IMG/VR virus record: IMGVR_UViG_3300031576_000106
Coordinates: 1-44,712 of that record
DNA length: 44,712 nt
DNA from: a virus
Strand: one strand, 5' to 3'
Part shown: positions 1-44,712 of the stretch, one piece after another
How the letters are laid out: the number at the start of each line of letters is the position of its first letter
How positions within the stretch are numbered: the stretch's first letter is position 1
Position numbers and translations under genes: made by a program
The notes under the pieces: generated by a model
Told to the model about the DNA's origin: nothing
The model's database searches: none
What the model saw: the letters and a program-made list of their open reading frames with translations, nothing else

Positions 1-2
1 GG

Positions 3-92
3 CGTCTGGTGATCGACCGCTCGCGCCCGGACCTGTGGATTCCGACGCCGTGTGGCGAATGCCCGTCGTGCGTGGCTAGGGCTGGAGCATGA
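3..92 (+). CDS. Partial 3' end of an upstream gene, CxxC protein
   Basis: The frame is open from the left window edge to a TGA at 90-92. The visible C-terminus holds a CGECPSC cluster, which suggests a zinc-binding tail. It would overlap the start of a 14-codon ORF at 88-132. Only about 29 residues are visible, so this could also be a chance frame; other small zinc-ribbon genes follow in the same direction. Confidence 0.35.
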   Translation, partial: RLVIDRSRPDLWIPTPCGECPSCVARAGA

Positions 93-129
93 CCCGGCAG
101 CACGCCGCGCTGGCGGCAAGGGAGGTTCG

Positions 130-510
130 GTGAACGGAACCGAACGTCAGCGGGCGCATTCTCTCGCCCACAAGAATCGTAATCGGGAGCAGATCAATGC
201 TCGCGTCCGCGCCCGCTACCGATCAAACCCGGAGCCATTCAGGGCCGCTCGGTGTCGCATGCGGACGAAGCTTCGCGCCGAAGTGATTGCCGCCTACGGC
301 GGTCGCTGTAAGTGCTGCGGAGAATCCATGCCGGAGTTCCTTGGCGTGGACCATGTGAACGGAAACGGCACGGCTCATCGACGGGTGGTCGGTGATCTGT
401 ATCACTGGCTTAGATCCAGAGGCTTCCCCCAAGATGGGTTTCGCCTCCTCTGCCACAACTGCAATATGGCAATCGGGCTCTATGGTTCGTGTCCGCATGG
501 ACAAGGCTGA
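130..510 (+). CDS. HNH endonuclease, phage type (126 aa)
   Basis: A likely metal-dependent DNA endonuclease. The C-terminal half has a CKCC pair, then VDHVNGNG (the HNH histidine and asparagine region), then CHNC before the C-terminus; two CxxC knuckles around a DH..N core are typical of HNH proteins of this small phage type. The N-terminal 45 residues are basic (NRNREQINARVRARYR). I chose GTG 130 because a strong GGGAGG lies about 6 bases upstream; an earlier GTG at 52 is in frame but lacks such a site. It overlaps the methyltransferase frames downstream. It could be a free-standing homing endonuclease or a packaging-associated nuclease; the sequence does not decide. Confidence 0.75.
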   Translation: MNGTERQRAHSLAHKNRNREQINARVRARYRSNPEPFRAARCRMRTKLRAEVIAAYGGRCKCCGESMPEFLGVDHVNGNGTAHRRVVGDLYHWLRSRGFPQDGFRLLCHNCNMAIGLYGSCPHGQG

Positions 511-1679
511 TGGGATGGCTCTACGTCCCCTCCGAGTACTGTCAATCTGCTCCGGCGTCGGAGGATTTGAGCTTGGAATCAAGCTCGCCGTCCCCTGGTC
601 CCGTTGCGTGTGTTTCGTTGAGCGGGACGCTTTCGCCGCGGCCGTTCTCGTGGCGCGGATGGAGGACGCGGCCGTGGATCGCGCTCCTATCTGGGATGAT
701 CTCACGACCTTCGATGGCGAGCCGTGGCGTGGCGTTGTGGATCTCGTCTCTGCGGGCTTCCCGTGCCAGCCAGTCAGCTACGCCGGGAAGCGCGGAGCCC
801 AGGACGATGCCCGTTGGCTCTGGCCCTCCGTCGCCCGCGTGGTTCGCGAGGTGGGACCGCGAGTCGTCGCGCTGGAGAACGTCCCAGGTCTCCTGTCTGC
901 TGGATTCGGAGACGTTCTTGGCGACCTGGCCGCGATGGGGTTCGATGCGGAGTGGGGTGTGTTCAGCGCGGACGGAGTCGGCGCGACGCATCTCCGCGAA
1001 CGAGTCTTCGTGCTGGCCCACCGCGAAGGCGAACGATGCGGAGAAGCGCGGGGACTTCGACTCGACGAATCCACGGAACGGGCTCGCAGGGGCGGCGACC
1101 GGATGGCCGACACCGAACGCGGCGGATGGGGACCGGCGCTCGGACACGATGATGCGCGGCAACCCGACGCTGCTCGGAGCGGCGAAGAACTGGCCGACGC
1201 CGAGATGCGAGGACGCGGAGTCGTGCGGGAATCACCCCGACAGCGGGGGCGACTCACTGGGAGCGGTGGCGCGAGGTCTCGATGTCCCGAAGGGGGGCCG
1301 GGGGGTGCGGCATGGCTCCAGCGAGACCGGAGTGATGCCGGACGGGACGAAGCGCCAGGTGGGTCTGGAGAATCAAGCGCGCAGGCTGTGGGCGACCCCG
1401 GACGCGAACGCGATGCAAGCGCAGATGTGGGCCACGCCGACCGCGGGCGACACGAAGGGCTCGGACCTGACGACGCGCGAAGGTGGGCATTCCCTCCCGC
1501 ACCAGGTGCGCGAGACCGATGGCGGCAAGCTATCGAACTCGGTCTACCTCAACCCGCCGTTCGTCGAGTGGCTGATGGGATTCCCCATCGGATGGACCGA
1601 CTTCGGTGCCTTGGGAACGGCGTGGTCGGACTGGTCGAGGCGCATGCATTCCTCACTCTTGCGGCTCGGCTGGGAATGA
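489..1679 (+). CDS. Overlapping second frame, WPTP-repeat methylase-associated ORF (396 codons)
   Basis: This frame lies +1 relative to the methyltransferase and is open for 396 codons. It reads repeated units GWPTPNAADG, NWPTPRCEDA, LWATPDANAM, MWATPTAGDT and then LNPPFVEWLMGFPIGWTD. From memory, these are hallmarks of a C-terminal region common in phage cytosine methylases. The WPTP units are the same DNA that gives LADAE-type units in the methylase frame. By eye, over 1531-1679 third-position GC is about 40 of 47 codons here against about 27 of 49 in the methylase frame, so codon use favours this frame in the C-terminal half. It may be an overprinted gene, the true C-terminus reached by a +1 shift near 1013, or a relic. 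Start GTG 489 is only the first available codon. Confidence 0.5.
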   Translation: MSAWTRLMGWLYVPSEYCQSAPASEDLSLESSSPSPGPVACVSLSGTLSPRPFSWRGWRTRPWIALLSGMISRPSMASRGVALWISSLRASRASQSATPGSAEPRTMPVGSGPPSPAWFARWDRESSRWRTSQVSCLLDSETFLATWPRWGSMRSGVCSARTESARRISANESSCWPTAKANDAEKRGDFDSTNPRNGLAGAATGWPTPNAADGDRRSDTMMRGNPTLLGAAKNWPTPRCEDAESCGNHPDSGGDSLGAVARGLDVPKGGRGVRHGSSETGVMPDGTKRQVGLENQARRLWATPDANAMQAQMWATPTAGDTKGSDLTTREGGHSLPHQVRETDGGKLSNSVYLNPPFVEWLMGFPIGWTDFGALGTAWSDWSRRMHSSLLRLGWE

Positions 1680-1717
1680 CCCCCGCCCGCGCGCAGAGCC
1701 CGAGGGAGGTGCGATGA
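515..1717 (+). CDS. DNA (cytosine-5)-methyltransferase
   Basis: Transfers a methyl group from S-adenosylmethionine to C5 of cytosine in DNA. Seen in order: motif I LSICSGVGGFELGI near the N-terminus, motif IV GFPCQPVS with the catalytic cysteine, motif VI ENVPG, a motif VIII-like HLRERVFVLAH, and a C-terminal RVADGIPHRMDRLRCLGNGVV (motif X type). Between VIII and X lies a variable segment with repeated MADTER, LADAEM, VGDPGR, VGHADR units. About 400 aa, normal for the family. ATG 515 puts motif I close to the N-terminus; ATG 482 and 497 are alternatives. The stop forms ATGA with the next gene, which supports this frame. From about 1020 onward a second frame (489-1679) is also open and resembles another known C-terminus (see that entry). 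Confidence 0.85.
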   Translation: MALRPLRVLSICSGVGGFELGIKLAVPWSRCVCFVERDAFAAAVLVARMEDAAVDRAPIWDDLTTFDGEPWRGVVDLVSAGFPCQPVSYAGKRGAQDDARWLWPSVARVVREVGPRVVALENVPGLLSAGFGDVLGDLAAMGFDAEWGVFSADGVGATHLRERVFVLAHREGERCGEARGLRLDESTERARRGGDRMADTERGGWGPALGHDDARQPDAARSGEELADAEMRGRGVVRESPRQRGRLTGSGGARSRCPEGGPGGAAWLQRDRSDAGRDEAPGGSGESSAQAVGDPGRERDASADVGHADRGRHEGLGPDDARRWAFPPAPGARDRWRQAIELGLPQPAVRRVADGIPHRMDRLRCLGNGVVGLVEAHAFLTLAARLGMTPARAQSPREVR

Positions 1718-1938
1718 GCCGGTGCATGGTGCGGCGTCGCATCGTGGAGGCGCTCGACACGCTTGTGAACGGTCGCGATTGGACCGGCAACGTCGCGGAG
1801 GTCTGGGTCGAATGCAAGCGCCAAGGCTTCAATTGGGCGAGCGACTACATGATCCGCCAGGTGCTCCGCGACTATGGCAACGAGATCCGGCGCGGGCAAT
1901 ATCACGTCACGTCCAAGCGCCTGACGGTGCCCCGATGA
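1714..1938 (+). CDS. Small conserved-looking phage protein (74 aa)
   Basis: Not recognised. ATG 1714 overlaps the methyltransferase stop as ATGA and follows GGGAGGTG, a good ribosome binding site. The protein reads MSRCMVRRRIVEALD... with a predicted helical, winged-helix-like pattern (VRRRIVEALDTLVNGRD ... DYMIRQVLRDYGNEI), so a small DNA-binding role is possible but unproven. It is coupled to the methyltransferase and may belong to the same functional unit. Confidence 0.65.
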   Translation: MSRCMVRRRIVEALDTLVNGRDWTGNVAEVWVECKRQGFNWASDYMIRQVLRDYGNEIRRGQYHVTSKRLTVPR

Positions 1939-1985
1939 GCGCCCCCGGGAACGCCCGCCGCTTCGCCTGGGGGTGCTGCCTGTGA
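1935..1985 (+). CDS. Candidate 16-aa coupling ORF
   Basis: ATG 1935 overlaps the upstream stop (ATGA) and its own TGA at 1983-1985 overlaps the GTG start of the next gene (GTGA). The 17-codon frame therefore links two genes exactly. It may have no function other than carrying ribosomes across a 43-base gap, or may be chance. Confidence 0.25.
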   Translation: MSAPGNARRFAWGCCL

Positions 1986-2578
1986 GCCCGGTCGATCAGA
2001 CGCGCTTCGGCATCGAGGATGGGAACTGCCTCGCGGCCTGCATCGCCAGCCTGCTTGAATTGCCGTTGGAGAGCGTAGAGATCGGCGTCACGACACAGCG
2101 CAACTGGGTCCGCCCGATGCAGGACTGGCTCGCGCTTCGCGGCCTCGCCTATCAGGAAGTCCCATTCAAGGGAACGCCGTTGTTCTGGATGCCGCCGACG
2201 CTGTGCATCCTGAGCGGCCCGAGTCCCCGATTGCCGGAGCCATACGAGCACGCCGTTGTCGGACGCATGAACGGTTACGCGGTGGAGATCGTTCACGACC
2301 CGCACCCGAGCCGCGCAGGATTCAGCGGGCCGGCCAACCAAGTCGGATGGCTGATCCCCCTCGATCCTGCGCGTACCGAAGCCGCCGCGTTCGAGCGGGC
2401 GAAGAAGATGGCGGCGAAAACGTGCGACCACGTAGCCGCGCGAGGCAGAGAGCGCATTCGCGGCGGGCCTGGAACGGAAGCACTCACTCCGGCAGATGCG
2501 ACGACGGCCGAGGAGTGTGCAAGCTGGATACGCCTGATGAAAGACTGGAGCGCGCTGCGCGAGGAGGTGAAGCTGTGA
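1982..2578 (+). CDS. Papain/C39-like cysteine peptidase-fold protein (198 aa)
   Basis: The N-terminus has DGNCLAACIASLLELP, the pattern of a cysteine-peptidase-like fold found in many phage proteins (Cys at residue 16 at a helix start). A histidine follows in PYEHAVVG and an aspartate in VHDPHPSRAG, so a Cys-His-Asp triad is complete on paper. The C-terminal third (AAAFERAKKMAAKTC onward) is helical and charged. Start GTG 1982 overlaps the preceding mini-ORF; GTG 1973 is in frame too. Substrate unknown; such proteins might process peptides or only keep the fold. The next gene starts at its stop (GTGA). Confidence 0.6.
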   Translation: MSPVDQTRFGIEDGNCLAACIASLLELPLESVEIGVTTQRNWVRPMQDWLALRGLAYQEVPFKGTPLFWMPPTLCILSGPSPRLPEPYEHAVVGRMNGYAVEIVHDPHPSRAGFSGPANQVGWLIPLDPARTEAAAFERAKKMAAKTCDHVAARGRERIRGGPGTEALTPADATTAEECASWIRLMKDWSALREEVKL

Positions 2579-2814
2579 TCGCTTGGCTCCAGCGTGTCGT
2601 CGAGCGCCGCAAGGAGGAGCGCAACAAGGACTGGTGCTCGTCTGGAGTCCACGGCGACGAATGCCGCGCCCGCTGGTATCACTGCCCGAACTGCGGAGGG
2701 AGAATGTCCGAGTGGTTCACGACGAACGGCCCCGACACGCCGATGCGCTGCGGCTGCGGCCACGTGGGCCCGGCCAGAACGCACGCCGAATCGTTGCGCC
2801 TGAGCCGACCATGA
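2575..2814 (+). CDS. Zinc-ribbon small protein (79 aa)
   Basis: GTG 2575 overlaps the upstream stop. After a basic N-terminal helix (WLQRVVERRKEERNKDW) come a Cys/His-containing stretch, HCPNCGGRMSEW, and then MRCGCGHVGP: two Cys pairs about 25 residues apart, a classic zinc ribbon. Probable nucleic-acid or protein-binding accessory factor; function unknown. One of several coupled zinc-binding small proteins in this operon. Confidence 0.7.
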   Translation: MIAWLQRVVERRKEERNKDWCSSGVHGDECRARWYHCPNCGGRMSEWFTTNGPDTPMRCGCGHVGPARTHAESLRLSRP

Positions 2815-3158
2815 GCGCCTCGCGGCCGGACGAGCACCAGGTCTATCTCGGAGCCCTGCACGATTGGCCCGTAGATGGCCCACCAACGATGAAGGCAACC
2901 GCCGATTGGGCGAACAAGCACGCTGGCCCAATGCTCGATGCGCTCGAACGGCTGATCGACGAGAACCAGCGGCTGCGGGAGCGCCTTATCAAGGCGGACG
3001 GGCTGTTCAAGTCGCTCGGGCAATGCGGACACATCCTAGATCGCGTGCTCGACGTGATGTGTGAAGGCCGCGAGGTGTGTGGTGGAGTCTCGGTTCGTAT
3101 CGAGGGCCAGACGCTGTTCGTGGAGAACCCACCAAAGGAGCCAAGCAATGGGCGCTGA
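2811..3158 (+). CDS. Coiled-coil phage protein of unknown function (115 aa)
   Basis: ATG 2811 overlaps the previous stop (ATGA). The central part MLDALERLIDENQRLRERL continues into a leucine/charged heptad pattern, so a short coiled coil is likely. The C-terminal part (VCGGVSVRIEGQTLFVENPP) looks like a beta hairpin. I do not recognise the family. A strong AAGGAG near its end serves the downstream mini-ORF at 3148. Confidence 0.65.
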   Translation: MSASRPDEHQVYLGALHDWPVDGPPTMKATADWANKHAGPMLDALERLIDENQRLRERLIKADGLFKSLGQCGHILDRVLDVMCEGREVCGGVSVRIEGQTLFVENPPKEPSNGR

Positions 3159-3189
3159 GCGCGAGGCTCGAGAGGAGCCCAATGGCTGA
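3148..3189 (+). CDS. Candidate 13-aa mini-ORF
   Basis: ATG 3148 follows AAAGGAG at an ideal distance of 8 bases and runs 13 codons to TGA 3187-3189, overlapping both the upstream stop and the start of the 47-aa gene at 3182. Possibly a leader that couples translation; possibly a by-product of the ribosome site. Confidence 0.2.
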   Translation: MGAEREAREEPNG

Positions 3190-3325
3190 GAGCCTGCGAC
3201 GCGCGCTCGGCTGGCTCCTGTGTGTCGTGGTTGGGCACGACTGGAAGTGGTTGCAGGATGAGCAGAACGTCCGCTACTGGGAGTGCAAGCGATGCCACAT
3301 CCTCGACAGAGGAACGTTCATTTGA
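3182..3325 (+). CDS. Small CxxC protein (47 aa)
   Basis: Starts at ATG 3182 behind GAGGAG. The product has a short hydrophobic stretch (LGWLLCVVVGHDW) followed by WECKRCHILD. VGHDW...CxRC is a pattern common to tiny phage proteins with one zinc knuckle. Its stop overlaps a TTG start of the next gene. Function unknown. Its second to sixth codons carry the first copy of a 16-bp repeat shared with the next gene. Confidence 0.6.
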   Translation: MAESLRRALGWLLCVVVGHDWKWLQDEQNVRYWECKRCHILDRGTFI

Positions 3326-3570
3326 GCCTGCGACGCGCGGATGCGACCACTTGCCCGAAGTGCGGAGCCGACCGCGACTGGATGGAATGCGATGGTTGCG
3401 GCGGGGGGATCTACGTTGGGCACGACTGCGGCGAGGATACCTGTTGCTGTGCGCCCCCGGAGCCGAACGTCGAATGCGAGGACTGCCGAGGAACGGGCGG
3501 CCAATGGCGCTGCTTCGCCTGTTATCCGATGAGTGATGCCGAGCGCGAGGCGGTGAGCCTGCGACGCGCG
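3190..3570 (+). repeat. Three copies of a 16-bp direct repeat at gene starts
   Basis: GAGCCTGCGACGCGCG occurs exactly at 3190-3205, 3324-3339 and 3555-3570. The first two copies sit at the beginnings of genes 3182 and 3322; the third follows a GTG that is in frame inside the second gene. The pattern suggests local duplication of a gene start during growth of this small-gene array. Confidence 0.8.
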
Positions 3571-3600
3571 CGGGCGCGGAGCTACGAAGATGGGCGGTGA
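3322..3600 (+). CDS. Cysteine-rich zinc-finger protein (92 aa)
   Basis: The start is TTG 3322, overlapping the previous stop. The product has CPKCG, CDGCGGG, CCC and CEDCRGTGGQWRC, that is, DnaJ-like zinc fingers (CxxCxGxG type) and at least four Cys pairs. Likely binds two zinc ions and acts as a scaffold or nucleic-acid-binding factor; partner unknown. SLRRA occurs at both its N-terminus and near its C-terminus because of the 16-bp direct repeat. Confidence 0.65.
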   Translation: MSLRRADATTCPKCGADRDWMECDGCGGGIYVGHDCGEDTCCCAPPEPNVECEDCRGTGGQWRCFACYPMSDAEREAVSLRRARARSYEDGR

Positions 3601-3620
3601 GAACGATGCGGCCAGTTGGT

Positions 3621-3661
3621 GCGACTCACGGTGCAAATCCGTGCGTGGGTCTATGCGTGAG
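3621..3661 (+). other. Candidate RNA structure resembling a tRNA T-arm
   Basis: In the 128-base gap before the RNA ligase, CACGG (3627-3631) and CCGTG (3639-3643) enclose the 7-base loop TGCAAAT, close to the T-loop consensus TTCAAAT. GACTCACG (3623-3630) can instead pair with CGTGGGTC (3644-3651), giving two mutually exclusive folds. No anticodon arm fits, so this is not a tRNA gene. The stretch could also be coding, since the ligase frame stays open through it. Confidence 0.3.
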
Positions 3662-3728
3662 ACAGCGGACCAAGCCAGCCCAAGCCGCAACACCGCCCGA
3701 CATTGCCACACCTGACCACGGAGGCGCG

Positions 3729-4310
3729 ATGAGAAAGATACCGACGCTGTTCGTTCGGGACCCGGCCAACATGGGCCGCGTGACGCGCGAGGTGACGCCC
3801 GGCTGCGAGTGGGTGCTGGCTGGCGAGGGCTTCGCCACGCGGAAGTGGGACGGCACCAACGTGCGCGTGACCATGAAGGACGGCGCGCTCGTTAACTTCG
3901 AGAAGCGCCGCAACCCGACCCGCGAGGAGAAGGCTCAGGGCGCGGAGCCGGGATACGTCGAGACGAGCAGCCACGACCCCTCGGACAAGCACATCATCAC
4001 CGCCGCCGCGTCCACCGACTTCTCGGCGTGGCCGGATGGTGAATGGCCGTGCGAGGCGTTGGGACCGAAGATCCAGGGAGGAACCGATAGCGACACGCCG
4101 CGCCTGGTCGAGTTCTCGATCCCGGCTTGGGCGCGCATCTGCGAGCACCCCGACGTGCCGCGCGACTTCGACGGGCTGAGCGAGTTCCTTGGCAGCACGC
4201 CGTGGGAGGGCATCGTGTGGCACCACCCGGACGGCCGCATGACGAAGATCAAGCGCCGCGACTTCGGCCACCCGTGGCCCGCGCGGGCGCGGAGGGGGCT
4301 GACGGGGTGA
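3729..4310 (+). CDS. RNA ligase of the nucleotidyltransferase superfamily (193 aa)
   Basis: Predicted to seal RNA 5'-phosphate and 3'-hydroxyl ends with ATP. Motif I is KWDG with the AMP-accepting lysine at residue 39, preceded by GEGFATR; a motif III/IIIa-like EALGPKIQGG region, motif IV EGIVWHH and motif V MTKIKRRDFG follow in correct order. The length matches compact phage ligases (DUF5565-like) that lack extra domains. ATG 3729 follows GGAGGCG; the frame is open upstream to ATG 3606, which would add 41 residues. No polynucleotide kinase was seen in the window. It could repair host tRNA cut by anticodon nucleases, by analogy with T4. Confidence 0.75.
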   Translation: MRKIPTLFVRDPANMGRVTREVTPGCEWVLAGEGFATRKWDGTNVRVTMKDGALVNFEKRRNPTREEKAQGAEPGYVETSSHDPSDKHIITAAASTDFSAWPDGEWPCEALGPKIQGGTDSDTPRLVEFSIPAWARICEHPDVPRDFDGLSEFLGSTPWEGIVWHHPDGRMTKIKRRDFGHPWPARARRGLTG

Positions 4311-4534
4311 GCCACGCCGAGACGAACTGGCCGCGGTGGGCGGAGGCTGATCTTTCCAGGGTGAAGCGTGTAACTGAGCACGCCTTGGCGGAGCGCGGGC
4401 TGTTGGTAGCCGCCTACGTGTTCGTGATCCTTGAGCCGAGCGAAAGCGTCGAGGATGACGAGCGGGCCGATCAGGCGATGGACGAGCTGTTCGATGCAGG
4501 ACGCCGACTTAAAGCTCTCGGCGGGCCACGCTGA
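4307..4534 (+). CDS. Unknown protein (75 aa)
   Basis: GTG 4307 overlaps the ligase stop (GTGA). The protein looks alpha/beta (RVKRVTEHALAERG then LLVAAYVFVIL, then an acidic helix ESVEDDERADQAMDELFDAGRRLKAL). I do not recognise the family. Coupling to the RNA ligase suggests co-expression. Confidence 0.55.
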   Translation: MSHAETNWPRWAEADLSRVKRVTEHALAERGLLVAAYVFVILEPSESVEDDERADQAMDELFDAGRRLKALGGPR

Positions 4535-4556
4535 TGGTGCTTGACCACCGCGCGGC

Positions 4557-4576
4557 GGCGGGCGCAGACTCCCGCC
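4557..4576 (+). terminator. Weak hairpin between genes
   Basis: GGCGGG (4557-4562) pairs with CCCGCC (4571-4576) across an 8-base loop. No T run follows and it abuts the GTG of the next gene, so it may be a pause or translation-control hairpin rather than a terminator. Confidence 0.25.
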
Positions 4577-4577
4577 C

Positions 4578-5435
4578 GTGAACGCGCTTCTGCTCGCCCT
4601 TGTGCTCTCTAATCCTTCCTTCGAGTCGAGCCTCACCTCCTGGTCTGGCTATCACGGTGCCACGCTCACACGGACCGCTGGTGGCCAGGATGGAGCGTGG
4701 GCCTGCACTGCGACCGGGTCCCTCTCCGGCATCGGCGACTTCGGCATCGACGACAGCCCCCAGATCGTGGCCAGTTCCGTCGTCGGCACCCGCTACACCT
4801 ACTCGGCCTGGGTGAAGGGGCCGAGCGGCCGCTGCGACATCCAGCTCCGGGAGTATTTCGGGAGCACCAAGGTGGGCTCGACGGTGCTCTCGGCCTCGGC
4901 GAACCTGGCGGGCGCCTGGCAGCGGCTCGAGGCGATCATCGTGGCCGGGCGCACGGGCAGCGCGATCGACTTCCAGGTACGGTGTATCCCTACGGTGCCG
5001 GGCCAGGCGTTCCAGGTGGACGCGATTGCCCTGAGCGACGGGTCAGCGCCGCCACCACCTCCTCCACCTCCTCCGCCTCCTCCTCCGCCCGTGCCAGCCG
5101 ACACGCTCCAGTTCACCCTCTCCGGCACCAGCCCGCTCATGGACAACGCCGGCACCTGCCAGACGCCGATCCTGGTGCCCAACCTGTCCGCGAGCCTCGT
5201 GCTCCACTGGCGCTGGTCTGGGCCACGGGCGGGGGAGGATAGTCTAGCCACAGGCAAGGACGCCCCCTTCTCGGCGACCGTGCGCGGGCTCGCGGAAGGA
5301 ACGTACACGGTGGCGGTGTGGTTCTCGGACGCGGGCGGCTCCGGCTGCCCGACCGTGCTCACCCACCCGGTCGCCCCGGTGCCGTCGCAGCAGGATCTCG
5401 CCCCCGCCACTCCCCAGGGCGTCATCGTCCGGTAG
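4578..5435 (+). CDS. Carbohydrate-binding-module protein with polyproline linker (285 aa)
   Basis: Residues 11-150 (NPSFESSLTSWSGYHG ... YTYSAWVKG ... WQRLEAI) match the jelly-roll pattern of CBM_4_9-type carbohydrate-binding modules. A run of 14 prolines follows, encoded by CCN triplets around 5050-5091, then a second beta-sandwich-like domain (TLQFTLSGTSPLMD ... YTVAVWFSD) of FN3/PKD type. The short hydrophobic N-terminus (MNALLLALVL) may be an export signal, although it is short and lacks basic residues; the true start may lie elsewhere. GTG 4578 is the best start seen. Domain structure suggests an extracellular or virion-surface sugar-binding protein. Next to another secreted-type gene. 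Confidence 0.6.
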   Translation: MNALLLALVLSNPSFESSLTSWSGYHGATLTRTAGGQDGAWACTATGSLSGIGDFGIDDSPQIVASSVVGTRYTYSAWVKGPSGRCDIQLREYFGSTKVGSTVLSASANLAGAWQRLEAIIVAGRTGSAIDFQVRCIPTVPGQAFQVDAIALSDGSAPPPPPPPPPPPPPPVPADTLQFTLSGTSPLMDNAGTCQTPILVPNLSASLVLHWRWSGPRAGEDSLATGKDAPFSATVRGLAEGTYTVAVWFSDAGGSGCPTVLTHPVAPVPSQQDLAPATPQGVIVR

Positions 5436-5463
5436 TTGGCTAATCCCGCCGAGTTTGTATCTT
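5436..5463 (+). promoter_or_regulatory. Candidate sigma70-like promoter before the secreted propeller gene
   Basis: TTGGCT (5436-5441) and TATCTT (5458-5463) are separated by 16 bp; each matches the sigma70 consensus at four of six positions. It lies in the 125-bp gap before the gene at 5561. Weak evidence. Confidence 0.3.
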
Positions 5464-5560
5464 GAACGCCGCCTCGCGCTGACCGATTATCACCCGTGAC
5501 CGCGTGCCCGTGGTGGGCGCGCCGGATTGGGTGCGCCGAGCCCCGCGAGGACCTCCTTCG

Positions 5561-7684
5561 ATGAAGCGCATTCTCCCCGTCGTCGCGCTGTTGCTGGCGC
5601 TCGCCGTGCCCGTGGCGGCCACCGTCTACCCGGGCTTCCGCAATGTGCCGACCGACAGCATGGTCACCATCATCGAGACGCTCCAACCCCCGCGGCCGCC
5701 CTACCGGGTGTGGCGCGAGAACACCCAGTTCAACATCCGCATGATGCGGATCGCCCAGGACAGCGGCACCCCGATCACGATCACCGAGGGCAGCCAGACC
5801 GGCGTGTGGGGCAAGGACTCGCGCCACCACTACTCCAAGGATCAGCCCTGGAACAACGACGGCACGCTCTACAAGATCGAGTACAACGGCACCCCGAGCG
5901 TGAGCGAGCTGATCCTGGACGCAGCCGACGACTACCGGCCGCTGCGGGGCCTGACCTGCCCGGGCCGCATCAGCCAGACCTCGGCGAAAAAGCTGTTCTA
6001 CGAAAACCGCTGGTCGCCGGTCGCCGGTAAGGCGAACGAGATGATCGGCATCGTCGACACCCTCAAGTCCGGGCCGCGCGGCGTGCTGGCGCGCTTCAAT
6101 ATCTTGACCTGTCAGCAAACCGGCTGGTGGGTGCTGGGCGGCTCGGGGGCCGGAGACTCGCTCGGCTGCCTTGCCTGTAGCGGTGCCGGGATCGGCCGCG
6201 GCGAGGGCAACATCTCGAACAACGGCCGCTTCGCAGCGATCGGCAAGTTCGACTACGACCTGGTGAACAACACCACCGGAGCCGCTGGTGCCGATGGGGT
6301 AGCGGACGATGGCGGGGCCGGCGTGGCACCGTTCAACCTGCTCAAGATCCAGCTCGTCGACATGGACTCGGGCCGCGTTGGGCCAGTGCAGACCCTGCCG
6401 ATTTCGCGGCTTGCCGACAGCCTGGTCGGACACTGGACGCTCTCGGCAACCGGCAAGTACCTGGTCGTCAAGTACGGCGAGGGCAGCGCGAACGAGAACT
6501 TCCGCGTCTTCGAGTTCGACACCTTAGGCCTCGAGTTCGGTGGGCTCAAGGTCCGCAACTACACCGGGCCGGTGCCGAATCCGACCGGCAGCGGAGCGAC
6601 TGGGGAAGCCACTGGGGTGTGCAACCGCTGCGCGCTCGCCAAAGGCAGCACCACTGACACGCTGCTCGCCTCCCAGGGCTGGATCACCATGCTCTCGCAC
6701 GAGGATGTCGGAATCGACAAGGACAGCTCGGGGGTGGACATCGTGGTCGGCCTGCCGCGGTGCAAGGGCGGGACGATGGCCAACTCGCATCTCGATGTGG
6801 TGGCGGTGAATCTGGCTACCGGGGTCACGCGGCCGGTGATGATGGAGACGACGTCGGGCAGCACGCTCAAGAACATGGGACCCGACTTCACGTCGCTGCG
6901 GAACGTCTACCGCCCGGGCTGGGCGTACATCGGCTACGAGATGGATAGCACCGGCTCTGATACCACGATCACGAGGAAGCGCTACCGGGACGAGGTGATC
7001 GCGGTCAAGATCAACAGCGTTGCGGTCACGCCCACGGTGATGCGCTTCGGGCATTCGCACTCGACCCAACACGCCACGCAGGGCACCTGGCCGGGGGAAC
7101 GCGGCAGCTCCACCTATCGGAACCAGTGGCACCCGGTCCCGAACTGGACCGGCAACATGGTGGCCTTCGCCTCGAACTGGAAGCGCTCGTGCCTGATCGG
7201 CTGCGGCCCCGGGATCGACCAGCGGAACGACTACGTCATGGACCTGCGGTGCTTCTCGCCGCGCAACGTGGTGGACTTCTGGGCCCAGGCCGTCGACACC
7301 GCCTCGATCATCGTGCGCTGGACCATGCCCGGGGAGGACACGATCTCCTACGGGGCGCCGCGGGTGGTCGATCTGCGCTACTCCACCAGCCCGATCAGCG
7401 CCAGCACCTTCGCCGCCGCCACCGCCGCCAGCCCGCAGCCGACGATCACCAGCTACGGGAAGGCGATGGACTACACCGTGACCGGGCTCGCGACCAACAC
7501 GGCCTACTACTTCGCCATGAAAATCTCGACTGCCTGCGGCTCGAGCACGGCACTGGTGAGCTGGTGCGCCTTCACCAAGACCACCGGCAACGGCGCCGAG
7601 GAGGTCTGCGAGGGGATCACGGCGGGCGGCAACAAGCCGGCACCGCCGTGCGATGGGTGCATCGGGGCGCCGCCTCCGGACTAG
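5561..7684 (+). CDS. Secreted beta-propeller protein with C-terminal FN3 domain (707 aa)
   Basis: The N-terminus MKRILPVVALLLALAVPVAA is a clear Sec signal peptide. The body is beta-rich with WD40/TolB-like propeller character (repeated ...RVFEFDTLG..., ...HLDVVAVNLATG..., ...RDEVIAVKINS...). Residues about 560-660 (VDFWAQAVDTASIIVRWTMPGEDT ... YTVTGLATNTAYYFAMKIST) are an FN3 domain. Many cysteines fit an extracytoplasmic, disulfide-bonded protein. ATG 5561 follows a weak GCGAGG. A signal-peptide protein of this size is unusual in a phage and looks acquired from a host. Its 3' end converges on the leftward operon with only 7 bp between stops and no obvious terminator. It might modify the infected cell surface or surroundings; function unknown. 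Confidence 0.65.
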   Translation: MKRILPVVALLLALAVPVAATVYPGFRNVPTDSMVTIIETLQPPRPPYRVWRENTQFNIRMMRIAQDSGTPITITEGSQTGVWGKDSRHHYSKDQPWNNDGTLYKIEYNGTPSVSELILDAADDYRPLRGLTCPGRISQTSAKKLFYENRWSPVAGKANEMIGIVDTLKSGPRGVLARFNILTCQQTGWWVLGGSGAGDSLGCLACSGAGIGRGEGNISNNGRFAAIGKFDYDLVNNTTGAAGADGVADDGGAGVAPFNLLKIQLVDMDSGRVGPVQTLPISRLADSLVGHWTLSATGKYLVVKYGEGSANENFRVFEFDTLGLEFGGLKVRNYTGPVPNPTGSGATGEATGVCNRCALAKGSTTDTLLASQGWITMLSHEDVGIDKDSSGVDIVVGLPRCKGGTMANSHLDVVAVNLATGVTRPVMMETTSGSTLKNMGPDFTSLRNVYRPGWAYIGYEMDSTGSDTTITRKRYRDEVIAVKINSVAVTPTVMRFGHSHSTQHATQGTWPGERGSSTYRNQWHPVPNWTGNMVAFASNWKRSCLIGCGPGIDQRNDYVMDLRCFSPRNVVDFWAQAVDTASIIVRWTMPGEDTISYGAPRVVDLRYSTSPISASTFAAATAASPQPTITSYGKAMDYTVTGLATNTAYYFAMKISTACGSSTALVSWCAFTKTTGNGAEEVCEGITAGGNKPAPPCDGCIGAPPPD

Positions 7685-7691
7685 GGCGGGC

Positions 7692-7940
7692 TCAGGCTTC
7701 AAGCGGTGGGGCGTCGGGATCATCCCCGGCGCCCCTTGCCGCTTCCTGAGCGCTCAAGCATGGGGCTTGATGCTCGGGGCACAACTCGGTCCATTCGCCG
7801 CTCTCGAGGCTCCAGCGGCAGCCGCAGGGCTCGCGGGGGTCCTTGAGCGGCCGCTCCTCGTGATCGCAGATCAGGCAGCGCCAGCGCTCGGGGCCGGTCT
7901 TCACCCGGTATTCGGGCTGGTGCTTGCAGCCTCGGATCAC
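7692..7940 (-). CDS. Cys/His-rich zinc-binding protein (82 aa)
   Basis: Last gene of the leftward operon. GTG start at 7940 overlaps the upstream stop (GTGA). Cys/His ligands occur as GCKH, CLICDH, CGCRW and CPEH, enough for one or two zinc sites. Function unknown. It ends 7 bp from the convergent propeller gene. Confidence 0.6.
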   Translation of the reverse strand: MIRGCKHQPEYRVKTGPERWRCLICDHEERPLKDPREPCGCRWSLESGEWTELCPEHQAPCLSAQEAARGAGDDPDAPPLEA

Positions 7941-8137
7941 GAGCCGCGCTTCCAGGGCTCGGCATCGAGCGAGTCGACGGTGGGGCGGCGGTCCCGCCAC
8001 ATCAGGGCCGAGGCCCGCCACAGATCAGCCTCGAGGCGGACCGTACGCAGCTCCTGGCGGGTGCGCTCGAGCTGATGGCGAGATTCTGCCCACAGGAGCG
8101 AGAGCCCGAGCACAGCGGCAACCAGGATTAGCTTCAC
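7937..8137 (-). CDS. Single-pass membrane protein with coiled coil (66 aa)
   Basis: GTG at 8137 overlaps the stop of the lipoprotein gene. An N-terminal membrane segment (VKLILVAAVLGLSLLW) is followed by a charged coiled coil (RHQLERTRQELRTVRLEADLW). The layout resembles an inner-membrane spanin and its upstream partner is a lipoprotein, as in two-component spanins, but the order is reversed and the gene lies outside the lysis block. A membrane anchor of unknown role is equally possible. Confidence 0.6.
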   Translation of the reverse strand: MKLILVAAVLGLSLLWAESRHQLERTRQELRTVRLEADLWRASALMWRDRRPTVDSLDAEPWKRGS

Positions 8138-8703
8138 GGCTGGGCCCCGCTTTCGATCTGCTCGCACGGCTTGACCACGCATCCCTCGTCGATGCCGACG
8201 CAGGTCTTGATCGGCACGCGCGACTCCTCGAGCGCCCCGATCGGGACCACGAACGAGCGCCCGCCCACGAACCCCCGGACGATGCCGGCGGGCCCGGAGC
8301 GCTGGTCGAGGCGATACTGAATCCAGACCCGCAAACGGTACCGATCAAGACGGGCGACGACCGCGTTGCCGTCATCGCTCGGCTTGATCTGGAACCCCTG
8401 GCCGAGCTGGAGGTGCCCGTAGTCGGCACAAGTCGAGCCCGCCCAGATCGACGAGCCCTTGTCGTCGTAAGCGCGCAGCGTGATACGGGCGTGGGGATCA
8501 AAGCTGCGCCCCTTGGGCAGCGCGATCGAGAATCCGGACATGGACTCGCGCGCGTCGATGATCGGGGCCTGGAGCTGGACCCTGGATCGCTGAAACGGGC
8601 GCTCGAGGCTCGGTGCCACCGCGGTCGCTAAACGGCAGCCGTTCAAGAACAGCAACAGGGCGGCCAGACCGTAGACCGCGCGGTAGAGATTCGGGCAACG
8701 CAT
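8134..8703 (-). CDS. Lipoprotein of unknown function (189 aa)
   Basis: ATG 8703 follows GGAGGT at 7 bases. The signal peptide YRAVYGLAALLLFLNGC ends in a lipobox (LNGC), so the mature protein should be lipid-anchored in the envelope. The remainder is beta-rich with scattered cysteines (STCADYG, KTCVGIDEGCVVKPCEQ). Family not recognised. It shares coupled translation with the membrane coiled-coil gene downstream, so the pair may act together at the envelope, for example in superinfection exclusion or lysis. Confidence 0.65.
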   Translation of the reverse strand: MRCPNLYRAVYGLAALLLFLNGCRLATAVAPSLERPFQRSRVQLQAPIIDARESMSGFSIALPKGRSFDPHARITLRAYDDKGSSIWAGSTCADYGHLQLGQGFQIKPSDDGNAVVARLDRYRLRVWIQYRLDQRSGPAGIVRGFVGGRSFVVPIGALEESRVPIKTCVGIDEGCVVKPCEQIESGAQP

Positions 8704-8719
8704 GCGAGGCACCTCCGGG

Positions 8720-9031
8720 TTAGTTCATCAGGGACAGCGTTTCACGAGCCGCGAGATCGGACTCGTGCACCAGTTTCTCGAACAGATCCACCACCTCCTC
8801 CCACAGCCCTCGGCTCGCGGCGACGCGAACTAGGCCATCCAGGATCACCACCTTGACGTAGCGGTCGGGCGTGGCGGTGTGCACGTCGCGTTGGTTCATC
8901 CCGCCCGGGACCGCATCCAGCGTCAAGATCGCGCGCTCCCAGCGATCGGCCAAGTCGGGGCGGCCGTTATCGCGGAACTGCTTCAGTGCGGCCGCGCGCA
9001 GCGCCTTATCGTCATGGAAGGCATTGCTCAC
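8720..9031 (-). CDS. Unknown helical protein (103 aa)
   Basis: GTG at 9031 overlaps the upstream stop. The sequence has helical segments (DKALRAAALKQFRDNGRPDLADRWE; WEEVVDLFEKLVHESDLAARE) and a central strand-rich part (YVKVVILDGLVRV). No family recognised. Separated from the lipoprotein gene by 16 bp that include its ribosome binding site. Confidence 0.55.
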   Translation of the reverse strand: MSNAFHDDKALRAAALKQFRDNGRPDLADRWERAILTLDAVPGGMNQRDVHTATPDRYVKVVILDGLVRVAASRGLWEEVVDLFEKLVHESDLAARETLSLMN

Positions 9032-9231
9032 AGCGCCCTCCACAGTCGGATGCCGCAAGCGATGTCGCGCTCGACTCCGCGCGGCAGCTCCGGCACCTTC
9101 CGAATCGGCCGCCGGAAGGCGAATGGGTCCATGCTCGGCAGCGAGCACCAGCGCTCGCGCTCCAGCTCGTGCATCGCCTCGCGCACGCGGGCGATGTCCT
9201 CGTCCGTGATCGGCTCGTTATTCGCAGGCAT
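9028..9231 (-). CDS. Unknown small protein (67 aa)
   Basis: ATG 9231 follows AAAGGAGAT, one of the strongest ribosome binding sites in the window. The N-terminal half is an acidic helix (ITDEDIARVREAMHELERERW), the C-terminal half basic (FRRPIRKVPELPRGVERD). Not recognised. Overlaps the neighbouring gene by 14 bp at its start. Confidence 0.55.
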   Translation of the reverse strand: MPANNEPITDEDIARVREAMHELERERWCSLPSMDPFAFRRPIRKVPELPRGVERDIACGIRLWRAL

Positions 9232-9535
9232 GGATGATCTCCTTTCCGTGACGGCGCCGGCAGATCGAGCACTCGGGATGCTCCTCGACGTCGGCCCGTC
9301 GCTCGGAAGCAATGTCACCGTCGAATAGGACGCGGACGACGCGCCCCTGCTGGTCTTTGATCGAGACATAGCACATGCCGTTAGTGGCCATCTCGGCTTG
9401 CAGGTAGTTGGCTTGCGAGTCGTCGGGCGACAAGCGCACATAAACACATCGCGTCGCCTGCCGAAAAACATGGCGAGGCGAGCGCTGGCTGGCGTGGAGT
9501 TGCTGGATAACGGCGGACACCTTGGGCGCGCTCAT
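9218..9535 (-). CDS. Unknown protein with C-terminal zinc knuckle (105 aa)
   Basis: ATG 9535 overlaps the upstream stop (ATGA). A beta-rich middle (CVYVRLSPDDSQ ... YVSIKDQQGRVVRVLFDGD) is followed by ECSICRRRH, a zinc knuckle. Function unknown. Confidence 0.55.
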   Translation of the reverse strand: MSAPKVSAVIQQLHASQRSPRHVFRQATRCVYVRLSPDDSQANYLQAEMATNGMCYVSIKDQQGRVVRVLFDGDIASERRADVEEHPECSICRRRHGKEIIHACE

Positions 9536-9789
9536 TCTCTGGCCTTCTGCACGTAGCCGGTTCCCTTGCACTTGCGGCAGGGCTTCGTGGCGGACACCGG
9601 CCCAATGCGGGTGCGGCCGGGGTTGTCGAGGCACGACGGGCAACGCTCGGCGAGCCGGGGCCGCAGCCCGAGATCCTCAAGCGTTTCGCGCAGGATGTTG
9701 ACCTCATCGGCCAGGCGGCCGTGATTCCATGCGTCTACAACTTCGTTGGCCTGAGCGGCCAGCGCGGCGAGATCGTTACGTGCGCTCAC
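9532..9789 (-). CDS. DnaJ-type zinc-ribbon protein (85 aa)
   Basis: GTG 9789 lies behind GGAGGA and overlaps the upstream gene by 14 bp. An N-terminal helical region (LAALAAQANEVVDAWNHGRLADEVNILRETLEDLG) precedes CPSCLDNPGRT ... CRKCKGTG, a DnaJ-like zinc ribbon. Probably a small accessory nucleic-acid- or protein-binding factor. Confidence 0.6.
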   Translation of the reverse strand: MSARNDLAALAAQANEVVDAWNHGRLADEVNILRETLEDLGLRPRLAERCPSCLDNPGRTRIGPVSATKPCRKCKGTGYVQKARE

Positions 9790-9967
9790 GTGCTCCTCCG
9801 ACCGGCGGCCGCTTCCAGCCACCCGTAAACATGAGCCGGGCCCGGCCGGCGGCAACCAGCCGCTTTAATTCGCGCGCGACCGCCGCAGGGTTGAGCCGAC
9901 AATCCCGGGCGATGGCCGCAGCGGTCGCGCATCCGGTCTTTTCAAGGTACTCGGCGACGGGGCTCAT
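9776..9967 (-). CDS. Winged-helix DNA-binding protein (63 aa)
   Basis: The whole protein is a winged helix-turn-helix: VAEYLEKTGCATAAAIARDCRLNPAAVARELKRLVAAGRARLM, with the recognition helix at NPAAVARELKRLV and a wing after it. ATG 9967 overlaps the upstream stop. It may regulate phage genes, but being in the middle of an operon it is not obviously the repressor. Confidence 0.65.
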   Translation of the reverse strand: MSPVAEYLEKTGCATAAAIARDCRLNPAAVARELKRLVAAGRARLMFTGGWKRPPVGGARERT

Positions 9968-10347
9968 GACTTGCTCCCAGCCTGGCTATCGGCTTCGCGT
10001 AGGAGAAGCTGAAGCGCACGGGCGCCGAGACACCGGGACAGGACCTCGGCTTCGTTGGCGGCATCGACCGGGTCCCGATCGAGCGCCGTCGCCACCGCGG
10101 TCTTGAGCCACCACGACGAGCTCGGATCGCGCAGGATGTCGTCCACGGTCGGGATCGGCGGCAGCACCGGCCCACGGGCGTCACGCTCCCATTGCGCCCA
10201 TGCGGCGGGCCGGGCTTCATTCGCGGCGACCGATTCCGCCTTGCAGTCGGGACAGGCCAGCGCCCAACCGCCGCCCACCGGGTAGGGATGCCGGCCCGGT
10301 TTGCCGCATTCGCAGCGGTCGCGATCCTCCAGCGTCGGGCTCACCAT
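9964..10347 (-). CDS. Zinc-ribbon protein (127 aa)
   Basis: Starts at ATG 10347 or the overlapping GTG 10344, which gives GTGA coupling. The N-terminus holds CECGKPGRHPYPVGGGWALACPDCK, a four-cysteine ribbon; the rest is helical (TVDDILRDPSSSWWLKTAVATALDRDPVDAANEAEVLSRCL). Not assigned to a family. Confidence 0.55.
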   Translation of the reverse strand: MVSPTLEDRDRCECGKPGRHPYPVGGGWALACPDCKAESVAANEARPAAWAQWERDARGPVLPPIPTVDDILRDPSSSWWLKTAVATALDRDPVDAANEAEVLSRCLGARALQLLLREADSQAGSKS

Positions 10348-10517
10348 GCCCCCCGCTCGCCGACCGTCAGGGGCGGTAGCGTGTCGCGCCAGAGTGAGAC
10401 GCCGAAGCCGGTCACGTGCCAGCGGAGGGTGCCGTGAGGCCCACTCCATCGTTCCCACGACGGGCGCAGGAACAAGCGGGAGAAGCTCAGGCCGAACGAG
10501 CGCCAGGTGAGGGTCAT
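10341..10517 (-). CDS. Unknown aromatic-rich protein (58 aa)
   Basis: ATG 10517 overlaps the stop of the RadC-like gene (ATGA) and its own stop couples to the next gene. Rich in Trp and Phe (TWRSFGLSFSRLFLRPSWERW ... WHVTGFGVSLWRD). Looks like a small beta sheet protein. Not recognised; too short for the tabulated ORFs in its own right but well placed. Confidence 0.55.
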   Translation of the reverse strand: MTLTWRSFGLSFSRLFLRPSWERWSGPHGTLRWHVTGFGVSLWRDTLPPLTVGERGAW

Positions 10518-10978
10518 AGCCCCCCCACGCGGCGTTGACGCAGCGAAACCGAGCCACGCTCGCCGATGATGACGTGATCGAGAACGGCGACGCCGAGCAG
10601 TTCGCCCGCCTGCACGAGCCGATCCGTGGTCGAAATATCCTCGTCCGAGGGCTCGGGATCCCCGCTCGGGTGATTGTGCGCGAAGATGATGGAAGCCGAG
10701 CCCGCCAGGATGGCGGCGCGGAAGACTTCGCGCGGATGGACGATCGAGGCGTTGAGCGAACCGATCGAGACGGTCTCGATCGCCGTGCACTCGTGGCGCG
10801 CGTTCAGCAGCAGCGCGACGAAGCGCTCGCGGTCGTCCTGGCGCTCGAGACCGCCCAGGATCAACACCACGTCCTCCGGTCCCAGCACGACAGGCCGGGA
10901 GCCGGGGGCGATCTCGCGCACCGTGTCGGCCACGTAGGCGGGCCGACGCAGGGCGCTGGGAGCGAGGGCGAGAGTCAC
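10514..10978 (-). CDS. RadC-like JAB/MPN-domain protein (154 aa)
   Basis: The metal-binding signature HNHPSG (residues 101-106) with a following SDED is the JAMM/MPN motif of the RadC family, and NARHECTAIETVSIGSLNASIVHPREVF upstream is the typical RadC strand-helix pattern. The N-terminal HhH part of bacterial RadC is absent, as in many phage and plasmid forms. GTG 10978 overlaps the upstream stop. RadC proteins are widespread on mobile elements; their biochemical activity is unsettled, and roles in DNA repair or as a metalloprotease-like enzyme have been proposed. Confidence 0.85.
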   Translation of the reverse strand: MTLALAPSALRRPAYVADTVREIAPGSRPVVLGPEDVVLILGGLERQDDRERFVALLLNARHECTAIETVSIGSLNASIVHPREVFRAAILAGSASIIFAHNHPSGDPEPSDEDISTTDRLVQAGELLGVAVLDHVIIGERGSVSLRQRRVGGL

Positions 10979-11139
10979 GCTACCCCCCGCTTGCCGAAGC
11001 TCCCGGCCTTCCCGTAGTCCAGCCCTTTGACCGGCAGAATGCGGCACACCATCCACGCCAGCCATCCCCAGCGCACCCGCACCCGAGCGGCCCCATTCCG
11101 CCGCCCCGAATCAACCACGTACCACGATGCTCGCTTCAT
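10975..11139 (-). CDS. Small basic protein, first gene of the leftward operon (54 aa)
   Basis: ATG 11139 follows GGGGGAAG, about 50 bases after the predicted transcription start. Basic and partly hydrophobic (RVRVRWGWLAWMVCRILPVKG). Not recognised. An upstream ATG at 11151 is in frame. Confidence 0.5.
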   Translation of the reverse strand: MKRASWYVVDSGRRNGAARVRVRWGWLAWMVCRILPVKGLDYGKAGSFGKRGVA

Positions 11140-11195
11140 GGCTTCCCCCATGTTTCTCGCCACAACGCCCCATGCGCTGCAACGTTCTACATCCC

Positions 11196-11224
11196 ATTAT
11201 CTGCCCGCCATAACATCTGCACAA
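11196..11224 (-). promoter_or_regulatory. Leftward promoter for the 11139-7692 operon
   Basis: On the minus strand, -35 TTGTGC (11224-11219), 17-bp spacer, -10 GATAAT (11201-11196), five of six to TATAAT. The spacer ends in ATGGCGGGCA, an element also found just before the -10 boxes at 14185 and 39044. Predicted start near 11188, about 50 bases before ATG 11139. Confidence 0.6.
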
Positions 11225-11575
11225 GCCCTTTCTTCATCCCACCATCAGAGTTTGCAAAAGTGCTCCCATGGGTACACCACCTGCACATCTGTGCTCCGTA
11301 TTTCTACCTACGTACTTCTACTGATGCCCGTGCGTTCACCAGACGGGGGTTTCGAGCACGAAACGCTGGGGTCGCCACGGCCCGCCGGGATTCTCTCGGA
11401 AGCTGGCGCGAGCTCCGCCTCGGGGGCAGTCTCGGGCTCGGTTTCGGGCCAGCCGGAGCGCTCATCCGGCTTGATCGCCCCAGTGCCCGCCATGACATGA
11501 CTGGCACGAGCGCTGGCGTTGCTGGAATCCATATGCCGCATCCGATTGCCAGCGCGATTCTGCCCGCCATGACAT
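11202..11575 (-). repeat. Three 15-bp direct repeats in the control region
   Basis: On the minus strand ATGTTATGGCGGGCA (11216-11202) and ATGTCATGGCGGGCA twice (11498-11484 and 11575-11561). The first copy is the spacer of the leftward promoter. The other two copies lack good -10 boxes. This arrangement fits operator sites for a phage regulator. Each copy also contains ATGGCGGGC, so two copies start short open frames. Confidence 0.7.
11260..11294. promoter_or_regulatory. Two palindromic candidate operators
   Basis: GTGCTCCCATGGGTACAC (11260-11277) is an 18-bp imperfect palindrome centred on CCATGG. GCACATCTGTGC (11283-11294) has perfect 5-bp arms. Both lie 35-100 bp upstream of the leftward promoter, where a repressor or activator could act. 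No bound protein can be named. Confidence 0.4.
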
Positions 11576-11766
11576 CCCCGAACGTCGAGAGGCTCGCGCG
11601 TGGCTCGTACTGGTTGAGGCGTCTCAGACCCTATACCGGCGTGAGGAGGGAACCCGTGGCAAGGCGGAGGTGGGAGCCGAGGGAAGGTAGGCCGGGAGGG
11701 GGATGAGCGTGGTAGGTACAACGCTGCGCGCGGGCGGGCGCGCGCGAGTGTATTCGAGGGCTGGAA

Positions 11767-11814
11767 TTTTTTTTGGGGAGTTGGGGAGCGGGCGCGGGCG
11801 CGGGTCGCGACCCG
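11767..11814. other. T8 tract beside a 14-bp perfect palindrome
   Basis: Eight Ts (11767-11774) are followed by a G-rich stretch and the perfect palindrome CGGGTCGCGACCCG (11801-11814). This is not a standard terminator, because the hairpin comes after the T run on the plus strand. It could be part of a replication origin, or end transcription from the operon at 11845 on the minus strand. Confidence 0.35.
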
Positions 11815-11844
11815 GTCCCCGCCCGATTGGGGGGGGCTGCCGGG

Positions 11845-12174
11845 CTACCAGGCTCCTTGCTCGTGATCCGAGGCGCAACCGGGCGCACGGGGGCGAAAGC
11901 GCCCGTGGACGGGCTTGTGGGGATGGGGTAGGGCGGCAGCGCCGGAGAGTGGGGCGAGGCGGCCTTTGGCGCGGAGGAAGGCTTTGAGGGCGCGCCAGTA
12001 CTGGGACCACGGGAGGACCGACTGATCTGGGGCGCCGGCGACCGCGCAGCGATGGCAGGTGCGGCAGTGGGTGCGGGGTGGGGGGAAGCGCAAGCCGCAG
12101 AAGTCGCAGCCGACGCGCGCGGGCGCGGGGCGCTTGCAGAGGGCGCCGTGGGTGGAGCAGTAGCGATGGATCAT
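11845..12174 (-). CDS. Multi-zinc-finger protein (109 aa)
   Basis: ATG 12174 follows GGAG that is buried in a predicted hairpin (12181-12199). The N-terminal half carries YCSTHGALC, CDFCGLRF and HCRTCHRC, probably two zinc sites; the C-terminal half is basic and proline-rich (PHPHKPVHGRFRPRAPG). Last gene of the csrA operon. Function unknown. Confidence 0.55.
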   Translation of the reverse strand: MIHRYCSTHGALCKRPAPARVGCDFCGLRFPPPRTHCRTCHRCAVAGAPDQSVLPWSQYWRALKAFLRAKGRLAPLSGAAALPHPHKPVHGRFRPRAPGCASDHEQGAW

Positions 12175-12180
12175 GGGAGC

Positions 12181-12199
12181 CTCCGGGGTTGAGCCGGAG
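12181..12199 (-). promoter_or_regulatory. Hairpin hiding the ribosome site of the zinc-finger gene
   Basis: On the minus-strand RNA CTCCGG (12199-12194), a 7-base loop and CCGGAG (12186-12181) form a perfect 6-bp stem whose 3' arm is the GGAG ribosome site of ATG 12174. Translation should depend on opening this hairpin. A CsrA homologue is encoded at the head of the same operon and binds GGA-containing RNA, which makes regulation plausible but unproven. Confidence 0.45.
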
Positions 12200-12258
12200 C
12201 GGAAATCACGCGCTCGGCAGTGTAGCACCGCGAGCGATGATGGGGCAAGTCTCAAGGC

Positions 12259-12576
12259 TCAGGCCCGCTCGAGCGCCGGGGCGTCGGAGTCGGCTCCACG
12301 TGGAACCAGTGGCTCGAGCTGCGGTGCCGCGCCAGGCGTCCACCAACGCAGGTCGTCGCGAAGCGTTCCCTCGCTGAGCGCGGCGTCGTCCGGGAGCGGC
12401 GGGAAGCGTCGGTCTGGAGGCCAGTGTCGCAACCGATCGCAGAGCACTGGGTGATCGTGAGGGCGAAGCCGGTGAGCCGCGATCCAATCCGCACACTCGG
12501 TCGCCGTCGGAGCCACGTCCTGAGACCAAATCCACACGAACATTCCCGCCGCGAACCTGCGACCCTCCAGGCTCAC
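12259..12576 (-). CDS. Unknown protein (105 aa)
   Basis: GTG 12576 overlaps the HNH gene stop (GTGA). Contains FVWIWSQDVAPTATECADWIAAHRLRPHDH, a helical stretch, and a proline-rich tail. Not recognised. Position next to replication-type genes suggests an early function. Confidence 0.5.
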   Translation of the reverse strand: MSLEGRRFAAGMFVWIWSQDVAPTATECADWIAAHRLRPHDHPVLCDRLRHWPPDRRFPPLPDDAALSEGTLRDDLRWWTPGAAPQLEPLVPRGADSDAPALERA

Positions 12577-13160
12577 TGATCCCTCGCAAATCCGTCTGCG
12601 GATTTTCTGCGTTCGTGTTCAGCGACGTTTTCCGCCGCCACGATCTGATCGGTTCGACACGATCTCCCCGGACCTCCGGGAGCGTAGTACGCATACGGCT
12701 GGTCTGGCTGGCGCTGCATTCGATCAAGAACCAGGGCTTCGATCGTGCGCATGTCGTGGATGCCGGTTTTCCACAGCCAGCCGCCGAAAGTCATCAGCGC
12801 ACGCCTCACCCGCGCGTTGTCGAACCGAATCAAGAACCTCCACAGGCGATCGGCTTCAAACTGGCGCGCTCGAGGAGCCGGTTTCGGAAACGACATTTTT
12901 TTCGCGAGCCTCCCGACGATTAGCCTCACGGGATCATCCTCGTGTTCCAACTCGTGGCAGCGCCTGCACAGCGTGATTAAGGCGTCGTCGGGGTAGTCCC
13001 ACGGGTCTCGGTCTGCCTCATATCGCAGGTGGTGGACCTGGATCGTTCCCCCTCCCCCCTCGCACTGCTGGCACGTGAACTTGTCGCGCTCGAGAATCTC
13101 CAGGCGCCGAAGTTTCCAGCGCACGTCCTCCAGCTTGGCGGCGTACTGCTCGGCGTTCAC
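12573..13160 (-). CDS. HNH endonuclease family protein (195 aa)
   Basis: The first 70 residues are a canonical HNH module: LEILERDKFTCQQCEGG (Cys30, Cys33), QVHHLRY (His43-His44), DYPDDALITLCRRCHELEH (Cys65, Cys68, His69). The C-terminal 120 residues are helical and basic (FPKPAPRARQFEADRLWRFLIRF ...) and not assigned. GTG 13160 lies behind GGAGAC and overlaps the stop of the replication-like gene. Nicking or cleavage of DNA in replication or recombination is the likely role. Confidence 0.8.
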   Translation of the reverse strand: MNAEQYAAKLEDVRWKLRRLEILERDKFTCQQCEGGGGTIQVHHLRYEADRDPWDYPDDALITLCRRCHELEHEDDPVRLIVGRLAKKMSFPKPAPRARQFEADRLWRFLIRFDNARVRRALMTFGGWLWKTGIHDMRTIEALVLDRMQRQPDQPYAYYAPGGPGRSCRTDQIVAAENVAEHERRKSADGFARDQ

Positions 13161-13747
13161 GCGGTGTCTCCTTCGTCGCCGTTTTTCGGTGCGCGTAGCG
13201 CGCGAGAAGGCTCGCGCAAGGGGAAGGGTTGGGGCCGTGCCTTTGACTTTGACTCTTCTGTTCTTTCAGAGGCAGAGGCAGAGGCAGGGCCTGGCATTCG
13301 CAGGCATTCCTGCTGGCATTCTGCATGAGCATTAACCCCTTTTCTCCAGCGAGATTGCGCCGCCCGCCTGGCAAGATCAGACCTTTGCTCTGGGGTAAGC
13401 CTCCGCATGCGTTCCGTACCGCCCCGCATCGAATCCGCATACCTTCTTCGTTGCTCTCTACGGCTGTAAACCGTTCTCATTTGTACCCATACGCCATCAT
13501 GAAGGATGCGGAAGCAGGCAGAATGTGCATCGCGGGCTAGCATCCATTCCGCATCGGAGTATCCCATCCAGCATTTCCATTGGCTTTCTGTGGCAATTCC
13601 GGGCGTTTTGGTCATCAGGGAGCAGCACCAAGCCCAGTGGTAACGACCACGCTGATCCCAGGTGAGCGCCAGGACGTCTGGGTCGGCCATCCAGTCGCGG
13701 GGATACCACTGGACCGACGGGGCGCGGTCAGCGGCTGGCATCCGCAT
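13157..13747 (-). CDS. DUF1376-like phage replication protein (196 aa)
   Basis: Residues 11-50 read SVQWYPRDWMADPDVLALTW followed by RGRYHWAWCCSL, the pattern of the DUF1376/YdaU-type N-terminal domain of phage replication proteins (PxYQWYPRDWLSD...RGAYH). The C-terminal half is serine-rich and charged, which could be a linker or a partner-binding tail. ATG 13747 overlaps csrA by 20 bp; ATG 13741 has the better spaced GGGAG. Probably acts at replication initiation, though no helicase loader was recognised nearby. Confidence 0.65.
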   Translation of the reverse strand: MRMPAADRAPSVQWYPRDWMADPDVLALTWDQRGRYHWAWCCSLMTKTPGIATESQWKCWMGYSDAEWMLARDAHSACFRILHDGVWVQMRTVYSRREQRRRYADSMRGGTERMRRLTPEQRSDLARRAAQSRWRKGVNAHAECQQECLRMPGPASASASERTEESKSKARPQPFPLREPSRALRAPKNGDEGDTA

Positions 13748-13928
13748 GCTCCCGATTCTGCTGGGCCTCGAGGTGGCTCTCCAGCGGGAACTTGTCGCGG
13801 CTCACGGCAATCGTCGGGTCGCACTCGAAGCCCAGTTGCACGTGATTTCCACGCACCGCCCGCACCGTCACCCGGAATCCGCGGCCCACATACGCACCTT
13901 CGCCGGGTTTGAAACCGAGCACCAGCAT
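13728..13928 (-). CDS. csrA: CsrA/RsmA family RNA-binding regulator (66 aa)
   Basis: MLVLGFKPGEGAYVGRGF, then VRGNHVQLGFECDPTIAVSRDKF, follows the CsrA fold closely: MLVLxRKxGE start, IRGxxVRLGI core and VxRxE near residue 44. Arg44, needed for RNA binding in E. coli CsrA, is present and Leu4 is kept. Residues 48-66 form a short polar tail, as in other CsrAs. ATG 13928 follows GGAGG at 5 bases, and its leader is rich in GGA. CsrA dimers bind GGA motifs in mRNA leaders and block or alter translation. In a phage it could redirect host carbon or motility control, or regulate phage mRNAs. First clear gene of the leftward operon. Confidence 0.85.
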   Translation of the reverse strand: MLVLGFKPGEGAYVGRGFRVTVRAVRGNHVQLGFECDPTIAVSRDKFPLESHLEAQQNREHADASR

Positions 13929-14115
13929 CCTTGCCTCCGCTGGTCTCTCCTCGGGAGGAGGCGCGAGCGCCAGGAGTTGCGGGCGCCCCGCCGGGCAGGA
14001 GCCCTGGTGAGGAACCGCACCGGCTGCGCCCCCACCGCGGGGGAGACTTTGGGCCCGGGGATGTCGGCGAGGGCCCACCAGGGCTCATCGTCCACGGGCG
14101 TGAACGTCTGCCGAC
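13929..14115 (-). other. csrA leader region
   Basis: About 180 bases between the predicted minus-strand start near 14108 and csrA. A frame from GTG 14098 (VDDEPWWALADIPGPKV...) stays open to 13868 and overlaps csrA by about 60 bases; it might be a real small gene but has no good ribosome site. Otherwise a long, GC-rich untranslated leader with several GGA motifs close to the csrA start. Confidence 0.4.
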
Positions 14116-14145
14116 AGTGTGGGCCCGATCGAGGCTCAGCGTCAA
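14116..14145 (-). promoter_or_regulatory. Leftward promoter of the csrA operon
   Basis: On the minus strand -35 TTGACG (14145-14140), 18-bp spacer ending in GGGCC, -10 CACACT (14121-14116). It mirrors the rightward promoter at 14161-14190, which has the same -35 and spacer length. Confidence 0.5.
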
Positions 14146-14166
14146 GACCTGTTTTTGGCCTTGACG
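14140..14166. repeat. Inverted repeat made of two back-to-back -35 boxes
   Basis: CGTCAAG (14140-14146) and CTTGACG (14160-14166) are perfect inverted arms with a T5-containing 13-base centre. Each arm is the -35 box of one of the divergent promoters, so one protein bound here could control both directions. Confidence 0.6.
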
Positions 14167-14190
14167 GAACCGGGCTCGCGGGCACAGATT
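14161..14190 (+). promoter_or_regulatory. Rightward promoter of the virion operon
   Basis: TTGACG (14161-14166), 18-bp spacer ending in GCGGGCA, -10 CAGATT (14185-14190). The stretch GCGGGCACAGAnT recurs at the promoter at 39021-39049. Predicted start is at or just before ATG 14197, so the first mRNA would be almost leaderless. Confidence 0.55.
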
Positions 14191-14196
14191 GCAGCC

Positions 14197-14325
14197 ATGA
14201 ACTTCATCCCCCTCCCGGTCGTGGGCGGACCGGCGGACCGGGCCACCCATGAGGACGCGCCCCGCACGTTCTACAAGTATGAACCTGGGAATATCAACGC
14301 AGTATCAACCGAGCGGAGACCGTGA
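14197..14325 (+). CDS. Small protein at the head of the virion operon (42 aa)
   Basis: ATG 14197 lies 7 bases after the predicted -10 box, so translation would be leaderless or nearly so. Reads MNFIPLPVVGGPADRATHED... and ends at TGA 14323-14325, sharing one base with the next ATG. Not recognised; may be real because of its place. Confidence 0.4.
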   Translation: MNFIPLPVVGGPADRATHEDAPRTFYKYEPGNINAVSTERRP

Positions 14326-14603
14326 TGACCGAAACGCAGCACAAGCAAGATGCCCCGCCGCTCGATCCGTCCCCCCCCAAGGAGCACCCGATCGTGCCGC
14401 GGCCGCGCACCGGAGACCCGATCGTCTACACCGACTACAGCGGCAAGCAACGGCTCGCGCACGTCACCGCCTGGCACGAGGGTCGGACCGGAAGATGTAC
14501 CTTGGTGGCGTTCGGAACCGAGCGCGGCGACGAGGCCGCCACGCTCTACTACGACGTCACGTTCAACGCCGTGCCCGCCTCGAACACCTGGAGACCCGCA
14601 TGA
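14325..14603 (+). CDS. Unknown protein with SH3-like N-terminal pattern (92 aa)
   Basis: ATG 14325 has GGAG 8 bases upstream. After a proline-rich start comes GDPIVYTDYSGKQRLAHVTAWHEGRTGRCTLVAFG, a small beta-barrel-like pattern often seen in tiny phage proteins next to terminase genes. Function unknown. Confidence 0.55.
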   Translation: MTETQHKQDAPPLDPSPPKEHPIVPRPRTGDPIVYTDYSGKQRLAHVTAWHEGRTGRCTLVAFGTERGDEAATLYYDVTFNAVPASNTWRPA

Positions 14604-14815
14604 ACGTTCGCATCGTGGTAGGAGATCAGGTCACGCTCGCCGACACGCTGCGGCTCGAGGGTGACGAGGAGTCCGGTCGTATCGTATGCTCGGCGGGTGG
14701 TGGGCCGGAACAGGCGATCCCGTTTGCCGGCAAGCCGGTGCTCGCGCTCGAGCGCAACGACGGCACGCTGCTCGTTTCGGCTGTGCCGCTCGACGGCGAA
14801 GTCACCCAGCCGTAG
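14600..14815 (+). CDS. Unknown beta-rich protein (71 aa)
   Basis: ATG 14600 overlaps the previous stop (ATGA). MNVRIVVGDQVTLADTLRLEGDE ... PFAGKPVLALERNDGTLLVSAVPL is strand-rich. Not recognised. Upstream of the terminase. Confidence 0.5.
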   Translation: MNVRIVVGDQVTLADTLRLEGDEESGRIVCSAGGGPEQAIPFAGKPVLALERNDGTLLVSAVPLDGEVTQP

Positions 14816-14832
14816 CCAGGCGAGCGTGCGAG

Positions 14833-15276
14833 GTGCTTCTACAACCGCGCGAGCTGGAGGCTGGCGAAGTGTTTTGCCTCGATCACGGCATCCGGGCGCG
14901 CGTGGATGACCAGGGCCGGCCATCGCTGACGGGTGGCTGCGAGGCATGCCGTGATGAGCTGACCAGCGGGGCCTCGGTGGGCTGCCCCGATCACGGCATC
15001 CAGCCCACCGACGAGCAGGGCGGGTGCCCGGTGTGCCGCGTTCTCAAGGGAGCGATCACCGGGAGGACGAAGCCTCCACCGGGCCCCGATGATGAGGACG
15101 ACGACGACGAGGATTTCGACGACCAACCGCTGTCGCGGAACGGCGCGCCGGGCGAGGACGCGATGGGACCCAGCACCTCCGATCCCCCCTCTCCCGCCGC
15201 CGATCCGCAGATCGACCCCCTGATGCGCGCCGCCGCGATCCGCGCCGCCGCTTCTCTCCGTGACCCCCAAGGGTAG
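14833..15276 (+). CDS. Zinc-binding acidic protein (147 aa)
   Basis: CLDHG, CEACRDE, CPDHG and CPVCR give four Cys/His pairs, two related zinc sites (CLDHGI...CEACRD and CPDHGI...CPVCRV look like a tandem duplication). A strongly acidic run (DDEDDDDEDFDD) follows, then an alanine-rich tail. Start GTG 14833 is the best available, with a weak ribosome site. It stands where small terminase genes often lie, but I see no helix-turn-helix, so that role is not claimed. Confidence 0.5.
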   Translation: MLLQPRELEAGEVFCLDHGIRARVDDQGRPSLTGGCEACRDELTSGASVGCPDHGIQPTDEQGGCPVCRVLKGAITGRTKPPPGPDDEDDDDEDFDDQPLSRNGAPGEDAMGPSTSDPPSPAADPQIDPLMRAAAIRAAASLRDPQG

Positions 15277-15284
15277 GCGCCAGC

Positions 15285-15632
15285 ATGGTAATCTGGTCCC
15301 TCGTAGCGCTCGCTTCACTGGTGCTCGCGGCTCTCGCGGCGGTCGCCGGTTTCGTCCTCGGACGCTGGGTCGAAATCCGATCGTCCCAGGCGACTCTATC
15401 CGCGATCGACCAGACCAGCCGGGCCCTCTCGATGACTATGAAGGCGGCGGCCGAAGCGCTGACGACCGAGACCAGGCTGACGAACCTTGAGCAGATCCTC
15501 ATCGACGCCGAGCGGAAGGACGAGAAGCGTTGGGAGCAACTGATGGCGCTGATCCCGGGATACGTCCGCGAGCGACCGATCCGGACTGGCCCCAGCTCGA
15601 GGGCGCCGATGCCGACCTTCCGAAGCCAGTAA
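15285..15632 (+). CDS. Membrane-anchored coiled-coil protein (115 aa)
   Basis: An N-terminal transmembrane segment (IWSLVALASLVLAALAAVAGFVLG) is followed by a long amphipathic helix (TLSAIDQTSRALSMTMKAAAEALTTETRLTNLEQILIDAERKDEKRWEQ). ATG 15285 follows GGGTAGG. It overlaps the terminase N-terminal frame by 103 bp. Unknown role; membrane protein next to packaging genes is unusual. Confidence 0.6.
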   Translation: MVIWSLVALASLVLAALAAVAGFVLGRWVEIRSSQATLSAIDQTSRALSMTMKAAAEALTTETRLTNLEQILIDAERKDEKRWEQLMALIPGYVRERPIRTGPSSRAPMPTFRSQ

Positions 15633-17491
15633 GGCGCCCGGGCGCCAAGAAGGGCGTCAAGTTCCCCAACCGCAAGCGTAAGACGCTCGTCTTCCAGACC
15701 CGCGGCAAGAGCCCGCGCTCCCCAATCGAAGCGCAGCCCGCGAAGCCCCCCAAGGACGAGCTCCACCTCAGCCGATTCCGTGAGGACTTCGACTTCTACG
15801 CCCCGCATGTGCTGCGCATCCTGCCGATGGACCGCGAGTGGATGCCGCTGCGCTTCAACCCCGCCCAGCTCCTGCTTCATCGCGCGCTCGAGCGCCAGCG
15901 CGTCCAGGGCCTGCCGATGCGCGCGATCGTATTGAAAAGCCGACAGACCGGCATCTCGACCTACGTGCAGGCGCGGGGCTTCCACACCTGTCACATGCGC
16001 GAGGGCCGCAAGTTTCTGACGCTCGCGCACAAGCTGGAGTCGGCGAAGCACCTCTTCGATATGTCGCGCGGCTTCCACGACCATCTACCCAAGCAGGGGG
16101 TGCTCTCCGACCGCAAGCGCATCGCCAATCGACGCGAGATCCAGTTCGATAACGGATCAACAATCCAGGTCGAAGTCGTCGGCGAGGTCCGCAGCTACAC
16201 CTGTGACGTACTTCACCTCAGCGAGACGGCGTTCTGGCTTGAGCCACAGAAGACCATGCGCTCGATCCGGCAGACCGTGCCGCGGCGCCCCAACACCATC
16301 GTGGTGATTGAATCGACGCCGAACGGGCTCAACTATTTCCATGATCTCTGGGTGCGCGCGGTGCGCGGCAAGAGCGGCTACGCGCCGGTCTTCATCGCCT
16401 GGTTCAACGACACCGAATCCCTGACCGTCGATCCCTGGTTCACCGAGAACGATCTTGACCCCGAGGAGCGACGGCTCATGGATCAATTCGGGGTCACGCT
16501 CCGGCAGCTCGCGTGGCGGCGGATGAAGATCGAAGACGACTGCGACGGCGACCTCGACGCCTTCAACCAGGAGTTTCCGAGCGACCCGGAGACCTGCTTT
16601 TTGAGCAGCAGTCGGCCAGTGTTCGACACCGACGGGATGGCGTTTCAGACCGCTAACATGATCCCCGACGAAGACCTGGAGACCAAGGAAATCTCCTGGT
16701 CGGTGAGCGAGAGCAAGCCGGTGATCGAAACGGTGCGAAAGGGCCGGCTCGTGATCTTCGATAACCACCCGATTCCGCGGCACTCGTACATCCTCGGCAT
16801 CGACCCGTCGGAGGGCGATGCGCAGTCGGATCGTTCGCCGATTGCGGTGCTGGATCAGATGACCCTCGCCTTCGCCGGCTTCTGGGTCGGTCGTGCCCCG
16901 CCCGACCTTCTGGCTCGTCACGCCTTCGCGATGGGGCACCTCTTCAACGAGGGACAGCTCATCTGGGAGGCGAACCTTCACGGCGGCTCCTTCGGCCTCG
17001 CGATCCAGGAGCTGGGCTACTTCAACATCTGGATGCGCCGCGTGAACTCGGACACCGTCGCGGGTCGGATCACCGACAAGCCCGGATACATGAACACTCG
17101 GAAGTCGCGTGCCATCCTCTACGACACCATGCGGAAGTTCATCCGCGAGCGGATCTCGGCGGTTCGCCATCCGGAACTGGTCTCTGAGCTGGGGACCTTG
17201 ATCTTCGATGGCGACCAGCCGCGCGCGCAGCGGGGCTACCTGGACGATCTGGTGGTGGCGGCCGCGCTCTGTCTGGTGGCGCACCGGGGCGCGGCCGACG
17301 CGCCGCTTGAGCCGCTGCCGATGGAGACGTTGCGCGCCGCGCACGCGCGCGTGGCCTGGAAGCTCGAGATCGGCCACAAGCTCCGGCCCGACGACATCGC
17401 CGATCCGAACGTGACATGCGAGGACATTGAGAAGTACGATGAGCTGATGGAGCGCAGAGAGCGCCGCGCTCGACGTCGGGCCATGACGTAG
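15530..17491 (+). CDS. terL: Terminase large subunit (653 aa)
   Basis: The ATP-driven packaging motor and nuclease. ATPase: Walker A-like KSRQTGIST near residue 135 and Walker B with catalytic glutamate in VLHLSETAFW near 226. Nuclease: GIDPSEGDAQSD near 420, with further acidic residues in the C-terminal part including YLDDLVVAAAL. N-terminal homology begins at FREDFDFYAPHVLRI; the 80 residues before it are basic and proline-rich. The only upstream start in frame is TTG 15530, overlapping the previous gene by 103 bp, so the real start may be a non-standard codon further down. Length is normal or slightly long. Confidence 0.85.
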   Translation: MGATDGADPGIRPRATDPDWPQLEGADADLPKPVRRPGAKKGVKFPNRKRKTLVFQTRGKSPRSPIEAQPAKPPKDELHLSRFREDFDFYAPHVLRILPMDREWMPLRFNPAQLLLHRALERQRVQGLPMRAIVLKSRQTGISTYVQARGFHTCHMREGRKFLTLAHKLESAKHLFDMSRGFHDHLPKQGVLSDRKRIANRREIQFDNGSTIQVEVVGEVRSYTCDVLHLSETAFWLEPQKTMRSIRQTVPRRPNTIVVIESTPNGLNYFHDLWVRAVRGKSGYAPVFIAWFNDTESLTVDPWFTENDLDPEERRLMDQFGVTLRQLAWRRMKIEDDCDGDLDAFNQEFPSDPETCFLSSSRPVFDTDGMAFQTANMIPDEDLETKEISWSVSESKPVIETVRKGRLVIFDNHPIPRHSYILGIDPSEGDAQSDRSPIAVLDQMTLAFAGFWVGRAPPDLLARHAFAMGHLFNEGQLIWEANLHGGSFGLAIQELGYFNIWMRRVNSDTVAGRITDKPGYMNTRKSRAILYDTMRKFIRERISAVRHPELVSELGTLIFDGDQPRAQRGYLDDLVVAAALCLVAHRGAADAPLEPLPMETLRAAHARVAWKLEIGHKLRPDDIADPNVTCEDIEKYDELMERRERRARRRAMT

Positions 17492-17500
17492 GAGGGTGCC

Positions 17501-17605
17501 GTGAAGTTCGGGCGTCCCGAGGTTTCGCTGGCGGCACAGGTGGCGCTCCTGATCCTGGCCGCCGTGGCGATCTCACGACTCGCGAGGTGCGTGCTGTGGC
17601 CCTGA
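17501..17605 (+). CDS. Tiny transmembrane protein (34 aa)
   Basis: GTG 17501 has a strong AGGAGGG upstream. Product VKFGRPEVSLAAQVALLILAAVAISRLARCVLWP has one membrane helix (AAQVALLILAAVAI). The stop shares a base with the next ATG (TGATG), so it is part of the coupled chain. Function unknown. Confidence 0.6.
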   Translation: MKFGRPEVSLAAQVALLILAAVAISRLARCVLWP

Positions 17606-17835
17606 TGTTCGATCCGAGAACCATGATCGACCTCTCGCTCCGCGAAGAGGGGCGCTGCGAGTGCTTCTACTGCGGCGAGCTGGACGAGGTGAAGAACATG
17701 CTCATGATCGAAGAGCAGGACTACGTCCGACTCCGCTTCCACGCCCGCTGCGCCAACGGCCGCACGCCACACCAGATTTACCAGGACTACCTGCGCGCGC
17801 GCACCGACGTGCTGCTCCAGCAGCGGAATCGCTGA
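17605..17835 (+). CDS. Zinc-knuckle protein (76 aa)
   Basis: ATG 17605 overlaps the previous stop. CECFYCGEL followed by HARC suggests one zinc site. C-terminal helix with YQDYLRARTDVLLQQ. Not recognised; couples to the next gene by TGATG. Confidence 0.5.
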   Translation: MFDPRTMIDLSLREEGRCECFYCGELDEVKNMLMIEEQDYVRLRFHARCANGRTPHQIYQDYLRARTDVLLQQRNR

Positions 17836-18161
17836 TGCTCGATCGCGTTGCCTTCTACGAGTGCGCTCAGGAGGGCCACCTGCTGCGGCACCAGGGCGAG
17901 CCGCACCCGGAGACGATCGTGTGCTGGGCCTGCGGCTCGCGCGCCACGCGCACCGACTTCCGGCCGGCCCAGGTGCTCGGCTGCCTGCGGCCCGAGATCA
18001 CGCCGCACCACAACCTCTCGTTCGGGCGTACGGTCTACACCCGCAAGCACCTCGAACACCTCCAGGCGAAGCACGGCACCACCGACTACTCCCCCGCCTC
18101 CCACCAGCCGGTGCCCACCTGGTTCGACAGCGGCAAGACGCCGACGGGTCTCGGGGGCTGA
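17835..18161 (+). CDS. Unknown zinc-binding protein upstream of portal (108 aa)
   Basis: YECAQEGHLLRHQG ... IVCWACGSRATRTDF forms a four-ligand Cys/His site, then a His/Pro-rich C-terminus (ITPHHNLSFGRTVYTRKHLEHLQAKHGTTDYSP). TGATG overlaps at both ends. Function unknown. Confidence 0.5.
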   Translation: MLDRVAFYECAQEGHLLRHQGEPHPETIVCWACGSRATRTDFRPAQVLGCLRPEITPHHNLSFGRTVYTRKHLEHLQAKHGTTDYSPASHQPVPTWFDSGKTPTGLGG

Positions 18162-19933
18162 TGCCGCGTTTCGAGGCGGTCGAGCGGATCGCAATCTCCG
18201 AGCCCCCGTGGCCGGGCGGCTGGAAACGCGACCAGGACGTGCTCGCCTTCGTCTCCAAGCTCTGGTACTCGAGCTTCCGCTCGATGATGCCCGAGCACGA
18301 CCGCATGACCCGGATGGAGCGCTACTACTCGGGCTTCCACTACAAGAGTGCCGCCGAAAACCGCGACAAGGAGATCACCAACGAGCCGTTTTCCATGATC
18401 GAGACCATCTGGCCGGAGCTGGTCCAGGGACGCCCGCGCCCGAAGATCGTGGCCGGTGCCGGCGTGCCGCTACAGATCGAGGCCGACCTCCAGGACTTCG
18501 CCGAATGGATCATGAACACCGATGGCTTCGACGCCTGCTTCCGCATGGGTACGCGCGAGCGCTCGAAACTGGGGTGGAACGCCGACCTGATCGTGTTCGA
18601 TCCGCGCACCGGCATGCCCTACCCCAAGAACTGGTGCAACTGGGACCTCTACCCCGATTTCACGGCGCGTCACGAGGACTCGTGGATGTTCTACTTCCTC
18701 GCCGGCCCGGTGCCGACGGCGCTCCTCCAGGCCATGTTCCCCGCCAAGCGCTCGTTGCTGAAACCCGATGGCTGGGTCTCGCCCAGCTACGACGCCCTGG
18801 TGCGGCCCTACGAGGAAGCGGCGAACGTCTCGGGCTTCGGTGACTCGATGCGCCAGGTGCCACACCTCGACCGCGAGACCGGCTTCGCCTTCCCGGTCCA
18901 CGAGTCGGTGATCCCAGGGACCAGCGGATTCCTGCCTTCAAGTCAGGGCACGGCCGCCCAAGGGAGCGGGCTCACCACCTTCCTGATCCAGCTTTTCTTC
19001 CGCGATCCGAGCTCTATGCCCGTGACCTACCGCGGCAAGCGCTTCGCCGAGGATGGTGAGAACTACAACTGGGACTTCGTGACCGTGCCCGAGCCGTGTT
19101 GCCAGAGCGGGTGGCGGGTGATCCAGTGCACCACCAACTGCCTGCTCGATATGGCACCGCTCGATCCCGCCTACTTCGGCCACCCGATCACGATCGGCCG
19201 GCGCTACGAGCAGGCGTTCCGCATGTTCGCCCCCGGAGACCTCGACCCGATCGTGTCGAAGGTGATGGGCCTGAATCGGCGCATCGACGCCTTGAACGAA
19301 GCCCTCGACTATCAGCGGGCACCGATCCTGATCGCCGACACCAACGCCGGCACCGACTTCGATCGCGAGATCGAGCCGGGCACGGTGATGCGCAAGCGCC
19401 AGGGCACCCAGGTCGATAGGATCGACTTCCGCGGCCCCTCCGAGTCGCAGTTCCTGATGGTCGCCAACACCTTGAACAGCATCGACCGGGTCGGCGGGGT
19501 GCACGATCCGACCCGCGGCAGGCGACCCACCGGGATCGAGTCCGGGGCGGCGATCGAGGCGCTCAAGAGCGCCGCCGACAGCCGGATCATGGGCAACGAG
19601 GGCGGCGTGTTCGCTCAATATTCGCTGCTCCTGAAGAAGCTGATGGTGGGTGCCGGCAAGAAGCTCAAGGCTCCGATCCGGGTCCGCGTTCCCTCCGGGC
19701 GCATTCTTGACCTTGACCCCGAAATCCTCATGAACGAGTATCAGGTCAGGTTCGAGGAGGGCAGCGGGCTCGAGTCGTCGCGTCAGCGGAAGAAGGACGA
19801 GATGCTCGCGCTCTACGAAAAGGGTCTGGCTCTGCCGCAGGAAGTGCGGGATGTCTTTGGACTCCGAACGCCGCTTCCGCCACCGCCAGCCGAGACACCA
19901 CCGCCGGGTGGAGCAGGAAACGCCAAGCAGTAG
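18161..19933 (+). CDS. Portal protein (590 aa)
   Basis: Forms the dodecameric ring at the packaging vertex. Its place directly after terminase, its length of 590 aa and its pattern support this: an N-terminal segment with PEHDRMTRMERYYSGFHYKSAAENRDKEI, EPFSMIETIWPELVQGRPRPKI (typical portal wing), central PVTYRGKRFAEDGENYNWDFV, then a long stem/crown helical part (DPIVSKVMGLNRRIDALNEALDYQRAPILI ... RPTGIESGAAIEALKSAADSRIMGNEG) resembling portal proteins of podovirus-like phages. A proline-rich tail ends the protein. ATG 18161 overlaps the previous stop (TGATG). Confidence 0.8.
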   Translation: MPRFEAVERIAISEPPWPGGWKRDQDVLAFVSKLWYSSFRSMMPEHDRMTRMERYYSGFHYKSAAENRDKEITNEPFSMIETIWPELVQGRPRPKIVAGAGVPLQIEADLQDFAEWIMNTDGFDACFRMGTRERSKLGWNADLIVFDPRTGMPYPKNWCNWDLYPDFTARHEDSWMFYFLAGPVPTALLQAMFPAKRSLLKPDGWVSPSYDALVRPYEEAANVSGFGDSMRQVPHLDRETGFAFPVHESVIPGTSGFLPSSQGTAAQGSGLTTFLIQLFFRDPSSMPVTYRGKRFAEDGENYNWDFVTVPEPCCQSGWRVIQCTTNCLLDMAPLDPAYFGHPITIGRRYEQAFRMFAPGDLDPIVSKVMGLNRRIDALNEALDYQRAPILIADTNAGTDFDREIEPGTVMRKRQGTQVDRIDFRGPSESQFLMVANTLNSIDRVGGVHDPTRGRRPTGIESGAAIEALKSAADSRIMGNEGGVFAQYSLLLKKLMVGAGKKLKAPIRVRVPSGRILDLDPEILMNEYQVRFEEGSGLESSRQRKKDEMLALYEKGLALPQEVRDVFGLRTPLPPPPAETPPPGGAGNAKQ

Positions 19934-19934
19934 C

Positions 19935-20108
19935 GTGGTTCAGCAGCAGGCTGCGGGGGCCGAACTCGATCGCCGTCGCCGCGGGCTCGGTCGAAGGAAG
20001 TTCGCTTCGATGACCACGGCTGATCTCCGCCATCTGGCTTCCACGCCCCATTCCGGGCTCCCCTACCGCGCGCGTGCCGCCCGCGCCATGCGAGGCAAGC
20101 GTGGCTGA
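19935..20108 (+). CDS. Small basic protein between portal and scaffold (57 aa)
   Basis: From GTG 19935 the product is VVQQQAAGAELDRRRRGLGRRKF..., very basic. An inner ATG 20010 has the better ribosome site (AAGGAAG) and would give 32 aa. Overlaps the next gene by 8 bp. Function unknown. Confidence 0.4.
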   Translation: MVQQQAAGAELDRRRRGLGRRKFASMTTADLRHLASTPHSGLPYRARAARAMRGKRG

Positions 20109-20424
20109 CAGCACCCTCACCCCCGCGGCCGAAGGGCCGTTCCCGATGTTCGCGCAGGGGCCGGTGGATCGTCCGGGGCCCGCTCGGGCGCAGAAACTCC
20201 AGCAGGCGCTTCAAGCGGTCGACGAGGTGGTGTTCGCCGACAACGTGCTGGATGAGCAGGAGCGGATGATCTTCACCGCCTGGCTCCACCAGTTCATGAT
20301 GCGCGCCCAGCAGCGGCAGCAAGCCGCCCAGGTGCCGCAGGAACCTTCCGCCGACCGCTACGCGACCACCGACTACGACATGTTCGGCGGCGCTGGCGGC
20401 ATGGCGAGACCCGAGTACCAATAG
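20101..20424 (+). CDS. Unknown helical head-region protein (107 aa)
   Basis: GTG 20101. Helical centre ARAQKLQQALQAVDEVVFADNVLDEQERMIFTAWLHQFMMRAQQRQQAAQ between flexible ends. Gene position between portal and scaffold suggests a head assembly factor, but no family was recognised. Confidence 0.55.
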   Translation: MADSTLTPAAEGPFPMFAQGPVDRPGPARAQKLQQALQAVDEVVFADNVLDEQERMIFTAWLHQFMMRAQQRQQAAQVPQEPSADRYATTDYDMFGGAGGMARPEYQ

Positions 20425-20434
20425 GAGACCGCCG

Positions 20435-21169
20435 ATGGCAGCCCCAATCGTTCCGCCGGTAGTCGCGCCGCCAACTCCGACGCCAGCCCCTGCCGCCGCG
20501 CCCGCCGCCACGCCGCCGGCTCCGACCGTCGACATCGCGCAGTTGATCGAGACCCAGCGCGACCTCGCCGATGCCGTGAGCATGATGGCCGATCGCATCG
20601 ACTCGATCGTGGTCGACCGCGGCCCCATCGCCAGACCGAACACCAATGCGGAGCGCAATGCCGCGCTCCAGACGCTTGCAAACGATCGCCCCGAACTCGC
20701 TCCGCTCTTGAACGAGTGGAGTCGGCTATCGACCAACCTCGAGCAGACCAATCAGAGGCTGGACGCGGCCGAAACCGCGAGGCACACGGGGATTCTGGTA
20801 GCGGAGAGGGAGGAACTGCTTCGCGAGTTCGACGTTCCAAAGAAGGATTTGGACCGCGCCTTCGACTGGATGGGCGACGAAGCGAATATCCGCGCAGGCT
20901 CGCAGATCCTCCGCTTGAGGGAAGTCGTCAGCCGCCTGTACGGGGACGCCTACCTCACGCAGCATCGCCGGCCCGCAGCGCCCGCGCCGACCCCGGGGGC
21001 CCCGCCCCCGCCCGGGTCCGCCGTGCCTGCCGCTCGCGTTGCCTCCATCGTGGACGTGACCGCTCCCGGCACCGGACCGGGCACCGGGCCACCGATCCAG
21101 CACCGAGACCTGCGCGAAGCAGCGAATTACGTGACCCAGCAGTTCGGTCACACCCTCATCAAACGATGA
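20435..21169 (+). CDS. Scaffold-like head assembly protein (244 aa)
   Basis: Proline/alanine-rich N-terminus, helical coiled core (IAQLIETQRDLADAVSMMADRIDS ... LNEWSRLSTNLEQTNQRLDAAETAR ... LREFDVPKKDLDRAFDWMG), a second Pro/Ala-rich linker and a short C-terminal helix (LREAANYVTQQFGHTLIKR). Such helical, low-complexity proteins directly before the major capsid gene are usually scaffolds that guide procapsid assembly; a C-terminal helix then contacts the coat. ATG 20435 lies behind AGGAGA. Confidence 0.6.
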   Translation: MAAPIVPPVVAPPTPTPAPAAAPAATPPAPTVDIAQLIETQRDLADAVSMMADRIDSIVVDRGPIARPNTNAERNAALQTLANDRPELAPLLNEWSRLSTNLEQTNQRLDAAETARHTGILVAEREELLREFDVPKKDLDRAFDWMGDEANIRAGSQILRLREVVSRLYGDAYLTQHRRPAAPAPTPGAPPPPGSAVPAARVASIVDVTAPGTGPGTGPPIQHRDLREAANYVTQQFGHTLIKR

Positions 21170-21186
21170 GAGGAGGCGAATAACCC

Positions 21187-22236
21187 TTGGCTGTCACCAT
21201 CGACTACGATCAGGTCTCGACGCTCGCGCGCGAGCACCTGATCCCGGTCCTGAAGGACAACTTCTTCAAAACCACCCCGCTGTTCGTGCGTATGCGGGGC
21301 CGCCACGATTCGTTCGCGGGCGGGCGGCAGATCACCCAGCCGCTCGGCTTCGCGCCCGAGGGCGGCGGTGGGCAGTGGTGGTCGGGAGCGGACAAGTTCG
21401 ACATCCGCGCGCGCAATCCGATCACGGCTGCGGTCTTCTACGCTCGGAACTTCGAGGTTCCGATCACCGTCCTTCAGGAAGAGGAAGATCAGGTCAACGG
21501 CCCCGAGGAAGTCATGCCGCTCGTGGCCACCAAGCTCAACATCGCGCGCCGCACGATCAACGAGCAGGTCGGCGGATCGGGCGGCGTCTACAACGACGCC
21601 AGCAATCCCAAGGCGATCACCGGGCTCCAGTACGCGCTGCCCGATTTCACCGGCGGCGCGCCGGGCGTGTTCCCGTCGAACAAGAACTACGGCGGCATCA
21701 CGACCTCGAGCACGGTCAACACCTGGTGGAACTCGCAGGGCGATAACACCGCCTACGCCACCGGGCCGGCGGCGAGCTACGTGAACCAGGCCAACTTCGC
21801 GCCCTGGGACAAGATGCTCGCGGCTCAGGGGCTGGCGGCCGGGCGCAACTGCACGCTGATCGTCTGCAACTATGGCGTGTGGAACGACGTGAAGGCGCTC
21901 ATCAATCGCAACACCGTCTACAACCGCCCGCAGCAGAGCCAAGCGATGCACGAGGCCGGTTTCGACAGCTTCATGTACAACGGCAAGACGGTGGTGGTCG
22001 ATCCGTTCTGCCCGCGCAACAGCACCACCAAGGTGGAAAAGGTCTACTTCATCGACGAGGAGTCCTTCCACCTCCACATCCACGTCCGCCGGAACTTCGA
22101 GCTGCGTCCGTTCCGGGAGATGCTGGACCAGGCGGCGCAAGTCGCGTATCTGTTCTTCCGCGGTGAGATCACGTTCGACGAGCGCCGCACCAGTGGCGTG
22201 CACTCGAACGTGGACACCACGCTCACATCGCCGTAA
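21187..22236 (+). CDS. Major capsid protein (349 aa)
   Basis: Start TTG 21187 with AGAGGAGG upstream. MAVTIDYDQVSTLAREHLIPVLKDNFFKTTPLF is a typical N-arm, followed by GGRQITQPLGF, ARNFEVPITVLQEEEDQVNGPEEVMPLVATKLNIARRTIN (the spine-helix region) and near the C-terminus VYFIDEESFHLHIHVRRNFELRPF. The pattern fits an HK97-fold coat protein of about normal length. Position right after the scaffold-like gene supports it. Confidence 0.8.
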   Translation: MAVTIDYDQVSTLAREHLIPVLKDNFFKTTPLFVRMRGRHDSFAGGRQITQPLGFAPEGGGGQWWSGADKFDIRARNPITAAVFYARNFEVPITVLQEEEDQVNGPEEVMPLVATKLNIARRTINEQVGGSGGVYNDASNPKAITGLQYALPDFTGGAPGVFPSNKNYGGITTSSTVNTWWNSQGDNTAYATGPAASYVNQANFAPWDKMLAAQGLAAGRNCTLIVCNYGVWNDVKALINRNTVYNRPQQSQAMHEAGFDSFMYNGKTVVVDPFCPRNSTTKVEKVYFIDEESFHLHIHVRRNFELRPFREMLDQAAQVAYLFFRGEITFDERRTSGVHSNVDTTLTSP

Positions 22237-22251
22237 GGGGAGGGCCAGTCA

Positions 22252-22788
22252 ATGCCGTTCGCAAATACGACTACCACTCGCCCCTGGGCGATTCGTGGGG
22301 CGGATGGAACCATCGTCTACGAGGGGCTCGGGCTTGAGCCTCCGTATGACGCCAAGAACACCGGCTCGGCCACCATCGGCCGTGGCGAGGCGTGCACGCT
22401 CGAAGCCGGAGCCGACACCTCGCTCGGACGCTGGGATCTGACGTCGTCCGACGTGACCTTCGCCACCGAGTTGGTGCTCGGGGTGGAGCGCGTCGACGCG
22501 GCGGCGGACGTTGGCTTCGTCGGGGTGGCGAAGGAGAACATCCCGGCCCTGAGCACCGGCCGGGTCGCGGGTGCCGGGGCCATCATCCCGGTCAAGTGCC
22601 TGGTCGCGCCTACCAGCAACGTGGTGGGCAACGCCGTGATCGGTAGCGCCACGGCTGGCTCGGTGGATTCGATCGCCACCGCGCCGACCAAGGGCACCGT
22701 GCTCGGCGAGCAGGTGATCCTCGCAGGAGTAGCCGCGGGTCAGTCGGGCAGCACGACTCAACTCGTCGTGTTGATCTGCCCGCGGTAA
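22252..22788 (+). CDS. Capsid decoration-like protein (178 aa)
   Basis: ATG 22252 lies behind GGGGAGGG right after the coat gene. Beta-rich with the GDP-like turn pattern of head decoration/DUF2190-like proteins (GSATIGRGEACTLEAGADTSLG ... VGFVGVAKENIPALSTGRVAGAGAIIPVKC). Probably stabilises the expanded head. Family assignment is by position and composition only. Confidence 0.5.
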   Translation: MPFANTTTTRPWAIRGADGTIVYEGLGLEPPYDAKNTGSATIGRGEACTLEAGADTSLGRWDLTSSDVTFATELVLGVERVDAAADVGFVGVAKENIPALSTGRVAGAGAIIPVKCLVAPTSNVVGNAVIGSATAGSVDSIATAPTKGTVLGEQVILAGVAAGQSGSTTQLVVLICPR

Positions 22789-22805
22789 TTCTGTAGCACG
22801 TCGCT

Positions 22806-22848
22806 GTCGGGCGGGGGGCTCCGTCGCGGGGCTCCTCCGCCGGGCGAC
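22806..22848 (+). terminator. GC-rich hairpin after head genes
   Basis: Imperfect inverted repeat spanning the 80-bp gap: GGCGG/CCGCC stem with extensions and two copies of GGGGCTCC in the middle. No T run. It may lower read-through or protect the upstream coat mRNA from decay. Confidence 0.35.
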
Positions 22849-22868
22849 GTTTCAAGGGAGGCAGCGAA

Positions 22869-23258
22869 ATGCCGCTCATCACCGATCCGGCGACCCAGGA
22901 CCAGATCGCCTACAGCAACCCGATCCGCTGTCCTTCGACCGACCAGATCAGCGCCCGGCTCAAGATGCCGGCCGGGGCTTCGGTCAGCGCCATCTACATC
23001 GACGGCACCAACGCCACCCAGCCCGAGGGTGGCTTCCGGCTGGTCAACAACGAGTTCGAGGTCCAGGGCAATCTGGACGCAGACCACTCGCTGCCGGGCG
23101 GCACCTCGTTCGTCTTCCGCCCCAAGCTCGGGCGCGTGGCGTGGGAGTTCATCCGCATCGGCTTCGTGGTCGCGAACATGCCCGCGGGCGCGGAGGACGA
23201 CAGCGTCACGGTCGCGGTCTACTTGACCGACACCTATCTCCGGCACTACGCCGCCTAG
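22869..23258 (+). CDS. Unknown virion protein (129 aa)
   Basis: ATG 22869 follows GGGAGGC. All-beta appearance (RLKMPAGASVSAIYIDGTNATQPEGGFRLVNN ... SFVFRPKLGRVAWEFIRIGFVV ... VTVAVYLTDTYL). Located between decoration and tail genes, so probably a head or neck component. Not recognised. Confidence 0.5.
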   Translation: MPLITDPATQDQIAYSNPIRCPSTDQISARLKMPAGASVSAIYIDGTNATQPEGGFRLVNNEFEVQGNLDADHSLPGGTSFVFRPKLGRVAWEFIRIGFVVANMPAGAEDDSVTVAVYLTDTYLRHYAA

Positions 23259-23261
23259 CCA

Positions 23262-23702
23262 ATGCCTGAGAACATCCACAACCTGACCCTGAAGCAGATG
23301 CTGGCGCTCGGGATCGGGACGACCATTCACTTCTCGTTGCTCAACGGCTACACCGACGACCCCGACCACGATTTCATGTCGAGCCTCTCGGCCTTCGAGA
23401 TCGCGACCACCACCGGCTACACCCAGGGCTACGCGGCCGGTGTGGCGGGACGCACCTTGGACGGCGTGGTCTTTGCCCAGGACAACCCCAACAACTGGGC
23501 AACCATGGATGCGACCGACGAGGTGATCGCGAACATCGGGGTCCCCGCCGGCGTGGCGATCGGTCACTTGGCGTTGTGGCTGCCCGGCACTTCCTACGCG
23601 GACGCGCGCGTGATCCGTGCCTACCCGGCCGCGCAGACCTTGAACGGCGGCAACCTCACGCTCCAGTTCAACGCCGTGGGCCTCGTCAAGCTCACCGGGT
23701 AG
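23262..23702 (+). CDS. Unknown virion protein (146 aa)
   Basis: Begins MPENIHNLTLKQMLALGIGTTIHF; the middle and C-terminal part (DEVIANIGVPAGVAIGHLALWLPGTSYADARVIRAYP) look like a beta sandwich. Three bases from the preceding gene; same transcript. Not recognised. Confidence 0.5.
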   Translation: MPENIHNLTLKQMLALGIGTTIHFSLLNGYTDDPDHDFMSSLSAFEIATTTGYTQGYAAGVAGRTLDGVVFAQDNPNNWATMDATDEVIANIGVPAGVAIGHLALWLPGTSYADARVIRAYPAAQTLNGGNLTLQFNAVGLVKLTG

Positions 23703-23706
23703 CACC

Positions 23707-25593
23707 ATGCCTCCGGTTCGGACGGCCAAGGGCACCGCAAGCACCAAGGCGGCGGTCTCCACGGTGACGATCCCGGCTATCACCCTCAAGGCCGGCGAGT
23801 CCCTGCTGGTACTGGTCGGCTACGACAACACCCTCATGAACATTGATGCAGTCACCTGGGGCGCGGTGGGACTGGTGCAATTGAGGGGGCAATCGACCGG
23901 CGGTGCCGGACTGGCGGCACTCGAACTGTGGGCGCTCCACAACGCCGCCGCCGGCACCAACGACTTGGTGGCCACATGGGACGGGGCTTTCACGCTCTTC
24001 AAGGTCGTAGAAGCCAGCTCAGCGCTTGGGCTTTTGCTCACTCCCAACGACAAGGTCGCGAGCGCTGGCGGGTCGAGCGCGAGCCCGGCCTCGGGAGCCA
24101 CCGCGGCCACGGCCCAGGCTAGCGAGTTCGTCTTCGGCGGCGTGCTCACCAACGGACCCTCCGAGGACACCGCGGGTGCCTGGAGCAACAGCTTCTTGGA
24201 TGGCCAGCGCGCGGGCACCACCGGAGGCGTGGCAAATACCAACGGCACCATCTCCGAGGGACACAAGAACGTCTCCTCGATCGGAACCCAGGAGGCAGCG
24301 AAGACCGGCATCACTTCCCGAGACTGGGCGGCGATCTGCTACACCTTCAAGGCGGCACCCGATATCGTCGCGGCAATCGGACTTGCCACCAGCGCGGCGG
24401 TGGGTCAGGAACTCACGCCAGTGCCCGGTGCCGTCTCGCTGGCGATCGCGCTGGCGACTGCGGCCGCCATCGGTCTCGATCCAACCGTCGTGCCGGGCGC
24501 AGTCAGCGTCGCCATCCCGCTCGCCAGCGCGGCGGCGGTTGGGCTCGAGCTGTTCGCCTACGAACGCGAGTATTACGGGGCCGGACTGGGGGTCGGGGCC
24601 TACCCGATCGTGGTGCGTGACGGCCAGAGCCCCAAGGCGGTCTCGCCCATCGTGCTCGCCGATGCCGTTCTGCCAGCGCCGGGCTTCGTACCCGTCACGA
24701 ATCCGGTGACGACCTATACCGGGATTCCGTTGCCGGGCTCCGTGGCGCGTCGCAAGGTGTCGTCCAAGAATCTCCAGAGCTTCGGCAAGGCCTACTTCGC
24801 GGCCTGGATTCAAGGTGTGCACGCCACCAACCAGGGGCAGGCGATCGACCACCCGGGGGTGCGCTCGATCCAGGGCGGGCAGATTTTCAAGCTGTCGCTG
24901 ATCGTGCGGCTCGACGCCATGCCGATCCAGCGCCTGAGCGCGGACGAAGTGCACCCGATCGTGTCGCTTTACGACATCAACGGGGACCGCGCCTGGATCG
25001 GGATCACGCCCAGCGGGCGTGTCTCTTGCGGCTCGCGTCAGGTGCCGGGCTTGCTCCTGAGCCCGAACCCCAACGAGACGCTCGAGACCCCGATCAACGC
25101 GATCTTGGCCGATGGGAAGTTCCATGAGGTGAGCTGGACCATCGACGACGACTGGAAGGTCCGGAAGATTTCTATCGACCAGGTGCTTGTGATCTCGGAT
25201 AACTACGCTGTGGTGGGCGGCCCGGAGCTGTCGAACAGCGATCGCGGCATCGTGCTCTTCAACGGTCGCGAGGCGCAGAGCCGGGTGGCGTGCACGATCT
25301 CGTTCGCCTCCCATACCCACGGTGAGGGCGACTACCAGGTCTACTGGCCGTTGAACGAGGGCACGGGCACGATCCTGGGTTTCGTCGATTCGCAGATGCT
25401 GAGTCTGGTCGCGCGTCCGGAGTTCGACATGGTGATGGAACTGGGCTGGTTCAACCCGACCCCGTTCCCGACGCTCTATGGGTCGGTGCCCACCGGGCCG
25501 CTCGGTTCGGCCTACACCTGGGGCTCCGGCACCACGCATCTCCGGCGCAACCCCGCGCAACCCATCTACCGCCGCCTGCCCAACAAGCCATGA
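23707..25593 (+). CDS. Large virion surface protein with repeat and LamG-like domain (628 aa)
   Basis: Three parts. Residues 1-215: a beta-sandwich domain (TVTIPAITLKAGESLLVLVGYDN ... AICYTFKA) like those in many phage structural proteins. Residues about 220-285: a hydrophobic repeat, AIGLATSAAVGQELTPVPGA, LAIALATAAAIGLDPTVVPGA, VAIPLASAAAVGLELF, in roughly 25-residue units. Residues about 360-600: a LamG/concanavalin-like fold (FKLSLIVRLDAMPIQ ... FHEVSWTIDDDWKVRKISIDQV ... YWPLNEGTGTILGF). LamG-type domains bind carbohydrate or protein, so a surface or adhesion role is likely. The stop overlaps the next ATG (ATGA). Confidence 0.55.
   Translation: MPPVRTAKGTASTKAAVSTVTIPAITLKAGESLLVLVGYDNTLMNIDAVTWGAVGLVQLRGQSTGGAGLAALELWALHNAAAGTNDLVATWDGAFTLFKVVEASSALGLLLTPNDKVASAGGSSASPASGATAATAQASEFVFGGVLTNGPSEDTAGAWSNSFLDGQRAGTTGGVANTNGTISEGHKNVSSIGTQEAAKTGITSRDWAAICYTFKAAPDIVAAIGLATSAAVGQELTPVPGAVSLAIALATAAAIGLDPTVVPGAVSVAIPLASAAAVGLELFAYEREYYGAGLGVGAYPIVVRDGQSPKAVSPIVLADAVLPAPGFVPVTNPVTTYTGIPLPGSVARRKVSSKNLQSFGKAYFAAWIQGVHATNQGQAIDHPGVRSIQGGQIFKLSLIVRLDAMPIQRLSADEVHPIVSLYDINGDRAWIGITPSGRVSCGSRQVPGLLLSPNPNETLETPINAILADGKFHEVSWTIDDDWKVRKISIDQVLVISDNYAVVGGPELSNSDRGIVLFNGREAQSRVACTISFASHTHGEGDYQVYWPLNEGTGTILGFVDSQMLSLVARPEFDMVMELGWFNPTPFPTLYGSVPTGPLGSAYTWGSGTTHLRRNPAQPIYRRLPNKP
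24374..24560 (+). repeat. In-frame tandem repeat in the LamG-type gene
   Basis: Nearly three repeats of a segment coding for (A)IGLAT.AAVG...VVPGAVS. Low-complexity and Ala/Val/Pro-rich, probably a spacer between the two globular parts. Confidence 0.6.
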
Positions 25594-26261
25594 GCACGCT
25601 CGTCTCCGATCTGATCGCCGAAGCGGCAACTCGCATCTCCGATCCCTCGGTGCGGAAAATCGTGGACCCCGAATGGCTCGGCTACTACAACGACGCCTGC
25701 CACACCATGAGCCGCGACTACAAGGTGATCGAGCAGGACGCCACCTTCGACACCGTGGTCAACGAGGACCGCTACGACTACCCCGACGACATGGTGCAGA
25801 TGGTGAGGTTGCGCTACAGCGCGACCCCGAGCGACGACACCACCTACAAGGACCTCGGTGAGAAGTTCTCGGACGAGGCGCGGGAGCTCGAGCAAGGCGG
25901 GAAGACCTCGGGCGACCCCACTCGCTACTGGGCGCGCGGCAGCTTCGTGCAACTGATCCCACGGCCTGGCACCGCTGTCGCGGACGGGGGTTTGATCTCC
26001 TACTGGCGGACCGCCGACCGCGTCACCGTCGTAGCGGGCTCGGTGCTGGAGTTCCGGGACGTGCTCCGGCTCTTCGTCCGCGACCGCATGGTGATCTTCG
26101 GCAAGGAGCGCCTCGAGCGCTACGACGAAGCCAACCGCGATCTCCAGGTATGGACTGCGGCGGTCGAGAAGGTGCTGGACAAGATCGAGGACCCGAGCAT
26201 CGACCGGCAGAGTCGGGTGCGCGTGCCGCCCGCGCGTCGGGCCTTCTCGCGGATGAGCTGA
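25590..26261 (+). CDS. Neck/head-tail connector protein, gp4-like (223 aa)
   Basis: MSTLVSDLIAEAATRISDPSVRKIVDPEWLGYYNDACHTMSRDYKVIE is the helical N-terminal pattern of tail-accessory/adapter proteins of the P22 gp4 and T7 gp11 kind, followed by a beta domain (YDYPDDMVQMVRLRYSATPS ... FVQLIPRPGTAVADGGLISYWRTAD) and a C-terminal helix (ERYDEANRDLQVWTAAVEKVLDKIEDP). It likely joins the portal to the nozzle. Coupled at both ends (ATGA, TGATG). Confidence 0.6.
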   Translation: MSTLVSDLIAEAATRISDPSVRKIVDPEWLGYYNDACHTMSRDYKVIEQDATFDTVVNEDRYDYPDDMVQMVRLRYSATPSDDTTYKDLGEKFSDEARELEQGGKTSGDPTRYWARGSFVQLIPRPGTAVADGGLISYWRTADRVTVVAGSVLEFRDVLRLFVRDRMVIFGKERLERYDEANRDLQVWTAAVEKVLDKIEDPSIDRQSRVRVPPARRAFSRMS

Positions 26262-29200
26262 TGCCGCGGATCGCGCGCCCCAGCCGGAGCGTGCTGCTGG
26301 CCAAGCCGCGCATGGACTGCTCGCGCGGGCTCGTGACCGGGATCAGTGAGGCGGGGATCGACGTCCGCCACTACCGTCGGGTGGACAACGCGATCTGGAA
26401 GCCGCTGCGGGCCTTGAGCGTCAGGAACGGCTATCGCGACGTGAACGGCGCGCTGCTGCCGGCGATGGGCCACTCGCTGATGCGCTACTACTCCGCGGCG
26501 GGCAACAAGACTTTCGTGGGCAACGGCACCTCGATCCACCAGATCGGCGTTTCGTCCTACACGCTCCAGACGCTCGCCGGCATCACGCTCGCTGGCAGGT
26601 GGCTTCACGAGACCAACATCAACAAGATTCTGGTCGTGACGGAGGAGGGTGGCGGTCAGGTGCCATTCTTCTACGACGGGACCACCTGGCTCACCTCGGC
26701 CCTGCCCGCTCCGCCTGCGGCTCCGACCTTCAATGCCGACACCAACACCGGAGGCGTCGTCGATGCCGGCGCGCCGGGTCACAAGTACCGCCTGCGCTGG
26801 CGCTTCAAGAACGGCGTGAGCATCGCCGGCCCCGAGACCGCGCTCCACGTCACCACCGCACCCAACCTCACGGTCAACCTGGTGATCCCGGCTGGCTCCG
26901 CACGCGCCGACTATCTGGGCTGGACCCTCGAGCGCACCAAGCTCACCAGCCAAACGCTCTGGTACGACGTGGTGGACGGGACCGCCGCGAGCTACGCCGA
27001 TGTCGCCTCCGACGCTTCGCTCACCACCCAGATCCCGGCCGAGCCTGGACCCTTCGGCGCGGCCCCGCACCCCGAGGGCGTGCTCTCCTACCGCGGACGC
27101 CTGGTGGGCTGGTCCGGCACCAATCTCTACATCTCGCAGCCGGTGGGTGGCGACGATGCTACTGGGATCCTGAACTTCCACCCGCAGCAGCGCTACCCGG
27201 TGGGCGAGGACGATGGCGACTCGATCGTTACCTGTCTGATCCAGCCCGGGATTGAGCGCATCGTGATCCTGAAGTCGGGCTCAGTGTGGACGCTCGAGGG
27301 CTTCGATCCGGCGAGCTTCACGATCGTCAAGCGCTACGCCGGGGCGGGCTGCGTTTCGACTCGCGGGGCGACCACGGCGGGGAACCTGGTGCTGTTCTAC
27401 CACGGCGATGGCAAGCTGTTTGCGATGTCGGGGAATGCCGTCTATCAGGCCGGCGATGTTGAGGTCGGCGAGTATCTCGGGGAGGCCGACACCGAGCGCG
27501 AGGATGAGGCGATCTTCGTCAGCGAGAGCGAGTTCTCGATGCTGGCCTACGCCGCCTCGCCCGATACCTACAACCGCGACGTGCTGGCTTGGACCCCCAA
27601 CACCAGGCTGTGGACGCACTGGCGCGACATGCGGATCTCGGCCGCACTGGTGCCCTCGAGGCGCGACGACTTCGGCCGCGCACGGCTCCTGTTCTGCGAT
27701 CCCAAGCCGTTCTCGGTCGCGCCACCCGGGCCCGTGTTCATCTCCTGGACCGACGCCCGTGCGGCGACGCAGCAGGTCTACGCTCAGGAGGTCTCGCTCG
27801 CGGGCGCGGTCGACTGGGCGGCGAACGGTGTCCAGGCGAGCGCCGCGATCGCCAACGCGGCCGGCGGAGCACTCCACGAATCGGCGATCATCGGTGATGG
27901 CGTGGGTGGCTGCATCGTGGCCTACAGGGACGTGCGGAGCGGCACGCGGGCGGACATCTACGCCCAGCGCTTCAACGCTGCCGGGGTGCCCCAGTGGGCG
28001 GCCGGAGGAGTCGCGATCGGAACCGACGCTGCCGGAGTCACCACCACGGGCGGTCCGGTGATCTGCTCGGATGGCGCCGGCGGGGCGATCATCGCCTGGG
28101 TCGACGCTCGCAGCTCCGGAAGGTTCTTCGTCCAGCGGGTGAACGCTTCGGGTGTGGTTCAGTGGACCGTCAACGGGGTTCAGCTTTGTGCCGTGAACAA
28201 CTCCGATCGCATCGGTCGGCTCCTTGCCGACGGGTCCGGCGGCTGCTTCGCCACCTGGTTCAACTACATCAACCCGGGCGGCGTGATCCGGATGCAGCGG
28301 TTGAACGCTGCGGGAGCGATCCAGTGGGCCGCGAACGGCATCTCGCTCATGAGCAATAGCGGGATCGGCGATACCGCTGATCTGTGCACGGATGGTGCGG
28401 GTGGCGTCCTCGCCGCCTGGCACACGCTCTCGAACTACTACTGTTCACGGATCAACTCCTCCGGCGTGGCGGTGTTCGGGCCGGTCAACGTCAACCCGAC
28501 CCAGAGCGCCGCAGATACGCGCGGAGGACTGTGCCCCGACGGCTTCAACGGGGCGTTCGTGGTGTGGCCGCTGTCGAGCGGTGGAATGTTCGCCCAGCGC
28601 GTCACCAATGTCGGCGCGCTCGCCTGGACTACTCCGACCCAGATCGACGTTTCCGGAGTCACCAGCGAGCCGATGATCGTTCCGGCCAGCGCCAATCAGT
28701 GCGTGATCGCCTGGGCTTCGATCGGCGGCACCAGCACGCTCGATGTCCTGGCCCAACGGCTGAATCTCAACGGCAGCAAGCTGTGGGGGAAGTTCCCGCT
28801 GGTGGTGTCGGCCGGTGCCGCCGTACAGCGTCGACCGATCATGGTCGGCGATGGCGCCGACGGAGTGGTGATCGCGTGGCAGGACAACGTGGTTGGGAAT
28901 GACGACATTATCGCCCGGCGGTACAATTCGGCCGCCACCATCTCGTGGACCACTACCATCGCCAACCCGACCGGCAACCAGACCTTCCCACGCATCTGTT
29001 TTTCGGAGACCCCATCGGGTGCCGCCCCGATCGGCACTTTGGGCTACAAGGTCTGGTCGGGGCTCGATGGCTACGGCGACGAGCGAGCCGTCGACGGCAC
29101 GGGTGGCGTGGCGACGCGGCTGGTGATCGAGACGCCGGAGATCGACGACGGGCTCCCCGACGTGCAGAAGATTTACGATCGCATCTCGATCTTCCCGCGC

Positions 29201-29536
29201 TCGGGCCAGGGCGCGCTCACACTGACCATGTTCCTCGACACCGGGACCATCGCGACGCTCGGAATCGCGACCACGCTCCGCAGCACCAAGTGGGGGAAAG
29301 ATGGCGTGCCGCGCAAGGCCGACACCTTGCGTTGGGCACCGCGGCCGCTGGGATCGGCGCTCGCGCCCGAGGTCTTCCGCTGGTCCGGGCAGCGCGTACC
29401 GGAAGTGGTTGCACCGCTCGAAGCCGGAGCGCAGGGCTCGAAGTATCGGCTCCGCATCGCCGCTGATCTGAGCGCCCGCTTCTCGATCGCCGGTTTCAAC
29501 GTTGACTTCCGCACCCTGCCGGAACGAGGATACTGA
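26261..29536 (+). CDS. Tail nozzle-like protein with inserted host-type beta-propeller (1091 aa)
   Basis: N-terminal 485 residues (MPRIARPSRSVLLAKPRMDCSRG ... LVTEEGGGQVPFFYDGTTW ... LTCLIQPGIERIVILKSGSVWTLEG) and the C-terminal 175 residues (GYKVWSGLDGYGDERAVDG ... RISIFPRSGQGALTLTMFLDTGTIATLG) read as one phage protein like the P22 gp10/T7 gp12 nozzle family. Between about residues 493 and 916 lie eight units of the form DGxGGxIxAWxDxR...YAQRxNxxGxxxWxxNGV, a repeat best known from secreted propeller proteins of FCB-type bacteria. The insert carries no stop or frameshift. ATG 26261 overlaps the previous stop. It may be a host-surface recognition module. Confidence 0.65.
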   Translation: MPRIARPSRSVLLAKPRMDCSRGLVTGISEAGIDVRHYRRVDNAIWKPLRALSVRNGYRDVNGALLPAMGHSLMRYYSAAGNKTFVGNGTSIHQIGVSSYTLQTLAGITLAGRWLHETNINKILVVTEEGGGQVPFFYDGTTWLTSALPAPPAAPTFNADTNTGGVVDAGAPGHKYRLRWRFKNGVSIAGPETALHVTTAPNLTVNLVIPAGSARADYLGWTLERTKLTSQTLWYDVVDGTAASYADVASDASLTTQIPAEPGPFGAAPHPEGVLSYRGRLVGWSGTNLYISQPVGGDDATGILNFHPQQRYPVGEDDGDSIVTCLIQPGIERIVILKSGSVWTLEGFDPASFTIVKRYAGAGCVSTRGATTAGNLVLFYHGDGKLFAMSGNAVYQAGDVEVGEYLGEADTEREDEAIFVSESEFSMLAYAASPDTYNRDVLAWTPNTRLWTHWRDMRISAALVPSRRDDFGRARLLFCDPKPFSVAPPGPVFISWTDARAATQQVYAQEVSLAGAVDWAANGVQASAAIANAAGGALHESAIIGDGVGGCIVAYRDVRSGTRADIYAQRFNAAGVPQWAAGGVAIGTDAAGVTTTGGPVICSDGAGGAIIAWVDARSSGRFFVQRVNASGVVQWTVNGVQLCAVNNSDRIGRLLADGSGGCFATWFNYINPGGVIRMQRLNAAGAIQWAANGISLMSNSGIGDTADLCTDGAGGVLAAWHTLSNYYCSRINSSGVAVFGPVNVNPTQSAADTRGGLCPDGFNGAFVVWPLSSGGMFAQRVTNVGALAWTTPTQIDVSGVTSEPMIVPASANQCVIAWASIGGTSTLDVLAQRLNLNGSKLWGKFPLVVSAGAAVQRRPIMVGDGADGVVIAWQDNVVGNDDIIARRYNSAATISWTTTIANPTGNQTFPRICFSETPSGAAPIGTLGYKVWSGLDGYGDERAVDGTGGVATRLVIETPEIDDGLPDVQKIYDRISIFPRSGQGALTLTMFLDTGTIATLGIATTLRSTKWGKDGVPRKADTLRWAPRPLGSALAPEVFRWSGQRVPEVVAPLEAGAQGSKYRLRIAADLSARFSIAGFNVDFRTLPERGY
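27736..29008 (+). repeat. Eight-unit protein repeat inside the nozzle-like gene
   Basis: About 50-codon units encoding a strand-turn-strand motif with WxDxR, YAQRxN and WxxNGV landmarks; the first units are the most regular, later ones drift (for example the fifth and sixth lose the aspartate). Consistent with a beta-propeller of eight or fewer blades. Confidence 0.7.
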
Positions 29537-29537
29537 T

Positions 29538-30236
29538 ATGGCGACACCTGGCGTCACCCTGCCCTATCCGGACCTGGTTCCCGACACCGACGCCGACGCG
29601 GATCAGGTCCAGGCGAATTTCGAGGCGCTGCGCGACAAGTTCGGCGAGATCGTCGATGGCGATCTCGCGGCCGATGGGGATTTCGACGCCAACAAGCTCT
29701 CGATCACGGCCGGCAAGCGCATCACCGAGACCCGGATGGAGAGCCTGGCGGTTTCGACGCGGGTGCTCCAGGACGATGCCGTAGACGGCTCCAAGCTCGC
29801 CGACAACTCGGTCGGCCTCGTGCACATGACGGACGGCTCGGTGGGCACCGCCGAGCTGATCGACGGCTCCGTCACCGCGCCGAAGATCCCGGCAGCGACC
29901 GTTACCCTGACACGGCTGAAGACCGCCACCGCGCTCATTACCTTCGGCGGCGGGTTCGTCCTGATGACGAGCGGGGAGACCAGATGGATGGACCTCACGC
30001 TCGCCGTGCCGATTGCCGACGTCACCAACAGCAACACCGCCATCGGCGCGTTCACCTTCGGCACTCCGTTCATGGCCAACTGGCGCGCGGCCGCCGCTCC
30101 GACCCACGACTTCGATCTCAAGTTCGCCAGAAACACCACCAACGGGCGGTGGTATCTGGGGATCCAGAACAACGGGCCTGGCAGCGTTTCGCCGGGTGGC
30201 CTTGTTGCCGAACTCTGGTTCGTTTTGAACGCCTGA
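29538..30236 (+). CDS. Tail fibre-like protein (232 aa)
   Basis: ATG 29538 with GAGGA upstream. Opens with TPGVTLPYPDLVPDTDADADQVQANFEALRDKFG (a fibre-type N-terminal helix), then repeating units ADNSVGLVHMTDGSVGTAELIDGSVTAPKIP, the DGSV/TAxLxDGxV pattern common in trimeric fibre shafts. The C-terminal domain is beta (THDFDLKFARNTTNGRWYLGIQNN). Likely a fibre or fibre base attached to the nozzle. Confidence 0.65.
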   Translation: MATPGVTLPYPDLVPDTDADADQVQANFEALRDKFGEIVDGDLAADGDFDANKLSITAGKRITETRMESLAVSTRVLQDDAVDGSKLADNSVGLVHMTDGSVGTAELIDGSVTAPKIPAATVTLTRLKTATALITFGGGFVLMTSGETRWMDLTLAVPIADVTNSNTAIGAFTFGTPFMANWRAAAAPTHDFDLKFARNTTNGRWYLGIQNNGPGSVSPGGLVAELWFVLNA

Positions 30237-30237
30237 C

Positions 30238-30624
30238 ATGGCTCGCGGCACGCCGGTTCCGCCCAACCTCTCGGCCGAGCTTCAGCAGGTGCTCGGCTCG
30301 CTCGGCGATGCGAACTGCCAGGAGCGCGGCTTCGGCCACGGCTCCTATGTCTCCGGGAGCACGGTTGGCAGACGCGACTCGGTATGGGCCTTCGTGGTCC
30401 TGGCGGGCAGCCCGATCTCGGTCGAGGTGCCGCACGCGCTCGGCCGCGTGCCTGGCTGGGCCAAGGTCCACGAGTTCGTGCCGAAAGAAGGACTGGATGG
30501 GCTCCCCGGCATCACCTCCATCAACAAATCGAAGTGGACCAGCACCACGATCCAGATCGGCGTTCATGCCCTGGCCGGGACCATCGACGGCGTCACGGTG
30601 GTGCTGGAGATCGGTGGGGGATAG
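30238..30624 (+). CDS. Unknown virion-associated protein (128 aa)
   Basis: ATG one base after the preceding stop. Beta-rich (RDSVWAFVVLAGSPISVEVPHALGRVPGWAKVHEFV; TTIQIGVHALAGTIDGVTVVLEIGGG). Next to the fibre gene, possibly a fibre partner. An 89-bp gap follows with no gene seen. Confidence 0.5.
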   Translation: MARGTPVPPNLSAELQQVLGSLGDANCQERGFGHGSYVSGSTVGRRDSVWAFVVLAGSPISVEVPHALGRVPGWAKVHEFVPKEGLDGLPGITSINKSKWTSTTIQIGVHALAGTIDGVTVVLEIGGG

Positions 30625-30713
30625 AATCCGGCTCGGCGTGGCCACGACCCGAGGTCTCTTCGGCGGGGATCAACGCGAGTGGCGCGCCGGGCCGCTCTGA
30701 AAGCGAGGAGCAC

Positions 30714-31238
30714 ATGCCTTTCGATCCAACCAGCGCGGTCGCAGGTGGCCTCGGTGCCAGCTTCCTGGACACCAGCGGTAGTGGGCGCTCGCGCGCGGCG
30801 CGCCGGCAGACGGATCGCGCGATCGCGCGCTACCGTGACTACCGCCCGAGCTACCTCCTGAGCCCCGAAGAGGAAGCCTTCGGCGAGCGCCGGCTGGGGC
30901 GCGCGAACGAACTGATCGGGGTTGGCGCGCGGCAGGCGCGGACGCGCGCGGCGCGGCGGCTCGGAGCGCGCGGCATCACCGGCGCGCCGCTCGAGCAGTC
31001 CTTCTCCGACATCGAGCAGGGGGCCGAGAACGCCCGGGTGGGTGCCTCGCGCGACGTGGCCGACATCCTCGAGCGCATCCGCCAGTCCGGGCTCGCCTTC
31101 GACCGCGGCCGGGCGCGCGACATCTTCGGGGCCGAGCTCGGGCTCTCACAGCGGGACTTCGGGCAGGCGCAGGCGGGCCAAGCGGACTTCTGGAACTCGA
31201 TCATGAGCACTCTGCCGCTGCTCCTCGCCGCGGCGTGA
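30714..31238 (+). CDS. Internal virion protein-like (174 aa)
   Basis: Arg/Ala-rich helical protein (RAARRQTDRAIARYRDYRPSYLLSPEEEAFGERRLGRANELIGVGARQARTRAARRLGARG) with a hydrophobic C-terminus (WNSIMSTLPLLLAAA). The order nozzle, fibre, then helical proteins of rising size is typical of ejection proteins in podovirus-like phages. ATG 30714 lies behind GAGGAG. Confidence 0.5.
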   Translation: MPFDPTSAVAGGLGASFLDTSGSGRSRAARRQTDRAIARYRDYRPSYLLSPEEEAFGERRLGRANELIGVGARQARTRAARRLGARGITGAPLEQSFSDIEQGAENARVGASRDVADILERIRQSGLAFDRGRARDIFGAELGLSQRDFGQAQAGQADFWNSIMSTLPLLLAAA

Positions 31239-31239
31239 G

Positions 31240-32133
31240 ATGGCCTCGGCGCGGGCAGTGGCGGCTCGGCTCCTCTCGGACCCGGCGCGGGCGATCGGGC
31301 GGCTCCAGCGCGGCATCGGTCCCGGTGCAGCGCTCCAGATCGCGCCCTTCGCCCCGGGAACCACGAACACCGCCAACGTCCTCGCCAAACTCGGCGCGGC
31401 GATCCTCGCCAGCACCCGGCAGCGCGCCAACGAGGACTATGCCCGCCAGGGCACCGATATCGAGCGGCAGTACCGCCAGGCGCTGATCGAGGAATCCCTT
31501 CAGCGCGCCGCGGCGAGTCGAGCGAAGGCCAGCGCCGCGCCCGAGCGAACCTATGGCGTCCAGACCTGGGAGGACCTCCCGGTCGGCCACGAGGGACCGC
31601 CCTCCCCGGTCCAGGTCAACCTCACTGGAGAGCAGTTCCTCGCCCACCAGGCACGCGAGCGCGCTGCCGGTATGGCGCAGACTCGGCTCGGGCAGTCTTC
31701 CGAGCGGCTGAAGCAGGGCCAAGCGCGCATCGACCTCGCCCGCAAGCGCTTCCAGGCGGCCGATAAGGTGGTCAGCACGCCCGGCGTCGACCCGGCCAAC
31801 CGGCAGACCATCCTAGCCGCCAACTCGGCGGTGAGGCAGGCTCACGGCCGCGCGGTTTCGCGCTGGGTTTCGAGCGACTACCAGAACGACCCCGAGGACG
31901 ATCCCGAGTACCTGAGCGCTCAAGCCAACCGGATCGCCACCCTCAAGCGGGTGTACGTCGCCCAGCTCCGGTCGCGCCCGGAGAGCTTCCCGGCGGTGAT
32001 CCGTACCATCCTGGCGGATCCGGCCCTAGCCGTGGACGAGGACCTCCGGAGCCAGCTCGCCGACCTCGACCTGCCAGCGGACAGCCCGATCCTTCGGGAC
32101 CCCGACTTCCGGTCCTACTTCGGCGCGAGGTAG
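31240..32133 (+). CDS. Internal virion protein-like (297 aa)
   Basis: Almost wholly helical and rich in Ala, Arg and Gln (SLQRAAASRAKASAAPERTYG; ERLKQGQARIDLARKRFQAADKVVSTPG). No enzyme motif seen. By position a second ejection protein. ATG one base after the previous stop. Confidence 0.5.
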   Translation: MASARAVAARLLSDPARAIGRLQRGIGPGAALQIAPFAPGTTNTANVLAKLGAAILASTRQRANEDYARQGTDIERQYRQALIEESLQRAAASRAKASAAPERTYGVQTWEDLPVGHEGPPSPVQVNLTGEQFLAHQARERAAGMAQTRLGQSSERLKQGQARIDLARKRFQAADKVVSTPGVDPANRQTILAANSAVRQAHGRAVSRWVSSDYQNDPEDDPEYLSAQANRIATLKRVYVAQLRSRPESFPAVIRTILADPALAVDEDLRSQLADLDLPADSPILRDPDFRSYFGAR

Positions 32134-32136
32134 CCG

Positions 32137-35100
32137 GTGCCGAAGGTCCGGGACCTCCTGGGGCTCACCGCACCAGCGCCCGAGAAACCGGCACAATCCC
32201 CCGCGGCGGCCCCGACGCCCACGCGCGTGAAGATCCGCGACCTGATCGAGATGTCCGGCCCCGAGAGGTCGCCAGCGGGCGCCGGATTCGCCGCGGCACC
32301 GGCCTCGGCTACGGGCGTCCAGGACCCGCTCCAAGGGCCCGCTGGTCGCCGCAGACGGCCTCTTGAGCGCTATCGGGTAGAGGAGTCCACCCCGCTCATG
32401 TTCCTGCCCCACCTGGCCGCCAACTTTGCCAAACAGGTGGTGGAGCAGCCGGTCATGCTGTCCGAGTTCGCGGGGCTCCTCTACCGGGAGGTGGGGGTGC
32501 CGACGGCGGAGCGGATCGTGAAGATTGCCCAGCTTGCCAGCCCCGAGACCCAGGCGCAGGCGGCGGCCGACCTAGCGCTCGAGCCCGGGCGGGCGCTCGA
32601 GACCATGCGCCGGGTGGGCGAGGGGGCGATCGGTGCCGGCAAGAAGGCGCTCGGGGCGCTCGAGAAGCCCGGCGACCTCCCGGGCGCGGTGGGTGAACAC
32701 CTGTTCGAGAACCCCCTGGACGCGGTGACGCTCTCCCTGCTCGGTGGCGCCGCAGCGGTGAAGGGTGGGCTCACGGCGCTCAAGGCCCTGCCGCGGTCGC
32801 CAACGATGGCGGGAATGATTACGCGCGGTCGGCAGATCGCCGAGCTCGAGCGGATCGAGGAGCGCGGGATCTTCAACGTCGCGCGAGACGCCACCAAGCG
32901 GGCGCTCGCCAAGTCGAACCCCGAGGTGGCGCGGGTGATCGAGATCGGCGAGCAGAAGGGGCGCGCGGCACGGATGATCGGCCAGGAGCGCTCGAAGGTG
33001 GCGGGTCGCCTGACCCGGCTCGGCGAGGAGCTGAGGCGCGAGTTCAAGCTCGAGCCCGCCGAGCTGGAGAAGTTCTCCGACTACGTGATGGGTCTCGACC
33101 CGGTGCCGCCGACCTCGACGCCGCAGCTCCAGGGCGCGATGAAGTGGTGGGCGGACTTGAGCGCCCAGGATCGCTCGGACCTAGTCCGATACGGCAAGCT
33201 CACCGCTCCGGCGGCGGAATCGCGACCATTCCAGCCGCTTCGTGTCGAGCGGATCGGCGAGGCGCGCGAGGCGGAATTACAGGCCGCGCGCGGCAAGGGC
33301 GGCAAGCTGGGCTCCCGCGCCGAGTCTCAGATCAAAGCCATCAACGACCAGATCGCCGCTGACCTGCGCACCAAGGGCCGCGACCTGCCGATCTACTTCC
33401 CGTTCCTGCGCGATCCGTCGAGCATGGGCGGCTCGGGGCTGGCGAGCGAGGCGGTGCGCCGCTACCGGCCCTCGTTCCTGCGCCAGAGCTTCGGCCGGCT
33501 GTTCTCGTCCGACCAGTATCTCAAGGACCCGCGGGTCGTGATCGCGCGCCACGAGCGGGCGGTGCAGAACTACCTCCAGAACGAGCGCGTGGTCGAGCGG
33601 CTACAGGCCGGGACCGAGGCCGGACCCAACGCTTTCGGCGTCCGCCGCATTGCCGACGTCGCAGAACTACGACCCGACGAGGTGCTGTTCGCTCCCGACG
33701 GTGCGATGCGCATGTGGCGGCGCTCGGTTGATCTGACCAAGGTGGTCGGCGACGCCGCGCAGTCGATCGGCAACGTCGATGTCGGCTTCCACCGGGCACT
33801 CCAGGCGATGACCGACCTCGACGCGATGGAACTGTTGGTAAGCGGCTTCACCAAGGGTCAGAAGTACGCGATTCCGCGCGCGGTGGCGGGGCGCGTGAAG
33901 GCCGAGTTCAAGCCAGCGCCGGAGTGGGTGCGGCTGCTCTACGACAAGCCGCTCGACTACTGGCGCGACGTGGTGCTGGCGCTCCGGCCGGCGTGGATCA
34001 ACAACAACGTGATCGGCAACATGATCTTCACTACGCTCCAGGGCGTGGCGCCGCGGCACTACGCGCTCGCCAAGGTTGAGCAGTTCATCGCCCGGACGCC
34101 AGACGAGATCCGCACCGGCGGGCTGTTCATGGGCGAGACGCGGCTCACCAACGTCTCGGACCTGGCTAACGCGGCCGACCCCCGCCTCCGCCGCGTGGCG
34201 AAGGTCTACGAGTGGCTCGAGAACACGCCGCCCGGATCGTGGGTCGGGACCGTGGCCGACCGTTCCAAGGCGTTCAACTCCGGCGTCGAGGAATACTGGC
34301 GCCGCGTCTCCTACGCCAAGGCGGCCGACAAGATCGCGCGCAAGAGTTACCTGAAGCGCACCGGCGACCGCTTCTACCGGGCCTTCGATCAGATGCAGGA
34401 GATGGACCGCTTCACGCCCGTCCAGGTCCAGAAGGCGATCGACGAGGTCAACTTCTTCTTGAACGACTACTTGAACGTGCTGCGCCCCTGGGAGCGCGCG
34501 TTCTTCCGCCGCATTGTCGGCTTTCCGGCGTTCCTCAAGTTCCAGATGAAGCTCGCGCTCTCGCTGCCGGTCCAGTATCCGGGGCGCTCGGCGATGCTCC
34601 ACGGGCTCGCGATCGCGGGCGAGGACGCCCAGCGCGACGCCGAGCCGTTGCCCTCGTACATGACCAGCAACGGGCTGGTGGATCTCGACCAGGAGTTCAC
34701 CGTCAATGGGCGCAAGCTCCATGCCTTCATGTCGACCACCGGCTCGAATCCGCTGATCCTGGGCTCGGGCCCGACCGCGCTCGGTGAGGGGCGCCCGTCC
34801 GACATCATCGGGGCACTCGCCCAGATGGGCACGCCGCCGGTCGCGATCCTGCGCACCGCACTCACCCATAAGGATGTCTTCGGCCGCACCTTCACCGATC
34901 CCAGCGTGGTGCAGGCGGGCGACAAGTTCTTCCGCATCGAGCGCGATCCGAAGACCGGGCGCCACCGCTTCGCGCGCGACCCTGCGGGCAAGAAGATCGA
35001 GACCCCAGCGCCGCAGCCCAACGTGGGCGAGCAGGCGCTCCAGGCGATGCCGATCTCGGGCTTCGTGCGCTCGATGATCCAGCCGCGCGCCAACTGGACC

Positions 35101-35355
35101 GCCGAGCCGCTCTCGGTGGTTCCGTCCAAGGACACCGGCCCCGGAGCCCGTAGCGTGACCGAGCGCACGCGGTTGACCGAGTTCCTCAAATACTTCTCTT
35201 CTTTCAACATCGTCCTGGTGGATACTGAGACCGCTCGCAAAGGCGAGCTGCGCGGGGCTATCATCGGACCGCGGCAACGCTCCGAACAGCGACGGGCCCT
35301 GGTTCGTCGACGCAAGATTCTGGAGGGGGCCGAGGGACGTAAGGTAAACCCGTAG
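32137..35355 (+). CDS. Large internal virion/ejection protein candidate (1072 aa)
   Basis: GTG 32137. The protein is long and mostly helical, with a proline-rich N-terminus holding a repeat of KVRDLLGLTAP/KIRDLIEMSGP, a Gly/Ala-rich hydrophobic stretch (AVTLSLLGGAAAVKGGLTALKALP), a central domain with PLDYWRDVVLALRPAWINNNVIGNMIFTTLQG, and a helical part rich in aromatic and basic residues (EEYWRRVSYAKAADKIARKSYLKRTGDRFYRAFDQMQEMDRF). The position before the lysis genes and the size fit an ejection protein that crosses the host envelope. I saw no lysozyme or peptidase motif. A large phage polyvalent protein is another possibility. Confidence 0.45.
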   Translation: MPKVRDLLGLTAPAPEKPAQSPAAAPTPTRVKIRDLIEMSGPERSPAGAGFAAAPASATGVQDPLQGPAGRRRRPLERYRVEESTPLMFLPHLAANFAKQVVEQPVMLSEFAGLLYREVGVPTAERIVKIAQLASPETQAQAAADLALEPGRALETMRRVGEGAIGAGKKALGALEKPGDLPGAVGEHLFENPLDAVTLSLLGGAAAVKGGLTALKALPRSPTMAGMITRGRQIAELERIEERGIFNVARDATKRALAKSNPEVARVIEIGEQKGRAARMIGQERSKVAGRLTRLGEELRREFKLEPAELEKFSDYVMGLDPVPPTSTPQLQGAMKWWADLSAQDRSDLVRYGKLTAPAAESRPFQPLRVERIGEAREAELQAARGKGGKLGSRAESQIKAINDQIAADLRTKGRDLPIYFPFLRDPSSMGGSGLASEAVRRYRPSFLRQSFGRLFSSDQYLKDPRVVIARHERAVQNYLQNERVVERLQAGTEAGPNAFGVRRIADVAELRPDEVLFAPDGAMRMWRRSVDLTKVVGDAAQSIGNVDVGFHRALQAMTDLDAMELLVSGFTKGQKYAIPRAVAGRVKAEFKPAPEWVRLLYDKPLDYWRDVVLALRPAWINNNVIGNMIFTTLQGVAPRHYALAKVEQFIARTPDEIRTGGLFMGETRLTNVSDLANAADPRLRRVAKVYEWLENTPPGSWVGTVADRSKAFNSGVEEYWRRVSYAKAADKIARKSYLKRTGDRFYRAFDQMQEMDRFTPVQVQKAIDEVNFFLNDYLNVLRPWERAFFRRIVGFPAFLKFQMKLALSLPVQYPGRSAMLHGLAIAGEDAQRDAEPLPSYMTSNGLVDLDQEFTVNGRKLHAFMSTTGSNPLILGSGPTALGEGRPSDIIGALAQMGTPPVAILRTALTHKDVFGRTFTDPSVVQAGDKFFRIERDPKTGRHRFARDPAGKKIETPAPQPNVGEQALQAMPISGFVRSMIQPRANWTAEPLSVVPSKDTGPGARSVTERTRLTEFLKYFSSFNIVLVDTETARKGELRGAIIGPRQRSEQRRALVRRRKILEGAEGRKVNP

Positions 35356-35375
35356 ACCGAGGAGGTGGTCCACCC

Positions 35376-35927
35376 ATGGAAGCGAAGCACCACATATGGT
35401 GGCTGTTGGTAACAACAATCGTCCTGGCCCTCTCCGGGAAGGACGCCCCGGCCGACATGCCCGACGTTCGAGAATACGTGCTCCGAGAGGCCGCGCATCT
35501 GGACTCGACCACGACCTTCGTGAGCAGGGAGATTCACGTCAGGAATGCCCGGTGGGTCGAAATCTATATCGAGAACGCCAGCGACGCCTCGGAACTGGAC
35601 AGCCTGGACGCCGACACCACCGCCGTCGGGGTGTCCTACGACAAGCTCAACTGGATCGCTCTGAGAGCCGGGGCGGTAAATACGACACGTTACCGAGCGA
35701 GCATCACCGACGTGCCTAACAACAACCCGTTTCGTAAGAGTGCCGGGGGCAGGGTTTGCTGGCTGATACCGAGCGGACTCAGCGCCATCTCGCCCTACCC
35801 CGGTCAGCTCGCATGCGTATGGCTGAGGATGCGCGCTCGACCACTGCAAGGCCGACCGGACTCGCCCACCGGGCCGCAGCGAGCTGGCATCCCTGGCTTC
35901 GCGGTTATTGCCGTCGTTCACTACTAA
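35376..35927 (+). CDS. Exported or membrane-anchored protein (183 aa)
   Basis: ATG 35376 after GGAGGTGG. The N-terminus MEAKHHIWWLLVTTIVLALS is a membrane or signal segment; the rest is a beta-rich domain (DSTTTFVSREIHVRNARWVEIYIENASDASELDSL). Unknown. It opens the lysis/anti-defence block. Confidence 0.5.
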   Translation: MEAKHHIWWLLVTTIVLALSGKDAPADMPDVREYVLREAAHLDSTTTFVSREIHVRNARWVEIYIENASDASELDSLDADTTAVGVSYDKLNWIALRAGAVNTTRYRASITDVPNNNPFRKSAGGRVCWLIPSGLSAISPYPGQLACVWLRMRARPLQGRPDSPTGPQRAGIPGFAVIAVVHY

Positions 35928-35930
35928 CCC

Positions 35931-37451
35931 ATGACCAACCAGAACGTCCTTGAGCGGGCGAGGTCGGCGATCGGGTACAGCTGCAAGTACCTGCTCGGAA
36001 AAGGCGGCTTCAACCCGGCCTCGCAGTTTCCCTGGAACGCGCGTGGCGAACTCGACTGCTGTTTGGTCGCCGAGACGATGGTGCATTCGGAGCGCGGTGC
36101 CGTCCCGATCAAGGATCTCGTGACAGGAGACGCGGTCTGGTCTTGGGATGGCGGGACGCTTAATCGGCGGCGCGTGACGGCCACCTATGCGCACGGCGAG
36201 CGCGATTTGCTTCGCCTTCGTACCACCGGCCGAGAAGTGCTGCTGACCGGCAACCATCCACTGCTGACCCCTGTCTCGCTCGGCAGGCCGCGTGGTGCCT
36301 CTGGAACCTTCGGTCGACGCGCGTGGATGCTCGGCTGGAAGCCAGCGGGCGCGCTGCGACGCGGGGATTGGGTGGTCGCCGCCAGCCGCATCCCGCTTGG
36401 GACGGCCTCCAAGTACGACGTCGAGCAATGCTGGGTTCTCGGTCTCTACCTCGCCGACGGCTCAGGCTCCTCTATCTGCGTGTACGGCGAGACCCGCGAT
36501 AGAGTCCGCGCGTTTTTCGAGGCCCGCTTTGGCGTGCGCGGTACGTACACGGAGCGAGGCGGATTCCAGACAGGATCGCATGTCGCGCGGCGCTTCTTTG
36601 TCGCCGCTGGCGTCACTGGCGATTGCTACACGAAGCGCGTACCCGAGTGGGTGTCGCGAGAGCCCGAGGCGAACGTGCTGTCTTTCCTCCGGGGCTATTT
36701 GGCGGGCGACGGTCACGAGTCCCTGCGGCCGTATCGGTCATGGAGCTTCGCATCGGCCGCCCGGGAGCTGTTGTCCGGCATGCGCGCGCTATGTCAAGCC
36801 GTAGGCATTCGCACCTCCACCGTGTCGCGCCGCGAGCGGCCCGACCGCATCAAGATCAAGGGCGTGGTTGTCAAGCACGCCCGCCCGTTGTTCACGTTCG
36901 AGGCATACCCGGACTCGGCTCGCCGCGGCGACACCGCCGCGTGTAGTGCGCGAAATGCGGTAAGCGGCGACTTCGCTCTGCAACGAATCAGGTCCATCGA
37001 GCCGGCTGGCAGCGCCCCCGTGTTCGACATTACGGTGGAAGGGCAGCACAACTTCCTCGCTGACGGCATCGTCGTCCACAACTCCGGCTTCGCGGCCTGG
37101 TGTCTCGGTATCTCGCGCTTCACTGAGACGCCCTTCTTCCTCGATCGCGAATGGATCGAGACCACCGCGATCGTCCAGGACGCCAAGCGGGTGGGTGTGG
37201 GGTGGTTCGACGAGGTGCCGATGGGACTCGCGCGCGTTGGCCACCTGATCGTCTACGGTGACGCTCACGGAAAACAGGGCCACGTTGGCATCGTCTCCAA
37301 GGTCGACGAGCACGGCCCGCTGTTCGTGATCCACTGCTCGCGTGGGAACTACACGCGCGTCAACGACGCGATTCAGGAGACCAGCGCCGGATTTTTCAAA
37401 CTGCGCGACGCGATCGTGGCCCGCGCCGGCTTCATCGAGGAGCCCGTCTGA
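35931..37451 (+). CDS. NlpC/P60 endolysin interrupted by an intein (506-aa precursor)
   Basis: The precursor has 43 N-extein residues, a 341-residue intein and 122 C-extein residues. Removing the intein joins GELDC to SGFAAWCLG, giving DCSGFxAWCLG, the catalytic-cysteine motif of NlpC/P60-type peptidoglycan peptidases; GKQGHVGIV (His451) and VIHCSRG supply the rest of the triad. The spliced product is 165 aa, a normal lysin size, and would cut peptide cross-links of the cell wall. The unspliced precursor has its catalytic Cys43 beside the intein and lacks the downstream half of the motif. Coupled to the next gene by TGATG (overlapping ATG 37451). Confidence 0.85.
   Translation: MTNQNVLERARSAIGYSCKYLLGKGGFNPASQFPWNARGELDCCLVAETMVHSERGAVPIKDLVTGDAVWSWDGGTLNRRRVTATYAHGERDLLRLRTTGREVLLTGNHPLLTPVSLGRPRGASGTFGRRAWMLGWKPAGALRRGDWVVAASRIPLGTASKYDVEQCWVLGLYLADGSGSSICVYGETRDRVRAFFEARFGVRGTYTERGGFQTGSHVARRFFVAAGVTGDCYTKRVPEWVSREPEANVLSFLRGYLAGDGHESLRPYRSWSFASAARELLSGMRALCQAVGIRTSTVSRRERPDRIKIKGVVVKHARPLFTFEAYPDSARRGDTAACSARNAVSGDFALQRIRSIEPAGSAPVFDITVEGQHNFLADGIVVHNSGFAAWCLGISRFTETPFFLDREWIETTAIVQDAKRVGVGWFDEVPMGLARVGHLIVYGDAHGKQGHVGIVSKVDEHGPLFVIHCSRGNYTRVNDAIQETSAGFFKLRDAIVARAGFIEEPV
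36060..37082 (+). mobile_element. LAGLIDADG intein in the lysin gene (341 aa)
   Basis: All splicing blocks are visible: Cys1 (precursor residue 44) in CLVAETMVHSERGAVPIKDL (block A), LLTGNHPLL (block B, His109), block F VFDITVEGQHNFLADG with His373, and block G VVHN ending in His383-Asn384, with Ser385 as the +1 nucleophile. A LAGLIDADG homing endonuclease sits inside, with VEQCWVLGLYLADGSGS and VLSFLRGYLAGDGHES as its two helices. No inactivating change was seen, so both splicing and homing may work. Its insertion at a conserved active-site codon is typical of inteins, since deletion must be precise. Confidence 0.9.
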
Positions 37452-37756
37452 TGACCGAGAATGGACTGGCGTTCGCGAAGAAGGTGGGCATCGTCGCTGG
37501 CACCCTGTTGGCCGTGATCTCACTCAGCAACGTGCTCGGGGGCTGCGCGATTCGGGTGTTGGTCCTGCCCGAGATCGAGCGCGTGGTCAGGGAGGAGCGC
37601 GAGGCTCGCGTTAAGGCGGACATGAAATTGGCTACGGCCATCGCGGGGCTCTCGAGCGACCGAGTGCAGATCCTGGCTATCATGGGGGAGCGCGATCAGA
37701 GGCAGCGGATCAGAATGCTGCGCCTCCTCCGCAACCACAAAACCACCGCCGAATAG
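37451..37756 (+). CDS. Membrane protein with coiled coil, holin/spanin-like (101 aa)
   Basis: ATG 37451 shares its A with the lysin stop. One hydrophobic segment (KKVGIVAGTLLAVISLSNVLGGCAIRVLVL) is followed by a charged coiled coil (EIERVVREEREARVKADMKLATAIAGL) and a basic C-terminus. Layout fits an Rz-like inner-membrane spanin or a single-pass holin; VLGGC could also be read as a weak lipobox. Confidence 0.55.
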   Translation: MTENGLAFAKKVGIVAGTLLAVISLSNVLGGCAIRVLVLPEIERVVREEREARVKADMKLATAIAGLSSDRVQILAIMGERDQRQRIRMLRLLRNHKTTAE

Positions 37757-37767
37757 AGGAGATCGAA

Positions 37768-37935
37768 ATGTTCGGAAGAGAACCCGTTGCGATCACGGCG
37801 GCCACCAGGGCCACCGTTCTGTGCGCCGTCGCCTTCGGCCTCAAGTGGACGCCGGAGCAGATCGCGGCCACCATGGTCGCGCTCGAAGCGATCCTGGCGC
37901 TGGTCGTTCGTTCCCAGGTCTCGCCGACCCGGTAG
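37768..37935 (+). CDS. Holin-like small membrane protein (55 aa)
   Basis: ATG 37768 with GAGGAGA upstream; TAG at 37933. MFGREPVAITAATRATVLCAVAFGLKWTPEQIAATMVALEAILALVVRSQVSPTR shows two hydrophobic stretches around a polar turn, close to a family of small phage proteins found next to lysins (FGREP...AFGLxxTxEQ...LxxVxRSQVxP). Likely a holin that times release of the lysin or its activation. Confidence 0.6.
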   Translation: MFGREPVAITAATRATVLCAVAFGLKWTPEQIAATMVALEAILALVVRSQVSPTR

Positions 37936-37966
37936 GGATCGGCGTCCCCAATTCAACGGAGGAACC

Positions 37967-38497
37967 ATGAAGCGTCTCTTGCTGTTTCTGTTGATCGCTG
38001 GGATTGCCTGGGCCGCGAGCCCAGCCCGCGCCCAGAAGCTCACCGACATCCGCGCCCGCGCCCAGCTCTCGGCCAACGGGGGCGGGCTGTGGTTCACCGA
38101 GGCCGGCGGTGGCAAGGACAACTGGCAGGGTGCGGGCCTCGGTGGCGCGCTGACCTACAGCGTCCACAAGCAGCTCGCCGTCTACGGGGCACTCGACCAC
38201 GGCTTCCCGTTCGCGGACTCTGACGGGCACCAGAACTTCGCTCGCGTGGTGGCGAACCTCAAGGTCTATCCGAACGGTCCCGAACCGAGCGACAACGCGA
38301 TCTTCATCGGCTTCGGCCGTGGCTGGTTCGGCAGCAACGTGGGCGATCGAGTCACCAACGACGCCCAGATCGTGGTCGCTCACAAGTTCCGACCACGGCT
38401 CTCGGGCGGGATTCTCTACGCCCACGCCTTCGGTCGGGAGAACGAGCCCGACTTCGACTTCGTGAAGCTCGCGCTCAACACCCGCTGGTATCCGTAG
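37967..38497 (+). CDS. Outer-membrane beta-barrel protein (176 aa)
   Basis: ATG 37967 behind GGAGG. A Sec signal peptide MKRLLLFLLIAGIAWAASPARA is followed by alternating beta strands (GGALTYSVHKQLAVYGALDHGF; NAIFIGFGRGWFGS; GGILYAHAFGREN) that end in VKLALNTRWYP, the aromatic C-terminus of barrel proteins. About 150 mature residues fit an eight-stranded barrel like OmpX/Ail/Lom. Phages sometimes carry such proteins to alter the surface of infected or lysogenic hosts; a role in superinfection exclusion or in escape is possible. Confidence 0.65.
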   Translation: MKRLLLFLLIAGIAWAASPARAQKLTDIRARAQLSANGGGLWFTEAGGGKDNWQGAGLGGALTYSVHKQLAVYGALDHGFPFADSDGHQNFARVVANLKVYPNGPEPSDNAIFIGFGRGWFGSNVGDRVTNDAQIVVAHKFRPRLSGGILYAHAFGRENEPDFDFVKLALNTRWYP

Positions 38498-38507
38498 GAG
38501 GTGATCC

Positions 38508-38774
38508 GTGGCCTTCAACTTCGTTGCATTCGTGACCTCGTGGCTGCTCAACAAGGGCGTTGCGGTCCAGGGAGCGTCTGAGGAACTGGCCCGCATCCGC
38601 GAGCAGTACCCGGATAGCGCCGACAGGATCGACGCCTTCCAGGCGTGGCTCACCGAGAAGCTGGCTCCCACCCACGACGTGGCCGGTATGGTCAACACCC
38701 TGCGCGGGATTGCGATCGACATGGTGAACGGGACCTCGGGCGTCGACCCGGACGCCTCGATGGGGAGCCTGTGA
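38508..38774 (+). CDS. Unknown protein (88 aa)
   Basis: GTG 38508 with TAGGAGGTGA upstream, a very strong ribosome site. Helical (ASEELARIREQYPDSADRIDAFQAWLTEKLA). Not recognised; its stop shares a base with the Tad2-like ATG. Confidence 0.55.
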   Translation: MAFNFVAFVTSWLLNKGVAVQGASEELARIREQYPDSADRIDAFQAWLTEKLAPTHDVAGMVNTLRGIAIDMVNGTSGVDPDASMGSL

Positions 38775-38989
38775 TGGACTTCGGCGATGCGCTGAAGTGC
38801 CTGAAGAACCGCCTTCGCGTGGCCCGCGAGGGCTGGAACGGCAAGGGCCAGTGGATTGCCCTCCAGGTGCCCGACGAGCATAGCAAGATGGGCCTGCCGT
38901 ACGTCTACATCAGCACCGTCGACGGCAAGCTGGTGCCCTGGCTCGCTTCACAGACCGACCTCCTCGGGGAAGACTGGTCGGTCGTCTAA
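38774..38989 (+). CDS. tad2: DUF2829 protein, Tad2-type Thoeris anti-defence (71 aa)
   Basis: The whole 71-aa sequence matches the DUF2829 signature: MDFGDALKCLKNRLRVAREGWNGKGQWIAL, a central YVYISTVDGKLVPW and C-terminal ASQTDLLGEDWSVV. In Bacillus phages this family is Tad2, which tetramerises and sequesters the 1''-3' gcADPR signal made by Thoeris ThsB, stopping host abortive defence. The key W-N-G-K-G and SQxDLLxxDW elements are intact. DUF2829 is widespread in phages, so the function here is by family. Coupled (TGATG) to the gene before it; last gene before the promoter at 39021. Confidence 0.8.
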   Translation: MDFGDALKCLKNRLRVAREGWNGKGQWIALQVPDEHSKMGLPYVYISTVDGKLVPWLASQTDLLGEDWSVV

Positions 38990-39005
38990 CCCCTCGATTG
39001 TTAAT

Positions 39006-39049
39006 TGTGCCCGCCAGACCTTGACATCGGCTTCTGGCGGGCACAGACT
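39006..39049 (+). promoter_or_regulatory. Promoter inside a 13-bp perfect inverted repeat
   Basis: TGTGCCCGCCAGA (39006-39018) and TCTGGCGGGCACA (39033-39045) are perfect arms separated by 14 bases. TTGACA, a perfect -35, lies in the centre (39021-39026), and with a 17-bp spacer the -10 CAGACT is at 39044-39049. The right arm fills the spacer and shares GGCGGGCA with the other phage promoters. A repressor bound to the two arms would block polymerase. As RNA the arms could also terminate the upstream transcript, though no T run follows. Confidence 0.6.
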
Positions 39050-39150
39050 TGTCTCTGACGGGTGGGGGCGTTTGCGGACGGAGCTGGTTCGGGCTTCCCC
39101 TCGTCCCGGCGCCAACGTGGCGCCTCCACCTATCCAGACGGGGGGAAGCG

Positions 39151-40473
39151 ATGAACGAAACCGCTGTTGTCGCGAAGCAGGATGTTCCCGCTAGGGGAAT
39201 CCCACCAGGACTTGCCCTCACGGTCGTGATGGGCACGCTCTCCGAGAAGATTACAGCCTTCCATCAGATCGGTGCCGCCGCGGCGGCGGGTATTTACCCG
39301 GCCGGCTACACCACGCCACAGCGGGCGATCGCGGCGTGCTGGGGCGCGGACGCGCTCGGCGTCCACCCGTTCACGTTCATGCAGGGCGTGCACGTGATGG
39401 AAATCGACGGCAAGACCATCCTGGAGCCTAAGTGGGAGTTCATGCTCGGAATCGTGACCGCGCGGCTCCCCGGCTTCAGGTGGAAGGCGTTGAAGGAGAC
39501 CACCGAGGTCTGCGAAATCTGGGTCTCTGACGGGCACGCGGAGCACACGGTCTCCTATACGATCGCGGACGCGACGCGACAAGGTCTCGTGGACAAGCCG
39601 AAGTCGCAGCTCTACAAGGCGAACGTGCGTGAGGGGCTGTTTAAGCAGGCGCTGAAGCGGGCCCTCAAGCGCATTGGACCCCATGTGCTCATGGGCATGC
39701 CGGCGGGCTTCCTGCCCGACCCGGGCGAAGACGGTCCCGCGCCGCCCGAGACGCGCACGGCATCCGGGGCCGAGGTTGTGGTCGAAGGCACCGCCACCAC
39801 CGAGGAGCTGTCGGCCGAACTGGTGCGCGTCTACGGGAAGCAGGGCGTGGTAAGGGCGCTCGAGAGGTGCTCCTTCCTCCTGAAAGAGATTGCGGGCGTG
39901 GAGATCAAGTTCAAGAGCGTGCGCGAGATCGGCCCGGTCGAAGCGGGGCAGATCGTGCGGCGGCTGAAGGGCATGGCGGACGCGCCTCGCCCCACGGAGC
40001 CGCCTGCGGCTGTGGCGCCCGTAGTGGCGCCGGTGAAGGAGGCGGGCGGGGAGGTCAAACCAGATCCTGTGGGGGACCTTGGAGCCGAACCGCCCGCCGA
40101 GTCTGACTTCCCGGTCTTGGAGGCCGCCGAAGCGGAGGCGGTGGCCCAGGCGCAGAACGACGCCGACGGCTCGTGGGAGGGGTTCCTGCGGCTCGTCGAT
40201 CGCGGGCGCAAGGTGCTCAAGACCGGCGCGACTGGCCAGAAACGCGCGATCGTGGCTGAGGGAGCGAAGGACAAGGGCAAACTCTACTGCAATGACCAGC
40301 GACTGCTTGAGGCGGCGGGCCACGTCGACCTGGCCACCGGGCGGGCGACGGCTCCGCTGCTCCTGCTCGACAACGGAGCGCTGATGCTCGACCAGGCCGC
40401 GCTGCGGGTGCTCGCTGAGACGCTGCGCGACATGATCCGCGAGGCCGAGAAGCCGGATTACGCGAGGGCGTGA
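39151..40473 (+). CDS. RecT-like single-strand annealing protein (440 aa)
   Basis: Residues 50-210 carry the RecT/Bet-type pattern: RAIAACWGADALGVHPFTFMQGVHVMEIDGKTILEPKWEFMLGIV (conserved ADALGLxP and G/K elements), EIWVSDGHAEHTVSYTIADATRQGLVDKPKSQLYKANVREGLFKQALKRALKRIGPHVLMG (typical C-terminal helix with an Arg/Lys patch). The remaining 230 residues are Ala/Pro-rich linker and a second domain (WEGFLRLVDRGRKVLKTG ... LAETLRDMIREAE) not assigned. Such proteins coat ssDNA and anneal it in phage recombination. ATG 39151 follows GGGGGAAG. A VRR-NUC nuclease lies in the same operon. Confidence 0.6.
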   Translation: MNETAVVAKQDVPARGIPPGLALTVVMGTLSEKITAFHQIGAAAAAGIYPAGYTTPQRAIAACWGADALGVHPFTFMQGVHVMEIDGKTILEPKWEFMLGIVTARLPGFRWKALKETTEVCEIWVSDGHAEHTVSYTIADATRQGLVDKPKSQLYKANVREGLFKQALKRALKRIGPHVLMGMPAGFLPDPGEDGPAPPETRTASGAEVVVEGTATTEELSAELVRVYGKQGVVRALERCSFLLKEIAGVEIKFKSVREIGPVEAGQIVRRLKGMADAPRPTEPPAAVAPVVAPVKEAGGEVKPDPVGDLGAEPPAESDFPVLEAAEAEAVAQAQNDADGSWEGFLRLVDRGRKVLKTGATGQKRAIVAEGAKDKGKLYCNDQRLLEAAGHVDLATGRATAPLLLLDNGALMLDQAALRVLAETLRDMIREAEKPDYARA

Positions 40474-40697
40474 TGGCTGAACTCAAGATGGTGCCGTGCA
40501 AGGGCTGCGGGCGGCCGCTGGTGTGGGTGAAGGACGAGAAGGGCACCAAACACCCGCTCGATCCGATCGCTCCGGTCTACTTCATCACGGGGCACACGGA
40601 CGCGGGCACTCCGATCGCCAAGCGCAACGAGAACGCCTACGTGAGCCATTTCGCCACGTGCAGCAAGGCGCGGGAGTTCTCCGGGAGGAACCGATGA
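40473..40697 (+). CDS. Zinc-binding small protein (74 aa)
   Basis: ATG 40473 shares a base with the preceding stop. CKGCGRPLVWVKDEKGTKHPLDP and HFATCSKA form a CxxC...H...C zinc site, a type common in phage operons of recombination genes. Function unknown. Confidence 0.6.
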   Translation: MAELKMVPCKGCGRPLVWVKDEKGTKHPLDPIAPVYFITGHTDAGTPIAKRNENAYVSHFATCSKAREFSGRNR

Positions 40698-41143
40698 GCG
40701 CCGAGAATCCGAAGCTGTCGTGCAGCGTCATCGTTACCGAAGCCGACCGCCTGCGGGCGAGCGACTGGCTGCGCCGCTGGGGGCTCTCTGCTGGCACCGC
40801 AACCGGACAGGGCGCATGTGCCGATGACCTCGCGCTCCAATTCGCCGCAGCGCGGGAAACGAAACTCGTATGGCGACCGAGCCTGGGCGAGATCCTGCGG
40901 CGGAGCGAGGATGCGAAGCTGCCGTGGAGCATCAACGTGGTGCCGCAGATCCTCGACGCTACGGGCTACGCAGTTCACCAGAGCGATCTGCCGAAGATGA
41001 ACTACATGCTCCACGCCGCCAACGGAGCCCCGGTGCTGGCCCGGGCGCTGATGGAGGTGGGCGAGTGGGGTTTTCGTAGTTCGTGGCTCACCCTCATGAA
41101 CCGCTACGGCATCGCGTGGGGCGATGTGGAGAGGACCCCGTGA
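40694..41143 (+). CDS. Unknown protein (149 aa)
   Basis: ATG 40694 overlaps the upstream stop. Alpha/beta appearance (SCSVIVTEADRLRASDWLRRWG; WSINVVPQILDATGYAVHQSDLPKMNYML). Not recognised. Confidence 0.5.
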   Translation: MSAENPKLSCSVIVTEADRLRASDWLRRWGLSAGTATGQGACADDLALQFAAARETKLVWRPSLGEILRRSEDAKLPWSINVVPQILDATGYAVHQSDLPKMNYMLHAANGAPVLARALMEVGEWGFRSSWLTLMNRYGIAWGDVERTP

Positions 41144-41838
41144 GCCAGGACCTGGTGATCCTCGAGCCCCAGGTGATCGCCGCCTGTGACAAGGCGTCGG
41201 TCCAGATCGCGGAAGACCCGGCAATCGTGAGCGGGCTCTCGGCGGCAGAGGCGGTGCGTGGCATGGTGGTGGCGACACCCGACGCGGCGGTGATGGCGAC
41301 CTCGCTCGGCAAGCAGATCGCCGACGCGCAGCGCATCCTGGAGCAGCGCAAGCGCTTCGTGCTGCGGGTGCCGACGCTGATGCGCGACGCGGTGGGCCGG
41401 AAGCTCGACCCGATCGCGCACGCCCTGAAGACCGGCAAGGAGCAGGCGGGCCGCGCCATCGCCGCGTTCCAGAACGAGGCGAGACGGCAAGCCGAGATCG
41501 AGCGCCGGAATCGCGAAGCCGAGGCCACGACGGCCCAGGCTGAGCAGCGCTCGATCCTCGGCGACGACGACGCACCCGCCTTGCAGGTGACGGTGGAGGC
41601 TCCGCCGCGGATCGTGAACGCGGGGGACTCCAAGAGCTTCGCGCGGCGCGATCCGAAGGCGGAGGTGTCGATCTTCACCGACTGCGATCCGACCTGGTTC
41701 GAGTTCAAGGCAACGCGGGCGTGGGACTCGTTCCGTGCGGCGGTGGCGCGCGGCGACGTCGCGGAGCCGGTCGATGGCAACGTGGTCGAGTGGTGCGGGG
41801 TCAGGTTCTGGAGAGAAACGGGAGTGAGCTTCAGATGA
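41140..41838 (+). CDS. Coiled-coil recombination-associated protein (232 aa)
   Basis: GTG 41140 overlaps the stop before it. A long amphipathic helix (LGKQIADAQRILEQRKRFVLRVPTLMRDAVGRKLDPI ... AGRAIAAFQNEARRQAEIERRNREAEATTAQ) and a C-terminal beta-rich domain (DPTWFEFKATRAWDSFRAAVARGDVAEPVDGNVVEWCGVRFWRE). It resembles phage coiled-coil proteins that sit beside annealing proteins, but I cannot name the family. Confidence 0.5.
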   Translation: MSQDLVILEPQVIAACDKASVQIAEDPAIVSGLSAAEAVRGMVVATPDAAVMATSLGKQIADAQRILEQRKRFVLRVPTLMRDAVGRKLDPIAHALKTGKEQAGRAIAAFQNEARRQAEIERRNREAEATTAQAEQRSILGDDDAPALQVTVEAPPRIVNAGDSKSFARRDPKAEVSIFTDCDPTWFEFKATRAWDSFRAAVARGDVAEPVDGNVVEWCGVRFWRETGVSFR

Positions 41839-42047
41839 GCGCCCACGTGGTGATCGAGGCGAAGGTCCAGATGGGCGGAGCAATGTACATGCTCAGTGGT
41901 GACATGCTAACGATCGAGTCTTGCCGCCTTGATCGGGTTGAGCAGACACGGATGAAAGTGCCGCTGGCCATGCTCAAGAACGCGATCGAAGAGCTGGAGA
42001 AGGCGATCGCTCGCATCCATGTTGAGGACCTCCCGGAGCACGCATGA
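41835..42047 (+). CDS. Unknown small protein (70 aa)
   Basis: ATGA overlap at both ends. MSAHVVIEAKVQMGGAMYMLSGDMLTIESCRL is beta, followed by a helix (LAMLKNAIEELEKAIARIHVED). Not recognised. Confidence 0.5.
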   Translation: MSAHVVIEAKVQMGGAMYMLSGDMLTIESCRLDRVEQTRMKVPLAMLKNAIEELEKAIARIHVEDLPEHA

Positions 42048-42334
42048 CCCGCCGCTACGCGCTGCGCGAGGTGCGCCGCTACGTCGGCGCCGACTACATG
42101 GAGCGCGTCCGCGCACGGCGCGAGCATGGCTGGTGCGCGATCTTTGTCGGGCTCACCTACCAGGGCCAGCCGGCGTGGTTCGAGTTCGGACGCGGGCGCA
42201 CCTGGGTGGCGGCGCTGTCGGCCGCCAAGGCGGCCTTCGCGCGGTTGCTTGACCGGCCGGATGGTCGGCTCGTGAGGCCGGCGCACCGGCGGTTGGTGGT
42301 GCCGGCGAGCCAGATGCCCTTGGGGCCGCGATGA
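42044..42334 (+). CDS. Unknown basic protein (96 aa)
   Basis: ATG 42044 overlaps the preceding stop. Arg-rich (RRYALREVRRYVGADYMERVRARREHGW) with a beta hairpin (AIFVGLTYQGQPAWFEFGRGRTWVAAL). Probably nucleic-acid interacting; family unknown. Confidence 0.5.
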   Translation: MTRRYALREVRRYVGADYMERVRARREHGWCAIFVGLTYQGQPAWFEFGRGRTWVAALSAAKAAFARLLDRPDGRLVRPAHRRLVVPASQMPLGPR

Positions 42335-42429
42335 TCCTGCTCGGAGCCTGGCTGGTTTGGTTTCTCATGGGCGAATTACCCGTTCAACGAGACACGCGCA
42401 AAGGGAGGATCGGATGCCGAGAGTTATGA
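42331..42429 (+). CDS. Tiny transmembrane protein (32 aa)
   Basis: ATG 42331 overlaps the previous stop (ATGA). MILLGAWLVWFLMGELPVQRDTRKGRIGCREL has an N-terminal membrane helix and a basic tail. It overlaps the next gene by 16 bases. Unknown. Confidence 0.45.
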   Translation: MILLGAWLVWFLMGELPVQRDTRKGRIGCREL

Positions 42430-42623
42430 ACCGCCACGCGCACTTCGTGATCTACCGGGACAAGGCGGGCGAGTGGAGGTGGCGCCTGTTCTCGGCCAAC
42501 AACCGGATCGTGGCCGACAGCGGCGAAGCCTACGTCACGGAGTACAAGGCGCGCCGCGCATTGAAGACAGCGACCGCGACGGCGGTGCTGGCGGAGAAGA
42601 TGCCAGCGGGGCTGGTGAAGTGA
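42414..42623 (+). CDS. YegP-like DUF1508 protein (69 aa)
   Basis: ATG 42414 has GGGAGGATC upstream. HFVIYRDKAGEWRWRLFSANNRIVADSGEAYVTEYKARRALK matches the DUF1508 (YegP) module: F.iykdk.ge.rwrl.a.NgriiadSgegY.sk...... A single copy, where bacterial YegP has two. Function of the family is unknown. Confidence 0.65.
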   Translation: MPRVMNRHAHFVIYRDKAGEWRWRLFSANNRIVADSGEAYVTEYKARRALKTATATAVLAEKMPAGLVK

Positions 42624-42841
42624 CCAGCTATTCGAGGGTGTATCAATCGACGAAGCAGGGTCCGCTGGAAATCGAGGAAATGCCGTACCCGCACCTGAAG
42701 CATGCGGCGGCCCGACTCCGCAGCCAGCTCACGAGCCCGGACTACGTGGGGCCGAACGACCAGGTGACACTCGAAGCGTTGGAACTTGAGATCGAGAAGC
42801 GCGACAGGCAGAAGGGGCCAGCCAATGGCGAAGAAGCCTAG
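42620..42841 (+). CDS. Unknown small protein (73 aa)
   Basis: GTG 42620 overlaps the preceding stop. VTSYSRVYQSTKQGPLEIEEMPYPHLKHAAARLRSQL then an acidic helix (QVTLEALELEIEKRDRQKG). Not recognised. Confidence 0.45.
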   Translation: MTSYSRVYQSTKQGPLEIEEMPYPHLKHAAARLRSQLTSPDYVGPNDQVTLEALELEIEKRDRQKGPANGEEA

Positions 42842-43214
42842 CACCGCAGTCCGCATCCAGAAGCGGCACACGATCGAGCTACCGATCAAGCTCTCCCAGG
42901 AACAGATGGTTGACAAGGGCCAGAACCTCGCCCGCGTGTTCGATGAACTCCGCAACCTGGAAAGCGAGCACGATGCCATGAAAAAGTCGATGAAGGAGGA
43001 TGTGGCGCTGCTCGAAACCGAGCGCAACACGCTGGTGAGCCAGATCCAGCGCGGCGTGGAGCGCAGACTCACCGAGGTTGAGGACGTGATCGACCTGGGC
43101 GCGGGTCTGTGGCGCAGGCGGATCGCGGCATCGGGCGAGGTGGTGGAGGAGCGCCCGATCACCGAGGAAGAGCGGCAGGCCGAGATGGCGCTGGACGCGC
43201 CGCAGGTGAACTGA
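42825..43214 (+). CDS. Coiled-coil protein (129 aa)
   Basis: ATG 42825 overlaps the preceding gene by 17 bp. A long heptad-rich helix (QNLARVFDELRNLESEHDAMKKSMKEDVALLETERNTLVSQIQRGVERR) is followed by a small beta element (VEDVIDLGAGLWRRRIAASGEVVEERPITEEERQ). Function unknown. Confidence 0.55.
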   Translation: MAKKPSTAVRIQKRHTIELPIKLSQEQMVDKGQNLARVFDELRNLESEHDAMKKSMKEDVALLETERNTLVSQIQRGVERRLTEVEDVIDLGAGLWRRRIAASGEVVEERPITEEERQAEMALDAPQVN

Positions 43215-43215
43215 G

Positions 43216-43566
43216 GTGCCCAAGCGGAGTCCCCACGATTCGCTCGTCCAAGCCTGCCGCGAGGTGCTGGAGCTCCACGGCGTGCCGTTCACGCGCGTGA
43301 ACCAGCGCCCAGTGCAGACCAAGCGCGGCTGGCGATCGCCCGGAGCTGATCCAGGAACACCCGACATGATCGCGGTGCTGCCGCCGCACGGGCGCGTTGT
43401 GCTCATCGAGGTGAAGACCGGAAGCGCCAAGCCGAGGCCAGACCAGCGCGCGTTCCTGGATCGCTGGGAGGCGGCCGGGGCGCTCGGGGTGCTGGTGTAC
43501 GATGCGGTCGCACTCGATGAATGGCTGGTGGCGAAGCTCGCCGCCGAACGTGGGAGGAAGCCGTGA
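43216..43566 (+). CDS. VRR-NUC nuclease (116 aa)
   Basis: GTG 43216. The sequence follows the VRR-NUC (PD-(D/E)XK) pattern: GVPFTRVNQRPVQTKRGW, GTPDMIAVLPPHGRVVLIEVKTGSAKPRPDQRAFLDRW, VLVYDAVALDEWL. PDM, ExK (EVK) and Q in the right spacing form the active site. Stand-alone VRR-NUC proteins in phages are small endonucleases for branched or replicating DNA. GTGA overlap with the next gene; same operon as the RecT-like protein. Confidence 0.8.
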   Translation: MPKRSPHDSLVQACREVLELHGVPFTRVNQRPVQTKRGWRSPGADPGTPDMIAVLPPHGRVVLIEVKTGSAKPRPDQRAFLDRWEAAGALGVLVYDAVALDEWLVAKLAAERGRKP

Positions 43567-43733
43567 AGCAGACTCAGGCGTGGAAGCGATGGGCGGCGCA
43601 GCAGGGCTGCGAGGCGTGGCTGACGATCCGCACCGTAGGAATGATCGCGCTGATGGTGGCGATCTTCGCGGCGGCGGCGTTCGGTACTGCGGACGCTTTC
43701 TGGTTGGATCTGCTTTTCTGGATTAGACGCTAG
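43563..43733 (+). CDS. Small membrane protein (56 aa)
   Basis: GTG 43563 overlaps the nuclease stop (GTGA). One or two hydrophobic segments (RTVGMIALMVAIFAAAAFGTADAFWLDLLFWI). Unknown. Confidence 0.5.
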   Translation: MKQTQAWKRWAAQQGCEAWLTIRTVGMIALMVAIFAAAAFGTADAFWLDLLFWIRR

Positions 43734-43803
43734 CGAACGCGGGGCGCTGCGGCAGAGACAAGCCGTCGTGCGAACCAGATCGGCCACGCAGTCGGGAGCT
43801 GCT

Positions 43804-43820
43804 CCCCGGAAGCCTCGGGG
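43804..43820 (+). terminator. Hairpin in the gap before the Acb2/Tad1-like gene
   Basis: CCCCG (43804-43808) and CGGGG (43816-43820) pair over a 7-base loop in a 137-bp gap. No T run. It may end the upstream transcript partly or regulate the next gene. Confidence 0.3.
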
Positions 43821-43870
43821 CTTCGATCAAGGCCCGGCCAGCGCCCTTCCAACAACAAACGGAGGTTCAC

Positions 43871-44155
43871 ATGGACCAGAGCAACGAACTCACCGGAGCG
43901 CTCGTCGAGACGGACGATGCTACCGATCCGGCCTTTGCGGCGATGCAAGACCTCTTCACGTTCCATCCGCCCACCGAAGCGCAGAAGGTCGACTACCAGA
44001 TGATCCGCTCGCGCGCCTATGACCTGGCTATCGTGATCTGGCGGTGCTGCCCGGCTGGCCCCGATCGCACCGCCGCGATCCGCAAGCTGCGGGAAGCGGT
44101 GATGATGTCCAACGCCGCGATTGCCACCCACAACGCGGCGGCCTCGCTGCGGTGA
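43871..44155 (+). CDS. Acb2/Tad1-like cyclic-nucleotide sponge (94 aa)
   Basis: ATG 43871 behind GGAGG. The core LFTFHPPTEAQKVDYQMIRSRAYDLAIVIWRCCPAGPDRTAAIRKLREAVMMSNAAIATHN follows the pattern I recall for the Acb2/Tad1 hairpin domain of many phages (FxYHxPxxxQxxxYxxIR ... CPxGxDxxxAIxKIREAVMxANAAIA). Acb2 binds CBASS cyclic di- and trinucleotides and Tad1 binds Thoeris gcADPR; both act as hexameric sponges. An N-terminal flexible tail precedes the hairpin. Which signal is bound cannot be read from the sequence. Confidence 0.65.
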   Translation: MDQSNELTGALVETDDATDPAFAAMQDLFTFHPPTEAQKVDYQMIRSRAYDLAIVIWRCCPAGPDRTAAIRKLREAVMMSNAAIATHNAAASLR

Positions 44156-44538
44156 GCAACGACTTCCGCCTGAGCCTGCCGATGATCCACGCTGCGGATG
44201 ATTGCCTGTTCGCCTGGTTCGCCAATAGCGGACATTCGGGCAGGAAGATCGTCATCGTTCCGCCGACGCGACCGGGCGATCATCAGCTCATGCGCTACAT
44301 CGTCGAGGCGGCCAACGAACGCTGGCACCTCGAGGAGCTGGAGGCCAAGCGGCGGCTGGCGGGAGCATTTTCGCTCGGTGACGAGCTGCTCTCGCTCGAA
44401 AATCTCAAGCAACGCTACATTGCGCACGTGCTGGCGCGGGTGGATGGTGCCAAGCACGAGGCGGCGTCGATCCTGGGCGTGGCTCCGAGCACGCTCTACC
44501 GCCACAGGCAGCACGCACACGAACGGAGGAGCACGTGA
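44152..44538 (+). CDS. Fis-type helix-turn-helix DNA-binding protein (128 aa)
   Basis: GTG 44152 overlaps the preceding stop. The C-terminus SLENLKQRYIAHVLARVDGAKHEAASILGVAPSTLYRHRQHA is a Fis-family HTH (as in NtrC-type activators): GAKHEAASILGV is the helix-turn-helix and STLYRHRQ the recognition helix. The N-terminal 70 residues (IHAADDCLFAWFANSGHSGRKIVIV) may be a receiver-like or sensor-like fold. It may regulate middle or late phage transcription; the ATP-dependent activator domain is absent. Confidence 0.65.
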   Translation: MSNDFRLSLPMIHAADDCLFAWFANSGHSGRKIVIVPPTRPGDHQLMRYIVEAANERWHLEELEAKRRLAGAFSLGDELLSLENLKQRYIAHVLARVDGAKHEAASILGVAPSTLYRHRQHAHERRST

Positions 44539-44660
44539 ACCTGGTCGAGCAAGCCTTGAACGATCCGCGCAATTTCGCTGATCAGCCGCCGAGCCAGATC
44601 GTCGAGCGCCGCGAGGATGCGAAGCACACCAGCTATCTCGGGCTCACCGTCAACCGCTGA
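44535..44660 (+). CDS. Small protein (41 aa)
   Basis: GTG 44535 overlaps the preceding stop and follows GGAGGAGC. VNLVEQALNDPRNFADQPPSQIVERREDAKHTSYLGLTVNR. Not recognised; acidic/basic mixed helix. Confidence 0.45.
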   Translation: MNLVEQALNDPRNFADQPPSQIVERREDAKHTSYLGLTVNR

Positions 44661-44669
44661 CGGGATGCC

Positions 44670-44712
44670 ATGAACGGCCGGCCCGTGTGGCTGGCGAGCT
44701 ACAGCCTCAGAA
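44670..44712 (+). CDS. Partial 5' end of a phage protein
   Basis: ATG 44670 follows the previous stop by 9 bases; the window ends after MNGRPVWLASYSLR. VWLASYSLR at a start is common in small phage proteins of this region type. Truncated by the window edge. Confidence 0.4.
   Translation, partial: MNGRPVWLASYSLR

Follow-up and report, generated by a model that had tools for sequence, protein, structure and literature searches.

The window analysed here is a stretch of 44,712 nt, positions 1 to 44,712 of the IMG/VR record IMGVR_UViG_3300031576_000106. Its genes for a terminase large subunit (15530-17491) and a major head protein (21187-22236) identify the window as all or part of a tailed-phage genome; PHROG matches were absent for most of the remaining long ORFs tested in it. 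About 1.2 kb of this phage DNA is shared by two overlapping frames on the plus strand, designated frame A and frame B, the latter lying in +1 relative to A. An HNH/endonuclease VII-like ORF (52-510; phrog_2255, E 4e-8) adjoins the pair on its upstream side.

Frame A (515..1717, 400 aa), which lies within an ORF open from 392, encodes a C5-cytosine DNA methyltransferase, here taken as the catalytic subunit and referred to as the alpha chain. It carries motif I (LSICSGVGG, the AdoMet loop; 539..565, AlphaFold2 pLDDT about 95), motif IV (GFPCQ, with the catalytic Cys; 755..769), motif VI (ENV; 875..883), motif VIII (HLRER; 989..1003) and motif X (LGNGVV; 1610..1627), and the assignment to the C5-cytosine methyltransferases follows from motifs I, IV (PCQ), VI (ENV) and VIII. 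Among 60 relatives, G81, P83 and C84 of motif IV, E121 and N122 of motif VI, R161 and R163 of motif VIII and G367 of motif X are invariant, and N368 is nearly so. The initial annotation had read both frames as open, A at 515-1717 and B at 489-1679 (396 codons), and had given motifs I, IV and VI and the C-terminal LGNGVV to A; all of this was confirmed, and motif VIII was found to be present too.

The match of frame A to PF00145 (E 1.9e-29) covers model positions 2-166 of 324 only, and the match to TIGR00675 is likewise partial. In the AlphaFold model, a confident core (residues 1-172) and a motif X helix (residues 358-390; pLDDT 91-96) are accompanied by a disordered middle (residues 176-330, pLDDT mostly 31-48). 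Foldseek aligned this model with M.HhaI at an E-value of 2e-13, and A has the same catalytic core as M.HhaI and other single-chain C5-methylases. C5-methylases require a target-recognition/motif IX domain. Unlike the single-chain enzymes, frame A seems to be without such a small domain in its own frame, because the core and motif X are modelled with confidence, the middle is disordered, the PF00145 match ends at position 166 and the M.HhaI alignment spans about 170 columns.

Frame B begins with GTG 489 when taken as an open frame (489-1679, 396 aa) and would encode a beta chain of 389 aa (510..1679, plus strand) when read from the conserved ATG 510. It matched phrog_1008 with an E-value of 1e-34; this phage family bears the name 'DNA methyltransferase'. 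Two of its motifs are overprinted on A: W[KR]TSQ (873..887), a B consensus that lies inside the catalytic domain of A and overlaps motif VI, and TWPxxGxMR (924..950), read over DLAAMGFDA of A and evident from codon choice. These are followed by the WPTP modules (1014..1520, with W at 1014, 1104, 1191, 1389 and 1428), which are about 35 residues long and number 0-7 per B protein; the same bases encode the disordered LADAE linker in A (pLDDT 31-48), and dN/dS over them is 0.41 in B and 0.82 in A. The WPTP region is proposed to be the target-recognition region. Further downstream lies the motif IX-like segment LNPPFVEWLMGFPIGWTD (1548..1601), near-invariant in B, and the C-terminal sequence of B reads LNPxFVEWLMGFPxGWTD. 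The WPTP modules and LNPPFVEWLMGFPIGWTD in B, with LADAE over the same bases in A, had already been recognized in the initial annotation.

In a profile alignment, the tail of type 2 and type 3 relatives matched the canonical motif IX-X (LTPRECARLQGFP...YKQFGNSV) at E 9e-5, a single comparison made with those relatives; the B frame of the window has LNPxFVEWLMGFPxGW. AlphaFold of the core of B alone, for which the alignment left out loci from annotated public records, gave no confident fold (pLDDT 59, pTM 0.19). Such a poor solo model would be consistent with folding only on A, yet is no evidence for that. No relevant match was obtained when sequences of solved structures were searched with the B profile and the motif IX-X tail. 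Besides, Pfam had no match for B or for the type 2 and type 3 C-termini, and NCBIfam had nothing for B.

Relatives were gathered with B and A baits, B profiles and an A profile, and the loci were scored with profile models of the A catalytic part, the A motif X segment and B. At 293 loci, including 71 of the 80 bacterial-genome loci, A carried motif X and was overlapped by B in +1, and the scan with the A profile, which offers an unbiased test, revealed B in +1 at 80 of 80 loci. Among the scored loci, no B was found without an overlapping A, except for one contig-edge fragment. The pair also occurs on a Leptospira plasmid, a Bacteroides plasmid and a plasmid of the archaeon Methanomethylovorans, where B is open at 41-48% GC, and the overprinted stretch, roughly 170-400 codons long, is shared by very different hosts. 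A B-like +1 frame is also present in Bordetella phage PHB09 and Salmonella phage SEN5, whose methylases are more distant. In bacterial genomes, B is absent wherever the PF00145 match extends into the C-terminal half; where B is present, the gene mostly has a match that stops near model position 166 and an A-type C-terminus, and some short matches are also without B. A DNA search of E. coli returned only four chromosomal relatives, two of which were examined; the chromosomal copy of E. coli PCP07014 (1500-2261 of its locus) is annotated as a pseudogene and has an internal stop. A second, divergent methylase type with the C-terminus VDGxxxRVGxLRxYGNAI was observed at two loci (L321, 1261-2268; L322, 1267-2256). 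This type also has a +1 WPTP frame, ending LNPxxxxWLMGLPxEW, and is likely the same system further afield.

That a recent indel or sequencing error swapped the frames in the window has next to no probability: a few relatives do show swaps (Mycobacterium phage Llama versus Spikelee), but about 300 independent loci in unrelated genomes, from diverse phages and bacteria to an archaeal plasmid, share the two-frame arrangement, which also disposes of the recent single-base change considered in the initial annotation.

Frame B has no stop within the window, where 3.6 are expected (P 0.005). Across 127 related loci, 205 B stops were observed, mostly outside the core of B, where shuffling the codons of A synonymously predicts 627. 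The third frame of the same loci is not depleted (1500 stops against 1476 expected), nor is the +1 frame of 62 ordinary C5-methylases without B, drawn from Gamma- and Alphaproteobacteria plus a few others (1016 against 1022, made up of 511 against 534 and 505 against 488). The third-position GC computed over 1531-1679, 84% for B and 55% for A, agrees closely with the roughly 85% and 55% estimated by eye in the initial annotation, and over 1031-1530 it is 85% in B and 60% in A.

Codon choice was tested at conserved A residues in 216 non-redundant loci. The p-value was below 1e-6 in 27 of 59 conserved columns; these values treat the loci as independent and overstate certainty, and the effect is very large. 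At columns A138, A139, A142, A144 and A145 the codon is fixed by B (p 1e-21 to 4e-82), and the codon choices of A spell the B motif TWPxxGxMR. For instance, Ala139 is GCC in 143 of 144 cases (Pro in B) and Gly142 is GGG in 161 of 207 (19% in the pool; Gly in B), while Leu138 is CTG or TTG (Trp in B), Asp144 is GAT (Met in B) and Ala145 is GCG (Arg in B).

These data bear on whether B is an untranslated by-product of the amino-acid sequence of A and of GC-rich codon usage. Homology of A alone can indeed yield B-profile hits to E 1e-12, as at one locus, L410 (E 9e-12 and 9e-10). Nevertheless, B stops in synonymous shuffles of A are three times as numerous as those observed, the +1 frame of the 62 methylases without B is not depleted, codon choice at A-conserved sites tracks B residues, and in the middle of the overlap A1/B3 sites evolve faster than A3/B2 sites. 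A by-product of this kind is already refuted at the level of selection, and we regard it as exceedingly improbable.

The start of B lies beside that of A. In the window, a double start is formed by ATG (510-512, for B), GG and ATG (515-517, for A), the ATG of B, which rather than GTG 489 is its conserved start, sitting 5 nt before the ATG of A; relatives use ATGNATG. Among 202 loci, the ATG of B is found at +4 of the start of A in 59, and B start codons are found at -2 in 16 and at -5 in 13. An ATG at +4 is present in 1.4% of control genes, and the +4 arrangement is typically preceded by a ribosome-binding site (ATGAATGAGYTGG). Frame B is conserved, is selected as a coding frame and has a conserved start of its own.

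Selection on each frame was estimated as dN/dS in 16 disjoint pairs and in the bins A1-60, 61-120, 121-172, 173-320 and 321-388. The values are 0.81, 0.68, 0.37, 0.41 and 0.46 for B and 0.22, 0.14, 0.21, 0.82 and 0.41 for A. Purifying selection on B sets in at A residue 121 (0.37-0.46 over A121-388), and the middle of A, its linker, is nearly neutral. Therefore, the middle is the territory of B, the core is that of A, and the stretch from motif VI to motif VIII and the C-terminus serve both. Purifying selection thus acts on both frames over the overlap (0.14-0.22 for A in the core), as in an overprinted pair. Of the three explanations put forward in the initial annotation, it is overprinting that gains support, since in hundreds of loci B is conserved, depleted of stops and kept by purifying selection, and the overprinting is almost certainly real.

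A programmed frameshift, by which A would be translated to motif VIII and, after a +1 shift near 1013, continue into B as one fused chain, had been the second of these explanations. The better-constrained frame does switch near motif VIII, and A does stop just past motif VIII in some relatives. Against it, the best-conserved overprinted motifs, W[KR]TSQ and TWPxxGxMR, are found before position 1013 and are under strong selection in frame B, where dN/dS is 0.37 over A121-172; B possesses its own conserved start beside that of A; and the main type would lose motif X, which is encoded in frame A. A frameshift near 1013 is therefore rejected as the source of B, and a fused chain is highly improbable.

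The allocation of motifs IX and X to the two frames differs among relatives. In the Streptomyces phages Lilbooboo, phiBT1 and Samy, the Mycobacterium phages Firecracker and Twister and several bacterial loci, A ends directly after motif VIII, and the +1 frame holds the motif IX-like segment and then motif X. In type 3 relatives (L003, 1318-3540; L310, 2556-4130), motifs IX and X are both in A and the WPTP part remains in B, indicating that B is more than a carrier of motif IX. The order of modules on the DNA is constant and the split between two chains varies by lineage, which fits chains complementing each other. At three loci (L096, 3818-5264; L032, 3829-5428; L265, 226-1936), the catalytic part, the first WPTP part and motif IX stand in three different frames, which may reflect mutation, assembly error or a further split. 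The frames are swapped between Mycobacterium phages Llama (L313, 1494-2250) and Spikelee (L317, 1494-2252); in Llama the N-terminus of B is joined to the C-terminus of A, and the locus, annotated as two 'DNA methylases', is probably a broken copy.

As judged from sequence, the motif content of A and B is complementary, the motif IX-like part being absent from A and present in B, and this complementarity, which the initial annotation had missed, favours two subunits of a single enzyme over a pair of unrelated proteins. We consider it probable that the locus encodes a two-chain C5-cytosine methylase, with an alpha chain and a nested beta chain. The alpha chain would provide the fold that binds AdoMet and carries out catalysis (motifs I-VIII), as well as the motif X helix, with an unstructured linker between them. 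The beta chain would supply the part that alpha lacks, namely a target-recognition region of WPTP modules and motif IX, and its N-terminal segment, overprinted on the catalytic codons of alpha, may form the alpha-beta interface. From one ribosome-binding site and two start codons a few nucleotides apart, both chains could be made from one message and would then assemble on DNA into one methylase. In this scheme, we infer the translation of B, the formation of the heterodimer and target recognition by the WPTP region. The stop counts and their controls, selection, the starts, the association with A, structure, the motif IX profile and the shuffling of modules count in its favour. The lack of a confident B fold, of a structure match by sequence, the loci L003 and L310, and extra frame jumps at a few loci, possibly mutations or errors, count against it. 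It is conceivable, if rather doubtful, that the variable WPTP modules form a modular target-recognition array, through which the nested subunit sets the specificity of the methylase module by module.

B may instead be a real overprinted protein with an independent function, such as anti-restriction, regulation of A or a nuclease activity, and not a methylase subunit. All of the coding-constraint evidence fits this equally, and B has no Pfam match or confident fold. However, B is found only with the type of A that misses the C-terminal half of PF00145, the counterpart of its motif IX-like segment in type 2 and type 3 relatives can be aligned with canonical motif IX, and in phiBT1-like phages, where A stops after motif VIII, it is B that holds IX and X. 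An independent function is thus unlikely, and the two-chain methylase is retained as the preferred reading.

Natural two-chain C5-methylases are already known, among them M.EcoHK31I and M.AquI, with the recognition sequences YGGCCR and CYCGRG, respectively. Lee, Kam and Shaw reportedly described in 1995 that the beta gene of EcoHK31I is nested in the alpha gene in another frame, an arrangement resembling the present one, in which B lies in +1 and is selected. The large chain of M.EcoHK31I contains motifs I-VIII and X and the small chain motif IX (PMC3404938), and the large chain A of the window has motifs I-VIII and X as well. The predicted target-recognition domain of M.EcoHK31I was placed in its large chain (PMC3404938), whereas here the region resembling it is proposed to lie in B and the middle of A is disordered; the present family, moreover, is mostly of phage or prophage origin. 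In M.AquI, alpha holds motifs I-VIII and beta motifs IX-X (PMC3404938). The phiBT1, Lilbooboo, Samy, Firecracker and Twister relatives are alike in having IX-X in the second chain, as found in L311-L316 and L253, whereas motif X of the window is in A, and the present genes differ from those of M.AquI in overlapping deeply in +1. In addition, fragments of several single-chain C5-methylases complement each other (PMC3404938). What is new here is a hidden family of large extent, in which starts are doubled and motifs are shuffled between frames.

Database records almost always show the pair as one gene, sometimes in the wrong frame. Only A is annotated in Leptospira, and only B in Mycobacterium phage Bipolar and Acidovorax phage Alfacinha1. 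The name of phrog_1008, the family of B, suggests a complete enzyme, whereas the members checked are frame-B proteins without catalytic motifs that overlap a real catalytic gene. Annotated 'DNA methyltransferases' at two further loci (L005, 2146-2697; L323, 1493-2626) are likewise frame B without catalytic motifs. The 'g59 internal gene' of Paenibacillus phage Sitara is frame B; its GenBank record places it inside the methylase gene and proposes no function, and a paper on Paenibacillus phages lists methyltransferases and does not discuss the overlap. In the literature searched, no paper was found that describes an overlapping frame in phage methylases or a widespread overprinted pair. To our knowledge, prokaryotes offer few cases of long overprinted genes on the same strand for which there is evidence of function. 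If the two-chain reading is true, many phage C5-methylases in databases would need their nested partner to be complete, and this would account for clones that are inactive and for 'DNA methyltransferases' that are mislabelled; the family would be a natural case of both halves of one enzyme encoded by one stretch of DNA.

Follow-up and report, generated by a model that had tools for sequence, protein, structure and literature searches.

A predicted homing intein splits a putative phage endolysin at the catalytic cysteine, a site shared with tape-measure hydrolase domains

Phage inteins are known mainly from genes of DNA metabolism and packaging. In actinophages, inteins of terminase, RDF, TOPRIM, Cas4-like and methylase proteins likewise lie beside conserved motifs, often those of active sites, after invariant residues, and a mycobacteriophage intein survey presents insertion beside catalytic motifs as habitual for phage inteins (Kelley et al., 2016; PMC5050341). 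That text covers thirteen groups of host proteins and mentions neither lysins nor tape measures, whereas the host described here is a lysin. According to another study, none of 224 mycobacteriophage lysins was interrupted by an intron or intein (Payne and Hatfull; PMC3314691). Both sources agree with an earlier sequence-only reading of the present DNA, which had held lysin inteins to be rare. The open-access papers searched contained no earlier account of a phage lysin with an intein, nor of any intein at the insertion site described below. The host site therefore appears to be new to reports, and it also appears to be a recurrent target with clean empty alleles.

The DNA analysed, here called the window, is a virus record of 44,712 bases (IMGVR_UViG_3300031576_000106, positions 1-44,712). 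On its plus strand, a reading frame at 35931-37451 stays open throughout and encodes 506 amino acids. The segment at 36060-37082 (+; 341 aa, residues 44-384, from Cys1, which is Cys44 of the precursor, to Asn384) is an intein, with a Hint splicing domain and a LAGLIDADG endonuclease, and this identity is far beyond chance. Comparison with profile models, which had been proposed as a check, gave scores above the curated cut-offs for Pfam Intein_splicing (48 bits, cut-off 35.8), Pfam LAGLIDADG_3 (29 bits, cut-off 22.5; residues 249-303), NCBIfam intein_Nterm (26.2 bits, cut-off 24.5) and NCBIfam intein_Cterm (37.8 bits, cut-off 15.6), and residues 44-384 of the translation correspond exactly to the coordinates given by the sequence-only reading. 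The translation also contains the splicing residues and the two LAGLIDADG helices that had been called intact. The complete class-1 set consists of Cys44, the T106-x-x-H109 of block B (T106-G-N-H109, 36246-36257, +), whose N-H is invariant across four aligned site-sharing proteins, His373, His383 and Asn384 (C-terminal splicing blocks F/G, VFDITVEGQHNFLADGIVVHN, 37017-37082, +), and Ser385 at position +1. The first helix ends in VLGLYLADG (36435-36461, +) with catalytic-type Asp176 in LADG, the second in FLRGYLAGDG (36684-36713, +) with catalytic-type Asp260 in AGDG, and D176, G177, D260 and G261 are all invariant in the alignment. The intein has 66% GC, the exteins have 63-64%, and the overall value is 67%.

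The N-extein (35931-36059, +; residues 1-43) ends with the catalytic Cys43 (...GELDC), and the C-extein (37083-37451, +; residues 385-506, SGFAAWC...GHVGIV...) begins with the remainder of the active-site motif, which bears out the claim that the intein splits this motif. The intein had been described as starting one codon after Cys43 and ending before Ser385; the end holds, and the start can be put more precisely, as the first intein residue is codon 44, directly after Cys43. Joined in silico, the exteins form a 165-aa hydrolase of CHAP/NlpC type that scores 29.5 bits with Pfam CHAP (PF05257; cut-off 26) and retains the catalytic Cys43 and His451 (GHVGIV), while the interrupted protein scores 22.8 bits, below the cut-off. 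CHAP and NlpC/P60 are both families of papain-like cysteine peptidases. The rebuilt active site had been called NlpC/P60: DCSGF is indeed restored on joining, but Pfam assigns the joined extein to CHAP and reported no NlpC/P60 (PF00877) match for the window protein.

A predicted membrane protein of 101 aa (37451-37756, +), with a hydrophobic N-terminal segment followed by a charged helix, has a start codon overlapping the lysin stop; it matched no family and is spanin-like by appearance only. Two genes downstream of the lysin lies a 55-aa holin (37768-37935, +; PHROG 9752, phrog_9752, E 9.6e-7), and genes of capsid, portal and terminase type lie upstream. No second lysin was recognised among the subset of window genes tested. 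Because the joined product is a CHAP protein, a holin lies two genes downstream and intein-free lysin relatives exist, the host gene is, judged from sequence, very likely a phage endolysin, as the sequence-only reading had proposed. A virion-associated tail hydrolase is an unlikely alternative that draws on two observations, namely that related inteins occur in tape-measure proteins and that, among weak PHROG matches of the joined product, which include tail lysins and endolysins, the minor tail protein phrog_329 ranks first (E 1.5e-4). The phrog_329 match, however, reflects a shared hydrolase domain, and the product would be a stand-alone, single-domain enzyme of 165 aa whose gene lies just ahead of those for a membrane protein and a holin; its intein-free relatives also stand alone, with predicted membrane proteins encoded after them. 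The lysis genes have as a neighbour, at 37967-38497, a 176-aa protein with a signal peptide and a strand-rich look, perhaps an outer-membrane barrel, for which no family match was found; if it is a barrel, it hints at a diderm host.

Intein-free relatives of the lysin were reached by one route only, a degenerate DNA pattern for DCSGFxAWC, which matched ten viral contigs. Three of these (L068, L061 and L067) encode stand-alone lysins, each with a predicted membrane protein next downstream. Compared along the joined product, they reach 45, 45 and 43% identity (E 8e-44 to 8e-39). They belong to the same family and carry the same DCSGFxAWC motif, but without an intein. Their N-termini align with the N-extein, and the alignment is gapless at the splice junction, which shows, independently of the intein models, that the boundaries are right and that empty alleles exist. 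The search for intein-free alleles suggested by the sequence-only reading thus succeeded. NlpC/P60 is below the Pfam cut-off in all three and rises above it only in a more distant relative (L065). Protein patterns run on viral and genome contigs and tblastn against phages recovered no intein-free lysin relatives, a profile rescan built with the lysins found gave nothing further, and the phage records contained no close relative.

The same insertion point is used elsewhere. Inteins occupy one and the same DC/SG codon (the slash marks the insertion point) in at least six proteins. One is the window lysin; the other five, from phage records and viral contigs (Gordonia phage BearBQ, L014, L016, L026 and L075), are hydrolase domains of tape-measure or tape-measure-like proteins. 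All six share the N-junction D-C-C and the C-junction H-N-S-G. Among 50,697 phage records, the best match of the window intein is the tape measure of BearBQ (E 3e-39; next best 5e-15), where a hydrolase-like domain is interrupted as ...PYVWGGVNWGDC / C...VVHN / SGAMSAF.... The BearBQ intein (OR253908, gene 17, annotated as tape measure protein only) is also class-1 with a LAGLIDADG endonuclease and sits at the same catalytic-cysteine point, with 31.5-35% identity over its full length; it is 372 aa long and its host is a tape measure from an actinobacterial siphophage, whereas the window intein resides in a stand-alone lysin. The intein of L075 (IMGVR_UViG_3300043698_000061, reverse strand, oriented 10781-11182) is a mini-intein of 134 aa that lacks an endonuclease; it is inserted at the catalytic cysteine in the NlpC-type domain of a 2,360-aa tape-measure-like protein, whose motif there is a textbook NlpC-type one (PYVWGGSTPAGWDC/C...HN/SGFVSWVYNHLG). 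Such tape-measure-borne domains presumably act at entry, not at lysis. With five further cell-wall hydrolase domains of phages interrupted at this very point, the lysin active site looks, from these sequences, like a place where a selfish element has landed repeatedly and not like a proven lysis timer. Occupation of one active-site codon in a lysin and five tape-measure hydrolases would add cell-wall hydrolases to the recurrent hosts of inteins.

The four full-length tape-measure inteins form one clade in the tree (support 100/99). By path length no other intein is closer to them than the window intein, yet its placement is weak, and a clade of all five was not recovered. A tree constrained to unite it with the four is worse by 5.9 log-likelihood units, a difference too small for rejection (p-AU 0.119). 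The best tree separates it from them, and the trees did not support reading the shared insertion point as the mark of a single allele family. These data would be compatible either with passage of the intein from a tape-measure gene into a lysin gene or with separate invasions of one conserved stretch of DNA. Matches to inteins of terminase, RNR, DnaB, methylase and portal proteins were set aside, as these are inserted at other sites, and a plasmid search returned no match at E 1e-10.

Related inteins were also seen in other phage proteins. In L015 (IMGVR_UViG_3300021469_000002, 6001-7059), a Trypsin_2-type protease is interrupted as TIFGN / C...HN / SGGAVY; the intein splits GN/SGG directly before the catalytic serine, so that the nucleophile of the enzyme is the +1 extein residue. 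Two further contigs (L017 and L018) carry related inteins in phage portal proteins, with junctions C...HN / S.

Mobility is most evident in two phages of the same host species. BearBQ and Birdsong differ by an exact presence or absence of 1,116 bp (372 codons) at GGGGACTGC/TCCGGA, with flanks 97.3-97.8% identical and the bases at the joint identical. The joined BearBQ region matches 331 phage records, and 298 of these span 80% or more of it at a single location and are thus read as uninterrupted; the BearBQ intein itself, searched against phage records at E 1e-10, matches only BearBQ. Comparison of the four full-length tape-measure inteins with one another gives dN/dS of 0.12-0.29 (Nei-Gojobori), and this holds in the endonuclease part too, as expected of a working homing element, although dS is high and near saturation. 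Between the window intein and the others it is 0.50-0.67, again near saturation and so weakly informative. The BearBQ/Birdsong pair, together with the L075 mini-intein, offers clean material for the cost or effect of an intein in a lytic enzyme.

We hold with high confidence, on the strength of what can be read in the sequences (the anatomy, its boundaries, empty alleles, repeated use of the site and one clean presence/absence pair), that in the window a class-1 intein with a LAGLIDADG endonuclease, which would splice and spread by homing, splits an endolysin at the catalytic cysteine. A single 506-aa precursor would be translated from the reading frame, and the intein would excise itself through Cys44, His383-Asn384 and Ser385, joining Cys43 to Ser385 and rebuilding DCSGF and the 165-aa hydrolase, which in turn would lyse the host. 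The presumed cutting target of the endonuclease is the conserved active-site DNA of intein-free copies, GAC-TGC/TCN-GG(N), into which the element would spread by homing. It should also be hard to lose, since only exact removal leaves a working enzyme. With the motif split, and Cys43 and His451 on different exteins, the enzyme is likely to depend on splicing and the precursor is likely inactive. A natural intein that holds a bacteriolytic enzyme apart until splicing could aid lysin production.

Structure prediction accords with this arrangement. An AlphaFold2 model of the 506-aa precursor from 15 aligned sequences reached a pLDDT of 79.5, with most of the intein at 80-95 and the flanking residues 17-41 and 386-408 below 50. 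The catalytic-helix sequence SGFAAWC falls in the low-confidence stretch 386-408 and is predicted to be disordered in the precursor, which would be consistent with an inactive precursor. Foldseek against the PDB returned full inteins with homing endonucleases, the best being TliVMA (7qsu, E 2.9e-20), and mini-inteins as well. The Npu and Ssp DnaB and TliVMA inteins (PDB 4o1r, 1mi8 and 7qsu) share the Hint fold with the window intein, and TliVMA also has an inserted LAGLIDADG endonuclease; all three come from other host proteins and are 11-19% identical to the window intein in the fold comparison.

A built-in delay of lysis or a switch responding to host conditions had been suggested by the sequence-only reading and proved unsupported. 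Under such a scheme the intein would be retained as a regulator whose slow or conditional splicing times lysis, for example through a Cys43-Cys1 disulfide that blocks splicing until the cell is reducing. The insertion does split the active-site motif, the catalytic helix (386-408) has low confidence in the precursor model, all six proteins interrupted at this site have the Cys-Cys junction, and cysteine-based redox control, extein cysteines included, has been described for other inteins (PMC6195587). All evidence for regulated splicing, however, comes from those other inteins, and the cysteine at -1 is there for the needs of the enzyme, not through selection for regulation. Tape-measure domains with no known role in lysis are interrupted at this site as well, intein-free lysins of the same family exist, and a holin is encoded here. 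Holins already time lysis. We therefore give the switch very little credence. The single structural hint of regulation is the enzyme's catalytic cysteine at -1 beside intein Cys1, and nothing favours regulation; extended into a general scheme, in which catalytic-nucleophile sites of phage peptidoglycan hydrolases would be a recurrent intein site and the paired cysteines a redox lock coupling activation to the reducing state, it seems to us just as improbable. Given the tape-measure domains, the intein-free relatives and the insertion habit of phage inteins, homing into conserved DNA suffices to explain the position, and no regulatory role is needed. It is similarly hard to credit that the intein has decayed or splices poorly, with the gene effectively dead and the phage using another lysin. 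The window intein has diverged from all its relatives (best 31-37% identity), but its catalytic residues and both endonuclease aspartates are intact within an open frame of 506 codons, and the genes tested, which were not every gene, included no recognisable second lysin.

The phage seems to come from a poorly sampled lineage, as its terminase large subunit (15530-17491) matches PHROGs only weakly and a terminase pattern matched nothing in IMG/VR. That search thus gave no close relative of the window phage, and for that reason no intein-free copy of exactly this gene is known. Elsewhere in the window, on the minus strand, are an HNH endonuclease-like protein scoring just under the Pfam cut-off (12573-13160) and a RadC-like JAB-domain protein, here in a phage, with a Pfam score of 135 bits (10514-11065).
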